From Fuerstiella sp. (GTDB lineage Bacteria; Planctomycetota; Planctomycetia; Planctomycetales; Planctomycetaceae), in NCBI GenBank assembly GCA_022447225.1, contig JAKVAZ010000007.1, forward strand, positions 50,475 to 114,474: a stretch of 64,000 nt of DNA, given 5' to 3'. Under the pieces are notes generated by a model. It worked only from the letters and a program-made list of their open reading frames with translations. It was not told where the DNA came from and searched no databases. The position numbers and the translations under genes are program-made. This document shows, one piece after another, positions 1-64,000 of this stretch. Position 1 is the stretch's first letter; each line of letters begins with the position of its first letter.

Positions 1-404
1 TTATATTTAATTAATTTTTGGTATTCGGGGGGGGTTGATGCTTCCGTGCGGCGCCCCGCAAAAACAACCCCCCCGCCCGCCGCGGGGGGGCGGCGCCCTT
101 CTCTGTTTTATGAACAGCACAGGAATTCAGGAATCTGCGGTACTCAGTTGCCGGAATGTCATCCCGCTGCTTCCGGCGAACTTAAGCAGGTCTCTGATAT
201 TTTTCCGACACTTCGGCATGTCCGGACGTTGCCTTTGCACGGCTCGGCAGTTTCTGCCGGAAAGACATCGTGATGCCATTGAGTGCCGATCGATTCCCCT
301 GATTCGAGGCGGAATCGCAGTGCCGACAGCAGGGCTCAGTTGATAAATATTGGAATGCTGTTGGTCCTGCATACTGGATGTTGAGGACCGGTCATGTCTG
401 ATGG
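1..404. other. gene-free left edge of window
   Basis: I see no convincing gene here. The short frames that cross it have no ribosome-binding site and unlikely composition. It begins with an AT-rich stretch (1-20), then a run of eight G (28-35) and a strong GC hairpin (68-90, listed separately). The rest is unremarkable sequence leading to the first gene. Confidence 0.5.
68..90. terminator. perfect 9-bp GC hairpin, possible terminator
   Basis: CCCCCCCGC (68-76) pairs perfectly with GCGGGGGGG (82-90) around a 5-nt loop. A G8 run at 28-35 could compete for the C tract. No clear U-run follows on either strand, so a terminator role for a gene left of the window is only a guess. Confidence 0.35.
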
Positions 405-1772
405 ATGGAACATCTCATGCGAAATTATGCAGTGTTGCTGTCAGTTCTGGCAATTGGATTTGCGTCAGAACATGTTGACGGGCAGATCCGGAAATTTCCT
501 TACAAGGCAATTGTTGTCAGGGACGATGCTCTTGTCCGCAGTGGTGGCAGCGAGGATTATTATGCGACCCAGCGACTGGAGCGGGATGCTCTGGTGACCG
601 TGCATCGTCACGATCAGGGTGGATGGCTCTCAATTGAACCTCCTGATGGCAGTTTTAGCTGGATCCGGGCGCAGTACGTGCAGCGGAGCGGTCAGGACGC
701 GGGCACCGTTACCGAAGACGGGTGTGTTGTCTTCGTCGGCAGTGACTTTGAAGATGAGTCCAGCGTATGGCAGCGTCGAGTTTCCAGCGGAACTCGTGTT
801 GTTATCCTCGGAGAACAGGATCTGGACACAGTCGCCGGGATTCAGAAAATGTACAAAATTACTCCTCCGGCACGTGAACGACGCTGGATTGCGGGAGATG
901 CCGTTGTTCCTGTTGAAGAGACAACTCGCCAGAATCACGATCGCGACCCGTTTCAGGCTCCCTCTGTTTCACTGCGGAGTCCACGTCGGGATTCAGGATC
1001 AGTTATTGATGCGGTGACTCCGAGTGCCCGATTGAAACGGCTTCAGCAGATTCGTTCAGAACAGCGGCGTCTGGCAGAAATTGATCAGCGGTTTCGAGCT
1101 ATGTTGCGGGGAAATCCAACAACCTGGGACCTGGAGAGTATTGAGTCGGAATACGATCAACTGCGTGATAAAGCAACCTGGCGGCCCGTTGCAGGTCAGA
1201 TCGATCTGAGGTTCCCTGCGATTGATCGTTATCGTCGAAGAAAGGCGGAGTATGAAGATTTCAAACGTCTGACGTCTGCGACGGAACGCCGTGATGCTGA
1301 ACTTATTGCATCTCAGTTTGGAAATAGTACGGGACGGGAACAGGAGTTGGATGATCAGCCGGCGCCACTGAATGTCGCTGTCGCCGATTCGCAACGCTCG
1401 ATACTCGATATGCCCACACCCTTGGTTGAGCATGCGGAACTTCCCTCCGACAGTAAACAACCTGTGCAGGGATCCGCTGATCAGGACACTGGAGCCGTCG
1501 TAGTACCTGGTTTGCTTACTCTTCCGGGAATGGTCCAGCCAGGCGGTCGTTATGTCGGAGCCGGCATTGTTCAGAGGCTGCCTGATGGAGGCTATATTCT
1601 GACTTCGTCATCCGGACGCAAACTTGCCAAACTGGAACCAACAGACAGTGTTGCACTGGAGGAGTTTGTTGGTAAGTCCGTGGGACTGCATGGAAAACGA
1701 TGGTATCGTGATGACATCGGCGGAGACTTCATCGAAGTCTCGGGACTGGACCCTGTTCGAATTCGTCGTTAG
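405..1772 (+). CDS. secreted SH3-like domain protein
   Basis: The predicted product is an exported protein of about 455 residues and unknown function. The N-terminus (MRNYAVLLSVLAIGF..., from either the ATG at 405 or the ATG at 417) looks like a signal peptide. It is followed by a bacterial SH3-like region (about residues 30-95) with the pattern of an exposed, small-residue beta barrel, including a W-L-S-I-E segment. The middle (about 210-310) is charged and probably helical, rich in R, E and Q. The C-terminal 80 residues form a second small beta-rich module (GRYVGAGIVQ...). SH3b domains of this kind usually bind cell wall or protein ligands; which applies here cannot be told. The next gene starts 3 bp after its stop, so the two are probably cotranscribed. 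Confidence 0.7.
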   Translation: MEHLMRNYAVLLSVLAIGFASEHVDGQIRKFPYKAIVVRDDALVRSGGSEDYYATQRLERDALVTVHRHDQGGWLSIEPPDGSFSWIRAQYVQRSGQDAGTVTEDGCVVFVGSDFEDESSVWQRRVSSGTRVVILGEQDLDTVAGIQKMYKITPPARERRWIAGDAVVPVEETTRQNHDRDPFQAPSVSLRSPRRDSGSVIDAVTPSARLKRLQQIRSEQRRLAEIDQRFRAMLRGNPTTWDLESIESEYDQLRDKATWRPVAGQIDLRFPAIDRYRRRKAEYEDFKRLTSATERRDAELIASQFGNSTGREQELDDQPAPLNVAVADSQRSILDMPTPLVEHAELPSDSKQPVQGSADQDTGAVVVPGLLTLPGMVQPGGRYVGAGIVQRLPDGGYILTSSSGRKLAKLEPTDSVALEEFVGKSVGLHGKRWYRDDIGGDFIEVSGLDPVRIRR

Positions 1773-1775
1773 AAG

Positions 1776-2852
1776 TTGCGCTCGGAAAGACAGATCGTTG
1801 AGAGCCCTGCCCTGAGTAACGCTGCTGATCAGTTGACTCGGCCGATCCGTGGTCGTATCCCGCTGATACTCCTGCCGGGAGTATTGGTTCTGATTTGTTT
1901 GGTCTTTCCGTTTCCGTTGGCGGGCCGGTTGTGGTCTGAGCTGTTTGACCTGGCCCACGCCCCGGTGTTTTGCGGGCTGCTGCTGATATTTGTCAAGTTT
2001 TTTGATCCATACCGTACCGGACTGTCTCCAGCTTACGATCAATCATCTCGATTCGCTGGCGGTCAGATGATGGTGATTTCCGGAGGATGTGTGCTGCTTG
2101 GCTGCGCGGGAGAGTACCTGCAGAGTTTTGTCGGAAGAAGTCCGTCAGTCAGAGATCTGGTCTCCAATGCTGCCGGCGTTCTTGCCGGAGTTCTCTGGAT
2201 GTGCAGTCGGAAGACTACCGGAGGTCGGGAAAAATTGTTCGTGACTGCTTCATTTATGGTACTTGTGCTGGCGACATTGAAGCCGGCACTGGGAATTTGG
2301 GGAGCCGTCATTCAACAACGCGATTTTCCATTGCTGGCTTCGTTTGAACGACGCGTTGATCTTGGTGCATGGACCGAACAGCAGGCAGTGATCAGGCGCA
2401 CCTCTGAATGGGCCAGTCACGGGAAACACTCACTGCGTCTGGACTTTTGTCCTGGTCGTTTTTCGGGGATTAGGTTGATGTGGCCGGTAATGGACTGGCG
2501 TGGTTACGACCGGTTTGCCTGTGACATCCACAATACCGCATCCGTGTCGATTAATCTGACATTGAAAATCCATGACCGGGCACATGTGGATCAGGCAGGC
2601 GAATCGGCGGACTGTTATGAAATTCAATTCACGGTTCCGCCGACGACCGTGCGTTCGTTGTGCGTAAAACTGGTCGACGTAGCGGATGCCCCGGAATCTC
2701 GGTCAATGAATCTGGATCAGATCGCGTCTGTTGAACTGTTCACAGCCGGTCTGACGGCCGGCCATGGTGTACTGGTGGACAACATGAGATTACTAATCGA
2801 CGAATCGTTTCCGGTGGACGGGGAACCGATGTCTGACGTGAGTCAACATTAG
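1776..2852 (+). CDS. VanZ-like membrane protein with C-terminal beta domain
   Basis: This is a membrane protein of about 358 residues. The first 140 residues hold about four hydrophobic segments arranged as in the VanZ-like family, with the typical H-A-P-V-F-C turn after helix one and the E-Y-L-Q-S-F-x-G-R-S-P-S-x-R-D-L motif before the last helix. After a further membrane segment (about 150-180), residues 190-345 look like a beta-sandwich with a W-x-x-Y-D-x-(F/L) core, resembling carbohydrate-binding or CIA30-like domains. The function of VanZ-like proteins outside teicoplanin resistance is unclear. The start is weak: a TTG three bases after the preceding stop, with no good Shine-Dalgarno. 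I chose it because no ATG precedes the first helix in this frame. It probably forms an operon with the SH3-like gene. Confidence 0.7.
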   Translation: MRSERQIVESPALSNAADQLTRPIRGRIPLILLPGVLVLICLVFPFPLAGRLWSELFDLAHAPVFCGLLLIFVKFFDPYRTGLSPAYDQSSRFAGGQMMVISGGCVLLGCAGEYLQSFVGRSPSVRDLVSNAAGVLAGVLWMCSRKTTGGREKLFVTASFMVLVLATLKPALGIWGAVIQQRDFPLLASFERRVDLGAWTEQQAVIRRTSEWASHGKHSLRLDFCPGRFSGIRLMWPVMDWRGYDRFACDIHNTASVSINLTLKIHDRAHVDQAGESADCYEIQFTVPPTTVRSLCVKLVDVADAPESRSMNLDQIASVELFTAGLTAGHGVLVDNMRLLIDESFPVDGEPMSDVSQH

Positions 2853-2880
2853 TGACAGTCTGAAAACCATCCAGGTGATA

Positions 2881-2911
2881 CCGGAAACCAGCCACGGCAA
2901 ACTGTTTCCGG
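2881..2911 (+). terminator. 8-bp hairpin after VanZ-like gene
   Basis: CCGGAAAC (2881-2888) pairs perfectly with GTTTCCGG (2904-2911) around a 15-nt loop, 29 bp after the stop codon. There is no U-run, so it would be a weak or factor-assisted terminator at best. Confidence 0.35.
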
Positions 2912-3131
2912 TCGCAGCATTCAAAACTGTCCAGTGTTGCACTTTCCTGGACCGGATATAAATTCACATTGATCTGAATCTCGAGGGCATACGACTGATT
3001 GTCAACTGACCACAGAATCCAGGTGTGAATCCGGAAGTCAACGCGTCAGGATGATCGGCTGGCATTGCCGGTTCTTTACGGTTGTCGGCAGTAACTTCAG
3101 GTCATACGTCGTTCTGCATAACGAATCGCAA

Positions 3132-3160
3132 TTGACACGGTAAAGCAACGACAGTTATAG
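3132..3160 (+). promoter_or_regulatory. sigma-70-type promoter for TPR lipoprotein
   Basis: A perfect -35 TTGACA (3132-3137) is followed after exactly 17 bp by TTATAG (3155-3160), which matches the -10 consensus at four of six positions. A second -10-like TATTAT lies at 3164-3169. Transcription would begin near 3167, giving a leader of about 140 nt before the ATG at 3308. This is the best consensus promoter I found in the window. Confidence 0.6.
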
Positions 3161-3307
3161 CCGTATTATACACGCACGGCTGCATGCAGTCCCTCAGGAA
3201 AACAATCGCTGATCGGATGAGTCTCACGCCGAACCGAAGCTTCCGTAGTGTGTTGTTTCGTGTGAATTTCAAGCGATTCTTGGTGTTCCAGGGAAGGAAC
3301 TCTTCCA

Positions 3308-4681
3308 ATGCGTAATATTTTTCTCAGCGTTTGTATTCTGGCGATCACCGGTTGCGGTTCGGAGACGCCGCAATCGGAAGAGGTTGCTTCCGGTGTCACG
3401 TTGAATTTACAGAATCCGGACCGGGAACAGACCGTCGTTCCACGATTGAGTCAGGAGGAGCGAAAGACGATTGAGCAGTTGATTGCCAGTGCTCGACAGG
3501 CGGCTGATCTTCAAAAGAGTCCGCAGGCCATTGAAGCACTCAGCCAGGCTATTGGAATTGACCCGTCGGACACGCGGCTGCTTCGGATGCGCGCTGATAT
3601 CTATGCTTCCGCAGGTGAACTGGCCAGCGCCCGTGCTGATTTCAGTTCAGCAATCCTCTCAGATCCCGTAAACGCAGCACTGCGCAACGTTCGGGGTTAT
3701 TTTTTGATGACGAACGGGGTTTATGAGGACGCTTTAAGTGACTTCGCCGAGGCAATCAGACTGGATCCCAGGTTCGCGGTGGCCTGGAACAATCGTGGTT
3801 TGGTTTACCTGCGGCAGGGAAAATTCAGTGAGGCCGTTGAGCAGTTCACGATGGCTGTTGAGTGCGACCCCGAATGCGTAGATGGCTGGAACAATATCGG
3901 GTTTGCACAAATGAAACAGGGAAATCTGAAACAGGCGTTGCTAAATATTGAGCGTGCGATTCAGCTGAATCCGAGCTATGTGGCGGCGTGGAATAATCGA
4001 GGTCTGATCAACCTGAGACTTAAAGACTATGAAGCCGCCTGTACCGCATTTACCAAAGCGATAGAACATGACGATCTTGATGCACGCTGGTACGGACACC
4101 GCCAGGTTGCTTTGCGGGAATTGAAACGATTTGATGAGGTCGCCGCCGATCAGCGGACAATAGCGTGGATTCAGCGTCTGACGCAGTTAACCCGACATCT
4201 GAATCGGAATCAGAAGGACGCCGCACGCTGGGTTGACAGAGGAGACTGTCTGGCAGTAGGGGAGCGGTACGAGGCAGCGATTAATAACTATACGAATGCA
4301 TTGACTCTGGAACCGTCGAATACGGATGCGCTGAATGCCCGTGCGCGGATTCACGCACAGACTGGTCACCTGCAAAAGGCACTCGATGATTGTGAAAAAT
4401 CGCTTGTGATTGAGGCCTCACTGGAAGCATTCTCGATTCGTGGTGAAACCTGGCTGGTGATGAATAACCTCGACCAGGCAATCGAAGACTTCGAATCCGC
4501 CCGGCGTCTCGACGAAACGTTCGCACAGGCCTATCGTGATCGTGGGGCACGGCGCCACAGCAATGGGGACCAAACCGGTGCCGAGAAAGATTTCCAGGCC
4601 GCGCAACGGATCGAGGACGCACTGGCCGGACGACTGCCATCGACAAATACAGAGCCGATTCCGTTTCCGGAGAGTGAATAG
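3308..4681 (+). CDS. TPR-repeat lipoprotein
   Basis: The product is a 457-residue predicted lipoprotein. Residues 1-16 form a signal peptide ending in the lipobox I-T-G-C, so Cys16 would be lipidated. From about residue 45 to the end it is built of tandem 34-residue TPR units; the repeated A-W-N-N-R-G-L/I and A-I-x-L-(D/N)-P signatures are easy to see, with about ten repeats. TPR proteins act as protein-binding scaffolds, and no partner can be named. The start is well supported by GGAAGGAA nine bases before the ATG. It has its own consensus promoter upstream and is convergent with gpsA. Confidence 0.85.
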   Translation: MRNIFLSVCILAITGCGSETPQSEEVASGVTLNLQNPDREQTVVPRLSQEERKTIEQLIASARQAADLQKSPQAIEALSQAIGIDPSDTRLLRMRADIYASAGELASARADFSSAILSDPVNAALRNVRGYFLMTNGVYEDALSDFAEAIRLDPRFAVAWNNRGLVYLRQGKFSEAVEQFTMAVECDPECVDGWNNIGFAQMKQGNLKQALLNIERAIQLNPSYVAAWNNRGLINLRLKDYEAACTAFTKAIEHDDLDARWYGHRQVALRELKRFDEVAADQRTIAWIQRLTQLTRHLNRNQKDAARWVDRGDCLAVGERYEAAINNYTNALTLEPSNTDALNARARIHAQTGHLQKALDDCEKSLVIEASLEAFSIRGETWLVMNNLDQAIEDFESARRLDETFAQAYRDRGARRHSNGDQTGAEKDFQAAQRIEDALAGRLPSTNTEPIPFPESE

Positions 4682-4683
4682 GA

Positions 4684-4710
4684 CCGGATGCAGTCAGCAG
4701 ATTCATCCGG
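4684..4710. terminator. hairpin between convergent genes
   Basis: CCGGATG (4684-4690) pairs with CATCCGG (4704-4710) around a 13-nt loop. It lies between the convergent TPR lipoprotein gene and gpsA, where a bidirectional terminator is expected. No U-run is present on either side. Confidence 0.35.
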
Positions 4711-4750
4711 CCTCCGCTGGTGATGTCGAAGTAAGAAATGTGCGTCCTGA

Positions 4751-5779
4751 TTATTCGGATCGAAGAGGACGTTGCATGAGATCGTGCGTAGCCGCCTGGG
4801 GGGACCGCCCTTCAAACAACACCTGGCAGACAACTTCCACGATTGGCATTTCGATCTGATATTCCCGACTCAGGTTTCGGACACTGCGTGCAGTCAGTAC
4901 ACCTTCGGCAACAGCATTCATTGAATTTTCAATTGCGGTGAGTGTCCAGCCCTGTCCCAGCAAATCTCCAACGTGTCGGTTACGGCTGTGCTGACTGCCG
5001 CAGGTAGCAATGAGATCTCCGATTCCGGCCAGTCCGTACAACGTTTCAGGTGCGACCGACATGATTCGACAAAACCGTGTCATTTCGGCGAGACCGCGAG
5101 TAATCAGTCCTGATTTCGCATTGTCTCCCAGCTGGAGTCCGTCACAGATGCCGGCTGCAATCGCGATGACGTTTTTCAGGGCTCCACCCAGTTCGACCCC
5201 CTGAAGATCTCCATTCGAATAGACCCGGAGTGTTTCACCGGACAACGTATCCCGAACACGTTCTGCATGTGGCCGTTCATCGCAGGCTGCAACAACTGAT
5301 GTCGGCTGCCCTCGGGCCAGTTCTTCAGCGTGACAGGGACCACCCAGAGCGACGACCGGTCGTGCTCCGAGTAATTCCTGCAAAATCTGACTGGGCCGAA
5401 GCAGTGTGTCGACCTCGATTCCTTTCACCGCGCTCACCAGCAGCGTGGAGGGTGCGATTGCAGGACCAGTGAGTTTGCATGCTGACCGAATGCCCTTTGT
5501 CGGGATGCAGATCAGTCCGATTGTGGCACCCTGCAAAACCACCGTGAAGTCGTCTGAGACCTGAACTGTCTCCGGCAGGCGAACGCCTGGCAGTAGTCGA
5601 CTATTTTCACGAGTCTCATCAATATGTGCGGCAAATGTGGGATTACGCACCCACAGACGTACCGAATGTCGATGATTCCGGGCCAGAACAGACGCACAGG
5701 CCGTGCCCATAGACCCGCCGCCCAAGACCGCGATCACTTCAGATGTGCGTGGATTGTGAAAGTCATCAGGCATTGGCAT
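4751..5779 (-). CDS. gpsA: NAD(P)-dependent glycerol-3-phosphate dehydrogenase
   Basis: This enzyme reduces dihydroxyacetone phosphate to sn-glycerol 3-phosphate for phospholipid synthesis in the cytoplasm. The protein opens with the Rossmann motif G-G-G-S-M-G and shows the S-A-V-K-G-I-E segment, the C-H-A-E-E loop, and the active-site region G-A-L-K-N-V-I-A-I-A-A-G followed by N-A-K-S-G-L-I-T-R-G. These are diagnostic for the family. I set the start at the ATG at 5779 (342 residues; a second ATG follows at 5773) because the frame's 37 upstream residues have no family counterpart and 330-345 residues is normal. A Shine-Dalgarno is not evident. It is the last gene of a minus-strand run but is separated from the FHA-phosphatase gene by the two small plus-strand genes. 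Confidence 0.95.
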   Translation of the reverse strand: MPMPDDFHNPRTSEVIAVLGGGSMGTACASVLARNHRHSVRLWVRNPTFAAHIDETRENSRLLPGVRLPETVQVSDDFTVVLQGATIGLICIPTKGIRSACKLTGPAIAPSTLLVSAVKGIEVDTLLRPSQILQELLGARPVVALGGPCHAEELARGQPTSVVAACDERPHAERVRDTLSGETLRVYSNGDLQGVELGGALKNVIAIAAGICDGLQLGDNAKSGLITRGLAEMTRFCRIMSVAPETLYGLAGIGDLIATCGSQHSRNRHVGDLLGQGWTLTAIENSMNAVAEGVLTARSVRNLSREYQIEMPIVEVVCQVLFEGRSPQAATHDLMQRPLRSE

Positions 5780-6004
5780 CTCGCAGCACTGGTGATTGTC
5801 GCCGAACGGCATCGTATCAAACGAGACGAAATAATCATTGTCGGCGTTGCAGGCAATGTATTCGTGACGAAGCGAGGTGAACAGAGTCACAATCAGCAGC
5901 TGATTCGTGGATTGCGTTTGCCTGCCAAAGGATTGCAGCCCAGAGTCGAGTCACACGGAAGACTTTTCGTTTGCCAGGTGTTAAATCCAGCGGGAGAGAC
6001 TGCC

Positions 6005-6244
6005 ATGTTGCAACAAACAGAACAACCGGGCGCCGAGTCGCAGTTTCAGAATCGTCGCCGGACAAATCAGTCCGACGGCAGTGGCCGGGAAAGACGTCAA
6101 TTCTGTGACGGTAAACGTTCTTCGCGTCCGGAAGTTGTGGAACTGGCTGACGCAGTTGACAACTATAAAGCTCAAAACTGCCGTCGATTTATTACTTTCG
6201 AAGAACTGTTCGACGTGATGCAGTCACTGGGATATCACAGGTAG
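6005..6244 (+). CDS. small protein, paralog of the 6.6-kb gene
   Basis: This encodes 79 residues of unknown function. The N-terminal half is polar and arginine-rich (R-R-x-x-Q ... R-E-R-R-Q). The C-terminal 35 residues match the next small gene closely: V-E-L-x-x-A-x-D-x-Y-K, then R-x-F-x-T-F/W-x-E, then V-M-Q-S-L-G-Y at the end. This predicts one or two short helices forming a small binding module. The ATG at 6005 has a good Shine-Dalgarno (GGGAGAG, spacing 6). A much longer upstream extension in the same frame runs antisense through gpsA and is not credible. Two adjacent, independently started copies of one motif argue that both are real. Confidence 0.7.
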   Translation: MLQQTEQPGAESQFQNRRRTNQSDGSGRERRQFCDGKRSSRPEVVELADAVDNYKAQNCRRFITFEELFDVMQSLGYHR

Positions 6245-6586
6245 TTCCTGTTGCAGGTTCGACACCGGTGCCCTGCGTGAATTGGATTTTCGTTGGTTGT
6301 TTCCTTCGGCAGAATACGTCCCACCTCTGCCAAACGGTCCGTATATTCGGTACAACCGGATTTTATCTGCATTCTCTCAGGTTACTCTTCATTGCCTGCT
6401 TTCGCCAGACGGAAAAATCCGACTGTCAGTGTGATTGTGTGGAAGAATGACATTGTCATGTGAAGTTCCCGTTATGCAACGGTAGCGGATCTTCAGGGCA
6501 TTTTCCAAAGGACTGCCTTTGATTCCATCTGTCTTCGGCGGCTGGAATGGTGTCCTTCTTTCCCTCAGGGCGTGCAGAGGTGAATC
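6245..6586. other. intergenic region between the paralogous small genes
   Basis: I see no gene here. A short perfect hairpin (CAAAGG at 6506-6511, CCTTTG at 6516-6521, 4-nt loop) is the only structure I noticed, about 65 bases before the second small gene. Confidence 0.5.
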
Positions 6587-6934
6587 ATGCTGGCGACCAG
6601 TTCTAATCTTGTGGTTACAGATCGACGCGGAAGTAATAACGATCGACGCATTCGAAAAATTCATCGTCCGGAAGATATTGCGTCAGAAAACAGCGGTCAG
6701 GAGCAAATCATTGACCGTCGGAAGCAGGAACGGCGCCGACAGATTGATCCGACGACCTGCGAACGTGACTACTCCTTGAACGAAGTGGAATTCATGCGTG
6801 CAATGGACGAGTACAAACGCAAGAGTGGTCGTCCATTTCCAACCTGGAGCGAAGTGCTGGAAGTTCTGATGAGTCTTGGCTATCGCAAAGTTGCAGAACC
6901 CACGGAAATGCACTGGCGCTCGTCTGCGGATTAA
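6587..6934 (+). CDS. small arginine-rich protein, paralog of the 6.0-kb gene
   Basis: This encodes 115 residues of unknown function. It contains two basic stretches ([10 protein letters not shown] and [10 protein letters not shown]) and then the same C-terminal module as the gene at 6.0 kb: [19 protein letters not shown], and [10 protein letters not shown] recall similar small conserved hypothetical proteins from planctomycete genomes, but that is memory and not a search. The start is supported by GAGGTG six bases before the ATG. It is convergent with the FHA-phosphatase gene. Confidence 0.75.
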
Positions 6935-6996
6935 TCGATGCCGTCAGGCAGAACGATACAGCGAAATCGGCAGACCTCCACCGGCGGAGTCCGGTG

Positions 6997-8655
6997 TTAG
7001 CCGTTTCGACCAAATACCATGATGGTGATGTCATCGTTCTGTGCACGACCGGCAGCGTGCGTGCGCACGTCTGTCAGCAAAGCCCTGCACAATTCTTCGG
7101 GTGTGTGTTGGTTGCTGCCAACGAAACGCCTGACACGGTCTTTGCTATACAAATTTGAATCCGGATCCATAGCTTCATCGACACCGTCAGTGATGAGAAC
7201 CCATGTGTCACCAGGTTCGATTTGATGTTTCTCAACCTCGTACGGATAGTCCTGCATAATTCCCACAGGAATTCCGATTGAAGCATCATCGACTTCGCTG
7301 ACCACACCGGAGTTGTGTCGAATCAAAGGTGACATGTGTCCCGCATTCGCGAATGTGAACGTATTTTTCTTCAGGTCAAGTACACCAATGATGAAGGTGA
7401 CGAAGCGTCCTTCGACCATTTTATGACACATATGATCATTGATTCTGCGGACCGCCAGACTGACATCGTCGGTGAAACTCAGAGTATTTTGTACAACACT
7501 GGAGATTCTTGACATGATTAAAGCGCCTGGAACCCCCTTCCCGGCTACGTCTCCGAATGCTACACAAACTTTGGTGTCACTGATCTGAAAACAGTCAAAG
7601 TAGTCACCGCCAACCGCCTGAGCCGAGTCGTAGGAGGCATAAAAGCAATATCCATCCACTTCAGGTAATCGGTCCGGTAACAAAGCGCGTTGCACATTTC
7701 GGGCAATGACCATTTCCTTGTCCTGCTTTTGTTTCTCCACGTGAGAAACCAGCAGTCGCGTGTTTTCGTAGGAATGGGCTGCCTGTGTGGCCACGGCCAG
7801 CAGTAGCTGCAGATCATCCTCTGTAAATCGCTTCAGCGGATTCTGAGTGTCCAGGCTGATTACACCGAACGGATCGTCCTCCAGATTCAGCAGCGGGACA
7901 CACATCATTGAATGGATGGTTAGACTGGAAATCGATTCACTGGCGCTAAATCGCGAATCGCTCGCCGCATCGGCTGACAGAATTCCGCTGCAATCATTGA
8001 GTACGCGATCGAGAATCGTTCGACTCATTCGAACGGATTCATCAATGGAATCGTTTCGATGCTTCTGTGCTACCGGAATCAGTGGTGCGGCGGAATCATC
8101 CTTGATCAGGATCATTCCACGATCTGCCTGAGGGAAGATGTCGAACAGTGTATCGAGGATTTTTGGCGCAATATTGGTTAATTCAACCGTACGAGACAGT
8201 GCTTCGTTGATCTTCAGAATGCCTCGAAGCTTGTCTTCCGGGCGCACCTCCAGAAAACCATACCCGCTGGCATCGGCGGAGCCCATGATTGTGCTTGTGT
8301 CATAGTCACTCAGCTCGAGGCCCGTCGTCAGCTCAAACGTGTCCGTACCCACCTGGTTCGAGACATCCTTTTCGAACCGCAGCTTCATAGGACCCAGTTT
8401 GATTCGATCACCGTTTCGCAGTTCCTGAGGCGTGTTGGGATCCAGTTGTCTGCCATTAAGAAAAGAACCATTGCCGCTGCCCAGATCCTCCAGCAAATAT
8501 CGATTTTGATCGCGTACCAGCCGGGCGTGAAATCGCGATACCATTCCCGAATCCAGATGAACGTCGCAGTCCGGATGCCGGCCGAGCTGAACCGGGAGCC
8601 GGGTCAATTCGTAAGGTGTCGCTTTACCATCAAGCAACAAAACAAGGCGAGCCAT
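6997..8655 (-). CDS. FHA-GAF-PP2C (RsbU/SpoIIE-type) serine phosphatase
   Basis: This is a 552-residue cytoplasmic signalling protein. Residues 1-95 form an FHA phosphothreonine-binding domain with the conserved G-R (25-26), S-R-F-H (40-43) and G-N-G-S-F-L-N-G motifs. Residues of about 150-310 resemble a GAF sensor domain. Residues 320-550 are a SpoIIE-type PP2C phosphatase: N-V-Q-R-A-L-L-P, V-G-G-D-Y-F-D, F-G-D-V-A-G-K-G, T-D-G-V-D-E-A and N-D-D-I-T-I supply the expected metal-binding aspartates. Such enzymes dephosphorylate anti-sigma-factor antagonists in partner-switching systems. No antagonist or anti-sigma gene is visible nearby, so the target is unknown. The length and all catalytic motifs look intact. 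Confidence 0.92.
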   Translation of the reverse strand: MARLVLLLDGKATPYELTRLPVQLGRHPDCDVHLDSGMVSRFHARLVRDQNRYLLEDLGSGNGSFLNGRQLDPNTPQELRNGDRIKLGPMKLRFEKDVSNQVGTDTFELTTGLELSDYDTSTIMGSADASGYGFLEVRPEDKLRGILKINEALSRTVELTNIAPKILDTLFDIFPQADRGMILIKDDSAAPLIPVAQKHRNDSIDESVRMSRTILDRVLNDCSGILSADAASDSRFSASESISSLTIHSMMCVPLLNLEDDPFGVISLDTQNPLKRFTEDDLQLLLAVATQAAHSYENTRLLVSHVEKQKQDKEMVIARNVQRALLPDRLPEVDGYCFYASYDSAQAVGGDYFDCFQISDTKVCVAFGDVAGKGVPGALIMSRISSVVQNTLSFTDDVSLAVRRINDHMCHKMVEGRFVTFIIGVLDLKKNTFTFANAGHMSPLIRHNSGVVSEVDDASIGIPVGIMQDYPYEVEKHQIEPGDTWVLITDGVDEAMDPDSNLYSKDRVRRFVGSNQHTPEELCRALLTDVRTHAAGRAQNDDITIMVFGRNG

Positions 8656-8848
8656 GTCGGGCTGTCTCCGGCTAATCGTCTGCGTTCAGACTGCAGTTAC
8701 TGATGAAGGTAACCAGTGTGGTGGGTATTCTTCTGTATTTCATCAGACCTTCGAAGTAACTTTGACCTGGATTCGGGGATTTATCGGCACCGATTCAGCA
8801 TGTGCCTGCGATACGACCTTCTGCGAATTTCCGGTGAACGCTTTACTG

Positions 8849-10123
8849 TTACGCTCCAAAGACCCGTTCGACATTTCCCCGCAGAATCTGACGTCCCAGC
8901 TCAACGGCCTGCAGCACAGTCCAATTGCGATCACGTACGAAGTCAGTTGCAAGCACCCGGGCCAGGATTCGACGATACATTGCGAATTTCGGCAGAGCAA
9001 ACTCCAGCTTATACATATCGCTGTAGTAGCCGATCTGTTTGGTGCGGGGGACCGCCTGCAGCCGACTGCGGCAGTCCTTTTCGATGAATACCGGAATATT
9101 CGAATACCACCAGTGACCATGCGGCACGACGTTCGGAAAAATCCAGGCGTAGCTCACCAGTTCCTGTCCGCTTGTTTCAGACAGGACCGATACCGGAAAT
9201 GTTACCTGCGGAAACGTGTTGAACAGTTGACGATACTGAATCAGTGACACGCGTTTGTCATACAGATCCTGTCCCTGATAGACACCATTTTCATAGACTT
9301 TCCGATTGACGCCAATCATGAGATCGAAAGGAAACTTCCGGTCTGCACACTGTTCTGCCAGGCATCGGAATACGAAACAGCTGAGTTCCCTGCCCTCCGA
9401 TGTGTCCAGTGTCTGATTCGCTGCTGTTTTTTCCAGGAGAATGTCCGCACGAGCATCACTGACAGATTCCGGAGAAAAGTCCGGGGGCAGGGAAATCGCA
9501 CACGCTCGTGCATTATTGGCCGCGAAATAATCGAACAGTGATCCCGCCGCCTGCCGTAATGTCACGGAATCTTTCGCCGTAACCCCGGTGGCCACCGTCA
9601 GTCGATCACGCACTTCAGAATTCTGAAGACCAAAGACCAGATCGTCTGTTCTCAGGCAGGGAACATATAACCGAGTATCAAAGCCGGTAAGATCATCGTC
9701 AAAATCGTTGGTCAGATAGACCTGATCGAGTTTGCTTGTTTCCAGAACGGTGGATTCCCATTCCTTTGTCTGCATCAGTTTCTGTGAGGAATCATAGAGG
9801 GCTTCCCAGTTGGATTCGTCAATAAGGCTCCCTTCGAAACCAAAGAAGACCTGGCACATTTCCAGTAGCCAGCTGTATTGCGCCGTGTTTTCAATCGTTG
9901 CCAGCCAGGGCACCAGACGAGCCACTTTTTCTTTTGGATCGATGCCGGGCTCTTCAATTTGATCACGAGGAAGACCGGCGGAGTGCGCCAGTTCCGTGTA
10001 GTAGTGGTATCCAAGAATATCAGCAAGCGAATCTGACGAGGCCGCACGGGGATTAATGTGAGTATGGGGATCAATCAAACGCAGTGTTTCAAGTTCTGAC
10101 AGAATCTCGGCTGTAGCGGACAT
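8849..10123 (-). CDS. glucuronate-isomerase-like amidohydrolase
   Basis: The 424-residue product belongs to the amidohydrolase superfamily and is closest to uronate isomerase-like proteins. It shows the metal-binding D-P-H-T-H near residue 18 and the late segments F-P-N-V-V-P-H-G-H-W-W and Q-I-G-Y-Y-S-D. Bacterial UxaC enzymes interconvert hexuronates and ketohexonates; the planctomycete homologs are divergent, so the substrate is unproven. I prefer the ATG at 10123. A GTG at 10180 would add 19 residues, and neither has a clear ribosome-binding site. It follows the Gfo/Idh/MocA gene in the same direction by about 110 bp (51 bp if the GTG is used), suggesting a two-gene sugar-acid operon. Confidence 0.8.
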   Translation of the reverse strand: MSATAEILSELETLRLIDPHTHINPRAASSDSLADILGYHYYTELAHSAGLPRDQIEEPGIDPKEKVARLVPWLATIENTAQYSWLLEMCQVFFGFEGSLIDESNWEALYDSSQKLMQTKEWESTVLETSKLDQVYLTNDFDDDLTGFDTRLYVPCLRTDDLVFGLQNSEVRDRLTVATGVTAKDSVTLRQAAGSLFDYFAANNARACAISLPPDFSPESVSDARADILLEKTAANQTLDTSEGRELSCFVFRCLAEQCADRKFPFDLMIGVNRKVYENGVYQGQDLYDKRVSLIQYRQLFNTFPQVTFPVSVLSETSGQELVSYAWIFPNVVPHGHWWYSNIPVFIEKDCRSRLQAVPRTKQIGYYSDMYKLEFALPKFAMYRRILARVLATDFVRDRNWTVLQAVELGRQILRGNVERVFGA

Positions 10124-10231
10124 CGACTGACTTTCGGATAAAAATTGATTCAGCAGTCTGCCGATTCGGTGATGGTTCACCAGAAACGCAGGCTGTATAC
10201 CAAAGACACCGTTTGAGTGTGTTTTTGTGTT

Positions 10232-11353
10232 TCAGACTGCTGCAGTCTCCTGCAGCGGAACAGGTTCGCTGCCGTTCTGCGCCGACCTGAGGGCGGCATC
10301 AAGAATCTGTTGAGTCTGTAGTGTGATCTTCGGCCAGTGATCATCCAGCCGGCCGGAATTCACCAGGTCCGCGAAATTGCGGAACAGTTTGGTTTCCTGT
10401 GCATCAGCTGCATTGTTGGCGTACTCTTTGACGCTGATCTGTTGCGTGTGGCGGGCCATATTGAACCGGCAGGCATCCATCTCAAATGAGTGGTTGGAAA
10501 CTTCAAAAGACAGTTCGCGATCGTAAAACGGCAGTACATAATCATTCAACTGCAGATCTCCGAGAGCACCACACACAATAGCCAGCTGTTGATTGTGTGA
10601 CCGAAAAGAATTGAAGAACGTTGCTGACACACCGCCGGCATAGTGCAGTTCCCCCTGAAACTCGACCGGAACGACTTCTGTGCTGTCCTGGCGCTGTACG
10701 CCCTGAAGAATCCGACCTCGAACTTCGACCGGCATTTCGAAGTTCATCACCCATTGTGAAAAACGAATGGTGTACCAGCCCAGATCACCAAGACAGCCTG
10801 CCGGTTCCAGCCCGCCGCTGCCACGAATGTTGGAGGAAAAAAAATCGTCTTCTGCACAAAAACTGAAGTGACTGGTAATACGTCTCAGCGGGCCAATACT
10901 GACGCCGTCGTCCAGCACCGCTCGCATGGCCGGCAGCCTGTCACTATGCATAAACATCACACCGTCCATGAACTGCACGTTGTTGGTACGGCAGGCCTCA
11001 AGTATCTGCTGCACGTCGGTAGAGGTGACTCCGCAGGGTTTTTCCACCATCACATGTTTACCGGCATTGGCAGCTTTGATTACCCATTCGGTTCGCAGTG
11101 CAGTAGGAAGCGGCAAATAGACCGCATCGATATCATCCCGGGCCAGAAGATTTTCATAACCTTCAACTGCATCTACGTGATGCGCAACCGGAACGGACGC
11201 CTGGCAGGCATTAATAAATGACTGAGCTTTCGCAGAGTTGCGACTGCCAACGGCAACCACTCGACCGTTGCCGGACAATGCAATCGAGTGCCAGTTTTTC
11301 ATGGCTATATTTGCAGTACTCAGGATGCCCCAGTTACAGATTGATTCAGACAT
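10232..11353 (-). CDS. Gfo/Idh/MocA-family oxidoreductase
   Basis: This 373-residue protein is a predicted NAD(P)-dependent sugar or cyclitol dehydrogenase. The N-terminus has the dinucleotide-binding pattern W-G-I-L-S-T-A-N-I-A, and the catalytic lysine lies in the family motif E-K-P-C-G-V. The C-terminal half has the expected open beta-sheet substrate domain (G-x-L-G-D-L-G-W-Y near residue 188). No secretion signal is visible, so it should be cytoplasmic. It probably leads an operon with the uronate-isomerase-like gene, consistent with carbohydrate catabolism. The exact substrate cannot be read from the sequence. Confidence 0.9.
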   Translation of the reverse strand: MSESICNWGILSTANIAMKNWHSIALSGNGRVVAVGSRNSAKAQSFINACQASVPVAHHVDAVEGYENLLARDDIDAVYLPLPTALRTEWVIKAANAGKHVMVEKPCGVTSTDVQQILEACRTNNVQFMDGVMFMHSDRLPAMRAVLDDGVSIGPLRRITSHFSFCAEDDFFSSNIRGSGGLEPAGCLGDLGWYTIRFSQWVMNFEMPVEVRGRILQGVQRQDSTEVVPVEFQGELHYAGGVSATFFNSFRSHNQQLAIVCGALGDLQLNDYVLPFYDRELSFEVSNHSFEMDACRFNMARHTQQISVKEYANNAADAQETKLFRNFADLVNSGRLDDHWPKITLQTQQILDAALRSAQNGSEPVPLQETAAV

Positions 11354-11732
11354 TTGAAAGACCGGCCGATACAGAGAGTGTGAAATGAGTATGTCCAGGA
11401 ACCATCACAGCGGGGGGCATCCTGTCGAAAATGAACGGACTTCTCAAGTAACCGGCAAACACGACAGACAGGAAGTCGATAGCGCCTGCGTGAACTCACA
11501 AATTCAACGTCCGGTCAACTGGCTGTCCTTGCGGACGATTACTCCCTGCGGTTACCAAATTCGCAGACAGGTGAGTCGCGGAAACACGGTCTCGTGCTGT
11601 CGTGGAGGTGTCTAATCCCACGTATTCCCGTGTGTTCCGATCATTCATCATGATTGACAGCTGGATTCCGCCGGTCTGACGGCTGATATTTTTTTGTAGC
11701 TGTGTACGTCGACGAAGATGACCATCAGGCTT

Positions 11733-11750
11733 CCGGAGTCCGGACTCCGG
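11733..11750. repeat. perfect 18-bp palindrome
   Basis: CCGGAGTCCGGACTCCGG reads identically on both strands. As RNA it would fold into a 7-bp stem with a CCGG tetraloop; as DNA it could bind a dimeric protein. Confidence 0.6.
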
Positions 11751-11906
11751 TCACCGTGGAAACAGGGGCGGTTTTCCGCGGGCGCACATTTGTGGTGTCG
11801 ATTGCGGGGTATGGTTAGCGTTTGTTCGTGGCTGACTTCAGCGTCTGTTCTGCAGGAACCTTCCGGTAATATCACGTACCCGACAATTACGATTTCAAAA
11901 GTTGTT

Positions 11907-11931
11907 CACGTGGGAACAGTGGTTCCACGTG
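11907..11931. repeat. 10-bp inverted repeat with one bulge
   Basis: CACGTGGGAAC (11907-11917) pairs with GTTCCACGTG (11922-11931), leaving one bulged G and a 4-nt loop AGTG. Each arm contains the self-complementary CACGTG. Confidence 0.55.
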
Positions 11932-12211
11932 TGAAAGCGACACCAAGTTGTATCAATGGCCGGAGACGAGTGAATACTCGGGAATTTGACACTGGATTTT
12001 CCTGGCCGCGGAATGGCCGAAAGGTACGTGCGGTCGGATAGAGTCGCGTTGGTATTTCAAATCCAGCGATTCGACGTTAATTCTTCATGAGTCATCAGAC
12101 TGCGAAGACTCTCTCGTGTTCATGCCGGAATTCTCGGCGGTTTCTGTGTTCGTCAGGCAATGCAGACTCATCAGGACAGTTCACAGCGGATACTACTGCT
12201 GGCTGCTCCAG

Positions 12212-12238
12212 GTTTGGACATTTCAAGTGTCCAAACCG
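12212..12238. repeat. perfect 10-bp hairpin
   Basis: GGTTTGGACA (12212-12221) pairs perfectly with TGTCCAAACC (12229-12238) around the 7-nt loop TTTCAAG. No U-run follows on either strand. Confidence 0.6.
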
Positions 12239-12359
12239 TGGGACCGGATCACGGCATCTTGCCACATACACATACGAAACAATCAGCCACGATACTGCGT
12301 GCTGTTGTCGGAGTGCACGGACATCGGGATCTGTATTTGTCGATCCGTCGCTGGTCAAA

Positions 12360-12396
12360 GCACAAGCCCGGCATGTTACGGATACCGGGCTTGTGC
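12360..12396 (-). terminator. perfect 12-bp hairpin after aldehyde dehydrogenase
   Basis: The 12-bp arms at 12360-12371 and 12385-12396 (core CACAAGCCCGG / CCGGGCTTGTG) pair perfectly around a 13-nt loop. It sits 34 bp beyond the stop of the minus-strand aldehyde dehydrogenase gene, which suits a transcription end or an mRNA-stabilising structure. No U-run follows on the minus strand. Confidence 0.45.
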
Positions 12397-12430
12397 GGCT
12401 GTCTCTACCCTGGTTAACTCGGACCGTTGA

Positions 12431-13930
12431 TCACAACGGTCTGACGACGGAAATTGGTCTCAGGTAATCATTGAGTGTTTCCGGAGAAATGACTCCGCCA
12501 CCCATGCCGCTCTTTCCCACACCGCCGTACGGCACACCATGGACGATGACATTGTGCGCGTTGATCCAGCCATTTCCGGATTCAAACGATTCAGCCACAC
12601 GAGCACAGCGTGACAGATCGGAAGACCATACGCTGTTGCCCAGTCCATAGTCCGTATTGTTGGCCAGACGCAGTCCTTCCGCTTCGTTTTCGAACGGAGA
12701 GAGAAAAGCAACGGGGCCGAAAATCTCCTCACGGGCGGCAACATTGTTGAGCGAACCGGCGATCAGTGCCGGCTTGACGAAATAACCGTCACGGCCGGCG
12801 ACATCAGCGGCCCCGCCCTCGAGCACAAGCTCTGCTCCTTCGGCAACGCCCTTCTCCAGATAACCCAGGACGCGTTCACGCTGCTTCTGATTCACGACCG
12901 GTCCCATCTGCGTCCCATCGTCCATCTGGTAACCGACATTGACAGACTTCATCCTGGTAATGCATTCATCTACGAAATTGTCGTAAATATCTTTCTGAAT
13001 CAGCCATCGAGTTGCATCACAGCACACCTGTCCTGTGTGGAAGGTGATTGCTTCGACGAGTTTTTGAGCTGTCTCCGGAATATCGACGTCGTCAAAGACG
13101 ACAGCAGCACCCTTGCCGCCGAGTTCCAGCTTGACAGGCACAAGATTACGACCACAAACCTCTGCAACCAGACGTCCGACTTCGGGGGAACCTGTGAAAC
13201 TCATACGGCGGAATTTTGGATTGGCGGCAACAGCAGCTCCCGCGGTTTCTCCTTCGCCTGGCAAAACGTTCAGGACTCCTGGCGGTAACAAATCGAGTTC
13301 CTGTATCACTTGACATAAATAGAGTGCAGACAGCGGTGTGTCTTCAGCCGGTTTCAGAACACACGTATTGCCGGCTGCCAGTGCCGGTCCGAGTCCCCAT
13401 CCGGCAAGCAGAAACGGGAAGTTCCAGGGAATAATGAATCCGCACGGCCCCCATGCATGTCGGGCGACCCAGGCTTCGTGTCCTTTCACAGCCAGAACGT
13501 TGCGGTAGTTCACCGCTTGTGCGAGATCTGCGAAGTAGCGGAATGTTTCAATCAGGCCCTGAATGTCGCCAACCGCCTGATCGTACACCTTACCACAGTC
13601 GAGAGACTCAACCTGAGCAAACTCATGAAGCCGCTGCTCCACCGCCTCCGCGATACGGTGCAGTACGGCACCACGTTCATTGACGGGCATCTTTGACCAG
13701 GTGCCTTTGTTGAAAGCAGCGTCAGCCGCGTCGACCGCTGCGTCGACGTCGGCCTTCTGCAGGCTGGTCACCGTGGCAATTCTGCTGCCTGAACCCGGAT
13801 CGACCACGTTGAAAGTGGCGTCTGAGGATGCCTCCACCCACTGGCCGTTCACATACGCCTTGTGGAGGGACTTTGAAAGAAACGTAGAAACGTCGGAGTG
13901 CAGTTCGGGCCCGGCCGCAGTTGTTGACAT
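12431..13930 (-). CDS. aldehyde dehydrogenase (betaine-aldehyde-dehydrogenase-like)
   Basis: This 499-residue NAD(P)-dependent enzyme oxidises an aldehyde to the acid. The motifs are complete: W-N-F-P in the cofactor domain, F-T-G-S-P-E-V-G, L-E-L-G-G-K with the general-base glutamate, and G-Q-V-C-C-D-A-T-R with the catalytic cysteine. The C-terminal P-Y-G-G-V-G-K-S-G signature is also present. The length is typical and there is no signal peptide. The ATG at 13930 is supported by GAGGAAAT upstream. It looks most like betaine- or aliphatic-aldehyde dehydrogenases, but I would not assign a substrate. The upstream DNA carries a 20-bp tandem duplication. Confidence 0.93.
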   Translation of the reverse strand: MSTTAAGPELHSDVSTFLSKSLHKAYVNGQWVEASSDATFNVVDPGSGSRIATVTSLQKADVDAAVDAADAAFNKGTWSKMPVNERGAVLHRIAEAVEQRLHEFAQVESLDCGKVYDQAVGDIQGLIETFRYFADLAQAVNYRNVLAVKGHEAWVARHAWGPCGFIIPWNFPFLLAGWGLGPALAAGNTCVLKPAEDTPLSALYLCQVIQELDLLPPGVLNVLPGEGETAGAAVAANPKFRRMSFTGSPEVGRLVAEVCGRNLVPVKLELGGKGAAVVFDDVDIPETAQKLVEAITFHTGQVCCDATRWLIQKDIYDNFVDECITRMKSVNVGYQMDDGTQMGPVVNQKQRERVLGYLEKGVAEGAELVLEGGAADVAGRDGYFVKPALIAGSLNNVAAREEIFGPVAFLSPFENEAEGLRLANNTDYGLGNSVWSSDLSRCARVAESFESGNGWINAHNVIVHGVPYGGVGKSGMGGGVISPETLNDYLRPISVVRPL

Positions 13931-13940
13931 GATTCATTTC

Positions 13941-13980
13941 CTCAGTGCAGAAGAATACAACTCAGTGCAGAAGAATACAG
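13941..13980. repeat. 20-bp tandem duplication upstream of aldehyde dehydrogenase
   Basis: The unit CTCAGTGCAGAAGAATACAA (13941-13960) is repeated at 13961-13980 with only the last base changed. The proximal copy abuts and partly includes the gene's Shine-Dalgarno on the minus strand. Confidence 0.85.
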
Positions 13981-14209
13981 AAACTCACCAGTGACGCGAT
14001 TATGTTGACGATGCAACGCAAATTGCAAACGCTACGGCGAGTTGATTTTCGCTCAGTCAGAATGTGTAACCCGCAAATGACTGGCGGAACATGTGCGTCA
14101 GACTTCTGTATAAGGCGATATCACTGTGTTGCCTCGCAAACTGTGTTTGCTGCGGATATGAATAATGAGATTTAACAGGACCGGCAATTTCCTCCTTTGC
14201 TGAAATCTG

Positions 14210-17200
14210 CTATGGCGTTTGTTTCAGCAGGTGACCGCGGACTTTCTGGATTACTTGATCTGCTTTCGCGGTCCGTACCACTGAATGATCCTTCGGAATT
14301 GTGTTTGCACTGAATTCCGTGGTGCGGGCCAGATCCAGAATCTTCCGGGCCTGCGCCGGAGCACATGATTTCAGATTTGATGCAAGATCCTGAAAGGGGC
14401 TCCGGTGATCAGGCCCGTCACTGCCTTCAGTCTGATTCGGCTGTTCATCTACCCGTTTGTGCAATCGGTCAACAATGACAGCCACTGAGGCCGTGTCCTG
14501 AGCTGCCGCATATTCCTGCGCCAGAAGATAATCAGGCGAGGCATGCCAGGATGTACCGGATTTCAACAGCACACCGCCCGACTGCTGGAAATCGCTGAGG
14601 TGACGCAGTAACCGAATTACGATTTCTCTGAGGTCACCGTCACCGATCTTCTCGAATTCGCAGGCGGTTACCCAGACGGCACCGGGTGGCATCTGGGGCA
14701 GATGTCTGTCCAGAAATCTGTGCATTCTTTCGGAGACAGATTCCTGGCGGCCGAGATGGGCTTCCAAAACGGCTTCATAAATATGTCCACTCATCCAGTC
14801 CGGCTGGAGACTCACCGCGTCGCGGACTTCCTGCAATAACTCCGTGCACTGACGGTTTCGAACCGGAACACGAATCAACCGTGTCAACATTCCTGTTGCA
14901 CGCCCTCTTCCGGTGACGTTGAGGCGTTCACCGATCCCGGACCAAGGAGCCGGACGATACTCGTTGGTTGGGATGAGTTTTTTGCACTCATACTCAAAAA
15001 CCTCGGGCCGATTCCAGATCGCGTCGTGGGAAATATTGGCAAGCAGAGCCGGGCGCCCGGCTGGCCACGCGTGCCACGCGGCATCGAAGAGTTGCAGACC
15101 ACGATTTTCATCAACCGGCAGCAGTCGCTCTGTCAGTTGCTGTACACCCCAATGTGACATGCCTTCCTGTTTCAGGTCTGCCGCGAGAAGCATCTCAGCA
15201 AGTTCTTCCAGGCGTCCGGTGCGTTCAAACAGTCGGATAAAGCGATAGTAATCCCTGTGAAACAGTGTGATATCAGCCTGCAACAGGTAGCGACAGATAT
15301 CGCGTGCCGATTCGATTCGTCCCTGGCGTTCCAGCTGGCGCGCCAGTCGAAGTGCCCTGTCCGGTTCTTCCGTCAGCGACCGGCGAAGTGGTGCAGCGGT
15401 TCGGTCCGCATCTGCATCCCTCCCGTTTGCCCGCAATAACTCGACCAGCAGGTGTCGATGATGAATTGATGCATCGTGACGACTCATTCGTGACTGCAAC
15501 TGTCGAATGACGGGACCGAGAGCATCGCACTCTGAAAGCATGTTCATAGCGTCATGTCGGATCCGGATTGATGTGGTCACCGGAGTGTCTTCCAGAGTTA
15601 CGGACGGCTGCAGCAATAGGTTTCTCGCAATGCGGACGGCAGCAGCCGGGTTTCCTGCCTCGAAATACTGTGTCATGAGTCTGTGAAGTCCCGCTGCACG
15701 TCCTTTTGACGCCTGTGGCATGCGAGCAGTGAATCGACGAGACACTTCCGTAAGTCCGATGTTTTGGAGGAGTCCGGCAATCGAATCAGCTTCGATTCCT
15801 GTCAGGTTGAGATTAAACAGCCGTTGTGCAGCCAGTTTGGCACGTTCCTGGTCCCTAAGGAGCACACAGACTTCAAGGGCAAATCGTTCTGTTACCAAAA
15901 TCAGATCCCGATCATACTGAGCAGTAAACTGATTCATTAGAGACAGCGCCTCGCGTTCAGCGCCCACTCGTGACAAATATGCGGCAAGAGCCAGACGGAG
16001 TTCCACAGCGTCCGGAACCCGTTTAATGACGGGAAGAATCGCAAGCATTGCCTGGTGGTGTTCATCCTGAACTGTACACAGGCGTGCCAGGGCAATTGCC
16101 GCCGGAATGCAGACCCGGCTGGTTTGATCACGCGCAAGCTCGTTCAGATGTATCTGCACCATTTCGGCAGCGTCACCGGAGTCGTCTGCGGATTTAAGAT
16201 CCTGGAATAATGATGCTATTTCGAGATTCAGGTGTTTTTGAATCGGAGTCGACGGTACCGGTATCCGACGGTCTGCATCCTGAGTGACCATCCGACGCAG
16301 AAGTTCCGTACGTTGTTTTGTAGTCCTGCGGTGAAATTGCGGATCTGCAGCCAGGGTCAGCAATGGAAATCGTTCGGTCGCTGAATCGTATTCATCGGCG
16401 GTTCGCTCATACATTGTGATATCAGAGTTGTCGTGCCCGGTCGCGGGTACATAAGAAAGTGCCCGCAGACCCAGAATCAGGTCTGCAATCTGTATGACAG
16501 CTGCGTGATTTCTTTGTTCAATAAATGGGTTGGCAAATGATCGCAAACGTGACGGATACTGCTGCAGGCCTGCCATAACCGCATGGTCCGTCAGTTGCGT
16601 CATTGATTTCTGGATGCACGTCGTTACTGCATTCAGGTCTCCGGCAGCAAATGCCAGGTCCGTGGCAGACAGCAGGGTCAGGGGATTTGATGACTGACTC
16701 AGACGGTGGATCACGTCGGTCCAGGGTGGAGATTGTCCGCTGCCATTCAAATAACGAAACACAGCGGGCCATCCACCGATGTCTCCAAGCCACTCCGGAT
16801 GTTCCGTTGCCGTTTTCTCAGCCGCGGCGAGCACCTGTGCTGCAGCTTCCGGATCATCAGACACTTTGAATGTTTGTGTCGTCAGACTTCGGAAAACACC
16901 ACCTCTGCACTGCAGTCCCAGCATCAACAGCTGATGTCCCGGAGCATCTGAGCTGGAAAGTTTTTCGATGAGATCGTCGAAACGTACCATTTGTGAGATT
17001 GAGGCCCGTTGTGCTGCCGAACTCGCGCTGCGTGATGTGACGACAATTGAGCACCAGTCAGCAAGCTGGCGGTGGCTGATCTGATCTGTTTCGGCAAGCT
17101 TTGATTCTGTTTTCAGTCGTCCATCAAAATCCTGATCCAGCCACAGCAGGCCAACTGCTGTACAGCGGGCTCCTCCATAGTCGACCGGGGGAGTCAGGGG

Positions 17201-20200
17201 CTGAGAATACATTTCGTCGCCGGTGTACAACTCCAGCCAGTTCAACGCGCTGAGAATCCGGTTGACACGTCGGGAAAGAGGATTCACTGCCGATGGAAGT
17301 TCCGTTATTACGGACTGTTGACGACCGGCTGCCGGGAGTGGAATGCCGGTGTTCACATCAGACCGGGATTCTGGTTCCAAAAAAATATGTTCGGGAGACA
17401 AATTCAGATTCACAATTTTGTGCAGTGTGGCCACTGCCTCTTCGCGGTGATCCAGACGCCATTGAATGATTGCCAGACGATAAAGCATTCGCCAGTCCTT
17501 CGGACGATCAGCGGAGAGACGCTGGCACATCAACTCGGCAGCCTCCACGCGTCCTGCGTTTAGGAATCGATCGATGCTACGGAGCGCCACTGTTGTGTCA
17601 TTTCCGGAACGGGCATCCCGAATCCAGTTGAGCTCTGATTCACTGAGCTGTCCCGTTCTGTACTGCAAATCTGCAAGTCGGATTCGATCCTCTGCAGACG
17701 TACTGAGTGCGGTTAACTGTTGCTGGTAGTGTGCTGCGAGGTCCAGTTGTTCCTGTGTTTCGGCCAGTTCAACCTGCATTTTCAGGATTCGTATGTCACG
17801 TCCGAAGCGCAGAGCAGCCTGTTCGAGCAACTCCGTTGCACGTGCGGTATTATCAATACACTTCCATGCTGCAGCCAGACACAGACTGCGACCGACCGGA
17901 TCCGGACCCGGTGCTGTTGCGAGTTGATCAAGGACCCGGTCGGTTGTACCTGTTTGTTTGGCGGTCTCCATCAGAGCTTCGACAAGCGCGAAGTGACGAT
18001 CCGGGATTTGGGTTCGGTGAAATGCCTGCCAAAGCAGGAGCATTGAATCCCCCAGCTGAAATCGTTCCGCCATGATCTCTGCAAGATCCATCGTCAGCTG
18101 ATGATCATCCGGATTGAGCCGGACGCACGTTCGGAGACAATTCAGGCCATCCTTTTCCCGACCGGTTGTGAAACACAGTTCCGCGAACTGTCGACAACTG
18201 TCTGCATGTTCGGGTGATTCTCTGATCAGTAATTCAGCTGCCAGAACTGCCTGGTCGGTGCGGCCGAGTTGCTGTTCCAGTTCGACAACCCGTTGAAGTG
18301 CCTGCGTGCGGTATTGGGGACTCAGGTCTGCAATGTAACGGTTGGCGGACGCTGCCTGTTCCAGAAGTCCTGCCTCTGTGCAGATCTCAGCAGACGCCTG
18401 CCATGCCAGGACCGAGTCCGGTTCGGCAGCAGTTGCTTGATTCAGATAATGTACCGCATCTGAAATTCGGCCAATTGTCCGGGCCATAAGTCCCAGCTGA
18501 AGCCATCCGTGCGAATCCCCGGGGGTTCGCCGCAGGTCATCGTGTTTCCGGGCTATCCGAGTATGAAGTCCGGGATCCTGCTCCCATAATTCAATGTTGG
18601 CGTTGTTAATGATTCGTCGATCATCCGGAGACACGGGCGATTTTTGAGCGAGACTCAACTGTGCGTAGGCCTCGTTGAGTCGGTCTGCCTGCCGCAACAG
18701 TCGTGCCAGTCTGAGACGGTCATCGATATGGGGTGTCAGCAGACAGGCCTGCTGCATTGTTTGAAGTGCCGCTGCGAATTCTCCGGCCTTCTCCAGAATT
18801 TCTGACAGCCGTGCCAGGTTTTCTGTGGTACGTCGGGAACCGGCTGCGATTTCATTCCAGTTACGCCGTGCTTCTTCAGTTCGTCCCAGTTCATAGAGTG
18901 TTTCTCCGAGTTCTTCGCGCCAGGTTAAAGTATCGGGCGACAGCTTAACTGCTTTACCGTACAGTTTTGTTGCCCGGTCGGGCATGCCCGACCGCCAATG
19001 AAGCCGTGCGACCGAGGCCAGGGTCACCGCATCCTGTTGATGACCGCAGATCCGCATCCAGACGGCCGATGCCTGCTGCTCACGCTGATGTTGAGTCAGG
19101 TCCGGGTCCTGCAGGAGCAGACGACCAACAACTGTGTACTCGTCAGCTCCGGCCTCCTGGAGCTTCACGAGTTCCCTGCCCAGAAGAATGGCTTCCCGAA
19201 TCCTGCCCTGTTTCGTTAGCAGTTCGATCAGTGCGATACGCAGCTCCACCGACGATGGTCGGCGTTGGATTGCCTCGAAATACAATCCAACAGCCTCGTC
19301 GAATTCCCCCTGTGCTGTCAGGAGAGCTGCCAGTCGGGTGACCGATGGAATCTCTTGCGGCTGTTCTGAAAGACGATTACGAAGGTATTTGATGACGCCT
19401 GGACGTCCATGCGCACTCAGCAGAACGGACTCGATTCTCGCACGGATTAACTCCCCCAACCAGCTGTCCGGATGAATCTGATCAAGTTCAGCCTCAAGCG
19501 TTTTAAGTGCCTGTTCGTTTTGGCCGAGACGCAGTTGCACATCAGCGACGGATAAACGGTACTGAGTTCGACGTTCAGGGTTGGTGGTACCGGAAACCAG
19601 GCGATTCCATCGGGACAGAGCAGGCTGTAGCTGGCCGTATTCCTGAAGCCGGGCAGCGATGTCTTCCTGAATCGCCCGGTCATCAGGAAAATCCGACTCC
19701 ATCTGCAGCAGAACCTTCAGAGAACGGCTCGTATTTCCCGTGCGCTGGTGAAGCTTAAATAAATCCCGATAGACTGTTCGCCGATCGGATTTCGATGGGT
19801 TCTTTTTCAGGCTCCGTTCAAATGCTGCGATTGCCGCAGATATGTCTCCTGCATCTCTGAGTGCGCGTCCGAGGGCCTGCGAGGTTATGGGGTCCTCGGG
19901 ACGCTGCTGTTCGACCGATTCCAGCAGCACCACAGCTTCAGCGCCGTATCCCTGTCGGATCTGCAGCATGCCGGCAATAAGATGGCTGACGACGGCATCA
20001 GGATGAGACATCGGCAAACTGCTGAGCTCGATAATCAGATCTTCAAGCGTTCCACGCTTAGTGTGATAGCGACTAACACGGTCCAGTACCGCTCCGAAGG
20101 AAGGACGCCGCTTCAGCACATCAATAAGGCGGTCTCCGCTCAGGGAATTCGCAGCAGTTCGGCCAGACTGTTCAGTCGCGGTGACTGCACTGAACAAAGA

Positions 20201-20233
20201 AAAACATCCAATGATGATAATCCGATTAACCAT
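14210..20233 (-). CDS. giant exported TPR-repeat protein (2007 residues)
   Basis: This gene spans 6 kb and encodes a predicted exported scaffold. The ATG at 20233 begins a short signal peptide (M-V-N-R-I-I-I-I-G-C-F-S-L-F-S-A) with likely cleavage after A-V-T-A. An upstream GTG or ATG would bury it behind 40 polar residues, so I did not use one. Residues of about 60-900 are near-continuous TPR units (repeated A-x-L-x-P, G-x-x-x-A-x-x-x-L/Y patterns). Residues 900-1350 are less regular, and TPR-like units resume to about 1950. The tail is polar. No enzyme motif is seen. Proteins of this length with only helical repeats are common in planctomycetes, where they may shape periplasmic or membrane-bound assemblies; that is inference. 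Confidence 0.85.
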   Translation of the reverse strand: MVNRIIIIGCFSLFSAVTATEQSGRTAANSLSGDRLIDVLKRRPSFGAVLDRVSRYHTKRGTLEDLIIELSSLPMSHPDAVVSHLIAGMLQIRQGYGAEAVVLLESVEQQRPEDPITSQALGRALRDAGDISAAIAAFERSLKKNPSKSDRRTVYRDLFKLHQRTGNTSRSLKVLLQMESDFPDDRAIQEDIAARLQEYGQLQPALSRWNRLVSGTTNPERRTQYRLSVADVQLRLGQNEQALKTLEAELDQIHPDSWLGELIRARIESVLLSAHGRPGVIKYLRNRLSEQPQEIPSVTRLAALLTAQGEFDEAVGLYFEAIQRRPSSVELRIALIELLTKQGRIREAILLGRELVKLQEAGADEYTVVGRLLLQDPDLTQHQREQQASAVWMRICGHQQDAVTLASVARLHWRSGMPDRATKLYGKAVKLSPDTLTWREELGETLYELGRTEEARRNWNEIAAGSRRTTENLARLSEILEKAGEFAAALQTMQQACLLTPHIDDRLRLARLLRQADRLNEAYAQLSLAQKSPVSPDDRRIINNANIELWEQDPGLHTRIARKHDDLRRTPGDSHGWLQLGLMARTIGRISDAVHYLNQATAAEPDSVLAWQASAEICTEAGLLEQAASANRYIADLSPQYRTQALQRVVELEQQLGRTDQAVLAAELLIRESPEHADSCRQFAELCFTTGREKDGLNCLRTCVRLNPDDHQLTMDLAEIMAERFQLGDSMLLLWQAFHRTQIPDRHFALVEALMETAKQTGTTDRVLDQLATAPGPDPVGRSLCLAAAWKCIDNTARATELLEQAALRFGRDIRILKMQVELAETQEQLDLAAHYQQQLTALSTSAEDRIRLADLQYRTGQLSESELNWIRDARSGNDTTVALRSIDRFLNAGRVEAAELMCQRLSADRPKDWRMLYRLAIIQWRLDHREEAVATLHKIVNLNLSPEHIFLEPESRSDVNTGIPLPAAGRQQSVITELPSAVNPLSRRVNRILSALNWLELYTGDEMYSQPLTPPVDYGGARCTAVGLLWLDQDFDGRLKTESKLAETDQISHRQLADWCSIVVTSRSASSAAQRASISQMVRFDDLIEKLSSSDAPGHQLLMLGLQCRGGVFRSLTTQTFKVSDDPEAAAQVLAAAEKTATEHPEWLGDIGGWPAVFRYLNGSGQSPPWTDVIHRLSQSSNPLTLLSATDLAFAAGDLNAVTTCIQKSMTQLTDHAVMAGLQQYPSRLRSFANPFIEQRNHAAVIQIADLILGLRALSYVPATGHDNSDITMYERTADEYDSATERFPLLTLAADPQFHRRTTKQRTELLRRMVTQDADRRIPVPSTPIQKHLNLEIASLFQDLKSADDSGDAAEMVQIHLNELARDQTSRVCIPAAIALARLCTVQDEHHQAMLAILPVIKRVPDAVELRLALAAYLSRVGAEREALSLMNQFTAQYDRDLILVTERFALEVCVLLRDQERAKLAAQRLFNLNLTGIEADSIAGLLQNIGLTEVSRRFTARMPQASKGRAAGLHRLMTQYFEAGNPAAAVRIARNLLLQPSVTLEDTPVTTSIRIRHDAMNMLSECDALGPVIRQLQSRMSRHDASIHHRHLLVELLRANGRDADADRTAAPLRRSLTEEPDRALRLARQLERQGRIESARDICRYLLQADITLFHRDYYRFIRLFERTGRLEELAEMLLAADLKQEGMSHWGVQQLTERLLPVDENRGLQLFDAAWHAWPAGRPALLANISHDAIWNRPEVFEYECKKLIPTNEYRPAPWSGIGERLNVTGRGRATGMLTRLIRVPVRNRQCTELLQEVRDAVSLQPDWMSGHIYEAVLEAHLGRQESVSERMHRFLDRHLPQMPPGAVWVTACEFEKIGDGDLREIVIRLLRHLSDFQQSGGVLLKSGTSWHASPDYLLAQEYAAAQDTASVAVIVDRLHKRVDEQPNQTEGSDGPDHRSPFQDLASNLKSCAPAQARKILDLARTTEFSANTIPKDHSVVRTAKADQVIQKVRGHLLKQTP

Positions 20234-20547
20234 GCGAACTTTTTTTGAATGGAGTGAATTCTGTGTCACATCAAGACGGTGATTTCGGCAGCAGACGGTT
20301 CTGGTCAGTCCGGATTTATTCTGCCGGCCGGATTCGTCCCCTCTGCCATTCATTGTACCGCCCGGGAACTCAATTGAATCACAACATGCCGGTAAGCATA
20401 AGGAAACGTGAGGATACCCATACGACAGTACCGTTTGGCTATTTTCCGCTGAAAACAGACTCCTGGCGGCTTCGCCTTGAACGTATCAGCAGGAACGCGA
20501 TACTGCCGGAAAACTGTGATGAATAAGCCTGTTTGGAAATTTCGTTC
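20234..20547. other. divergent intergenic region
   Basis: This separates the giant TPR gene from peptide deformylase. It must hold both promoters, but I found no good consensus element and no gene in it. Confidence 0.5.
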
Positions 20548-21141
20548 ATGTGTGCTCTGCAGATCGTCTTTTACCCACATCCGGCTTTGCGGTGGAAATC
20601 CAAAGATATCACCCGCATCGATCCTCAACTGAAGGAATGGGCCAATCAGATGTTTGAACTGATGTACGAGGCCCGTGGAATCGGTCTGGCTGCGAATCAG
20701 GTAGCGCTGCCGTATCGTATGTTTGTGATCAATCCTACAGGTGATCCGGAACAGTCGGAACACGAACAGGTTTTTATTAATCCGGAGATTCTTAGACGAA
20801 ATGGCAGTGAGGAGGCGGAAGAAGGCTGTCTGAGTATGCCCGAAATTTTTGGACCAGTGAATCGGGCTGAAAGGATCGTGGTCGAAGCGTTTGACATCGA
20901 CGGTCAGCAACTGCGACTTGAACTGGGGGGGATCGAAGCGCGAGTCGTTCAGCATGAGACGGATCATCTGGACGGAGTGATGTTCACCGAAAGAGTCGCC
21001 TCTGATACGCTCAGCGAACTTCAGCCCCAGCTGAATGATCTGGTCGCAGAATTTCAAAATTCCCAGGAAAAGGGACTGATTGACTCTGATGAGTTGCTCA
21101 CCCGGAGGCTGAGGCAGCTGGAAACAGAACGCAGCGGGTAG
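20548..21141 (+). CDS. def: peptide deformylase
   Basis: The enzyme removes the formyl group from the initiator methionine of nascent proteins. All three family motifs are present: G-I-G-L-A-A-N-Q (44-51), E-G-C-L-S (92-96) and Q-H-E-T-D-H (135-140). Cys94, His136 and His140 are the metal ligands and the intervening Glu is the catalytic residue. I chose the ATG at 20548 (197 residues), which puts the first strand (L-Q-I-V-F-Y-P-H-P) at the usual position. A TTG 15 bases upstream is possible but unlikely. The tail beyond residue 170 is charged and helical. It is monocistronic in this context. Confidence 0.96.
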   Translation: MCALQIVFYPHPALRWKSKDITRIDPQLKEWANQMFELMYEARGIGLAANQVALPYRMFVINPTGDPEQSEHEQVFINPEILRRNGSEEAEEGCLSMPEIFGPVNRAERIVVEAFDIDGQQLRLELGGIEARVVQHETDHLDGVMFTERVASDTLSELQPQLNDLVAEFQNSQEKGLIDSDELLTRRLRQLETERSG

Positions 21142-21469
21142 TTCGTCTGTGTGTTCCGGAATCCCGGAGTGTGGAACAGGACAGGAGCCGGCTGAGTTTC
21201 CGCAGCGGATGCCAGGTTGACCCTGGATGCGTTGTCCCGGCGAGCAGATGGCAATTGACGCAGAACTGGCTGCCGGACAGATTGACGGTACTGCTGCTTG
21301 AAAGCGACGTGACGCACTCTCACATGAAGCGGATTTTTACCGAGCAAGCAAGTTCGTTGGGGGTGCCGTAATTGCCGGTCTGAGTATCACCGCCGTTAAT
21401 CTGATTGCTGGTGTGGTCTTCGGAATGTCAAACGGTATTTCTTATGTCGCATCGATGTGCCGCGCCGGT
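21142..21469. other. convergent intergenic region, nothing seen
   Basis: These 328 bases lie between the ends of the deformylase and zinc-ribbon genes. I see no gene, no strong hairpin and no repeat. Confidence 0.5.
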
Positions 21470-23266
21470 CTAATCTGCGGAAGCTGTGTCATAGGGAGTC
21501 AGTCCCTGTGCGTTTGCCGCGTCCTGTGTTGTGAGCAGGGCGGAATGACGATTTTCGTTCAGCACAATGACCAGTTTCCCATCGTACTTCATCAGAATCA
21601 TATGGAGTGCTTTTACGGCTGATACCGTTCCCAGGGCATGAGTCTGCGGCATATTTTGAGTAAATCCTGCGGCCCTGAGTGCATCGCCGTCGATGGTCAT
21701 GATCACGCCGGTTTCTCTACTGAGATAAGCCAGTGCTTCGTGTAACGGTTCGCGGCGAAAGTCGACCAGGACCTGCTGATGAAGCGGTTCAGCAACGCTT
21801 TGAGAACCGGTCTTGGCTGTTTTTATTTTTATAGTGGTGCCGGACTGGTGACCTCCGGCCAGGACGGACTGGTTCCATGTGAGTGTCGCCCCTGCGCAAA
21901 GATTACCGGCAGCCTTTTGTGGCAGGATCGTCGTCAGTACCACACCGGTCCCGCTTGTCCGGATCTGAGTAGCAGCAGAAACCGCCTGAATCATAGCAGG
22001 AAATCGTCCAATCATCTTTCTGTGGCCGACAGTTGCGGGCCGCATCGCGCGAACCGTTTCATAAAGCCGCCCCGATAAACCATCCACCTGCTGACGCATT
22101 CTTCTCTGCAGAGCCTCCGGACCGATTTCAGCCGCACAGGTGAGTTTAAGTTCCATCTGGAGGTGCGGGTCCAGATGAATACTCCCGCTCATCATTCGAG
22201 AGACACTGCCAAACCACAATGACGTGTGATCGGCCAGTTCGTGGAGTTGTGGAATCAGTACCAGGTTTTTGTGGACTTCCAGCACGGGTAAATCTGCAAG
22301 CAGCGTCAAGTGTCGGGTTCGGTCGGATACCTGTAATAACGCTTCCATGTCCGGGTGCGGTACGGCGGGATATTGTTTGGTGTCTGCCAAATCTTCTGCA
22401 ACATCCAGTGAACAGACGGCAATTGTTTTCGTATCAATCACCATAAATGCTAAATCTTCTGATTGATAAAGTTTTGTCGCCAGGTCTGGAAGCTGTGTGC
22501 CTCGAATCCGTTTTAGCAGTACCTCAGGTTCCGGATGTTCGTTCAGCAGTCGTGTAACCGCTGCAACGGTCGGTGTACTGGTACGCGCACCAAAATTAAC
22601 AGCAATCGTAAGTTCCTGGATCTCAGAAGGAGCAAACCTTGTGGTGTGCTCAATAAAATCGTGCAGCCAGGTTCCGAGATTCCCGAGTGTTGCCGTAATT
22701 TCACGTCGGTTGGTTTCCTGGGTTTGGATCTGAGCCGGGCGCAGGTGCAACATGAGATGCGGAACGATCGGTATGTACTCCATACTGATTGTCGTACCGT
22801 TCGTCGGACCGACTGTTGTGTGGCCCGGTCCGACAGGCGTCGAGTCCACTGTCTGCACGTTGTCCCTTGGTGTGACAGTGACGTTGAGTGTCGGAGTTCC
22901 AGTCGTTGAAGTTTTTTCACCGCCTGAAAACAGCCAGGTCATTGTGGTGCCGGCAAGAGTGACCAGGAACAGAAGAATCCACACGATCGACACTTGTTGT
23001 TGTCGGCCACGCCTTTTCAAAATGCTGACGTGACTGTACGGACTGTTGTGTACTGTGGATAACCCGGACGTCAACGACTCTGATGCAGGAGACTGATTGT
23101 GCGGCCCCTGACGAGCGAATGTTTTCTGATGGTGCTGATCCGGGGGGATCGCTGCGACAAACTTTGACTTGCAGCGTGGACAGCGAATACTGCGTCCAAT
23201 CAGTCGTTTGTCAGGAAGACGCAGCGCACTCGAACAAACTGTGCATTGGGTCGTGACCGCAGCCAT
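21470..23266 (-). CDS. MJ0042-type zinc-ribbon membrane protein with STN-like C-terminus
   Basis: This encodes 598 residues of unknown function. The N-terminus is a zinc ribbon with C8-x-x-C11 and C29-P-x-C32, the layout of the MJ0042 family. A single membrane span follows at about 85-108 (V-S-I-V-W-I-L-L-F-L-V...). A large region of about 150-480 probably lies outside the cytoplasm. Near the C-terminus, V-D-F-R-R-E-P-L-H-E-A-L-A-Y-L resembles the short STN-like domain found at secretin and TonB-receptor N-termini. The ATG at 23266 starts right at the ribbon; an upstream TTG is disfavoured. It lies 144 bp downstream of the SH3-TPR gene in the same direction and may share its transcript. Confidence 0.75.
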   Translation of the reverse strand: MAAVTTQCTVCSSALRLPDKRLIGRSIRCPRCKSKFVAAIPPDQHHQKTFARQGPHNQSPASESLTSGLSTVHNSPYSHVSILKRRGRQQQVSIVWILLFLVTLAGTTMTWLFSGGEKTSTTGTPTLNVTVTPRDNVQTVDSTPVGPGHTTVGPTNGTTISMEYIPIVPHLMLHLRPAQIQTQETNRREITATLGNLGTWLHDFIEHTTRFAPSEIQELTIAVNFGARTSTPTVAAVTRLLNEHPEPEVLLKRIRGTQLPDLATKLYQSEDLAFMVIDTKTIAVCSLDVAEDLADTKQYPAVPHPDMEALLQVSDRTRHLTLLADLPVLEVHKNLVLIPQLHELADHTSLWFGSVSRMMSGSIHLDPHLQMELKLTCAAEIGPEALQRRMRQQVDGLSGRLYETVRAMRPATVGHRKMIGRFPAMIQAVSAATQIRTSGTGVVLTTILPQKAAGNLCAGATLTWNQSVLAGGHQSGTTIKIKTAKTGSQSVAEPLHQQVLVDFRREPLHEALAYLSRETGVIMTIDGDALRAAGFTQNMPQTHALGTVSAVKALHMILMKYDGKLVIVLNENRHSALLTTQDAANAQGLTPYDTASAD

Positions 23267-23410
23267 AAGTCCTAAGATTGTGTAGCCAGGACTGTGAAGA
23301 CTCAAATGATCCAGGCAGTGTGCCGGGGATTTGAACCTGAAAAAATTTTAAGCGAACCAAATCCCGTGACTGCACCGCTACCGACACGCAGCACAAATTC
23401 AGTTGATCCG

Positions 23411-24532
23411 CTACTGTCGTACGGGTTTTCCGGCAGCAATCAGTGCCTGATGAGATTTTAGCTGAGTCTGTTCATTTTCGGGTGCCAGTTCGATGGCTCG
23501 AGCCATGGCCCTGGCGGCACCGTCAAAGTCGTTGACAGCTGCCCGGGCCACCGCCAGTGTGTCCAGCATGTTCCAGTGTTCTTGTTCGCTCATCGAGTTA
23601 GCTTTTTCAGCAAGTGAGAGAGCCCTGAGAGCATCTCGGATGTTATTGTCTTTGGCTGTGGCCAGTGTGAACGCCAGATCGTTGATCGGTTCAAAACTTT
23701 CCGGATCGAACTCCATTGATTTGTGCAGGTCGTTGATTGCCTTTTGGTACTGGCCGAGCCGTCGGTAAGAAAATGCACGGTTGTTGTATGCAGCGGCATA
23801 TGTACTGTCGATGCTGATTGCGGCCGTGTAGTCGGCGATAGCCTGCTGCGGGTGACCACTCTTTTGGTTGACAACTCCCCGATTCAGCAGGGCTTCCGGG
23901 TATCGGGGATTCAGGAGCAGCGCCTGACGAATATCAATGCGCGCATCGGAATATTGTTCCATCGCGATATGAACCAGCGCCCGATTGTTGAACGCTACAA
24001 AATGCGTGGAATCGTTTTTGATTGCTGAACTGAAGTCCACAATGGCTGCCGGATAGTTACCGAGCAGGTAATGACACTGACCTCGGTTGTTCAGCACACC
24101 CGCGTTTTGGGGTGATTTCTGAAGGCTACTGGTGAAATCCATCAACGCACGTTCGTATCGTTTGTGAGCGATAAAAACGACACCTCGAATGTGATATGCC
24201 TCAGCGGTGGGAGTTTTTGCGACACGATCGGAAGCGACTGAGATCGCTTTCTGAAAGAAGATGCCGTCGTTCTCCCACAGCCAGCCACCTTTGCTCTGAA
24301 TCCAGAGCCACTCGCCGTTCACAAGTGAGACATCGAACACTTCTCCCGGATACGCGCGCCACACTGTGGCTTGTGGTGTTCTGAGTTCCGCACCGGCGTT
24401 GGTGACAATAAATTTTTGACCGACACGCGAATCTGACTGTGTAGTCTGTCCGCGGACGGCGGAAATGCAGGACAGCAGCAGTAAAATCGCACAGGAACTT
24501 GGTTTGCGGAGGCGAGGATTACCGAGCAACAT
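23411..24532 (-). CDS. exported SH3-like/TPR protein
   Basis: The 373-residue product has a signal peptide (hydrophobic core A-I-L-L-L-L-S-C-I-S-A, cleavage near V-R-G-Q). An SH3-like beta module of about 60 residues comes next (G-E-W-L-W-I-Q and G-G-W-L-W). At least six TPR repeats follow (N-N-R-G/A, A-I-x-D-(Y/F), Y-x-x-A-x-x-N-R motifs). It is a plausible periplasmic or envelope scaffold with no enzymatic motif. Its architecture resembles the separate SH3-like and TPR genes at the left of the window. It may lead an operon with the zinc-ribbon gene downstream. Confidence 0.82.
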   Translation of the reverse strand: MLLGNPRLRKPSSCAILLLLSCISAVRGQTTQSDSRVGQKFIVTNAGAELRTPQATVWRAYPGEVFDVSLVNGEWLWIQSKGGWLWENDGIFFQKAISVASDRVAKTPTAEAYHIRGVVFIAHKRYERALMDFTSSLQKSPQNAGVLNNRGQCHYLLGNYPAAIVDFSSAIKNDSTHFVAFNNRALVHIAMEQYSDARIDIRQALLLNPRYPEALLNRGVVNQKSGHPQQAIADYTAAISIDSTYAAAYNNRAFSYRRLGQYQKAINDLHKSMEFDPESFEPINDLAFTLATAKDNNIRDALRALSLAEKANSMSEQEHWNMLDTLAVARAAVNDFDGAARAMARAIELAPENEQTQLKSHQALIAAGKPVRQ

Positions 24533-25116
24533 TTGTCGTGAACTTCATTATCGGTTTGGTCGCCGTCGAAGTTCCCCGCTGACAGACAGACACAGTCCGT
24601 CCAGGAAAACATGAACCAGCGATTTGGAAGTCAGTACATACAAGCGGAATTTGCCGAAAAACCTAAGCGTCCTGACAGTGTGCACTTGAGGACAGAAATT
24701 TGAAAGCGGCACATCACTATCATACTTGGGTATGTCGTTGTAAGGAATCCCGCTTCACCTCCTGTGGTTTGTGGTGGTGAATCGCTGTCATACCCGTACC
24801 GAGTGACCTGTGGGTGAGTTTGCCTGCGGTTTTTCAGTTGTCGTCGGTGGCGGGGGTTGTGTCGGTGACTTCAGGAGTCACCGGTTTCAGCATGAATTGA
24901 TTCAACCGGATTTTCAGGTCGTGCCGATAATTCGAAGGTTGAACCAGTTCTTTTTGCAGCGGGAAGCCGGTCTCGAGGGAACGGATTCCCGCTGAGCTGT
25001 GCGAATTGTCGCAACGGTTGCTTTGTATCGACTTCTGTCGTCCGGCGGAATCAACCGATTCGGAGTGATTCTGCCTCTGTATCAGACTCATTGTCTCCGA
25101 ACTGAGGGGATTCGAC
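24533..25116. other. 584-bp divergent intergenic region
   Basis: This separates the SH3-TPR gene (minus) from the ExbB-like operon (plus). I see no gene. A short dyad CATAC-TTGG-GTATG lies at 24721-24734. A GATAAT at 24926-24931 has no convincing -35. The operon promoter should be here, but I cannot place it with confidence. Confidence 0.5.
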
Positions 25117-26367
25117 GTGCAGGAAATGCCGGTAACAGCATCTCAACGAACGCCAGGCAGAGTATACCTTCTTGGTCTGCTTTTGACCGGGGCGTTCTAT
25201 GCAACGGCTCCGTTTATTCCAGGAATTCAGCCGTTCGTTCGTCGTTACTTTTGCAGCCATCCGATTGAGGTTCTAAGTACGGCTTTGTTCTTCTGCGGGA
25301 TTGCGGTCCTGTTCCATCGACTTTTGCGACTGCGGGCCGAAAGATCTGCAATTCGAATTGTCGAGGAATCTGCGTCTCACTGGGGTGCAGGAAGCAGCGC
25401 AGCGTTGAGGAACTGCTATGAAGCTCAACCAGCCGGTTTTCAGAAGACTGCGATCGCGGAACGACTGCGTGACGCTGTGCAGTATGTTAACGGATCCGGT
25501 GACTCGGGCCTGGAACAGCACTTGCGGTATCTGGCGGAACTGGCAGCTGATCGCCTGCATCAGAGTTATGCGTTGATTCGCACCATCACCTGGGCAATTC
25601 CGATCTTGGGATTTCTGGGAACCGTAATGGGAATCACGATAGCCATTGCAAATCTCACACCGGAGCAACTGGACTCGTCGCTTCCTGAGGTGGTTGGCGG
25701 ACTGGAAGCCGCATTTGATACGACCGCACTGGCACTGGGAATGTCCATCCTTCTCGTGTTTGCTGCATTTGTAACGGAACGAAGCGAACAGAATGTTCTC
25801 AACATTGTAGAACGACTGGGTATTAACCACATTCTGCCGCGTTTTGCGTCGCAACCGTTTGGGCATTCGTCTGTTCTTCCTGATGCCGATGACTGGAATC
25901 GCCAGTGTGAAGCTCTGCAGTCCGTCTGGACTGATACTCTCAGCCAGCATTTTGAGTTGCTTTCAGAAAGACTGCAGTCTGATGTTGAACTCACGCTGGA
26001 TAGTCACCGTGAAGCGGCAACTGCAGCACGGTTCAGCCTGGATCAGACGATGAAAGACAGCGCAGCAGAGTACGCAAAGACAATGACAGAGAGTCTTTGC
26101 AGTTTTTCAGATCGTGTTGATCACTGGCAGCGGGCGATGCTGGTCAGTTCCACCTCCGCGGCGGAACAGACTGAGGCAATTCATCAACTAGGCCGCACAC
26201 TGATGAAAATGAATGAGTCAGAAGAACGACTGGCAGGTCTGCAGAAGCAGTTGAATGACAATCTTCAGGCGGTTCGGACTGCTGACGCACTTGAACAGGC
26301 GGTGTCCAGTTTGTCGGCGGCTGTCAATCTGTTGACGACAAAAACGTCGCACCGCACGGCTGCCTGA
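25117..26367 (+). CDS. MotA/TolQ/ExbB-like proton channel subunit
   Basis: This is the first gene of a three-gene operon. The 416-residue protein has four predicted membrane spans (about 15-34, 50-70, 158-178 and 198-219). The last two carry the family signatures G-F-L-G-T-V-M-G-I and G-G-L-E-A-A-F-D-T-T-A-L-A-L-G. In this family the pentameric ring conducts protons with partner rods in its centre. Four spans resemble MotA more than ExbB (three). The C-terminal 195 residues are hydrophilic and probably coiled coil, an unusually long cytoplasmic tail that recalls ZorA. A GTG at 25117 has GAGGGGA six bases upstream; the ATG at 25126 is the alternative. The driven process is unknown. Confidence 0.88.
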   Translation: MQEMPVTASQRTPGRVYLLGLLLTGAFYATAPFIPGIQPFVRRYFCSHPIEVLSTALFFCGIAVLFHRLLRLRAERSAIRIVEESASHWGAGSSAALRNCYEAQPAGFQKTAIAERLRDAVQYVNGSGDSGLEQHLRYLAELAADRLHQSYALIRTITWAIPILGFLGTVMGITIAIANLTPEQLDSSLPEVVGGLEAAFDTTALALGMSILLVFAAFVTERSEQNVLNIVERLGINHILPRFASQPFGHSSVLPDADDWNRQCEALQSVWTDTLSQHFELLSERLQSDVELTLDSHREAATAARFSLDQTMKDSAAEYAKTMTESLCSFSDRVDHWQRAMLVSSTSAAEQTEAIHQLGRTLMKMNESEERLAGLQKQLNDNLQAVRTADALEQAVSSLSAAVNLLTTKTSHRTAA

Positions 26368-26505
26368 CCGCAGTGACGTCATGACCTTCTGTGTTATCTG
26401 TTAGCACAACCGATTTCGTCGCATGGATTTCAGGAGACCGATCTCAGACCGATGGGCAGAGTCTTCCCGGCTGACTGAAGGACGTTGAAGGTGTAACAGC
26501 ACGAG

Positions 26506-28758
26506 ATGGTAACACGTCGAAACGAAAAAACGATTTCGCTGTTCCCCTTTTTGGCAGTCCTTGTCTGCACGATGGGGGCACTGATTCTGCTTCTGCTTGT
26601 CACAACGCGACGCATACGTCAGAAGCAGCAGGCCACGCCTGTTGAAACTGTTCTTTCAGATTCCGCTGTCGTTGAGCCCGTATCTCAGCCGGCAGGTGGC
26701 GTCGATTCCGGAGCGACAGTTGCGGAATCAGTGTTGGCGAGTGTTGAACTGGCAGTCGCTCGGCAGCAGAGCCTGGAAAACGAGCTAAGTCTCAAGGTTT
26801 ACAAGCGAGACCATTCAGCATTGTTTCAGCAGGTCAGTCGGCATACCCGGGAAGTGGCGGAACTAAAGTGTGTGCTGGAAGCGGAATGCGAAAACAGCAA
26901 TACAGCGTCCTCAGACAATAACACATTAACCCGAGAGTTAACGGATCTTCAAAATGAGAGAGTCAAGCTGGAGGATGAGCTGAAAACGTTTCGAGAGTCG
27001 GTCAGGCAATCGGAGGTCAAACGGTCGGCGGCAGAATCGATGGTGGTGACAGCAAATCAACTGATTGAAGAGCGGCATTCGGCGCTTCAGGATCTAAGTG
27101 AGATTCGCCAGGATCAGCTGGCTGATCCCGGGACGACAGTAACGATCATTGAATTCAGTAACTCCGCCGGCACAGCCAGAACTCCCATCGTTGTGGACGT
27201 GACTGGCAGCGAATTCGTATTTCCGGCAACGCAGATCAAAATTCGACGAAGTGATATGGAGGGTGTGTTACCGACAGACAATCCTCTGTTGTCCGGTGTA
27301 CTGGCAGTGCACCGCAAACGCTGCTCTGTCTCATCAGGGTCGCGACCTTACGTCCTGTTGCTGGTGAGACCGGCAGGCACGCTTGATTTTTATCTTGCTC
27401 AGCGAATATTCACGGAATCCGGCATTCATTTTGGTTACGAGCTACTGGAAGAGAACGCAGCCATTGCAGCAGCACAGCCAGTCGAAGGTGAAGCCGATGT
27501 TCTGGAGACTGCTGTCCGGCACTCACTTCAGCGGCGTGACCAACAGGCTCGGATTGCCTTCTCACTTCGTCAGAGGATTGCGGCTGCGCGGGGTGCCCGG
27601 CGCGACAATCGCGACCGTTCGTATTTTGGTTCAAATGAAACGACCGCCAGTGGTCGTCGCCGCTATTTTAGTGAACCGTTTGATGATACGGAACTGGACG
27701 AGTCCTCACAGAATCCATTGAAACGGTATGCAGAACGGACCCAACCTGAACAGGACAGTTCCGACAGGCACAGGAGCTTTGGTTCTTCAAAGTTTCCGCA
27801 CGGGGGTGCGGACGAATCAGGGGATCCGGCAGCCCGATTTTCAAATCCGGAAGAAGTGCGGAAAGAAGTCTGGAGGTCGATTCCGTCCGTGGCCGAGGCG
27901 CAGAATCATGTTGAAGGAGCACTCGCCCAGGCTCTTGCTGAACGCAGGCGGCGACAGGATCGGAATCGAGGAAGCAGTGCCGGTACAAAGTTTTCCTCCA
28001 GCGATTTACTGAAACCGCAACGGACGCGGGAGAAGGGGTCTCCGGACGTTCGGGGCAGTGGTGACGGTGACTTATCAGATGAGTTTGTGAATACATCAAC
28101 ATTCGCTGAGTCCGATGTTGAAGAATTTCGGGCTGAGCAGCAGCCACTGACTCCGCGACCGGTTCCGCAAAATTCATCCCCTCGTCATGCCGGCGGGAAT
28201 TCGGTACCCGGAGGGACTCAACCGGGACGTCCTTCGCAGGAGGGGCACAACCACCGTCCGAATGAAACTTCAGTTGATGCCTTAAATCCGCCGGACAGCA
28301 CGATGGCCCGGACAAGTGCATTGTCTCCGAAAGGGGGATCAGCCGGAGGCAGTCCGAGCCGCACAATCACTGGTGGTTTGATCACGTATAAACAAGTTAC
28401 CATTTATCTTGATCCACAGCATTTCACCATCGCCGGTCAACCATCGGTGGCACTTCACGGACGGACGGTCAGTCACATCACTCAGGAGCTGGCGGACCGA
28501 CTGTTTGAAATCAGCTTGCAGAACCCGCATCCGCTGGTGGAAATGACAGCACCTTCTGCAAAATTTGTGGTCAGCCCCGGGGCTCACACCTTGTATCTGC
28601 AGCTGGCGACCGGTTTGCACAGATTGAGGATCCCCGTGGCTTCCATGGTGAGTATGGAGGCATTTGTGAGGAGTGATGACCGAGTTTTTGAACCAGTCAC
28701 AAAACCTGCTGTGCAGCAACCGACGTCTCAGTTCTCCGATGTGGGGGACCTGCCATGA
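26506..28758 (+). CDS. membrane-anchored ExbD-like coiled-coil protein lacking the membrane Asp
   Basis: This is the middle gene of the operon, encoding 750 residues. A short basic N-terminus is followed by one span (about 12-33, L-F-P-F-L-A-V-L-V-C-T-M-G-A-L-I) placed like the span of ExbD or MotB but without an acidic residue. Residues 75-200 look coiled coil. Residues 210-320 form a small alpha/beta domain whose end (L-L-V-R-P-A-G then a helix, then G-I-H-F-G-Y-E-L) resembles the distal ExbD fold. Residues 330-615 are low complexity, rich in R, S, P and G, probably disordered. Residues 620-730 form a separate beta-rich domain. Its ATGA overlap with the next gene implies translational coupling. 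The function is not known. Confidence 0.8.
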   Translation: MVTRRNEKTISLFPFLAVLVCTMGALILLLLVTTRRIRQKQQATPVETVLSDSAVVEPVSQPAGGVDSGATVAESVLASVELAVARQQSLENELSLKVYKRDHSALFQQVSRHTREVAELKCVLEAECENSNTASSDNNTLTRELTDLQNERVKLEDELKTFRESVRQSEVKRSAAESMVVTANQLIEERHSALQDLSEIRQDQLADPGTTVTIIEFSNSAGTARTPIVVDVTGSEFVFPATQIKIRRSDMEGVLPTDNPLLSGVLAVHRKRCSVSSGSRPYVLLLVRPAGTLDFYLAQRIFTESGIHFGYELLEENAAIAAAQPVEGEADVLETAVRHSLQRRDQQARIAFSLRQRIAAARGARRDNRDRSYFGSNETTASGRRRYFSEPFDDTELDESSQNPLKRYAERTQPEQDSSDRHRSFGSSKFPHGGADESGDPAARFSNPEEVRKEVWRSIPSVAEAQNHVEGALAQALAERRRRQDRNRGSSAGTKFSSSDLLKPQRTREKGSPDVRGSGDGDLSDEFVNTSTFAESDVEEFRAEQQPLTPRPVPQNSSPRHAGGNSVPGGTQPGRPSQEGHNHRPNETSVDALNPPDSTMARTSALSPKGGSAGGSPSRTITGGLITYKQVTIYLDPQHFTIAGQPSVALHGRTVSHITQELADRLFEISLQNPHPLVEMTAPSAKFVVSPGAHTLYLQLATGLHRLRIPVASMVSMEAFVRSDDRVFEPVTKPAVQQPTSQFSDVGDLP

Positions 28759-29966
28759 ATCGTCGAAACGCCGGTGGAGACCCGGAATTCGGTTCCGACT
28801 CGTTTCTGGACATTATTGCCAACATCGTGGGGATTCTGATCATTCTGATTGTGATTGCAGGAGTAAAAGTTGCACGGCAGCCAGTGATTGCACCGAGTCT
28901 CAAACCCGTCACTCACGCCACATCGAACTCCGAGAAAATTCAATCGCGTTTCCTGACGACTGAAAGATACATAAAGTCCGTTGCACTCAGTCACGAACAT
29001 GTCGAGCACCTGCGGAATGAAACGAATCGACACGCTGCACAGGCAGGTGCGTTACAGGATCAAATAAACGATTTGAAGATTCAAACGGAAGAATTAACGG
29101 TCGAAGAAAGTCGACTTCTGAAAGAGTCTGAAAGTTTCACTGACAGAATTTCTGCGATTCAACAGCAGACACTGCGGTCAGAAACAGTTCTGACTTCACT
29201 GGGAGAGGAGGCTGAGGAACTGCGGGGTATCATCACCCGATTGCGCGATCAGTCAGCTGGGGAGAAAACGCGACATGATTTGATTCTAAAGTCAACGAAA
29301 ACCGCTTTTGCCAACCAGGAAGCTGCTGAACAGCAGCTTCGGCAGATCAGCGCGCAGACTCAGAAGCTGAAGGAACTTCTCGAACAGCAAAAGGCAGAAC
29401 CCGCTCCGGAAGACAATCGACTGGAACACCGTCTGACGCCTGTTGTACGCACCGACAGTGATCAGGAACTTCATTTTCGTTTGAGCGGAGGCCGTATATC
29501 TTGGGTTCCGCTTGAGGCACTGTTGGAACGTCTCAAACGACAGGTGCCAAATCGAGTTGATGTGATTCGTCGCTTCGGTCGTTATGAAGGGGTATGTGGG
29601 CCGGTGGGAGGCTACATTATGAACTATGCGGTCGAGCGTCACCTGCCGTCACCGCTGGAACGTCTGAACGCTGCTTCTTCGATGTTTCGTGTCTCTGTTT
29701 CACGCTGGACGGTGAGTCCGATGGAGTCGCTCCAGGCGGAACCCGTGGAAGAAGCGATGGCATTCGGTTCTGCGTTTCGCCGGATTCTGGAGGCTGCTGA
29801 TGTGGATTCGCTGATGACAATATGGCTCTATCCGGACGATTTCGTCTGTTTCGGGCAGCTCAGAGAATTCGGACACAGATTGGGTCTGCGGGTGGCGGCC
29901 CGTCCGCTTCCCCGTAATGCAGAAATCAGTGGATCGCCGGGGGGGAGTCGATCCGGCGGACAGTAG
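28755..29966 (+). CDS. membrane-anchored ExbD-like coiled-coil protein with membrane Asp
   Basis: This is the third gene of the operon, encoding 403 residues. It starts inside the stop of the middle gene (ATGA, 28755-28758). A single span (about 17-38, S-F-L-D-I-I-A-N-I-V-G-I-L-I) carries Asp19 at its edge, the position of the essential proton-binding aspartate in ExbD, TolR and MotB. Residues 60-215 are strongly heptad-like coiled coil. The C-terminal domain (about 225-390) ends with a strand-helix-strand (I-W-L-Y-P-D-D-F, helix, G-L-R-V-A-A-R-P-L-P) similar in layout to the segment in the middle gene. I infer that it is the active rod subunit of a proton-driven complex. Confidence 0.83.
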   Translation: MNRRNAGGDPEFGSDSFLDIIANIVGILIILIVIAGVKVARQPVIAPSLKPVTHATSNSEKIQSRFLTTERYIKSVALSHEHVEHLRNETNRHAAQAGALQDQINDLKIQTEELTVEESRLLKESESFTDRISAIQQQTLRSETVLTSLGEEAEELRGIITRLRDQSAGEKTRHDLILKSTKTAFANQEAAEQQLRQISAQTQKLKELLEQQKAEPAPEDNRLEHRLTPVVRTDSDQELHFRLSGGRISWVPLEALLERLKRQVPNRVDVIRRFGRYEGVCGPVGGYIMNYAVERHLPSPLERLNAASSMFRVSVSRWTVSPMESLQAEPVEEAMAFGSAFRRILEAADVDSLMTIWLYPDDFVCFGQLREFGHRLGLRVAARPLPRNAEISGSPGGSRSGGQ

Positions 29967-30000
29967 GAATCAGCCCAAATCCGTGTTTACGGGTTGATTC
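29967..30000 (+). terminator. 10-bp hairpin ending the ExbB/ExbD-like operon
   Basis: GAATCAGCCC (29967-29976) pairs with GGGTTGATTC (29991-30000) with one G-U pair, just after the operon's last stop. A competing inner stem CCGT/ACGG exists. No U-run follows, so termination strength is uncertain. Confidence 0.45.
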
Positions 30001-30044
30001 AGGTCCGCTTCGCATGAATCCATATCGAGTGGACCCGCGTCACG

Positions 30045-30053
30045 TGCTATATT
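30045..30053 (+). promoter_or_regulatory. extended -10 element before ilvD
   Basis: TGCTATATT is an extended -10 box (TG-n-TATATT). The -35 region 17 bp upstream is poor, as is usual for extended -10 promoters. It would give a leader of about 55 nt before the ilvD ATG. Confidence 0.35.
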
Positions 30054-30113
30054 TGTGCGGCTCAGCATTGATGTGTTAAGTCAGTTACGAAGTATTTCCT
30101 GGATATCAGTTTC

Positions 30114-31793
30114 ATGGCAGAACTTAACAGGTACAGCAGTCGCATCACTCAACCGCGTTCACAGGGTGCCTCCCAGGCCATGCTCTACGCGACAGGTATG
30201 AGCGATGAAGATATGAACAAGGCGCAGGTCGGCATTGCCAGCGTCTGGTATGACGGTAACAGCTGTAATATGCACCTGCTGGACCTTGCTGACAAAGTTC
30301 GCGAAGGTGTTCAGCAGGCTGGTCTGGTCGGCATGAGGTTCAATACCATCGGGGTCAGTGACGGGATGTCGATGGGTACCGAGGGAATGTCATATTCGCT
30401 GCAGTCACGGGACCTGATTGCGGATTCCATCGAGACCGTTATGGGAGGCCAGTGGTACGATGCGAATATCTCACTGCCCGGCTGCGACAAAAACATGCCC
30501 GGCTGCGTGATGGCCATGGGCCGGATTAATCGACCGTCGATCATGATCTATGGCGGGACAATTCGTGCAGGCTGTAATGCAAGCAGTGACAAACTGGATA
30601 TCGTGTCTGCATTTCAGTCCTACGGTGAGTATCTGGCGAAATCGATTTCCGATGAGGAACGTCAGGATATCGTGCGCAACAGTTGTCCGGGGGCAGGTGC
30701 CTGCGGTGGAATGTATACAGCCAACACGATGGCATCTGCGATTGAAGCGCTCGGAATGAGTCTTCCGTACAGTTCATCGATCCCTGCAGAAGACCCGCAG
30801 AAACTGGAAGAATGCCGTGCCGCAGGTGCTGCAATTCGGGTGCTGCTGGAGAAAGACATTAAGCCCCGTGACATTATGACACGTATCGCGTTCGAAAACG
30901 CGATGGTGACCGTGATGGCACTTGGAGGGTCAACGAATGCTGTTCTACATTTGATTGCCATGGCTAGAACGGTTGATGTTGATCTTTCTCTTGAGGACTT
31001 CCAGGCAGTCAGTGACCGGATCCCGCTTGTGGCGGACCTTAAACCGAGCGGCCGCTTCGTTATGGAGGATCTGCATACGATTGGCGGTACCCCGGCTGTG
31101 TTGAAATACCTGCTCGAACACGACCTGCTGGACGGAACCTGTCTGACGGTTACCGGAGAAACACTGGCCGACAATCTGCAGGACCTTCCCGGACTCAGCG
31201 AAGGCCAGGAAATCATTCAGCCGATCGACCGGCCGATCAAGGAGTCGGGACATCTGCGCATCCTGCGCGGAAATCTGGCACCCGAGGGAGCTGTTGCCAA
31301 GATCACCGGCAAGGAAGGCCTGAGGTTTACCGGAACAGCACGCTGTTTTGATTCCGAAGAAGACATGCTGGCCGGACTGGAACAGAATCAAATCGACAAG
31401 GGAGACGTGGTCATTATTCGTTATGAGGGGCCTCAGGGTGGTCCCGGCATGCCCGAGATGCTCACACCCACGTCGGCCATTATGGGAGCCGGTCTTGGAT
31501 CGGACGTGGCACTGATGACCGATGGTCGATTCAGTGGCGGTTCACATGGGTTCATCGTGGGACACATTACGCCGGAAGCCCAGGTGGGCGGCCCTTTAGC
31601 ACTGATTAACAACGGGGATTCGATTACGATCGACGCGGAATCGAATCGGATTACGGTCGATGTTTCCGACGACGAACTCACAAAACGTCGGGAGGAGTGG
31701 ACGGCTCCGCCGTTCAAGGCGACTCGAGGGACACTGTACAAATATATCAAAACTGTGAAGTCAGCTTCAGAAGGCTGCGTGACTGACGAATGA
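30114..31793 (+). CDS. ilvD: dihydroxy-acid dehydratase
   Basis: This catalyses the third step of valine and isoleucine synthesis, dehydrating dihydroxy acids to keto acids in the cytoplasm. The 559 residues cover the full family length. Three cysteines (C51, C124 in P-G-C-D-K-N-M-P-G, and C197 in G-A-C-G-G-M-Y) are spaced 73 and 73 residues apart, as in the [2Fe-2S]-cluster enzymes of this family. The late motif T-D-G-R-F-S-G-G-S is intact. No other ilv or leu gene lies in the window. It is transcribed in the same direction as the operon before it, but a hairpin and a candidate promoter separate them. Confidence 0.97.
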
Positions 31794-31888
31794 CTCTGTG
31801 TTAATCGTTTCCGTCGTCCGTCGTAGAAGCTGCTGTCTTCTGCGGGCTCGATTATTTATTACACGGTTCAGAGCACTGACTGTTTGCC

Positions 31889-33322
31889 ATGTCCGTTCCC
31901 GCCACTCCCCGTCCGCTGGTCGTCATCAATGTTGTGGGGCTGACGTGGGACATGATTGGTGCGAACACGCCAAATATCGGTTCGTTGCTGGATACCGGTT
32001 TCGGACGACCTCTGCAGACTGTTCTGCCGGCAGTGACATGCAGTGTTCAGGCATCGATGCTGACTGGTGTCATGCCCGCGGAGCACGGAATCGTCGGTAA
32101 CGGCTGGTACGACCGGGAGCTTGCTGACGTGCAGTTCTGGAAACAGTCCAATGCACTTGTTCAGGCTGAAAAGGTTTTTGAATCGGCCAGACATCGGGAT
32201 CCTCTGCATACCACCGCCAAAATGTTCTGGTGGTATAACATGTATGCGGATGTCGCCTGGTCTGTCACCCCGCGACCGTGCTATCCTGCAGACGGTCGAA
32301 AAATTCCGGATATTTACAGTCACCCTGCTGATCTGCGTGATCGACTGCAGGATCGTCTGGGACCTTTCCCGCTGTTCAGCTTTTGGGGGCCGACTGCCAA
32401 CATTAAAAGCAGTGCGTGGATTGCTGATGCGAGTCTGGAGATTCTGCGGGAGAAACGCCCGTCGTTACTGCTGTGTTATCTGCCGCATTTGGACTACAAT
32501 CTGCAGCGGCTGGGGCCGAAGGATCCGGCTGTTGCCGAAGACGTCTGTCAGGTCGACCACGAAGCCGGAAAACTGATTCACGCGGCGCGGGATCTGAACG
32601 CTGATGTGATCGTATTGTCTGAATACGGAATCAGTGAGGTGAGTCACCCGATTCATATCAATCGAATTCTGCGCGAATCGGGATACGTGACGGTGCGGCG
32701 AGAAAGTCCGGGCTGGGAAACGCTGGACGTGGGGGCCTGCAGGGCGTTTGCTGTTTCCGATCATCAGATCGCGCACATTTACGTCAGGTGTGAAAGCGAT
32801 CTTGCCGGTGTGCGGGCCCTGCTGCAGAAAACACAGGGGATTGAACATGTTCTGGATCGCCATGCTCAGAGGCAGTTTGGGCTGGATCATGCCCGGAGTG
32901 GTGATCTGGTGGCTGTCAGCAGTCGAGATTCCTGGTTTACTTATTACTTCTGGCTCGAAGACGCACTTGCTCCGGATTACGCCCGCACGGTCGATATTCA
33001 TCGTAAGCCAGGCTATGACCCTGTTGAGTTATTTGTGGACCCGTCGATTCGAATGCCAATGCTGCGTGTTGCCCGTCGACTGGTGAGAAAGCATTTGGGG
33101 TTTCGATATTACATGGATTTGATCGGACTGGATGCGTCAATTGTCAAAGGCAGCCATGGTCGACTTCCGGATGAATCTCAACTGGATTCAGATTCGGCTG
33201 TGTTTTTGTGTTCGAACCGATCTGTGGAGCAGGATCGTATGAAGGCAACGGACCTTCGGAATCTGATCCTGGATTTGCAGTACCGGGTTGAATCTCGGTC
33301 CGCAGATCGATTGCCTGAATGA
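31889..33322 (+). CDS. alkaline-phosphatase-superfamily phosphodiesterase
   Basis: This 477-residue protein resembles type I phosphodiesterase/nucleotide pyrophosphatases. Asp21 in G-L-T-W-D is a probable metal ligand and Thr50 in L-P-A-V-T-C the likely nucleophile. These are followed by T-G-V-M-P-A-E-H-G-I-V-G-N, the classic loop. Further ligands are expected at L-P-H-L-D-Y and in the C-terminal H-x-R/H regions (K-G-S-H-G-R). There is no signal peptide, which is unusual for a scavenging enzyme and suggests an intracellular substrate. Homologs occur in bacterial secondary-metabolite clusters, but none is visible here. It begins 95 bp after ilvD; cotranscription is possible. The start has no strong Shine-Dalgarno. 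Confidence 0.82.
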   Translation: MSVPATPRPLVVINVVGLTWDMIGANTPNIGSLLDTGFGRPLQTVLPAVTCSVQASMLTGVMPAEHGIVGNGWYDRELADVQFWKQSNALVQAEKVFESARHRDPLHTTAKMFWWYNMYADVAWSVTPRPCYPADGRKIPDIYSHPADLRDRLQDRLGPFPLFSFWGPTANIKSSAWIADASLEILREKRPSLLLCYLPHLDYNLQRLGPKDPAVAEDVCQVDHEAGKLIHAARDLNADVIVLSEYGISEVSHPIHINRILRESGYVTVRRESPGWETLDVGACRAFAVSDHQIAHIYVRCESDLAGVRALLQKTQGIEHVLDRHAQRQFGLDHARSGDLVAVSSRDSWFTYYFWLEDALAPDYARTVDIHRKPGYDPVELFVDPSIRMPMLRVARRLVRKHLGFRYYMDLIGLDASIVKGSHGRLPDESQLDSDSAVFLCSNRSVEQDRMKATDLRNLILDLQYRVESRSADRLPE

Positions 33323-33633
33323 GGCGATCGATGTTTTGCAGATCCAGGTTTGATCAATAACCCCGTATCGGCGAGCTGCATCCGGCGCTGTTCTGACTAA
33401 TGTTAAGTCCCGTGCAGAGGAAAGCCGGCAGGCAATCTGCTCGTTCTTCTGAAATCAGGTTTTGAGTGGCGGGAACCCCGGTAATCAGCTGAGACGCAAC
33501 TGACAGCAGTTCAGTTGCTGTGATTCGAGGTTGTTTTTTTTAAACTTGGGATCTGAACACTGCGTTGCGCAGTCAACGGTTAAGCCGGAATACATATTGT
33601 TAAATCCATACCGGACAGTCTGCTCAAAGTCTT
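33323..33633. other. intergenic region with hairpin and T-run
   Basis: I see no gene. GCAACTGA (33496-33503) pairs perfectly with TCAGTTGC (33511-33518) and an eight-T run follows at 33534-33541. The 15-nt gap between stem and T-run is too long for a classic intrinsic terminator, so termination here is uncertain. Confidence 0.45.
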
Positions 33634-34524
33634 ATGTCAAACGACGGTTCGTCAAGTCAGCTCAGCTGCTGGATCTACCAGGCGTGTCTGGTGGAAGTTT
33701 TGTCAGAGAAGCCGGGCAATGTGTCACCTCGCCATCGGTTTCGAGACTCGACGGTTAATGATTTCATCCGTTCCGCCCAGGTCTCTGCACCAATTCTGGC
33801 ACGTAGTACTTCGTGTAATGTTGGCCGAACGATTTACGACGCCGCAGTAGCGACACGCCATTCGGCAGGACACAACACAAATCTCGGAATATTACTGTTG
33901 TTGGCTCCAATGGCAGCCGTTCCGGCTGCCGTTTCTGTTAGTGAAGGAATTGACGGCATTCTGGCCGGTCTTACCGTTGAGGACGCCGACTGGGCTTATC
34001 GTGCGATCCGTCTTGCTCAACCGGGTGGCCTGGGGCAGTCGGCAGCTCAGGATGTGCATGAACCGCCGTCAGAGACTTTGCTGCAGTGCATGGAACGGGC
34101 TGCCGATCGGGACTTAATTGCTCTGCAGTACAGTAATGGTTTTCACGAGGTATTGGGTGTCGGACTGGAATTGCTGATTGACTCATTCAGCTGTGTTGAT
34201 GACCAATATCGAATTGGCTGGCTGGCCCTGAAGCTGATTGCGGAATATGGTGATTCACTGATTGCTCGCAAGGTTGGCCAATCAGTCGCTGCCGATGTGC
34301 AGCAACGTGCTTCGGCGGTGATCGGTGCAGGTTGGCCCGATACTGCCGGTTCGTGCCAAATGTATAATGAGCTTGATACTTATCTGCGTTCAAACGGCAA
34401 TCAGCTGAATCCGGGGACAACCGCCGATATGATTGCAGCCATCATTTATGCAGGGCTGCAATCGCGGTGCTACAGCATTCCTGCTGAACTGCTTCATCAA
34501 ATTAATTTTGAGGAACAAATGTGA
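33634..34524 (+). CDS. CitG-like triphosphoribosyl-dephospho-CoA synthase family protein
   Basis: The 296-residue product shows the CitG/MdcB family signatures: S-E-K-P-G-N-V-S near residue 28, N-T-N-L-G-I-L-L-L-L near residue 90, G-G-L-G near 130 and P-G-T-T-A-D-M-I-A-A near 268. CitG attaches a triphosphoribosyl unit to dephospho-CoA for citrate lyase, but no citrate or malonate lyase genes are present. The next gene is a PTPS-like protein joined by a GTGA overlap, and CitG-like genes are known among tetrahydromethanopterin-linked C1 genes. I therefore infer a role in pterin cofactor synthesis. This is context only and not proven by sequence. Confidence 0.82.
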   Translation: MSNDGSSSQLSCWIYQACLVEVLSEKPGNVSPRHRFRDSTVNDFIRSAQVSAPILARSTSCNVGRTIYDAAVATRHSAGHNTNLGILLLLAPMAAVPAAVSVSEGIDGILAGLTVEDADWAYRAIRLAQPGGLGQSAAQDVHEPPSETLLQCMERAADRDLIALQYSNGFHEVLGVGLELLIDSFSCVDDQYRIGWLALKLIAEYGDSLIARKVGQSVAADVQQRASAVIGAGWPDTAGSCQMYNELDTYLRSNGNQLNPGTTADMIAAIIYAGLQSRCYSIPAELLHQINFEEQM

Positions 34525-35015
34525 CGTCCACCTTCGAATGTCGTGTTACCAAGGATTCACTGGTCTTTAGTGCGGCACACTTCATTACGTATAATGGAAA
34601 CATTTGTGAACGTCTTCACGGACACAACTGGCGGGTGGATGTGGTGGTGGCCGGGCAATTGGACGAAAACCATTACGTCTATGACTTCATAGCGCTGCGG
34701 GATGCGACCCGAAAACTGGTCAGCCGGCTGGATCATCGGGTCCTTCTGCCGGATCGCCATCCGCAGATCGTGGTTGAAAGTCATACCGGCAGTGCCGAAG
34801 TGACGGCGCGGTTTGATACGCGTCGCTGGGTCTTTCCTGTGGACGACTGCTGCATCCTTCCGATGGCCAACACCACGGCTGAACTGATTGCGGCCTGGTT
34901 TGCCGAAAATCTTTTTGAGCATCTTGATTTTGAGCAGATGAGCCTGTTGTCGCAGCTGAGAGTAGGCATCGAAGAGAATTTTGGCCAGTGGGCGTGGTGC
35001 TGCAAATCAGTTTGA
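34521..35015 (+). CDS. 6-pyruvoyl-tetrahydropterin-synthase-like protein
   Basis: This encodes 164 residues of the PTPS/QueD family. Zinc ligands are His in F-S-A-A-H and the two His of L-H-G-H-N-W. The catalytic cysteine lies in N-I-C-E-R-L-H-G-H, and L-D-H-R-V-L-L is the second His-Asp element. The segment between L-D-H and T-T-A-E-L-I is longer than in QueD, and the C-terminal E-E-N-F-G-Q-W differs from the usual Glu motif. It may therefore belong to the subgroup linked to methanopterin-type cofactors, not queuosine. The GTG start overlaps the stop of the CitG-like gene (GTGA, preceded by AGGAAC), so the two are translationally coupled. Confidence 0.87.
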   Translation: MTSTFECRVTKDSLVFSAAHFITYNGNICERLHGHNWRVDVVVAGQLDENHYVYDFIALRDATRKLVSRLDHRVLLPDRHPQIVVESHTGSAEVTARFDTRRWVFPVDDCCILPMANTTAELIAAWFAENLFEHLDFEQMSLLSQLRVGIEENFGQWAWCCKSV

Positions 35016-35230
35016 TTCGGGCCTGTGGACCAGCCGACTCGCCTGCCGGTGAAGATTGGATTCAGCTTCCCGACCGAAGCCATCGGTGGTGTAAAAAGTG
35101 TCGGGGAATCGCCGGCGGCGTTTTCCGTTGGCGGGGCTGGTCATTTGGGCAAAGACACCTGTCAGCCGACCGCACTGAAATTTCGCAGCACAGGATTATC
35201 CGTAGCGGGTCCGGCTGAATGAACTGTGAA

Positions 35231-36643
35231 TTATATCGGGTTTGGCCAGTGGTACAGCATGCCATAGATGATCACGCCCGTAACGGATACGTACATCCAG
35301 ATCGGCAAAGCGACACGGGCAAGTGCCCGGTGCCTGTCCCAGCGTTCTGCTGCGGCATGCTGAAAGATGCGAATGGCAAAAACGGGTACTGTTGATGCCA
35401 GAACGACGTGGGGCCACAGAATGAAGTAGTAAACGGTCCTGGCTGTCGAACTCCCCAGAAAAGGCCGGCCACGCTCTCCTGTGTAGTGTTTGAGTGCCCA
35501 GTGCGAAGTCAGATAACATCCCAGAAACACGACAGACACGACAAAAGCAGAGATCATTAGGTTACGGTGCATCTCCCGATGTCCGTTGCGGATTGCAAGC
35601 CAGCCCAGTGTCAGAAGGACGGCTGCTGTTGAATTCAAAAGTGCGTTGGCCACAGGCAGTTTTTTGGCCCACCGGGGTAATCGTCGATCGATGTTCGCCA
35701 GCCTAAGTGACGTGATCAGATTGTCACTGTGTGACCGATCTTCCGGGGACGAAACATTCGTACCGGAGGTAGCTGCCGTGGTGTCTTTCGATTTTCGAGA
35801 CGTCGGATTGTTGCCGGCCTGCTGCGTTGAAGAGTCAGCAGGCAAAAACTGTACGTCAACGGGACCACTGGAAGACGAAAACTGCAGGGGGGGAGACGGC
35901 GATGGAAACGGTTTACGTCCCAGCAGAATTCCTGCGAGTTCAGAAATGTCGTCCTGATTTGTTCCCAGAAATTTTCCCGTCGGAAATCCTTCACGATTCA
36001 CCAGAAGCACTCGATTGGAATGCGCCACTTCCATTCCCGGACGCCGGGCGTCGCCGATATTTTCTTTTATAAAAATCCCAAAGCCGTTCACGATAATGTC
36101 CTGCACCTTTTCCGTTTCACCGGTCAGAAATTTCCAGCGTTCACGATTGGGGCTGAAGGTTTCAGAATACCGCCGAAGAATCGTCTCGTTGTCATAGTCC
36201 GGATCAACTGTGACGGTGACGAACATTACGTCCGGATTTTTCTCGATAACGCGATCATGAAGCGTCTTCATCGATAGTGTGATTTGCGGACAGGTCGTAA
36301 TACATCGGGTGAAAATAAAACTGACAACCCACGGTTTTCCCGGAAGGTTTGTCAGTCCGAATTCGCCACCCATGCATTCCCTGAGAGTAAAGTCGGGAAT
36401 TTGTCGGGGCGGAACAGGGGGCCGACGACTATCGGGTTCCGAAATTTCTGTGTCAGGGGCTGTCGAAATCACCGATGTCCTGTCATCAGTGTTTCCTGAT
36501 GTTGGCCTGTCTTCACTGTCTGGATTCTTCCAGATCATCACGGCGTTCACGATGACAGCGCACCACAGAATGGCTCCGACAACAGCCTTGACGGCTGAGA
36601 TGCCGCTGCGAAACCTTCGCTGAGGAGTCGACCGGTGTCTCAC
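35231..36643 (-). CDS. Sco1/SenC-DUF420 fusion, cytochrome oxidase assembly
   Basis: This 470-residue membrane protein joins two oxidase-assembly modules. After an N-terminal anchor (about 15-37) comes a Sco1 thioredoxin-fold domain with the copper ligands Cys114 and Cys118 (T-R-C-I-T-T-C-P) and His208 (V-A-H-S-N). A disordered linker rich in S, T and P (about 245-310) leads to a DUF420-type four-span domain (about 325-466) with conserved histidines (E-M-H-R-N, S-H-W-A-L, W-P-H-V-V-L). Sco1 delivers copper to the CuA site. DUF420 proteins such as CtaM help mature aa3 oxidase. No oxidase subunit genes lie nearby. The GTG start has GGAGA upstream. Confidence 0.9.
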   Translation of the reverse strand: MRHRSTPQRRFRSGISAVKAVVGAILWCAVIVNAVMIWKNPDSEDRPTSGNTDDRTSVISTAPDTEISEPDSRRPPVPPRQIPDFTLRECMGGEFGLTNLPGKPWVVSFIFTRCITTCPQITLSMKTLHDRVIEKNPDVMFVTVTVDPDYDNETILRRYSETFSPNRERWKFLTGETEKVQDIIVNGFGIFIKENIGDARRPGMEVAHSNRVLLVNREGFPTGKFLGTNQDDISELAGILLGRKPFPSPSPPLQFSSSSGPVDVQFLPADSSTQQAGNNPTSRKSKDTTAATSGTNVSSPEDRSHSDNLITSLRLANIDRRLPRWAKKLPVANALLNSTAAVLLTLGWLAIRNGHREMHRNLMISAFVVSVVFLGCYLTSHWALKHYTGERGRPFLGSSTARTVYYFILWPHVVLASTVPVFAIRIFQHAAAERWDRHRALARVALPIWMYVSVTGVIIYGMLYHWPNPI

Positions 36644-36930
36644 GCGTGTGTCTCCGGATACAGATTACTGTCGATGACCGGTTGAGAATTCTAGAGCCGG
36701 TGCCGGAATGTCCAGCGGCATTCAGGACAACGGCCTGTCGAGTCTTCGTTTCGGGACGGGGATTCTCGAACCCAGCGAGTGCTGTCGGGCTGCTGTTCGT
36801 ACCCGGAGGACCCTGCATTCGCAAATTTCTCACAGGAAACAACCAGATCGCTCTAACCGATTCAGAGTTGCAGCTGTAGTCTGAGCAACTGGTGTGAATT
36901 CAATGTGACACAGGTGCTGAAAGCAGGCAG

Positions 36931-38358
36931 ATGGGTATTCCTCAGGTAGCAATTGTCGGACGTCCCAACGTCGGCAAAAGTTCGCTGCTGAACTGGATGT
37001 CCGGAAAACTGATTTCCGTTGTCGACCCTGCGGCAGGTGTGACCCGAGATCGTGTAACCTGGGTTATGCACGAGCACGATCGGTATTTCGAACTTGTCGA
37101 TACAGGTGGAATCGGCATTGTGGACAGTGATGATCTGTCGGATGACATTGAGCGACAGATTCAGACGGGGCTCGATGACAGTGACCTTCTGCTGTTCGTG
37201 GTCGACGCCAGGGCCGGAATTATGCCACTGGACAGAGTGGTGGCAGAACGTCTGCGCCATATTCAAAAGCCAGTGCTGATGGTTGCGAACAAGTGTGATT
37301 CAACCCGTATGGATCCGGAAGCACAGAATTTTCTTCAGCTGGCGAATCTTCCTCAGGTTATTACAAGTGTAAAAGGAAATCGAAATCGTACGGAACTGAT
37401 CAGCAAAGTGGTCTCAATGCTTCCCGCGGCTCAGGAAAATGAATCAGGCGACGGTGCCGAACTGCTGGTGCAGCCGGAATTGAAGCTGGCGATCGTGGGC
37501 CGACGCAACGTTGGTAAAAGTACGTTCATCAATCAGCTGGCTGAAACCGAGAGGGTCATTGTCAGCGAAATTGCCGGTACCACCCGCGACAGCATCGACA
37601 TTCGTTTCGATGTTGATGGTCGGACCTTTGTCGCGATCGACACGCCTGGCGTTCGAAAGCGTAAGAGTATCGCCAACAGCATTGAATTTTACGGGCTGGT
37701 GCGGGCTCGCAGAAGCATCCGTCGCTCAGATATTGTATTGATGTTTTTCGACGCCACCCGGACTATCTCGAAAGTCGACAAACAGCTGGTTGAAGAGATA
37801 TCGAAACATCACAGACCCTGCATCTTTGTGGTCAATAAATGGGATCTCGGCCAGCGGGAAAGCATGACGATTGAAGCATGGAGCGAGTACCTCACAGGGA
37901 CTTTCGCGTCGATGCGGCATGTTCCGATTGCTGTTCTGACTGCCCGGGACGGACGCAACATACGACAGCTTGTGAATCTGACTCAGGTCATTTCCAAACA
38001 GGCGCACCGACGAATGAGTACGGGAAAACTCAATCGTGTTCTTCAGGCCGCGGTCGAACATAACCCACCACCTCTTCGCAGGAATCGAAGGCCAAAGATC
38101 TACTACGGGACACAGGTCGCGACTGGTCCGCCAACGATTGTGATCAAGTGCAATGATCCCTCCCTTCTGGAAGACTCGTGGAAGAGATACCTGCTGGGGT
38201 ATCTTAGAGAAGCCACGCCGTTTCAGGAGGTGCCGATTCGGCTGATTCTGCGTTCGCATGACGATGATGCTGCCGGCGTGCGAATTGAAAATTCGGAATT
38301 ACGAGACCCCGCAGCGTCGACTGTCGGGGACGTGTCTGTCACCAGCCGGAACGAATAG
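36931..38358 (+). CDS. der: ribosome-assembly GTPase Der (EngA)
   Basis: Der has two tandem GTPase domains and a KH-like domain and acts in 50S subunit maturation. Domain one has G-R-P-N-V-G-K-S-S, D-T-G-G and N-K-C-D. Domain two has G-R-R-N-V-G-K-S-T, D-T-P-G-V and N-K-W-D. The C-terminal 110 residues match the KH-like domain (R-P-K-I-Y-Y-G-T-Q). The length of 475 residues is normal; the last 35 residues are an acidic, variable extension. It lies divergent from the Sco1 fusion, with rlmN starting 8 bp after its stop. A translation-related operon of der and rlmN is therefore likely. Confidence 0.96.
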   Translation: MGIPQVAIVGRPNVGKSSLLNWMSGKLISVVDPAAGVTRDRVTWVMHEHDRYFELVDTGGIGIVDSDDLSDDIERQIQTGLDDSDLLLFVVDARAGIMPLDRVVAERLRHIQKPVLMVANKCDSTRMDPEAQNFLQLANLPQVITSVKGNRNRTELISKVVSMLPAAQENESGDGAELLVQPELKLAIVGRRNVGKSTFINQLAETERVIVSEIAGTTRDSIDIRFDVDGRTFVAIDTPGVRKRKSIANSIEFYGLVRARRSIRRSDIVLMFFDATRTISKVDKQLVEEISKHHRPCIFVVNKWDLGQRESMTIEAWSEYLTGTFASMRHVPIAVLTARDGRNIRQLVNLTQVISKQAHRRMSTGKLNRVLQAAVEHNPPPLRRNRRPKIYYGTQVATGPPTIVIKCNDPSLLEDSWKRYLLGYLREATPFQEVPIRLILRSHDDDAAGVRIENSELRDPAASTVGDVSVTSRNE

Positions 38359-38366
38359 ACGTACCA

Positions 38367-39467
38367 ATGTCACAGGAAACTTCACCTGAGCTCGTTCCGC
38401 TGTCAGCAGCGGTTGAGACTCCCGGACGTCGGCCGTTACTGTCTGTTTCAAAAAGTGAATTTCTGGTCTGGCTGGCGAATGTCGGTCAGCCACGGTATCG
38501 ACACAGACAGATCTTTCAGTGGATGGTTGATCGTCGTGTGACATCGTTTGATCAAATGACCGACCTTCCGGCCGGCTTTCGTGATCAGCTTTCCAGGGAA
38601 TTTCTTTTTTCATCGTTTGAACAGGTTGGTCACCAGGTTGCCTCCGACCGTACCGAAAAACTGCTGTTGAAGCTTTCAGATGGAGAGTTGATGGAATGTG
38701 TACTGATGCGGGACCCGGGACGACGAACGGTCTGTATCAGTACACAGGTCGGATGCGCGATGGGATGCGTGTTTTGTGCCAGTGGTCTGCTGGGAGTTAA
38801 GCGAGATCTGACAGCGACAGAGATTTTTGAACAGGTGTTGGTACTGCATCGCCTGATGGAAGATGACGAGAGGATTACAAACGTTGTTGTTATGGGCATC
38901 GGAGAACCCCTGGCGAATTATCGTAATTTGATGTCGGCCCTGGATTTCCTGACGGACGAATTTGGACTGGGAGCCCGACGAATCACGGTTTCGACGGTCG
39001 GACTTCCGAAACAGATCCGGGAGTTCGCGCGATGTGGACGGCAGTTCAATCTTGCGGTTTCGCTTCATGCGCCCAATGATGAGCTGCGTAGTGAGATTGT
39101 GCCTGTAAATCAGGGGACCGGACTGAAAGAGATCCTGTCGGCGGCGGACGAATTCTTTGCCGTTACAGGACGGCGCATTTCCTATGAATATGTTCTGTTG
39201 TCGGGAATCAACGATCAGCCGGAACACGCTCGGGAACTTTCGATGCTGTTGCGGGGTCGTAATGCACACGTCAATCTGATTCCTGTGAACGGTGTAAGTG
39301 AGCTGGCTGTGTCCGCACCCCGACCACCGATGACCCATCGATTTGTCTCGGTGCTGGAATCCGGCGCAATCCAGGTCACAGTACGAAAACGCAAGGGCAC
39401 TGATATCGATGCTGCCTGTGGTCAGCTGCGTCTGCGTCACAGCGATTCAAAAGGGCTTACTCGCTGA
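38367..39467 (+). CDS. rlmN: 23S rRNA/tRNA A2503/A37-C2 methyltransferase RlmN
   Basis: This radical-SAM enzyme methylates C2 of adenine in 23S rRNA and some tRNAs. The cluster-binding motif C-A-M-G-C-V-F-C has the CxxxCxxC spacing. The downstream motifs M-G-I-G-E-P-L, S-T-V-G-L and L-A-V-S-L-H-A follow in order. The second catalytic cysteine is present in D-I-D-A-A-C-G-Q-L near the C-terminus. At 366 residues it is of normal length. It forms an operon with der and overlaps the convergent ugd gene by 11 bp at the 3' end. Confidence 0.96.
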
Positions 39468-40776
39468 CCGGCAAAGCCGCTAGGCCAATTCCTGAGTAGT
39501 AGAATCCTCGCTGGGCCATTTTTCTGCGATCGTAAAGGTTGCGACCATCGAAGATCACAGGCGACCTCAGCTTCAGTCTGACGTAATCGAAATCCGGATT
39601 TCGAAATTCATTCCACTCCGTCATGATCGCCAGAGCGTCGGCACCGTCACAGGCGTCGTAGTGGTGATCACAGTACGTAATTGAGTCCCCCATGATCTGT
39701 CGGACATTTTCCATGGCGACCGGATCGCTCACTCGAACATTTGCTCCGGCGTTCAGCAGTTCACGAATCAGAACCAGAGAGGGGGCTTCACGAATATCAT
39801 CGGTTTGGGGCTTGAACGCCAGCCCCCAGACCGCAATGGTAAGGTCATTCAGGTTTTGATCGAAGTGTCGCAGGAGTTTGTGGAAGATCACCTTCTTTTG
39901 ACGGTCGTTGATTTCGTCAACCGTGTTGAGAATTTGGGCGTCCAGACCGTGTTTGGCCGCAACAGAGCGCAACGCCCGAACGTCCTTGGGAAAGCACGAG
40001 CCGCCATATCCGGCCCCTGGAAACAAAAATGAAAAACCGATCCTGGCGTCGTGCCCGATTCCTTTGCGGACTTCGTTAATATCCGCTCCCACACGCTCAC
40101 AAATATTGGCCATCTCATTGATAAAGCTGATTTTTGTGGCCAGCATGCAGTTGGCGGCGTACTTGATCATCTCGGCACTCTCGATGCCAACGCTGATGTA
40201 CGGCTTTTCAGTTCTCAGGAATGACTTGTAGATTTCGTGAAGTGTCTCGGACGCTTCCGGGGTGTCTACTCCCACGACCACCCGATCCGGCCTGGTAAAA
40301 TCGTTAATCGCAGCGCCCTCCTTCAGGAACTCCGGGTTGGATGCTGAGTAAAACTGCGTTTCTGTTTTTGCTTCGATCCATTCCCGAACACGTCGATTGG
40401 TGCCGACCGGAACAGTACTTTTACAGACGACAACAGTCCCGGATTTAAGATGAGGTGCCATTTGTTCTGCGGCACTCTGTACATATTTAAGGTCAGCCGC
40501 TCCGTCGGTGTCCTGTGGAGTTCCCACACAGATAAACACACATTTGGCGCTCGAGATGGCTTCGGCATAGTCCCCTGTGAATTTCAGCCTTCCTGATGCT
40601 GAATTGCGCCGGACAAGTTCCTCCAGACCAGGCTCGTAGATGGGGAGTTCGCCGCTGCGCAGTTTTCGGATTTTCGATTCATCGACGTCGAGGCAGATGA
40701 CGTCGTTTCCACTTTCAGCAAAACAGGTTCCCGTGACCAGCCCTACGTAGCCGGTGCCAATCATCGTTAAGTTCAT
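39457..40776 (-). CDS. ugd: UDP-glucose 6-dehydrogenase
   Basis: The enzyme oxidises UDP-glucose to UDP-glucuronate for polysaccharide synthesis. The N-terminal M-I-G-T-G-Y-V-G-L is the NAD-binding motif, the catalytic cysteine is in [10 protein letters not shown], and W-G-L-A-F-K-P marks the C-terminal nucleotide-binding domain. The 439-residue length is typical. Upstream on the same strand are a GT2 transferase (97 bp away) and a methyltransferase, which suggests an envelope-glycan operon with ugd as the last gene. Its end overlaps rlmN by 11 bp. Confidence 0.96.
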
Positions 40777-40873
40777 GACCGTATCTGTCTGTTGTCTTCA
40801 AGCGTCTGAATATCAGTCCGGTTCGAATTGTGGCAATCTGCAGAGATCCGGCAGTGTCGAATCTGCAGTGCTG

Positions 40874-41986
40874 TTAAAGACTGGTATTTGATGCAGTGAC
40901 CGTTCCGCTCAATCCTGCCGAAATTCCTGCATCTGATTCCAGTGTCTCGTTGATTTGACGAACCATGTTTACCAGTTTTTCTTCGCTCGCGTTTTCCGTG
41001 GTGGGCAACAGATCCGACCTTAGACTGGTGCGGCCGCTGGTAACCCGTGCTACAAGATGGATAGGACGATTCCGCACTTGGTTATAGATACGAATCACGT
41101 ATTCGCCAAGTACACTGATACCCATAGCATTCAGCGTTCCAAAAAACGAGGCCGTAATGATGACCGAAGCCCATCCTGGAATTGCAAGTCCGGTGATCAT
41201 TTTGTGCCAAACCACAAATACGGTTGAAGTCATGCACACTCCCGCCGAGAGTACGGCAATGATCGAGAACACAGTCAGTGGAAATGTGGAAAACGAGAAA
41301 ATGGCGGTTTTGGCTAGACGAAACAAACCACCCAGAGAGACCCGAGCCTGATCGTCGTAGCGAGCATTACGTTCAACGAGGATACCGGTCTGCCGAAATC
41401 CGACCCAGCTCCGCAGCCCGGGAAAATAACGATCTGATTCCGGCAAACTCAGCAACGTATCAACGACACGCCGATCGAGCAGTCCGAAATTTCCGGCGTT
41501 CTGCGGAATACGCGTATCCGCAAGCATATTCAAAATGCGGTAGAAACCGTGGAACAGAATTCGTTTCCAGACCGCTTCCTTACGATTGAATCGTTCTGCG
41601 TACACAACATCGAATCCGGCTTCCCACTGTTCCAGAAAACGCGGAAGGGCACTGGGATTATCCTGCAGGTCAGAATCCATCACGATGACCACACCGCCCG
41701 AAGCCTGATTGAGTCCGGCATGAACGGCGGCCTGGTGGCCGAAGTTACGTGACAGGTGTACGACAACAATACGACTGTCCCCTGCAGCAAGTGCGTCGAG
41801 AACCAGTTCACTGTCATCATCGGAACCATCATTGACGTAGATCAGTTCAAACGCCTGACCGATCGCTGTCATCTCAGAGCGAATGCGGTTCGTAAGTTGA
41901 TCCAGAATTTCGGCTTCGTTGAAGACCGGCAGGACAATTGAGACTTCAACATCAGCTGCGTTCCTGCGGTTTTGTTTTTGTGTCAT
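40874..41986 (-). CDS. GT2 glycosyltransferase with two C-terminal membrane spans
   Basis: This 370-residue protein resembles the DPM1/GtrB/ArnC group, which transfer a sugar from a nucleotide donor to a polyprenyl phosphate. The catalytic domain starts V-S-I-V-L-P-V-F-N-E-A and contains D-G-S-D-D and the D-S-D-L-Q-D metal-binding motif. Two hydrophobic segments (about 230-255 and 265-290) would anchor it. The ATG at 41986 overlaps the stop of the methyltransferase gene (ATGA), so I reject the 70-residue upstream extension. The divergent GT-C protein nearby could use the lipid-linked sugar it makes. Confidence 0.88.
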   Translation of the reverse strand: MTQKQNRRNAADVEVSIVLPVFNEAEILDQLTNRIRSEMTAIGQAFELIYVNDGSDDDSELVLDALAAGDSRIVVVHLSRNFGHQAAVHAGLNQASGGVVIVMDSDLQDNPSALPRFLEQWEAGFDVVYAERFNRKEAVWKRILFHGFYRILNMLADTRIPQNAGNFGLLDRRVVDTLLSLPESDRYFPGLRSWVGFRQTGILVERNARYDDQARVSLGGLFRLAKTAIFSFSTFPLTVFSIIAVLSAGVCMTSTVFVVWHKMITGLAIPGWASVIITASFFGTLNAMGISVLGEYVIRIYNQVRNRPIHLVARVTSGRTSLRSDLLPTTENASEEKLVNMVRQINETLESDAGISAGLSGTVTASNTSL

Positions 41987-42708
41987 TTTCGCAGGACTCC
42001 CACAAGGGAAAGTCCGGCGGGAATTCCCGGGATGTCCATACAACAGCGTTCTGCGGCTGCCGCCGTCAGCAGCATGCGGTTGGTGAAACCCGAGACCTTT
42101 GGGAAGTCCGGTTGAGTCCGCAGAGGGAATATCTTCTCCCAGCCGCGTACGGCCAGTGCTGCCGGCAAAGTAAAACTGTTCCAGTGGTTCAGCCACTGCA
42201 CCCGAAAACCGCTCTCCTTTGCCTGTTTACGAAACTCACGAATCGTATATCGGCGAAAGTGTCCAAGTTGTTCATCCCACGGACCATACAGCCACGGGCA
42301 GGCAGGAACAGTGATGAAGACGGATCCGTCTTCCGCCAGGGAATCATGTATGTGATTGAGAACTCTGACCGGGTTGCGGACATGTTCGAGGACGTCCAGC
42401 AGCACCACAGCTTTGAGACTGTCGGAGTCAACAGGCCACGGACTTTCCAGATCATGGATTCTGACGTCTTCAATCCCTCTTTGGCGAACGTGGTTGACTG
42501 ATTCGGGCATCAAATCGAATCCCGTGACGTCGTATCCCAGCCGGCTGAATTCCACGAGATTGCGACCGGATCCGATTCCCCCTTCGACAAGGCGTCCAGG
42601 AGCAGGTGCAAATCGACTGAGCAGCCGAACAACCAGTTTCCGCTTGGCCACGTGCCACCAGTAGTTGTCTTCGAGTTCGACGAGCTGTCTCAGATGACCT
42701 GGATCCAT
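41983..42708 (-). CDS. class I SAM-dependent methyltransferase
   Basis: This encodes 241 residues. The SAM-binding motif V-E-G-G-I-G-S-G-R-N is followed by G-F-D-L and L-L-D-V-L-E-H-V. The N-terminal W-W-H-V-A-K-R and the late L-G-H-F-R-R-Y motif place it with small methyltransferases found beside polyprenyl-glycosyltransferases. The ATG at 42708 is preferred over an upstream TTG. Its stop overlaps the start of the GT2 gene. The substrate is unknown; a lipid-linked sugar or polysaccharide is likely from context. Confidence 0.85.
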   Translation of the reverse strand: MDPGHLRQLVELEDNYWWHVAKRKLVVRLLSRFAPAPGRLVEGGIGSGRNLVEFSRLGYDVTGFDLMPESVNHVRQRGIEDVRIHDLESPWPVDSDSLKAVVLLDVLEHVRNPVRVLNHIHDSLAEDGSVFITVPACPWLYGPWDEQLGHFRRYTIREFRKQAKESGFRVQWLNHWNSFTLPAALAVRGWEKIFPLRTQPDFPKVSGFTNRMLLTAAAAERCCMDIPGIPAGLSLVGVLRK

Positions 42709-42961
42709 AGGGAAGTTTTCCCTGACGATGTAGGAGTTGAAGCTGTGCAATCGTGCCTTACCTGAGCGAAACCGGCTGAATTCCCGGTAAGAATGGCGAT
42801 GTGCGATCGTGATTTTTCACGGGCTGTGCCGGTCGTGTGTGTTGTGTTGATGTTTTCCGACAGGCCGAAAAGTCGTTACTTCCCGAATATTTGAATTGCT
42901 GACGGGGGATGCGTCGGAATCCGCGGTGAGTCTGCAGGTTGCTGCGGCCCGACTGCGATCT

Positions 42962-42980
42962 CTGCTGCAGGTTGCAGCAG
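42962..42980 (+). promoter_or_regulatory. hairpin occupying the ribosome-binding region of the GT-C gene
   Basis: CTGCTGCA (42962-42969) pairs perfectly with TGCAGCAG (42973-42980) around a 3-nt loop, ending one base before the ATG at 42982. The usual Shine-Dalgarno position is inside the stem and no purine-rich site is visible. This could hold translation low or mark a downstream start (ATG 42988). Confidence 0.45.
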
Positions 42981-42981
42981 A

Positions 42982-44553
42982 ATGCTTATGAATCATTGTT
43001 CGATCCAGTCTACCGAGATAGCTGCGCCAGTCCCTCTGGTCCAAAGTCGCTGTGTCTGGATTGCGCTCCTTCTGTGGCTGGGACTGGCCGTTCCGTTGTT
43101 TCTGGGGATGCCGCTGAATTCTGACACGGCGCTGTATGACGTGCAGACGCGTTCATTGATGAACGGTGGTGTGGCTTATCGAGACATCATTGAGCCAAAT
43201 CTTCCCGGGGTCCTGTGGATTCATATGGCTGTTCGATCGCTGGCGGGCTGGTCTTCAGAAGCGATCAGGAGTGCGGACCTCATCCTGTTTGCTGCAATTC
43301 TGTGCCTGTGGATGCGGATCTCTGTTCCCGGCAGACGATCGCGGCCCGTGTTTCTGCTTGCGGCCGCATTGTTTTATCTTACTCGCAATGAATGGTGTCA
43401 CGTTCAGCGCGATACCTGGACTTTGCTGCCTGTTGGTGTGGCTGTGATCCTGCGTCTTGGCAGACCAGTTGGACCACGACTGCTCGCGGCAGTTTTCGAA
43501 GGTTTCTGCTGGGGATGTGCTTTCTGGATCAAACCGCACGTAGTAATTCCAGGTGCAGCGGTGATGCTGATTGATATGCGAGGACGGTCATTTTATGAGA
43601 TGATTGTGCATTTCACTGCAGTTGTCGCCGGCGGCGTTATTGCCGCAGTTCCGGGAGTTGCATGGCTGATGACCACCGGGGCGTGGGAGCACTTTCAGCA
43701 AATGATGCTTGAGTGGAATCCTGAGTACCTGACTGCAGCGAGGGAGCGGATGTCATTTGATCGCTGGGTCATGATGGCTCGACGATTTGCTCCGTGGCTG
43801 TGGATTCATGTGGTTGCGTTGCCGATTGCTTTTGCCTCTGTTCGGAGTCACATAAGAAGCGGTCGTACCGATTCCACCCGACGACAGGCACTGCTTGGCG
43901 GTTGTTATGTCGGATGGCTGGTTCAGTCGGTCGTTCTGCAGCATGCACTGGACTATGTACACGTTCCTGCAGTTATTCTGGGGCTGGCTCTGATCTGCAG
44001 TCATTCTTGGCAAATGCCGATCGTTGCACGGCGAAGCATCGTCACTGGTTTTCTCCTTTGCAGTGTTCTGTGGACGCCCTTTTTTCACGGCCAGCGTCTG
44101 CAACAGTGGCCGATGGTACTGGACAAGGGAAGCACCGTATCCGTTCGGGCGATACTGGCTCACGGGAACCTGCCTGACTGGCACCATCTGGGGCGGGTCA
44201 TTGAGTTTCTCAGGCAGCAGGAAGTGTCGGATCGAGACGTGACGTGCTTAAATGTTCACAGTGTTCATGTCTACAGAGAAACACAAACACTTCCTTCCAC
44301 ACGCTACTGGAGCGTCTCAATTCTGCAGGACCTGTTCCCTCGGCGATCTGCTGAGATTGCTGAGGCCGTGGCTGCGAGTCCGCACCGGTACATCATCACA
44401 GAATCCCGTGAAACCAGACTGATTCATCAGATTTCCGGACAATCGATTACTGACGGACTGGAATCTGTATTTGAATCGGGGAGTTACCGCATTCTTGCCG
44501 TTGACAGGGATGAGGCACAGATTGCTGCCAAAGTGCAGGACAGGCACAATTAA
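42982..44553 (+). CDS. GT-C-fold (GT39-like) membrane glycosyltransferase
   Basis: This 523-residue polytopic membrane protein has about nine hydrophobic segments. The first extracytoplasmic loop contains N-S-D-T-A-L-Y and G-G-V-A-Y-R-D-I-I-E-P-N-L-P-G, the layout of the ArnT/PMT family, whose catalytic acidic residue lies in this loop. Such enzymes transfer sugars from polyprenyl carriers on the outer face of the membrane. It is divergent from the methyltransferase-GT2-ugd operon, which could supply its donor. The start is uncertain: ATG 42982 or ATG 42988, both just after a hairpin. Confidence 0.75.
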   Translation: MLMNHCSIQSTEIAAPVPLVQSRCVWIALLLWLGLAVPLFLGMPLNSDTALYDVQTRSLMNGGVAYRDIIEPNLPGVLWIHMAVRSLAGWSSEAIRSADLILFAAILCLWMRISVPGRRSRPVFLLAAALFYLTRNEWCHVQRDTWTLLPVGVAVILRLGRPVGPRLLAAVFEGFCWGCAFWIKPHVVIPGAAVMLIDMRGRSFYEMIVHFTAVVAGGVIAAVPGVAWLMTTGAWEHFQQMMLEWNPEYLTAARERMSFDRWVMMARRFAPWLWIHVVALPIAFASVRSHIRSGRTDSTRRQALLGGCYVGWLVQSVVLQHALDYVHVPAVILGLALICSHSWQMPIVARRSIVTGFLLCSVLWTPFFHGQRLQQWPMVLDKGSTVSVRAILAHGNLPDWHHLGRVIEFLRQQEVSDRDVTCLNVHSVHVYRETQTLPSTRYWSVSILQDLFPRRSAEIAEAVAASPHRYIITESRETRLIHQISGQSITDGLESVFESGSYRILAVDRDEAQIAAKVQDRHN

Positions 44554-44578
44554 TGTTGACCGGATTGTCTGCGATGAC

Positions 44579-47545
44579 TCAGTTGTCTTCGTTCGTTCGG
44601 CGACGCTTTTGTTCGTCCTGCTCGCTGCCAAACAATCCGAACCGCATCCCAAAACCACCACCCCTGCTCGGATTCAGGATATAATCTGCATCCAGCGCTT
44701 TCTCAATCCTTTTGTGTGTTTGTGCAAGATGGGCCATGGTGTAGTCATCATACTGATCTGCGGTCGTGCTCTGTGCCGCATCGATCTTTTCCAGAACATT
44801 TTGCAGCTGTACCGCGCTGAGCATCGAGATTGCCCGAGAGGCTGCACTATTTCCGTTCCCTGGCAGAGTCAGGTCGATCAGTCTCTGTAAATGTTCCCGC
44901 TGAAGATTACGTCGCAAACTTGAAATCAGTGGCTTACGTGCAGAATATTCGCCTTGGGTGTTCTGATCCAGTTCAGACCAGACTTCGTCAGAGACAGTGC
45001 TTAGCAATTCCGGCAGCGTCAGTGCATCTTCGCCTTCGGGAATTCGAAGTTCATTGTCGTACACCCATTTGAGTGTCGTTGGATTCATCAGCATTGTCAA
45101 AATGCTGGACTGGATTCCAATGATCCGGTCATGAATCGGCCATGTTGATTCCTGGAAAAAATTGCGTATGTCATCCAGCCACTTGTCGCGACCCATTGCC
45201 GTGACCAGTTCGGGGGTCAGACCGAATGCTTCATCGTTGAATGCGTTGTCAACGACAAACCTGAGAGCCTGTCGCTGCTGTTCGGCAGGTACGACTTCAA
45301 CCGGCATTCGGTCACCGGGATCACCCTTTTTGTCCCGGTTGACAAACGCTCCGCCGACCCAGTTGGCCATCATGGAGATGGCGCGGGTTTGCAGTGAAAG
45401 AGTAAGTTCATAGCCGTATCGAACCCGGTCCCAGCTGTCTCCGTCCCTGATAAAGTCAGACAGCAGCTTTTCCCGATGATGTTTCGCCAGACGAATCTGG
45501 TTATGTGCGAAATCCAGGGGCTCATGGCTGAAGTCGTAACGTCGGGCCAGTGGATCCGGACCGTACAGGTCTTCGTCGGTCCCGTATACGAGTTCAGGTT
45601 CGGCCACTCTTGTCAGCACTTTACTGATATCACCAAATGTGTAACCGTATTCTATGGCCCATTCGTCATAGGGGCCGATCCCTGACATGCTGTAATCCCC
45701 CTGAATCTCTCCGGATTCCTGGTTGATGTTGACGCCGATATAGTCCATCACCGAGCCTGCCAGCTGCTTTTTTCCTTTCATTTCGTGACTGTTGATATCT
45801 GCCAGTGAATAAACGCTGGAAGCTTTGAAGTTGTGACGCAGTCCCAGTGTGTGTCCGACTTCGTGAGCCACCAGATGAGCGATCAGGGGGCCAACGAATG
45901 ATTCAGGCATTCCATCCAGCATCTGTTCTTTCTTTTTGTCTTCTTTCCTGACATCGTCTTTGTCATCATCATTGCCATCATTTTCGTTCAATGTTCCGTC
46001 ATTCCTGACACCCTGCTCCTTCTCTGTTTCGGTGTTTGCTTCATTTTTCAGAAGAGCAAGCGACATTCGCATCAGTGCCAGATCGAATGACATCCCCTCG
46101 GCAGCCATACACATGCCGTTGATTTGGCTGGTGCGTCCGATAAGGCCGTCATACTCGTCATCACCGATCAGCTGAGGGTCTGCTGACCCCGCTGCGTGAC
46201 CGGAGTACGGCAGAAGGCTTTGTTGTCGAATACGTTCAGCAATATCCTCACGCTGGGCCGGCGGTGCCAGTCGAATCCGCGGATCCCAGTCAGGATTCCG
46301 GGCGAGCCATGAGAGTGTTTCCGGTCCAAAGCCTTCCATGGCAACCTGGGGCAACAGTTCACTGAACTGCTTCTGGTAGTGTCGGATCCAGCCATCCGTC
46401 AAAATGATGTCCGCGTCCAGAATCTGACCAGTGAGCGGATTGACGCGGCTGGGACCAATGGCTGTTCCAATGTTGTTGTTGAGCCAGCGGATGAAGTTAT
46501 AGTTAACGTCCTCAGGATCCTTGTCCATGTGGGCTTTGGAAGTCCGGTCCTGGTAGTAAACTTCAATAGCGTCGGCGATTCCCACCTTTTCAAAAGCACG
46601 GTTCCACGCCAAAACACCCTCTCGTACCCAGCGCCGGTAACGGACCGGCGTAGTGTGTTCAATATAGAAGACAATTGGCTGCTTTGGCGGGCTGAGATTC
46701 AGCTTGGGGTCGGCTTTTTGTACGTTCCAGCGATTGATATAGCGGACTCGAGTCTCACGATCATTGTATTGTGCGAGATCTGTGTAGCTGGTTGTGAAAA
46801 AACCGACACGCTGGTCGGCCATTCGGGGCTTGTACCCCGATGTTTTGGGAATTTCACTGATGGAATAATGCAGCTCCTTCAAGCGGCCTGAGCTGGTGCC
46901 TGAGTTGGGCATGGGGAGAAAACTATCGCTGGTCGGAACCTCAAAAGCCACCTCAATGTTGTTCTCAAACGCTTTGGCTGTCGTAACCGTGAACAGCCCG
47001 GACCGAGCTGCAGTCGGGGAAACCTGGCCGTATCCGCCGAAGAATTTACGAGCCTGTCCAACCAATAATGCGTCGAGGTCTATGAGTGGTCCTCCGCCCG
47101 GACCCATGGTGACAATGGGGATGTCCAGCAGCACCCGGTCGGTGAACAGTCGCTTCACTGAGGATTCCGCTTCTTTGTCGCCGGGTGCGCGGACACTGAT
47201 ATTTGGCTGAATCAATGCGATTCGTTTGTCGTACCGCTTCCAGTAGACATAGAAATCATTTCCCTGCAATCCGGCATAGCGATCACCACTGGCCAGCGTG
47301 ACTGCGATGAAGTATTTCTTTCCGGAAAAGGAACGAGGCAACTCCGCGTACATCTGGCCATCCTTCTTCCTGCCGTACAGCGTGTACATCGGATTGATTT
47401 TGGCCTTAGTTACAATCTTCTGGAAGCCTTCCAGAATCTTGGCGTGAGGAGGAAACGGAGCGGTGTTTGCTGATTGAGCAGTAGCGCTTCCAATGATCCC
47501 GACGACGGCACCAGCAACTGTGCAAAGAATACGACTAAAACGCAT
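44579..47545 (-). CDS. exported zinc-dependent metalloprotease (metzincin-like, DUF5117/DUF4953 type)
   Basis: This is a 988-residue exported protein. The signal peptide (M-R-F-S-R-I-L-C-T-V-A-G...) ends at A-T-A-Q and the ATG at 47545 has GAGAGG upstream, so I reject the 30-residue extension. Near residue 559 the motif H-E-V-G-H-T-L-G-L-R-H-N supplies three zinc-binding histidines and the catalytic glutamate. The first 300 residues are beta-rich and precede the catalytic domain, as in related large metalloproteases of planctomycetes and Bacteroidetes. A charged low-complexity insert (about 505-550, D/E/K/N-rich) sits just before the active site. The C-terminal 30 residues are glycine-rich then basic. 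The substrate is unknown. Confidence 0.88.
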   Translation of the reverse strand: MRFSRILCTVAGAVVGIIGSATAQSANTAPFPPHAKILEGFQKIVTKAKINPMYTLYGRKKDGQMYAELPRSFSGKKYFIAVTLASGDRYAGLQGNDFYVYWKRYDKRIALIQPNISVRAPGDKEAESSVKRLFTDRVLLDIPIVTMGPGGGPLIDLDALLVGQARKFFGGYGQVSPTAARSGLFTVTTAKAFENNIEVAFEVPTSDSFLPMPNSGTSSGRLKELHYSISEIPKTSGYKPRMADQRVGFFTTSYTDLAQYNDRETRVRYINRWNVQKADPKLNLSPPKQPIVFYIEHTTPVRYRRWVREGVLAWNRAFEKVGIADAIEVYYQDRTSKAHMDKDPEDVNYNFIRWLNNNIGTAIGPSRVNPLTGQILDADIILTDGWIRHYQKQFSELLPQVAMEGFGPETLSWLARNPDWDPRIRLAPPAQREDIAERIRQQSLLPYSGHAAGSADPQLIGDDEYDGLIGRTSQINGMCMAAEGMSFDLALMRMSLALLKNEANTETEKEQGVRNDGTLNENDGNDDDKDDVRKEDKKKEQMLDGMPESFVGPLIAHLVAHEVGHTLGLRHNFKASSVYSLADINSHEMKGKKQLAGSVMDYIGVNINQESGEIQGDYSMSGIGPYDEWAIEYGYTFGDISKVLTRVAEPELVYGTDEDLYGPDPLARRYDFSHEPLDFAHNQIRLAKHHREKLLSDFIRDGDSWDRVRYGYELTLSLQTRAISMMANWVGGAFVNRDKKGDPGDRMPVEVVPAEQQRQALRFVVDNAFNDEAFGLTPELVTAMGRDKWLDDIRNFFQESTWPIHDRIIGIQSSILTMLMNPTTLKWVYDNELRIPEGEDALTLPELLSTVSDEVWSELDQNTQGEYSARKPLISSLRRNLQREHLQRLIDLTLPGNGNSAASRAISMLSAVQLQNVLEKIDAAQSTTADQYDDYTMAHLAQTHKRIEKALDADYILNPSRGGGFGMRFGLFGSEQDEQKRRRTNEDN

Positions 47546-48037
47546 GTCGGACCTCTCAAGGGACCGCAGAGGAAGCAGAGTCCCAAGCTTGGAGAGTGCG
47601 AGAAGCGACAGGTCGTGGACCCCGGCGGTCATCAAACCGACCCCTGTGCTCCGTGAACTTAATTCTACCCGCTAGACAGGAAAGGAGAAGCTGGGAAGAC
47701 GAGGAATTCAGGGGTGAGAAGAGCAATTGGCTGTCAGAGACGAATTGTTGGCTACGAGCGTTGTTTTCAATACGAATCGGTTGGTCGGGAGCAAGACGTC
47801 TGTCTTACCCAGCCTGGTTGAATGGTTGATTGCTCTGATGTGATTAACTGGTTTGTTCTGAGGCAAACTATCTATTGATCAAATCCGGAATGCAGCTGGC
47901 CGTATTTTTTGTTTGTGTGGTAGTGGTTCACCCGGATTTAATGAGCATCATACTTTCGTTACAGATATCGATACCGTAAGCCAAGCTTCCAAAACGTTTC
48001 AAATCTGTCGGCCCAACGGCTTTCGACTTATAGGCCA

Positions 48038-48062
48038 CGTGGTGCCATAATGGCATTTTGTG
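48038..48062 (+). repeat. 25-bp dyad repeat, copy 1 (candidate upstream activator site)
   Basis: This copy and the one at 48073 match at 22 of 25 positions. The shared core TGGTGCCATAATGGC contains the dyad GCCAT-A-ATGGC. The start-to-start distance is 35 bp. Placed about 145 bp before the predicted transcription start, it fits an enhancer-type activator site. Confidence 0.55.
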
Positions 48063-48072
48063 CTTGTTGTTG

Positions 48073-48097
48073 CATGGTGCCATAATGGCTCTTTGTG
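48073..48097 (+). repeat. 25-bp dyad repeat, copy 2
   Basis: This is the second copy of the dyad-containing repeat, 35 bp after the first and about 110 bp before the predicted transcription start. The core TGGTGCCATAATGGC is identical; three flanking bases differ. Confidence 0.55.
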
Positions 48098-48168
48098 TTT
48101 TTGTTTGTTTTTATTGTGTTTGTGTTAAGTGACTGTTATTAAAGGGTTTATGTAGTTGTGTGTTAAAG

Positions 48169-48184
48169 TGGCATGGGTTGTGCA
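48169..48184 (+). promoter_or_regulatory. sigma-54-like -24/-12 promoter before Hsp20 genes
   Basis: TGGCATGGGTTGTGCA matches the sigma-54 pattern TGGCACG-N4-TTGC with the invariant GG and GC at the correct 12-bp distance. Two deviations are seen (T for C at the sixth base, G for T before TGC). It lies about 80 bp before the first Hsp20 ATG. No sigma-32 box or CIRCE element was found instead. Confidence 0.45.
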
Positions 48185-48262
48185 GTTGTGAGGAGTGTCT
48201 TTGTTGGTGTCTCAGCGCCGACTGGGCTCTTCCACACGTCTTCACCTTTTGAGAGGACTATC

Positions 48263-48673
48263 ATGCACTGTTCAACTCACCAATCCTCACTCAGTCGTCC
48301 GTTTCGAGTGGCACGCTGTAACACTGCAACGCGTTGCGGTGGCCTGGGGGCACTCACCATCATCGAAGCGGACTCATATTCCCGCGTTGAACTGGATGTC
48401 GCCGGGTTTTCAGCTGAAGAGCTTTCAATCGATCTTCAGGATGGCCATTTGGTCGTGTCCGGTAAGCGTCATCAGGCCGGCGACTGTGATGCAACGATCT
48501 ACAGTGAACGGCAGTCGTTGACGTTTCGTCGGGTTCTGCGTTTGGACAGTAGGTTCGATGCCGTAACAGCTGAGGCAGAACTTACGGACGGCGTCTTAAT
48601 ACTGACGTTTGCTCGAAATCGGGAAGCTGAACGCCGTCGTATTGAGATTCAGAATTCAGAAAATGACGTCTGA
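48263..48673 (+). CDS. Hsp20/alpha-crystallin small heat shock protein (divergent copy)
   Basis: This is a 136-residue ATP-independent chaperone that holds unfolding proteins. The alpha-crystallin domain runs from about residue 32 to 122, with Y-S-R-V-E-L-D-V-A-G-F, L-V-V-S-G-K-R and the conserved A-x-L-x-D-G-V-L as A-E-L-T-D-G-V-L-I. A C-terminal I-E-I supplies the I-x-I motif used in oligomer contacts. The N-terminal 30 residues are short and contain three cysteines, unlike the second copy. The ATG at 48263 has GAGAGGA five bases upstream; a longer upstream frame is rejected. It is followed 66 bp later by a second Hsp20 gene, presumably cotranscribed. Confidence 0.9.
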   Translation: MHCSTHQSSLSRPFRVARCNTATRCGGLGALTIIEADSYSRVELDVAGFSAEELSIDLQDGHLVVSGKRHQAGDCDATIYSERQSLTFRRVLRLDSRFDAVTAEAELTDGVLILTFARNREAERRRIEIQNSENDV

Positions 48674-48739
48674 ATCTGAAGTCAATTTGAATTCAACCAC
48701 TCGTCTAATTCAATACCTTCCCATTCAGGAGACAGTACT

Positions 48740-49159
48740 GTGAATCTGAACTCACTTGAAAACTCATTTCAGCTTTTTAGCGACCTGGTTAGTGACTTGG
48801 TTCCCGGAGCGGATGATCATGCACGACCGGAACTCACTATCTTTGATCATGAAGACCGTTACGTCATCGAATGCGACCTCCCGGGTGTGTCACTTGCTGA
48901 TGTCAGCCTTGAAGTTCACGACGGTGTGCTGGAGATCTCCGGCGAACGCCGGAAGTCCGAATTACCGGAAGGATCGTCGGTGAGATACGACGAACGTCTC
49001 TGGAATCACTTCCGAAGAAGAATCAGGCTGGACAAGTCCGTGGACTCTACATTGATTACCGCGGACTATAACAACGGTGTGCTGGTGGTCACCGCTCCTC
49101 GGCTTGAGGAAACCCTGCCTCGCAAGGTGATGATCCGGACTTCATCCGGTGACTCATAG
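48740..49159 (+). CDS. Hsp20/alpha-crystallin small heat shock protein
   Basis: This is the second small heat shock protein of the pair, 139 residues. The alpha-crystallin domain is more canonical: P-E-L-T-I-F-D-H, Y-V-I-E-C-D-L-P-G-V, L-E-I-S-G-E-R and A-D-Y-N-N-G-V-L-V-V. The C-terminus ends V-M-I, a weaker I-x-I equivalent. Translation starts at a GTG preceded by CAGGAGACA, a good site. The two copies differ enough that they may form mixed oligomers; this is inference. A hairpin terminator follows. Confidence 0.92.
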   Translation: MNLNSLENSFQLFSDLVSDLVPGADDHARPELTIFDHEDRYVIECDLPGVSLADVSLEVHDGVLEISGERRKSELPEGSSVRYDERLWNHFRRRIRLDKSVDSTLITADYNNGVLVVTAPRLEETLPRKVMIRTSSGDS

Positions 49160-49217
49160 ATGGGTGAGATGAATACCTGTTTCACCGAACGGGTACGTAA
49201 AATCAGGAGCACTTCAT

Positions 49218-49249
49218 GCAGGGTCCGTCAGTAATTCGACGGGCCCTGC
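49218..49249 (+). terminator. intrinsic-type terminator after Hsp20 pair
   Basis: GCAGGGTCCGTC (49218-49229) pairs with GACGGGCCCTGC (49238-49249) with one G-U pair, 8-nt loop, followed by TTTCAT. It lies 58 bp after the second Hsp20 stop. Stem strength is high and the T-run short. Confidence 0.6.
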
Positions 49250-49354
49250 TTTCATCTGATTCGACAACAATGTTCGAGATCCATACATAACCGTCTGCAC
49301 CGTTGCGTTTTTCGTTGATTCGTTATCGTGCCCGATTCACGAACAGGACACTCC

Positions 49355-49363
49355 TGGTATTAT
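49355..49363 (+). promoter_or_regulatory. extended -10 element before acdS
   Basis: TGGTATTAT is an extended -10 (TG-n-TATTAT). A weak -35 (TTCACG at 49336-49341) lies 16 bp upstream. The leader before the ATG at 49447 would be about 77 nt. Confidence 0.4.
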
Positions 49364-49446
49364 TGTGAGCCAAACGTGACATGGTAAAACGATTCAGCTG
49401 ACCTGCCCCCGTTTTACAGCAATATGTTTTCCGGACAGGACAAAAA

Positions 49447-50460
49447 ATGCTTGAGAAATTTAAACGCTTTCCTCTGATGTTTGGCCCCACACCGATTGAG
49501 CCACTGAGTCGTCTTTCAGAGTGCCTTGGTGGTCGTGTCGATCTTTACGCCAAAAGAGAAGACTGTAATTCCGGGTTGGCATTTGGTGGCAACAAAATTC
49601 GAAAGCTGGAATACATTGTCCCCGATGCAATCGCTTCCAATGCGGACACACTGGTCACCATTGGCGGTGTCCAGTCTAACCATACGCGGCAGGTCGCGGC
49701 GGTCGCTGCCAAAATCGGCTTGAAATGCCGACTTGTACAGGAAAGCTGGGTGCCGGTTGATGACGCCTTCTACGACCGGGTGGGCAACATACTTCTGAGT
49801 CGTGTGATGGGCGCCGAGATTGAATTGGTTGACCAGGGGTTCGATATTGGGATCCGGGACAGCTGGAAACGTGCGCTGGAAGACGTGAGGGCGGAGGGGG
49901 GAAAGCCATATGCTATTCCTGCCGGTGCCTCCATGCATCAGTATGGAGGTCTTGGCTACGTGGGCTTTGCCGAAGAAGTCCGAGAGCAGGAGGCACAGAT
50001 GGGAATCACTTTTGATTTTATTATTGTCTGTACCGTGACCGGTTCGACACACGCGGGAATGCTGGTCGGATTTGCCAAAGATGGTCGTGCCCGCCGTGTC
50101 ATCGGTATTGATGCTTCAGCGACACCCGACAGAACCCGAAGCCAGGTTCTTGAAATCGCTCAAAATACGGCCGAACTGATCGGACTGGATCGGCAAATTA
50201 CAGCCGACCACGTGGTTCTCAGGGAAGACTACGCTTATCCGGCCTATGGCATTCCTTCATCGGAAACGAACGAAGCGATCCGACTGTGCGCACGCATGGA
50301 AGGCATGATTACCGACCCCGTCTATGAAGGAAAATCCATGCAGGGCCTTATGGATCTGATTCAGCAGGGATTTTTTCCTGACGGTTCGAGAATCCTCTAT
50401 GCCCACCTGGGAGGTGTTCCGGCGATCAACGGGTACAGTGATATGTTTCAGAACGGCTGA
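49447..50460 (+). CDS. acdS: 1-aminocyclopropane-1-carboxylate deaminase
   Basis: This PLP enzyme cleaves ACC, the ethylene precursor, to 2-oxobutanoate and ammonia. The 337 residues align end to end, from memory, with the Pseudomonas enzyme, including [17 protein letters not shown] with the PLP lysine (Lys50) and Q-S-N-H-T-R-Q with Ser77. The C-terminal V-Y-E-G-K-S and Y-A-H-L-G-G motifs hold the Tyr, Glu and Leu that distinguish true ACC deaminases; D-cysteine desulfhydrases typically have Thr in place of the Glu and Leu. It follows the Hsp20 terminator and has its own candidate promoter, so it stands alone. Transfer from a plant- or alga-associated bacterium is possible but unproven. Confidence 0.9.
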
Positions 50461-50665
50461 TGTGCCTGACCGATGTGACTGAATCCTCAGGGGAACCGGT
50501 CCAAACGGCAAACGATCTGCGAGTCAGCTTATTTGAGTTTGAAATCATGTCTTTAGACCGGAACGGTGAAGCTCCGGCGCAGCTGTGAATCGGAATGATA
50601 TCGTGAAGATAAAGGCGGTCAGATCGGTTGTTCTGTCAGCCGGAAAACGAATGAGAGGAACCGGC

Positions 50666-52189
50666 ATGAAAAAGGAATTCATGTTTGCCGCTGCAGTGTT
50701 GGTGCCGTGCGTGAGTCTCTTTGCGGACCAGCCGATTGACATCGGTAACCGTCGTGAATTGATGATTGACCATCATTTGATTGATGAGTTCAGTGGCGGG
50801 GCTCGACTGCAGCTCAACAAGCCTGTTCGGCAGGAAATCGCACTGGTTACGGATGCGCCGTGGGAAGGGAATGCCTGCCACTACCGCAGCGTTTTTCAGG
50901 ACGGAGATCGCTATCGGATGTACTATGGGGGCTACCAGTACGATGTGGGACCGGGGCGGTTAACATACCCGCATCGTGCCTGTTTATGTTATGCAGAGAG
51001 TCATGACGGTGTTCGCTGGGTCAAACCTGAACTGGGGCTCGTGGAGTTTGACGGCTCCGTTAAGAACAACATTGTCTTTTCGGCTGCGACGCTGAAGGAG
51101 GTTGCGGCTGATCCGGGGCATGTTGCCGTTTTTAAGGACACCAATCCTCACTGTCCGCCGGATGCCCGATACAAGGCAGTTGTACGCTCCGATTCCGTCC
51201 CCGGGTTATTGGCTTTCAGGTCTGCGGACGGGTTTGTCTTCGAGCTCATGCAGCGGGAGCCTGTTATTACCAAAGGGGCGTTTGATTCACAGAACCTGGC
51301 ATTTTGGGATGGGGTACGCGGGGAATACCGGGCCTATTTTCGCGGCTTGCGCGAGGGGATCCGCAGCATTTTTACTGCAACATCAGCCGATTTTCTCCAC
51401 TGGACCCGGCCACAGAGGGTTGAATTTCCCGGAGCCCCGCAGGAGCACATCTACACCAATCAGGTGATCCCTTATGAACGGGCTCCACACATCTTCACCG
51501 GATTTCCGATGCGCTACACGGATCGCGGTCACGTGGATTCGACGGATAAGCTTCCCCATCCGGAGCTTCGGCAACTCCGTGCCAGTAATCATCCGCGTTA
51601 CGGCAGTGCGGTCACTGACGGATTGTTTATGACCAGCCGCGACGGTCGTCACTTTCACCGCTGGGGTGAAGCACTGATTCGTCCCGGAGCCGCCCGGACG
51701 AATGCGTGGGTTTACGGTGACAACAGTGCTGCCTGGGGAATCGTCACGACTAAATCGGCGGTCGACAAGGCACCTGACGAACTGTCCATGTATGTCACGG
51801 AAGGCTACTGGACCGGATCAAGTTTGAACGTTCGGCGTTATTCGATACGTGTCGACGGGTTCGTTTCAGTCAACGCACCGCTTTCAGGCGGTGCACTGCT
51901 GACCCGGCCGATTCTCTTCAAAGGCAGCAGACTCACGATCAATTATTCGACGTCTGCGGCCGGAGGAATTTGGTTTGAGATTCTGGATGTTGATGGACGT
52001 CCTTTTGAGGGATTTGGTCAGGACGAGTGCTATGAGATTTTCGGCGATGAAATCGAGCGGACCGTCACCTGGAAACGTGGTCAGGACGTCAGTTGTTTGA
52101 GCGGTAAAGCCGTGCGACTGAGGGTTGTCCTCAGGGATGCTGATTTGTATTCGTTCCGATTTGGCGGTACAGAGGCAGGCAACGAGTAG
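50666..52189 (+). CDS. exported glycosidase-like protein (predicted beta-propeller)
   Basis: This encodes a 507-residue exported protein. The signal peptide (M-K-K-E-F-M-F-A-A-A-V-L-V...) ends near L-F-A. The mature start I-D-I-G-N-R-R-E-L-M-I-D-H-H-L-I-D is followed by repeated D-G-x-R-Y-R-M-Y-Y-x-G and Y-A-x-S-x-D-G blades. These recall five-bladed GH32/GH43/GH130-type enzymes, but no catalytic acid can be named by eye. The ATG at 50666 has GAGAGGA upstream, so I reject the 27-residue extension. The sulfatase gene begins 93 bp downstream in the same direction, suggesting joint work on a sulfated glycan. Confidence 0.8.
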   Translation: MKKEFMFAAAVLVPCVSLFADQPIDIGNRRELMIDHHLIDEFSGGARLQLNKPVRQEIALVTDAPWEGNACHYRSVFQDGDRYRMYYGGYQYDVGPGRLTYPHRACLCYAESHDGVRWVKPELGLVEFDGSVKNNIVFSAATLKEVAADPGHVAVFKDTNPHCPPDARYKAVVRSDSVPGLLAFRSADGFVFELMQREPVITKGAFDSQNLAFWDGVRGEYRAYFRGLREGIRSIFTATSADFLHWTRPQRVEFPGAPQEHIYTNQVIPYERAPHIFTGFPMRYTDRGHVDSTDKLPHPELRQLRASNHPRYGSAVTDGLFMTSRDGRHFHRWGEALIRPGAARTNAWVYGDNSAAWGIVTTKSAVDKAPDELSMYVTEGYWTGSSLNVRRYSIRVDGFVSVNAPLSGGALLTRPILFKGSRLTINYSTSAAGGIWFEILDVDGRPFEGFGQDECYEIFGDEIERTVTWKRGQDVSCLSGKAVRLRVVLRDADLYSFRFGGTEAGNE

Positions 52190-52282
52190 ATCACTTCAAT
52201 GGCAGCGATTCTCATTTTGTAAGCATGTGCGCACCCGTGCTGATTGCCCACAGCCGGTTTCGGACAGAAGCGACAGACGACA

Positions 52283-53875
52283 ATGTTCCGGATTCTGATA
52301 CAAGCAACGCTGCTCACACTTTGGTTTGATGCGACTGTTCAGTGCGCCGATGTGTCTGTCGCTACACGGCCAAATGTGGTTTTGATTATGGCGGATGATC
52401 TGGGCTTTTCGGACCTGGGGTGCTACGGCGGTGAGATCAGCACCCCCCATCTGGATCAGTTAGCCAGTGACGGGTTGCGTTTCACTCAGTTCTACAATTG
52501 TGCAGTTTGTGTAACGACGCGAGCTGCACTGTTGACGGGTCTGCACCCCAGAAGGCAGCCCGAAAATCGGTGGTTGGCTGACGAGATGACGACATTGGCG
52601 GATGCCGCCCTGTCTGCGGGGTACCGAACATCACTCACCGGCAAGTGGCATTCGGGTTCATCTGCACCGGACCGGCCGACCGACCGAGGGTTCGAAGAAT
52701 ACTACGGAGTGGCGGATGGATCCTGCAATTTCTTCAATCCGGCTCAGCCTGATCCGGTGTTTTACAATGGAGGGCGTCAGAGGACGTTTCTTCACAATGA
52801 ACAGCGGGTGACACAGTTTCCGTCGGATTACTACACCACTGATGCTTTTACCGATCATGCTGTCTCTTGCATCCGAAAATTTGCCGCCGGTGATGCACCG
52901 TTCTTCGTTCACGTTTGTTACACGGCTCCCCACTTTCCGCTGCATGCCCGACCGGAAGACATTGCCAAATACCACGGACGGTATGATGGCGGTTATTTTC
53001 GGATGCGAAATGAGCGTTACCGGCGACTGATCACTCAGGGCCTGATCGATCCGCAATGGAAGCTCTCTCCCTCTGAGATTTCGCAAAGTTTATATCGTTA
53101 TGACTACCGGATCACCCCGTGGGAGAAAGTTCGGGACCTCCCGCGTGAATGCCGACGCATGGAGGTCTATGCGGCGATGGTCGACCGGCTTGATCAGGGG
53201 GTCGGCCGGATTCTGGGCACACTTACTGAGTTGGATGCAGAGGACAATACACTGGTCATGTTTCTGTCAGACAACGGCGGATGCGCTTCGTATCCGGGTT
53301 ACTGGAACAACGACGAGCGATTGGCACGCGAGGCTTACAACACCAGTCTGCCAGGAGGTTCGAACACCTATGACTTCGTTGCACCAGGATGGGGATGGGC
53401 ACAGTGTGCCCCGTTCCGTCGCTTCAAAGCCTGGACTTATGAAGGCGGCATTTCCACTCCCCTGATCGCTCGGTGGCCAAACGTGATCAAGGCAGGCACA
53501 ATCACTCATCAGGTTGGTCACGTGGTCGACTTCATGCCTACGCTGGTCGAGCTGAGTTCTCCGAGAGAACAGGAAGAGGTTTCCATGCCTTCAACGGAGG
53601 GTCAAAGCCTGGTACCCGTACTTCATGGTCAGGTGAGAGAAGGACATGATTCACTGTGCTGGTATCTGTTTGGGAATCGTGCCATCCGTCAGGGACGCTG
53701 GAAGCTTGTGTGGGGAGCTCATGCCGGGACCTGGGAACTCTACGATATGAAGCTGGATCGTACGGAGACGAATGACTTGGCCCCGCAGTTTCCCGGCCGA
53801 GTGGACCAAATGCAGGCCACATGGCACGAATGGGCCCGGCGAACCTGTGTGTCCCCCGATAGCACTGATCTTTGA
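52283..53875 (+). CDS. exported sulfatase with atypical C-V-T-T-R site
   Basis: The 530-residue protein belongs to the formylglycine-dependent sulfatases. A signal peptide (M-F-R-I-L-I-Q-A-T-L-L...) is followed by the metal-binding I-M-A-D-D-L-G (Asp38, Asp39). The site normally reading C-x-P/A-S/T-R is C76-V-T-T-R80, with Thr where Pro or Ala is usual. The rest is intact: A-A-L-L-T-G, G-K-W-H, F-L-S-D-N-G-G and the C-terminal subdomain. The ATG at 52283 is preferred to a TTG upstream. Whether C76 is converted to formylglycine is an open question. It probably acts on sulfated polysaccharides with the glycosidase-like neighbour. Confidence 0.92.
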   Translation: MFRILIQATLLTLWFDATVQCADVSVATRPNVVLIMADDLGFSDLGCYGGEISTPHLDQLASDGLRFTQFYNCAVCVTTRAALLTGLHPRRQPENRWLADEMTTLADAALSAGYRTSLTGKWHSGSSAPDRPTDRGFEEYYGVADGSCNFFNPAQPDPVFYNGGRQRTFLHNEQRVTQFPSDYYTTDAFTDHAVSCIRKFAAGDAPFFVHVCYTAPHFPLHARPEDIAKYHGRYDGGYFRMRNERYRRLITQGLIDPQWKLSPSEISQSLYRYDYRITPWEKVRDLPRECRRMEVYAAMVDRLDQGVGRILGTLTELDAEDNTLVMFLSDNGGCASYPGYWNNDERLAREAYNTSLPGGSNTYDFVAPGWGWAQCAPFRRFKAWTYEGGISTPLIARWPNVIKAGTITHQVGHVVDFMPTLVELSSPREQEEVSMPSTEGQSLVPVLHGQVREGHDSLCWYLFGNRAIRQGRWKLVWGAHAGTWELYDMKLDRTETNDLAPQFPGRVDQMQATWHEWARRTCVSPDSTDL

Positions 53876-53925
53876 CCCGTACGAGAATTTTGAGTTATTT
53901 TCTGCGGACGCTGCGACTCCTGATT

Positions 53926-53937
53926 CGAAATATTTCG
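53926..53937. repeat. 12-bp palindrome CGAAATATTTCG
   Basis: This is a perfect palindrome in the gap between the sulfatase and the first propeller gene. A related palindrome CCGAAATTTCGG lies at 59532. They share the half-site CGAAAT. This could be coincidence. Confidence 0.3.
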
Positions 53938-53986
53938 CACCCGATTCGAGATGAATAATACGCTTTCGTTTCGGGTAAGGTTTGCC

Positions 53987-53999
53987 GACACCCGGTGTC
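53987..53999. promoter_or_regulatory. 13-bp dyad before PQQ-like propeller gene
   Basis: GACACC-C-GGTGTC is a perfect inverted repeat with a one-base centre, about 70 bp before the propeller gene start. It is a plausible operator, with no further support. Confidence 0.3.
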
Positions 54000-54069
54000 A
54001 GTCTCTGTTGATTGAGACGACAGACGGGTTTTCGTGTTGTTTGTGTGACACCTTCCCCGGAGGAATACT

Positions 54070-55341
54070 GTGACTCCCGTGACCTGCCAAACTTCATCGT
54101 TGAATGGTCGGACAGGCCGTCGCTGTCCGGGACTCTGCTGGGTGTTAGCGTTAGCCTTCACAACGAATGTGTCCGCTGCGAACTGGCCGGCGTGGAGAGG
54201 GCCCCGGGGCGACGGGATCACCTCTGAGCAGTCGCTTCCGGTCCGCTGGAGTTCGACTCAGAACATCTTGTGGAGAACCCCCCTCCCCGCTGCCGGTAAT
54301 TCGACTCCGATTGTGTGGGATGGTCGGGTGTTTGTGACCTGTCCGATCAAGGATGGAAAACTCCGCAGGCTGTTGTGCTTTGATCGTGCGACGGGTGCAG
54401 AACTTTGGAGATATGATGTTCCTTATGCTGAGGAAGAAACATGGCATCCGGACAATCCTTTCTGTACTGCATCACCTACCACCGATGGAGAAAGGGTTTA
54501 TGCAAGTTTTGGTTCGGCAGGGATTATCGCCTGCAGTTTTGACGGAGAACTGGTTTGGCATCGTTCGCCGGGAAGGCTCGCACACGAGTTTGGTCTGGCC
54601 ACAACGTGTGTGCTCTATCGGGATCTTCTGATCGTCTACCGAGGTCCTGGTGAGCCGACTCACATTATTGCTGTCGACAAACGCACGGGCCGGACAGTGT
54701 GGGATCGACCGGAGCGAGCAAAGAATCACGGAATGTTTGGTTCTTACAGTGTCCCGCTTATTGTTCCGGTTGGTGACCATGACGAGATGGTTCTGACGCT
54801 CCCTGACGAATTGAAAGCTTTCAATCCTCTTAACGGGAAACCGCTTTGGCGGTGTGCCGGGCTCGGCCCTGCGATTCATGCAATGCCGGCAGCCGGCGAC
54901 GGGATTGTCTTTGGGTTAGGCGGTGTGCCTGGTGGAATACTGGCCGTGCGGACCGGCGGACTTGGTGATGTCACCGGAACACATCGGTTGTGGGAAGATC
55001 ACGGCAATCAACGACGCATCGGTTCTGCAGTCTGCCACGGTGGATTCCTGTACGTGGCCGATGCCTCGGGGATTGCCCGTTGTCTTAACGCCAGGACAGG
55101 AGAAGTTGTCGCCAGGCGACGTCTGGCAGGGCGACTGTGGGGGTCTGTCGTGTTGAGTACCGATCGACTCTATTTCAGCAACACGGACGGTAACGTCTTC
55201 GTCCTCAGTGCGGATACCGACCTAAGACGCATTGCACACAATCGCATTGACGAAGAGATGAAGGCCTCTCTGGCTCCATCAGACGGGCAGTTGTTCATTC
55301 GAACCTGGGAACACCTGTACTGTATCGGCCAGCCGCAATGA
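54070..55341 (+). CDS. exported PQQ-like beta-propeller protein 1
   Basis: This is a 423-residue exported protein. An N-terminal signal segment (L-C-W-V-L-A-L-A-F-T-T-N-V-S-A) precedes N-W-P-A-W-R-G-P, the usual opening of planctomycete PQQ-like repeat proteins. Blade signatures such as D-x-x-T-G-x-x-x-W and Y-x-A-D-A-S-G recur. A GTG start is preceded by GGAGGAA. These families may bind a cofactor or act as scaffolds. Nothing shows dehydrogenase activity, since the heme and full quinoprotein motifs are absent. It shares length and layout with the next gene. Confidence 0.87.
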   Translation: MTPVTCQTSSLNGRTGRRCPGLCWVLALAFTTNVSAANWPAWRGPRGDGITSEQSLPVRWSSTQNILWRTPLPAAGNSTPIVWDGRVFVTCPIKDGKLRRLLCFDRATGAELWRYDVPYAEEETWHPDNPFCTASPTTDGERVYASFGSAGIIACSFDGELVWHRSPGRLAHEFGLATTCVLYRDLLIVYRGPGEPTHIIAVDKRTGRTVWDRPERAKNHGMFGSYSVPLIVPVGDHDEMVLTLPDELKAFNPLNGKPLWRCAGLGPAIHAMPAAGDGIVFGLGGVPGGILAVRTGGLGDVTGTHRLWEDHGNQRRIGSAVCHGGFLYVADASGIARCLNARTGEVVARRRLAGRLWGSVVLSTDRLYFSNTDGNVFVLSADTDLRRIAHNRIDEEMKASLAPSDGQLFIRTWEHLYCIGQPQ

Positions 55342-55543
55342 ATTTACTGAGGCGCCCGTGTTTTTGGCGGACTGAATCCGTTCCGTTGCTGCATTCCGGT
55401 TTCACATACATTGGAACCAGGCCGTGTCTGCTGTACAGAAATCCGGGTTGGTCAGGCGCTATACCAAATGTTTTTTTGTGGAAGGTGGGGCGGGCTGGTA
55501 CAGGGAAATCAATGGCAGGACAACAGAATATCTGATGTAGTAT

Positions 55544-55549
55544 TATAAT
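55544..55549 (+). promoter_or_regulatory. candidate -10 before second propeller gene
   Basis: A perfect TATAAT lies 48 bp before the ATG at 55598. No good -35 is present at normal spacing, so this is tentative. Confidence 0.3.
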
Positions 55550-55597
55550 CTTCTGCCGTATAAGGATTCACAGAAAGCCTGTACGAGGAAAGAAAAA

Positions 55598-56869
55598 ATG
55601 CGAGTGATTCTGACCCTGCTGATGGTTCTGAACGGTTCCCTGATGGCTCAGGACAACTGGTCGCAGTTTCGCGGACCAACCACGGATGGTCATGCCCGTG
55701 GCAATCTGCCCCTGAGCTGGAATGAGGAAACCAACATCGCCTGGAAAACGAAGGTCCACGATCTGGGATGGTCGTCTCCGGTCATCTGGGAGAACCAGGT
55801 GTGGCTGACCACTGCGTTTAAAAGCGGACACCGACTGTTTGCTGTTTGCCTTGACAGAGAGTCGGGAAAGATCCTTCACGACCTTCATGTTTTTGATGTC
55901 AAGGAGCCTCAGCGTGTTGCCGCGATCAACTCCTACGCTTCACCCACGCCGGCTATTGAGAACAACAGGATTTACCTTCATTACGGCACCTACGGAACAG
56001 CCTGTCTTGATACTGCAACAGGCCGGACTGTCTGGACCCGGCGAGACCTGAAATGTGACCACGAGGAAGGTGCCGGACCGGGTGGTTCCATCGCGCTGTC
56101 AGGCGATCTGGTTGTCATCAATATGGACGGCAGGGATGTTCAGTACGTGATCGCTCTGGATAAGGCCACCGGAAAAGACGTCTGGAAAACGCCCCGTTCT
56201 GCCGACTACAGCGCTGTGCGGCCGAACCAGCGGAAATCCTATTGCACTCCTACGCTGATTCCCTGGAAAGACAGTCACCAGCTTGTCAGTCCCGGTGCCA
56301 AAGCAGTGATCTCCTACGATCTGAACACCGGAAAAGAACTTTGGAAGGTCAGGCACAGGGGCTGGTCGATCGCTCCTCGACCGGTTTTCGGACACGGGAT
56401 GGCCTTTGTGATGATGGACCACGACCACCCTGAACTCTGGGCAATCCGCCCGGATGGAAAAGGTGATGTCACCGAAAGTCACATCATCTGGAAGCAGAAG
56501 AGGGGAATGTCAGCGAGATCTTCTCCTCTTTTGGTTGATGACCTCATTTTCGTAGTGAACCAGGAGGGAATCGCCAGCTGTCTTGATGCCAGGACGGGCG
56601 CCGTCGTCTGGAAAAACAGGCTCCCGGGGGATTATTCAGCGTCCCCGCTTTATGCCGGTGGACGCATCTATTTCTTTAATGAAGACTCTGTCTGCACCAT
56701 CGTTCGGGCGGCCCGAAAATATGAAATTCTTGGAACGAGCTCGCTCGACGGCGAAACACTCATGGCGAGTCCTTCTGCGGCCGGAAATTCACTTTTTGTT
56801 CGTACTGAGCAACACCTGTACTGTATCGGGAAGCGACAGGTTGCCGATGCGTCCCGGAGTGAGAATTAA
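55598..56869 (+). CDS. exported PQQ-like beta-propeller protein 2
   Basis: The 423 residues begin with a signal peptide (M-R-V-I-L-T-L-L-M-V-L-N-G) ending at M-A-Q, then W-S-Q-F-R-G-P. Repeated D-x-x-T-G-x-x-V-W and G-D-V/L-x-x-I-N-x-x blade motifs show a propeller paralogous to the preceding gene, but divergent enough that the duplication is old. GAGGAAAG lies just before the ATG. Its partner or ligand is unknown. It ends the run of exported carbohydrate-linked genes. Confidence 0.88.
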   Translation: MRVILTLLMVLNGSLMAQDNWSQFRGPTTDGHARGNLPLSWNEETNIAWKTKVHDLGWSSPVIWENQVWLTTAFKSGHRLFAVCLDRESGKILHDLHVFDVKEPQRVAAINSYASPTPAIENNRIYLHYGTYGTACLDTATGRTVWTRRDLKCDHEEGAGPGGSIALSGDLVVINMDGRDVQYVIALDKATGKDVWKTPRSADYSAVRPNQRKSYCTPTLIPWKDSHQLVSPGAKAVISYDLNTGKELWKVRHRGWSIAPRPVFGHGMAFVMMDHDHPELWAIRPDGKGDVTESHIIWKQKRGMSARSSPLLVDDLIFVVNQEGIASCLDARTGAVVWKNRLPGDYSASPLYAGGRIYFFNEDSVCTIVRAARKYEILGTSSLDGETLMASPSAAGNSLFVRTEQHLYCIGKRQVADASRSEN

Positions 56870-57363
56870 GTGAAACTCCGGAGACGTTGCCAGTTGAACT
56901 AAACGCGGGCACGCCCTGTTCAGGGGGGGCCTAACGTGTCGTTTCGGTCAGTTCCTGGTGTCGGGGCCGACTCGGAGCAGCCTGTCTTTCAAACAGGCAA
57001 TAATTGATTGCTGCGAATCACCTGGGCAGATTCCGGACAAAACGGGGTGTGGCCGACACTGTGACTTGTGGCCGACACTGTGACTTGTGGCCGACACTGT
57101 GACTTGTGGCCGACACTGTGACGGGCATCGACATTCCAGCTTATCCAGGAAAAGTCAACGCACGTCCCTATCCTTTCGTTCCGGCGTTCGTCGGGCCGAT
57201 TACCGACAGAGGGTTCGCTGCAACGATCGGTATTCTTTAGATCATCATTATCCGGGTGAACCAGTCGGAGAATGGAGTTACTGCAGAAAATCAACAACGG
57301 GGTTCTCGCAGAATAATTACGGGGTATCAGATGCAGCGGATCTAAAAAATATGGGTCTTCCAG
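56870..57363. other. convergent intergenic region containing a minisatellite
   Basis: I see no gene in these 494 bases. The only structure is a four-copy 19-bp tandem repeat at 57048-57122. Confidence 0.55.
57048..57122. repeat. 19-bp minisatellite, four copies
   Basis: The unit GGCCGACACTGTGACTTGT starts at 57051, 57070, 57089 and 57108; the last copy is cut after 15 bases. The copies are identical, which suggests recent expansion or slippage. Confidence 0.9.
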
Positions 57364-57873
57364 TCAATGGTCTTTCCAGATCCCTCGATTTCTTACTCGT
57401 GCTCGTGCAGTCGCCTGATGGAGTTCGGCGGACAAGTCAGCCGGCAGTCCGAATTTCGTAACCAGCCGGGCATGACCCCTTTCTAGTAATTCTTTGTTGA
57501 TCAATTCTCCATCAGGCAGGTAGATCCATGCCAAAGTGCGTCCGTAGCGGTCAACCCGTTCCGGTCCGTAACGCAGCCGGACGTCTGTGTCTTCGATTCG
57601 GCGGCGAAGCCATTCCAATGATTCCATTGCTCCGTCTTCTGAGGGATTGCCATTGTAGCCCAGTTCGGGGGCGTCGATTCCCAGTAATCGAATTCTGCGA
57701 CCATCCCCGAGTTTGACTGTGTCGCCGTCAATCACACGTGTGACGTAAACCATTGACGATTGGGAAGCATCGAATTCGCTGTCGACAGAGTTTGGCAGTC
57801 GACAGATCAGCAATCCGACGAGAATGGCCGTGGCCAGGATGGCCGGGCTCGGTTTTCTGAATGGACGTGTCAC
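57364..57873 (-). CDS. thermonuclease-like (SNase) protein with N-terminal anchor
   Basis: This encodes 169 residues from a GTG at 57873 (an upstream TTG at 58011 would add 46). A membrane or signal segment (A-I-L-A-T-A-I-L-V-G-L-L-I-C) is followed by the staphylococcal-nuclease fold: V-I-D-G-D-T-V-K-L, R-L-L-G-I-D-A-P-E and D-R-Y-G-R-T-L-A-W. The active-site Asp, Arg and Glu of SNase are represented in these motifs, although it ends near residue 165, short of some family members. The start is uncertain. It is divergent from the TPR lipoprotein gene. Confidence 0.78.
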   Translation of the reverse strand: MTRPFRKPSPAILATAILVGLLICRLPNSVDSEFDASQSSMVYVTRVIDGDTVKLGDGRRIRLLGIDAPELGYNGNPSEDGAMESLEWLRRRIEDTDVRLRYGPERVDRYGRTLAWIYLPDGELINKELLERGHARLVTKFGLPADLSAELHQATARARVRNRGIWKDH

Positions 57874-58119
57874 CAGCGACCCTGTCAGCTTCCGTGATTG
57901 CCAGTCACCGGCGGATTCTGCCGACGACTTATGGTGAGTTATATCCCTTGAAGACGGAACAACACACTCTCTCCGTAATTTATGGACAGTCGGCACATTC
58001 CACTGCGGCAACGACCCGATATCGACGATTCTTGATTAGACCCGGTCTGTTTTCAGGACAACAGGGAACCTGCGAATTGCCGTTCGGTTCGGCCAATGCC
58101 GATACGAAGGATCACTAAC

Positions 58120-59307
58120 ATGATACGTGTCCATCTTTTCATCGGACTTCTGGTTTGTTCCGCTGTCACCGGCTGCGGAAGCATGCGTTCATGGAAATTA
58201 CCGAATGGCCGACAAACAGTGGGACTCAGCAGCACGGAAGCAGATACACAGCCTCAGCGGGGCGGTCATGTCAGTTGGTTTGGTCGCTCCAAGTCAGAAC
58301 CCGTCAAAGATTCGCTGGTTTTGGATGAATCCTCATTGTCCGCGGGATTTAAGAAGTCTCGTGGCGGATTCACCAGCAAGGGACTGAAGAATCCGGAATC
58401 AACGAATCTGGCTTTCGCTCGCTGGAAAGAAGACATGAGTCAGTATTCCGAAGCCAAAACCCGATACCAGGAGGTCCTGACTGTAAACCCGGATTGCCTG
58501 GCAGCAAGGCTGGGTATTGCACGTGTCGAACGAGAAACGGGCCGATTTGAACAGTGTTGTGATATTTTGACGGCGGCTCAGGAACAGTATCCCCAAGATC
58601 CAACGGTTATGCTGGAACTGGGACGAACCTACAACGAACGTGAAAAATGGGACCAGTCCATTCAGGCTTTTTCGAAGGCTGTGGACCTTGCTCCCGAGGA
58701 TCAGACTGTCCGTTATGAGCTGGGTCTTGCACTTGCCAGTGCTGATCGGATGGAGCAGGCCCTCCCACATTTGAAGTTTGCGGTCGGAGATTCAGCAGCG
58801 TATTACAACATCGGATTTATTCTGCACGAACGCGGGCGTTCAGCCGAAGCACTGTCGTGGCTCGAACGTACCATGGATTCGCATCCTGACAAACGCACAC
58901 GGCATAAAGCGGGTGAACTGCTTGCAGAACTGGACGCTACTCTGGATGTCGGCCCTGCACCCGACGGGGAAATGGATGCAACCACACCTGTTCCCGGGAC
59001 AAAGTCGTTTGACACAACTGAAATTCGTGCAGCTTCAGGGCCGTCCGTTCCCTACGCCGGATTTCCTGAAGCAAACCGGCAGTCTGTTCGGGTTCAACCA
59101 GCAGTGAGTACGCAAAGCTCGCCGGTCTCTTCAATGGCGGGGACGTTATCCGGTGCCGCTGCTGCGTACCACCCGTCAGCAGGTCTGAATTCTCCCGCGT
59201 ACAACGTGCCTCCAAAAGCACCTACGTCACCTCCACAGTGGTCCGGGCCCGCCCGGATGCAACCGGCAGGATCAAAGCCGGACTTCCATGAGTTCAGTCA
59301 ACCATAA
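58120..59307 (+). CDS. TPR-repeat lipoprotein
   Basis: The 395-residue product has a lipoprotein signal peptide ending V-T-G-C. After a polar linker come about five TPR units (residues 100-270; D-x-T-V-M-L-E-L-G-R-x-Y, A-F-S-K-A-V-D-L-A-P-E). The last 120 residues are rich in P, S, A and Q and are probably disordered. The ATG at 58120 has AAGGA nine bases upstream, so I reject the 8-residue extension. It is likely an envelope-anchored scaffold. Its partner is unknown. Confidence 0.83.
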   Translation: MIRVHLFIGLLVCSAVTGCGSMRSWKLPNGRQTVGLSSTEADTQPQRGGHVSWFGRSKSEPVKDSLVLDESSLSAGFKKSRGGFTSKGLKNPESTNLAFARWKEDMSQYSEAKTRYQEVLTVNPDCLAARLGIARVERETGRFEQCCDILTAAQEQYPQDPTVMLELGRTYNEREKWDQSIQAFSKAVDLAPEDQTVRYELGLALASADRMEQALPHLKFAVGDSAAYYNIGFILHERGRSAEALSWLERTMDSHPDKRTRHKAGELLAELDATLDVGPAPDGEMDATTPVPGTKSFDTTEIRAASGPSVPYAGFPEANRQSVRVQPAVSTQSSPVSSMAGTLSGAAAAYHPSAGLNSPAYNVPPKAPTSPPQWSGPARMQPAGSKPDFHEFSQP

Positions 59308-59893
59308 TCAGCCTGACATTAGATATCGGGCTGCGGCAACGCCTGACTGGCGCCACCAAAACAGCGTTGAGTGATATCGCAACACTGAAGTCGCTCACTT
59401 CGGCTGCGCAATTCTGGAATCAGGCTTTGACGATGCGCAGGAGCGGGTGTCGTTCTGCTGTTTTGTGAGGAGGTGTGACAATCGGTCCGTGTTTTGCGTC
59501 TGCCGTTGTTCATTGTACAGGATACTGATTCCCGAAATTTCGGTTGTGTCAGGCCGTTTGAATCACGCCAGATGACAGGTAGAATCCACCCGACTTTCTG
59601 GTCTGGTCTTCGAATGTTGCCGGATCAGTAACATTGCGTTATTCGCAGGCAATCATGGCTGATTCTGATGTGGGTACCGTTGTGTGACCACCAACAGGAT
59701 ACAACGATGAGTGACTATAACCTCGACATAGCAAACAGACTTGCTGACAATACAGGCCCGACGGAAAGCGTTGCCACGATGACAGAGGCGCCGTTCGGCG
59801 TGATGTGAACGGACCGGGAATGATCGGTGATGGTCGACAGTGAACCCCGCCGGGCCGCTTCCGCACTCGACCAGCGAATCTTCATTCAAACAC
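59308..59893. other. 586-bp intergenic region
   Basis: I see no gene. A 12-bp palindrome CCGAAATTTCGG lies at 59532-59543. The rest shows no promoter, hairpin or repeat I would defend. Confidence 0.5.
59532..59543. repeat. 12-bp palindrome CCGAAATTTCGG
   Basis: This is a perfect palindrome, similar in half-site (CGAAAT) to the one at 53926. It could be a protein-binding site or chance. Confidence 0.3.
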
Positions 59894-62800
59894 ATGTCGT
59901 CACTCCACAAATACCACGACGAGATTCGTCAGGCAATGACGGCTGATCAGTTCGGACTGGAACGACTGCTGCGTTCCATTGAGCGATCCCGGAGACAGGG
60001 ACGTCCGTTCGATCGCAACCTGCGCAAGCTGCGGGAACGTCTTGAAGAATCCTGTCAACTTCGCAAACGACGGATTCAGTCTGTTCCTCGAATCACCTGG
60101 CCCGAAGACCTTCCTGTTGTCGCACACCGCAGTGAGATTGCGGATGCTATTCGAGATAACCAGGTTGTCGTTGTTTGTGGAGAAACTGGTTCGGGTAAGT
60201 CCACTCAGCTTCCAAAGATTGCTCTGGAACTTGGTCGTGGAATCGCGGGAACGATTGGCCATACTCAGCCTCGACGTATTGCCGCTCGTTCGATTGCCGT
60301 TCGTTTGTCTGAAGAACTAGGGTGCCGGCCGGGACAGCAGGCAGGGTATCGAATTCGTTTCAATGATGCTTCCGGTCCCGAAACGCTGATTCGTTTGATG
60401 ACGGACGGAATCATGCTTGCGGAAACACAATCAGATCGGTTTTTAAGTCAGTACGATACGATTATCGTGGATGAAGCTCATGAACGGTCACTGAACATCG
60501 ACTTTCTTCTCGGCTACCTGCGACGTTTGCTGCCCAAACGTCCCGACCTGCGTGTGATTATTACTTCCGCAACCATTGATGCAGAACGGTTTGCCGAATT
60601 CTTCTCCACGAATCAACACGAAGTGCCCGTATTGCTGGTGGAGGGGCGTACATGGCCGGTGGAAGTACGTTATCAGCCGTTGTCTTCAGATGATGAGAAC
60701 GGTCCGTCTGCAGAGCGAGACTGGCTGGACGGTGTCACGAGTGCAGTGGACGGCCTGGCCGGTGAGACGCGCGGGCATGTCCTGGTTTTTCTACCGACAG
60801 AACGAGACATTCGTGAAGCTGCCAGACATCTCAGCGGTCGAAGCTGGCCAGGTGACACCACGGGGCAGTCAACTCAGATTGTTCCACTGTACGGCCGATT
60901 GTCGATGGCTGATCAGGCGCGTGTCTTTCGACCGTATCAGCATCGCCGGATCGTGCTTGCTACGAATGTGGCAGAATCGTCTGTTACGGTACCCGGTATT
61001 CACGCCGTCGTTGATACGGGAACCGCTCGAATCAGCCGGTATTCGGCCCGTTCACGAATTCAGCGTTTGCCGATTGAACCGGTGTCAAGGGCGTCAGCGC
61101 GTCAGCGGTCCGGTCGCTGTGGAAGAATTGGTCCCGGGGTCTGCATTCGCCTCTACTCCGAAGAGGATTTTGATCAACGCGACGAGTTCACGCAGCCCGA
61201 GATTCAGCGGACAAATCTTGCTGCTGTAATTCTTCGAACACTGTATCTGAAGCTGGGGAATCTTGAAGACTTTCCGTTTCTGGATCCTCCACGTCCCGCG
61301 ACGATTCGGGACGGGTATCGAACTCTGGAGGAACTGGGGGCCGTTCGAACGGGGGATCAGGAAGCCGAACTCACAAAGATCGGGACAAGAATGGCGGTTC
61401 TGCCGGTTGATCCGCGGATCAGCCGGATGATTCTCGCAGGAGTTGATGAACAGGCTGCGCCCGAAATTCTGATCATCGCCTCCGCCCTGGAGATTCAGGA
61501 TCCGCGTGAGAGACCTCTGGATCAGCAGCAGGCGGCAGACGAAGCTCATGCTGTCTTTAATCACTCTGACAGCGATTTTCTCAGCTGGCTGAATTTGTGG
61601 GACGCATGGCACGAAAACAAGGCAAAGTTGTCGGGCAATCAGCTGAAAAAATGGTGCCGGCGCAACTTTCTGTCGTGGATGAGAATGCGGGAATGGATTG
61701 ATGTTCATCGACAGTTGCGGGATCTGCTGGCCGACAGTGGAGACAGACAGCTCAGACGGGCTGCCCGCCTGCATCCTAAAAAAGATCGCCGCAACGACTT
61801 TGCCGCGATTCATCGTTCACTGATTACCGGTTTTCTTAATAACCTGGCGTGGAAGACGGGGGAACGTGAGTTCACCGGACCCGGCGGACGCAAACTTACA
61901 GTGTGGCCAGGATCCTCACTGGCAAAGAAACCACCGAAATGGCTGGTTGCCGGGGAGCTGATCGAAACCAGTCGTCGATATGCCCGCTCAATCGCTCGAA
62001 TTCAGCCGGAATGGGTCGAACCACTTGCCGGGCATCTGCTGAAACGGGAAATACTTGACCCACACTGGGACGGAAAATCCGGGAATGTAATGGCGTTTGA
62101 AAAACTTAGTCTGTGGGGTCTACCGATCGTGCCTCGACGCCGGGTTTCCCTTGCCAAACATGATTCCGCGAAATCCCGTGAGCTGCTCATTCAGCATGGT
62201 CTGGTTGAACTCGGTTTGCTGTACGGTGAAACGGTAGAACAGCGCGAATCACAATTTGCTGAAGAAGAACAACAGCTGGACGCCGGGATTCGTTCCCGGC
62301 TGACACCGGGACGTGAACAGGGACCCGCTTCTCCGGACAGGACACGCCCTCCGTGGGCTGCGCATTTTCGTTTTCTACAGAACAACGCTGATGTGCTGAA
62401 GGAGCTGCAGACGCTGCAGACAAAAATGCGTCAGCATGATCTGGTTCCCGGTGATGAATTTCTGTTCAGATTTTATGCAGACAGGATCCCGGCACATGTG
62501 AGCAACAGGGAACGACTCAAAGACTGGTATCAGTCAGCCGGTTCTGACAACTCTGAATTACTGATGCTGTCTCTGGACCAGTTTGTCAGTCGGCAGCAGC
62601 ATAACCTCAGCCGAGAAGAGTTTCCTGCCGAATTAATCGCGGGGTCTCTTCGTCTGCCACTGTCCTACCAAATGAAACCGGGACAGGCTGCCGATGGTGT
62701 GACGGTAACGGTTCCTGTTGACGCCCTGCCCCAGTTGACGGAGGACCAGCTGAGCTGGCTGGTGCCTGGGATGGTGGAATCGAAGGTCACGGCACTCATT

Positions 62801-63991
62801 CGGGGTCTGCCTAAACGTGTCCGACATCTGTTTGTTCCCGTTCCGGACACCGCCCGGCAAATTTGTGATCTGCTGGAGTTCGGCAGTGGTGCTCTGGAGG
62901 AGCAGACTGCCGGACACCTGTCACGAATTGGTGCTGAGGTCATCCCCGCAGACTTATTGAAGAGCATTGAATTGCCGGAACATCTGCAAATGCTGATTCA
63001 TGTTGTGGACAGAGCAGGTAAACGCATACTGGAGCAGTGCAGCCTGGCAGGTATTCGTGATCAGTTGAACACATTGCCATCAGCGGCGTCTGTTGATATC
63101 AAACTGTCCGCAGTTGAAAAACAGTGGCATCGTCGTGGATTCCGGGCGTGGGAGTTTTCTGACATTCCGGTGAGTATCTCTGTTCGGCGTGCCGGGATTG
63201 ATATGCCTGCGTGGCCCGCGATTCGTGACGATACTGATTCAGTGTCGTTAACACTGTGTCAGTCGCTGGCTCAGGCGCAGGCAGTGTTGAAGCGAGGTCT
63301 GCGCCGGCTGTGCAGGATTCAGGATGCCGGACTGATCCGCAAACGTGTCCGTAATCTGGGAGATCTCCACCGTGTCGAACTGCTGGCGTCCTCGATTCGC
63401 GGCATTCAGCTGCATGATCATTTGCAGCTGCTGATGGTGGAACGAGCGTACCTGTCCGGAAAAAAATTACCGCGGACGAAATCGGAGTTCGACAGTTGCT
63501 TATTAAACGGCCGTGACGCACTGAGTACCGTGTCGGCTGAATTTGTTCGGTTTCTGCCGTCGCTGTTTGAAGATTATCACAGTACCCGACGATTACTGGA
63601 AGAATCGTCCGCATCCGGCCGGGAATCTCTGCATCAGGACATGAAGGAACAACTGGAATCACTTGTCAATGCTGATTTTCTGGCGACAACGTCCTGGGCA
63701 TGGCTCATGCAGTTTCCCCGTTATTTTAGCTGTATTCGTCATCGTTTGCAGAGACTGGCCTCCGGAGGTCTGGCGACTGAGCAGCAGCTGTTTTCTGAAC
63801 TTACTCCCTTTACCGATCGTCTGATGCGAAGAATCAGACAGCAGGAAGACAATTCGGCTGACAACCCAATGCTCGAACATTACCGCTGGATGCTGGAGGA
63901 ATTTCGGGTGCAGCAGTATTCACCAAAACTCGGCACTGCGATTGACGTTTCAGCAAAAAAACTGGATGAACACTGGCAAAAAGTCCCTTAG
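59894..63991 (+). CDS. hrpA: ATP-dependent RNA helicase HrpA (DEAH-box)
   Basis: This 1365-residue helicase is complete in the window; its stop lies nine bases from the edge. The Walker A motif G-E-T-G-S-G-K-S-T is at 96-104 and D-E-A-H at 193-196. They are followed by T-S-A-T-I-D, a motif-V region A-T-N-V-A-E-S-S and the motif-VI R-S-G-R-C-G-R. The long C-terminal part carries the OB-fold and DUF3418-type regions of bacterial HrpA. In E. coli it processes mRNA and resolves stalled or collided ribosomes. I prefer the ATG at 59894; a GTG at 59840 would add 18 residues. It stands alone in this window. Confidence 0.95.
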   Translation: MSSLHKYHDEIRQAMTADQFGLERLLRSIERSRRQGRPFDRNLRKLRERLEESCQLRKRRIQSVPRITWPEDLPVVAHRSEIADAIRDNQVVVVCGETGSGKSTQLPKIALELGRGIAGTIGHTQPRRIAARSIAVRLSEELGCRPGQQAGYRIRFNDASGPETLIRLMTDGIMLAETQSDRFLSQYDTIIVDEAHERSLNIDFLLGYLRRLLPKRPDLRVIITSATIDAERFAEFFSTNQHEVPVLLVEGRTWPVEVRYQPLSSDDENGPSAERDWLDGVTSAVDGLAGETRGHVLVFLPTERDIREAARHLSGRSWPGDTTGQSTQIVPLYGRLSMADQARVFRPYQHRRIVLATNVAESSVTVPGIHAVVDTGTARISRYSARSRIQRLPIEPVSRASARQRSGRCGRIGPGVCIRLYSEEDFDQRDEFTQPEIQRTNLAAVILRTLYLKLGNLEDFPFLDPPRPATIRDGYRTLEELGAVRTGDQEAELTKIGTRMAVLPVDPRISRMILAGVDEQAAPEILIIASALEIQDPRERPLDQQQAADEAHAVFNHSDSDFLSWLNLWDAWHENKAKLSGNQLKKWCRRNFLSWMRMREWIDVHRQLRDLLADSGDRQLRRAARLHPKKDRRNDFAAIHRSLITGFLNNLAWKTGEREFTGPGGRKLTVWPGSSLAKKPPKWLVAGELIETSRRYARSIARIQPEWVEPLAGHLLKREILDPHWDGKSGNVMAFEKLSLWGLPIVPRRRVSLAKHDSAKSRELLIQHGLVELGLLYGETVEQRESQFAEEEQQLDAGIRSRLTPGREQGPASPDRTRPPWAAHFRFLQNNADVLKELQTLQTKMRQHDLVPGDEFLFRFYADRIPAHVSNRERLKDWYQSAGSDNSELLMLSLDQFVSRQQHNLSREEFPAELIAGSLRLPLSYQMKPGQAADGVTVTVPVDALPQLTEDQLSWLVPGMVESKVTALIRGLPKRVRHLFVPVPDTARQICDLLEFGSGALEEQTAGHLSRIGAEVIPADLLKSIELPEHLQMLIHVVDRAGKRILEQCSLAGIRDQLNTLPSAASVDIKLSAVEKQWHRRGFRAWEFSDIPVSISVRRAGIDMPAWPAIRDDTDSVSLTLCQSLAQAQAVLKRGLRRLCRIQDAGLIRKRVRNLGDLHRVELLASSIRGIQLHDHLQLLMVERAYLSGKKLPRTKSEFDSCLLNGRDALSTVSAEFVRFLPSLFEDYHSTRRLLEESSASGRESLHQDMKEQLESLVNADFLATTSWAWLMQFPRYFSCIRHRLQRLASGGLATEQQLFSELTPFTDRLMRRIRQQEDNSADNPMLEHYRWMLEEFRVQQYSPKLGTAIDVSAKKLDEHWQKVP

Positions 63992-64000
63992 CTCGGCTGC

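Follow-up and report, generated by a model that had tools for sequence, protein, structure and literature searches.

Models of how motors of the MotAB/ExbBD type rotate depend centrally on two aspartates that are used in alternation. In the 5:2 scheme, as described in PMC9389320, rotation proceeds in 36-degree steps, one per ion, on two equivalent sites, or in five 72-degree steps where contact with the outside breaks the symmetry. Motors with two different rods have been described. In the AglRQS gliding motor of Myxococcus xanthus, both AglQ and AglS are predicted to have the aspartate, according to the same paper (PMC9389320). More recently, operons of the PVC bacteria, planctomycetes included, were reported to combine a tolQ-like motor, two heterologous tolR-like proteins and a vWA transducer; that paper presents them as uncharacterised and gives one aspartate per monomer for the TPH-vWA pairs (PMC12204202, 2025). 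Here we describe a planctomycete operon with a channel of this type and two different rods, in which as a rule only one rod of the pair, C, keeps the presumed proton-site aspartate.

The window, a stretch of 64,000 nucleotides of Fuerstiella sp., comes from a planctomycete genome of 5.43 Mb. An ORF check found the three-gene operon at the coordinates and with the lengths originally predicted from the sequence (416, 750 and 403 residues for the products A, B and C; Table 1). A gap of 138 bases separates A from B, and B and C are joined by the predicted four-base ATGA overlap. Among named sequences, protein C finds its best match in a Fuerstiella metagenome genome, at 72% identity. Upstream of A, on the opposite strand, are two genes, one for a TPR protein and one whose product has a zinc-ribbon match below threshold; downstream of C are genes for a dihydroxy-acid dehydratase, a phosphodiesterase-family protein, a CitG-like protein and a PTPS-like protein (all by Pfam). 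None of the flanking proteins looks like a motor partner. It had been claimed that no defence, TonB, Pal or flagellar gene adjoins the operon, and a Pfam scan of seven flanking proteins agreed, with no such match and none to TolA; a vWA domain was found neither in these seven proteins nor in A, B and C. No neighbouring gene recurs in most of the 80 related loci described below, and no partner is widespread enough to name a function. The commonest neighbour, a protein of ~1340 residues without a Pfam match, is present in 26 of the 80 loci; in the window's genome it is located elsewhere, away from the operon.

Table 1. Features of the operon, in positions of the window
Feature	Position	Strand	Basis or remark
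A, MotA/TolQ/ExbB-type channel protein, 416 aa	25117..26367	+	GTG start; four predicted spans; PF01618
A Thr169, pore, aligns with ExbB Thr148	25621..25623	+	hhalign; invariant in 19/19
A Asp201-Thr202-Thr203, FDTT motif; Thr203 aligns with ExbB Thr181	25717..25725	+	hhalign; alignment
A cytoplasmic tail, ~194 residues, conserved end AAV..LL....AA	25783..26364	+	alignment
B, single-span rod without aspartate, 750 aa	26506..28758	+	ORF; alignment; AlphaFold2
B membrane helix SLFPFLAVLVC.MGALI, residues 13-43	26542..26634	+	alignment; AlphaFold2
B Ala17, at the place of C Asp19	26554..26556	+	hhalign of helices; Ala in 61/72
B coiled coil, residues 70-205	26713..27120	+	AlphaFold2
B first alpha/beta domain, residues 228-313, ExbD/TolR-like element order	27187..27444	+	AlphaFold2, pLDDT mostly >90
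B insert, residues 373-626, mostly predicted disordered	27622..28383	+	low pLDDT; little conserved
B second alpha/beta domain, residues 627-715	28384..28650	+	AlphaFold2
C, single-span rod with aspartate, 403 aa	28755..29966	+	start overlaps B stop (ATGA)
C membrane helix SFLDIIANIVGILIILIV, residues 14-40	28794..28874	+	alignment; AlphaFold2
C Asp19, presumed proton-binding residue	28809..28811	+	81/81
C coiled coil, residues 80-213	28992..29393	+	AlphaFold2
C distal alpha/beta domain, residues 238-393	29466..29933	+	AlphaFold2, pLDDT mostly >90
C conserved end IxGSPxGSRSxxQ, residues 391-403	29925..29963	+	alignments

Protein A is a member of the MotA/TolQ/ExbB channel family, as had been proposed. 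Its score against PF01618 in the Pfam scan was 49.9 bits (E 3.4e-13), above the curated cut-off of 22.9 bits, and its profile aligned with that of an ExbB set made up of E. coli and planctomycete paralogues (P 93.7, hhalign). The counterparts of both ExbB pore threonines, T148 and T181, are present in A. These residues, T169 and T203, are invariant in all 19 aligned A proteins, which are that of the window and those of 18 of 20 fetched loci, the remaining two having no A within the stretch. Thr203 is not universal: among further loci, L134 reads FDPV at this site. The predicted architecture of a four-span channel with a long tail was also borne out, with four hydrophobic spans in our reading and ~194 residues past the fourth.

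In the AlphaFold2 models, each rod begins with a single helix, continues as a long coil and finishes in alpha/beta structure. A disordered linker joins the helix and the coil of C, and the coil of B is folded back as a hairpin, not modelled as an extended rod. The two coils are nearly equal in length (136 residues in B and 134 in C). The rods had been described as strongly different in size; this holds for the whole proteins, at 750 and 403 residues, but not for the coils. The excess length of B lies mostly in an insert of ~250 residues (373-626), for the greater part of which disorder is predicted. Between the two alpha/beta domains of B, the profile match is weak (P 65, hhalign). A comparison of profiles also related the membrane helix of B to that of C, with B A17 opposite C D19 (P 97.7, E 1.8e-12, hhalign).

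By sequence, no relation of the rods to the ExbD/TolR family was detected. Neither B nor C matched ExbD (PF02472) in the Pfam scan, and hhalign comparisons of ExbD with the helices and domains of both gave P 2.3 or less. Scans of B and C with Pfam, NCBIfam and PADLOC profiles returned weak matches, most of them in the coils. In a search of solved structures, the best 60 of 283 matches for the B profile and the best 60 of 262 for the C profile were mostly coiled coils, over the coil part. With neither model did a Foldseek match reach E 0.001, and the match list in the fold search with the B model was filled by its coil. The distal domain of C could be superimposed on TolR (5by4) with Z 5.9 and 85 residues aligned at 3.5 Å, a result with which several unrelated folds tie. 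Since the fit of C to TolR is no better than that to unrelated folds, the TolR/ExbD-like reading of the rod tips is tentative and rests on the order of the elements. It had also been suggested that both rods end in a similar strand-helix-strand; the elements do look similar, and the likeness stands as an impression of the fold only.

The missing aspartate of B is the most unusual feature of the operon and was absent from the original prediction. The ExbD-type helix aspartate is found as D19 in 81 of 81 C proteins. The window's B does not have it; of 72 B proteins compared at the matching site, 61 carry Ala, 8 Asp and 2 Thr, and one has a gap. One of the eight with Asp, in L175, is a B protein with a C-type helix. 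In 22 loci from other families of the class, the B site is Ala in 17 and Thr, Ser and Asp in one each, and is unreadable in two. In a smaller paralogous operon, B has Ser (6/6) and C has Asp (7/7). Where motifs were searched for with regular expressions, five of the 72 named or window B proteins and two of the 22 B proteins in the other loci (mis-called starts among them) could not be read, nor could 14 rows of the channel-rod table. Separate canonical ExbB/ExbD genes are also encoded in the window's genome; in its canonical ExbB cluster, both members of an ExbD pair have Asp.

These features can be compared with those of the described systems. Like ExbBD/TolQR of E. coli, the operon has a channel of the same family with both pore threonines and, in C, an aspartate that probably corresponds to ExbD D25; the tips of its rods are possibly TolR-like. 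It differs in having two different rods, one of them usually without the aspartate, in the absence of an ExbD sequence match in the rods, in coils of ~135 residues and in the long tail of A. With AglRQS it shares one channel and two rod genes, but B has Ala17, so the two rods do not both have the aspartate. The PVC vWA-type motors likewise have heterologous rod pairs, and planctomycetes are among their hosts; unlike them, the operon has no vWA match and one rod that usually has no aspartate. ZorAB has a channel of the same family with a long cytoplasmic tail, whereas the operon has no ZorB match and no Zorya effector was found adjoining it. A further comparison is with the smaller paralogous operon (L084, L085, L086, L088, L093 and L094; in L087, C alone was recognised), which has A, a B without the aspartate and a C with it. 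It is distinguished by a zinc-ribbon-like start of A (4/6), rods of ~270 and ~370 residues and another C end. Two different rods are therefore not exceptional in themselves, contrary to the original prediction: AglQ/AglS, the PVC motors and the ExbB-ExbD-ExbD cluster in the same genome are other cases, and heterologous rods are not new as such. A search of open-access full texts turned up neither an account of this operon nor one of a pair with a single conserved aspartate. The main text of a paper on essential genes in Planctopirus limnophila, in the part available, does not mention ExbB, MotA, Tol or ExbD (PMC10632474), and none of the queried terms is present in PMC12283558.

The operon is widely distributed in the relatives of the window's organism. 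C is present in 59 of the 61 genomes of the family. The exceptions are G029 and G054. In each, the contig end cuts B off at the point where C would follow, and the reading frame of A is broken in G054. Among 80 named loci found by C, B adjoins C in 79 and the remaining locus is cut by a contig end. The original prediction was to be abandoned if the genes were not conserved together in relatives; this was examined, and the position of B beside C in 79 of 80 loci speaks for their conservation. A match to A was found in 64 of the 80 loci. Of the 16 loci without one, 12 have B (or C) within ~550 bases of a contig end; in L159, L161, L164 and L175, there is no A nearby. A is located downstream of C in six loci (L126, L127, L128, L130, L132 and L176). 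The co-conservation of B and C is far beyond chance, and both are conserved with A in relatives, which upholds the central claim of two different rods beside a MotA/ExbB-type channel.

A sample of 148 genomes from the class has C in 117 and B in 121, and every genome with C also has B (lists compared by eye). Four genomes have B only. B runs off the contig in three of them (G029, G433 and G441); in the fourth, G405, B ends ~530 bases from the contig end and an open frame overlaps its stop. A, B and C are all absent from G162, and the operon is therefore not indispensable. Of 294 genomes sampled from the phylum, 20 gave a strong match to C (E 2e-55 or better), and every one of these belongs to the window's class. 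Weaker matches pointed to the smaller paralogous operons and also to L095 and L096, two operons that resemble A-B-C but are more distant.

The lengths of the two rods are correlated. We measured the stalk of each rod as the total length between conserved anchor residues, from the conserved helix to the first distal domain. The stalks are 182 (B) and 185 (C) residues in the window, and are nearly equal within a genome. Across 71 loci, the B and C stalks correlate with a Spearman coefficient of 0.85 and a Pearson coefficient of 0.92; this set leaves out L148, in which B starts at the contig end, and the values with it included are 0.84 and 0.79. Phylogenetic contrasts gave r 0.85, a value reached in 0 of 10000 permutations, and 0.57 after removal of the ten strongest contrasts. 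As controls, the C stalk was compared with the A tail (rho 0.11, 60 loci) and with the B insert (rho 0.39; contrasts 0.22). When the longest Pro-free stretch was taken as a proxy for the coil, no correlation between B and C was seen (rho -0.01). The length match fits a parallel B-C pair, and also separate rods of equal reach.

One family, f93, appears to have lost the channel. Its genomes have B and C, and their matches to the A profile are 1.9e-31 or weaker, with none in G424. Matches up to 2.2e-26 occur in genomes without B and C, and we therefore take 2.2e-26 as the ordinary ExbB level. A was found in none of 30 fetched f93 stretches (8 of 19.5 kb and 22 of 3-6 kb). None of the 30 f93 loci has the aspartate motif of C, compared with 22 of 22 loci from other families, 21 of which have A in the stretch; B is present in 29 of the 30 f93 stretches, and its standard helix motif could be read in none of them. 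The conserved C end and the distal rod domains are kept in f93. In these loci, the aspartate is thus kept where A is kept. The 30 loci form one clade (support 0.988), so the joint loss of A and the aspartate counts as one event.

The residue at the B site also varies with the type of channel, which in its standard form reads FDTT at the second pore threonine. Rows with an FDTT channel and a B have Ala in 67, Ser in 5 and Thr in 3, with 3 unreadable and no Asp (0 of 75 readable); they lack mutual independence, and the smaller paralogous operons are counted among them. An Asp in B occurs with FNTT channels in six loci of one lineage and in G419, where the channel is unlinked. The other cases are L167 with an FDAT channel, G427 with an unlinked channel reading AFNTST, and L175, whose stretch yielded no A. 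The six-locus lineage was compared with its sister loci, L119 and L131, in which the channel is standard and B has Ala: the C domains are 83-88% identical, the channels only 27-29%. FNTT channels are also found with Ala in B (L289, G034 and G048, the channels of the last two being unlinked) and with Ser in B (L088 and L094). Ala in B likewise accompanies channels that depart from the standard in other ways (FDAT twice, FDST and FGTT). The link between channel type and the B aspartate that these sequences suggest is not strict. Computation thus shows which genes make up the set, that A is a homologue of known channels, how the aspartate is distributed, that the stalks co-vary and that there is joint decay where A is lost.

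We propose that the operon probably encodes a proton-driven motor of the 5:2 kind, with an axle of one B helix and one C helix. The co-variation of the stalks, the loss in f93 and the absence of Asp from B proteins that accompany an FDTT channel all favour one B and one C per channel. Five copies of A would form a wheel in the inner membrane, and the B helix would lie beside the C helix in the axle. Because normally only C has the proton-binding aspartate, the axle would normally have a single working site. Under the published 5:2 scheme, one site would therefore give five 72-degree steps, and a turn would take ~5 protons instead of 10 in 36-degree steps. Whether the motor works in this one-proton-site mode is, in our estimate, evenly balanced. 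The coils of B and C, matched in length, would lie alongside each other and form one rod that spans the periplasm, and the TolR/ExbD-like tips, together with the fixed C-terminal tail of C, would be presented to a partner. The stoichiometry, the proton flow, the rotation and the target are what we infer. As to the target, our leading guess, which we consider somewhat more apt to be wrong than right, is that the driven process is envelope housekeeping, with a Tol-like force on the cell wall or the outer membrane.

Other arrangements of the same proteins have to be weighed. Two homodimeric motors could share one channel, with A5C2 as the proton motor and B2 as a separate, inactive or regulatory rod of the same reach. 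Rods of equal reach would also yield the co-variation in length, the aspartate is usually in C only, and whether AglQ and AglS form homo- or heterodimers is given as not known in PMC9389320. However, a B homodimer without the aspartate could not be driven by protons through the known mechanism, yet the B helix is among the most conserved parts. B was never clearly found without C, and Asp in B was found only with non-standard channels. We therefore regard two homodimers as unlikely. A slightly lower probability is assigned to B and C being mainly a static scaffold of the envelope, with A as a secondary module that can be lost. The f93 genomes are in line with a scaffold, since the domains of both rods and the tail of C persist there with no A close by and with the signature of the motor helices gone, but the C aspartate motif is kept in 22 of 22 loci from other families, and a mere anchor would not need this motif.

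Known types of motor fit the data less well. An ordinary but divergent two-aspartate motor of the ExbBD/TolQR type, with a known function, is improbable: the B of most lineages has no aspartate, there is no ExbD profile match, the genome has separate canonical ExbB/ExbD genes, and the seven flanking proteins scanned include no match to TonB, TolA or Pal. These points outweigh, in our view, the PF01618 match of A, the aspartate in C, the hint of a TolR-like fold and the lineages with an aspartate in both rods, all of which speak for such a motor. We give the least credence, and very little, to a Zorya-like defence motor in which the A tail and the rods would trigger an effector. The best PADLOC matches of A are ZorA profiles (37.7 bits) and A has a long cytoplasmic tail, but ZorA2 scored 27.2 bits against a cut-off of 700 and PADLOC gave no ZorB match for B or C. 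No effector was found among the seven flanking proteins (by Pfam only), no neighbour is present in most of the 80 loci, and presence in 59 of the family's 61 genomes is unlike the patchy spread of defence genes. Readings as a defence, gliding or TonB system were rejected on such grounds. In a test for GldLM/PorLM, the GldL profile gave 13 bits, below its cut-off of 68.3.

The B-C axle on a five-A channel can be extended to the whole class. In that form, which we think has an even chance of being right, there would be a class-wide 5:2-type motor with a 1:1 axle, one site and five 72-degree steps per turn. Two sites would occur in a few lineages with other channels, and one family would have lost the channel and both motor helices and kept the distal domains. 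The operon may thus be a natural motor that runs on half the usual charge sites. If this is true, it would provide a natural test of the need for two sites, of the step size and of the ion cost per turn. The two rods of a B-C axle can be labelled apart, unlike those of homodimeric motors, which would make the axle distinguishable, and the related lineages with two, one or no aspartates would serve as ready-made comparisons. Planctomycetes are a phylum with unusual cell division. Because the operon is widely conserved and has so far no function assigned to it in a phylum that divides in an unusual way, it is a candidate for unknown envelope biology.

In the main operon, A is the MotA/TolQ/ExbB-type channel protein and B and C are the single-span rods. 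A smaller paralogous operon of three genes is present in L084, L085, L086, L088, L093 and L094; in L087, only its C was recognised. In the alignments, four of the six A proteins carry a zinc-ribbon-like CxxC sequence at the start, and B (~270 residues) and C (~370 residues) have a serine and an aspartate, respectively, at the aspartate site in the membrane helix. More distant A/B/C-like operons occur elsewhere in the phylum (L095 and L096). An FLD motif is present in both rods of L095; in L096, one rod only has an aspartate at this place. In the window's own genome, a canonical ExbB gene precedes a pair of ExbD genes that differ from each other, and both ExbD proteins have the aspartate. The B protein of L175 carries a C-type membrane helix (SDSFLDVLANMVGILIIL), which resembles the outcome of a helix swap.

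A protein of ~1340 residues without a Pfam match is encoded upstream of the operon, on the opposite strand, in 26 of the 80 named loci. Its copy in the window's own genome is unlinked to the operon.

Coordinates of rod, neighbour and ExbB/ExbD features
Feature	Location	Strand	Remark
~1340-residue protein, example	L159:1883-5917		plus 25 other named loci
~1340-residue protein, copy in the window's genome (G000)	G000:C4:31994-35818		46% identity
2047-residue protein	window 14210-20353	minus	TPR-like repeats, judged by eye
B with C-type membrane helix	L175:5591-8512
ExbB, then two ExbD genes	L222 (G000:C13:77000-83000)

Family f93 (L242-L249 and L253-L274) has lost the motor helix, yet the C-terminal tail of C, approximately ARPLPEGMxIRGSPxGSxSAxQ, is kept at the ends of its C proteins. 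Because the tail is still conserved in a family without this helix, it probably serves a separate function.
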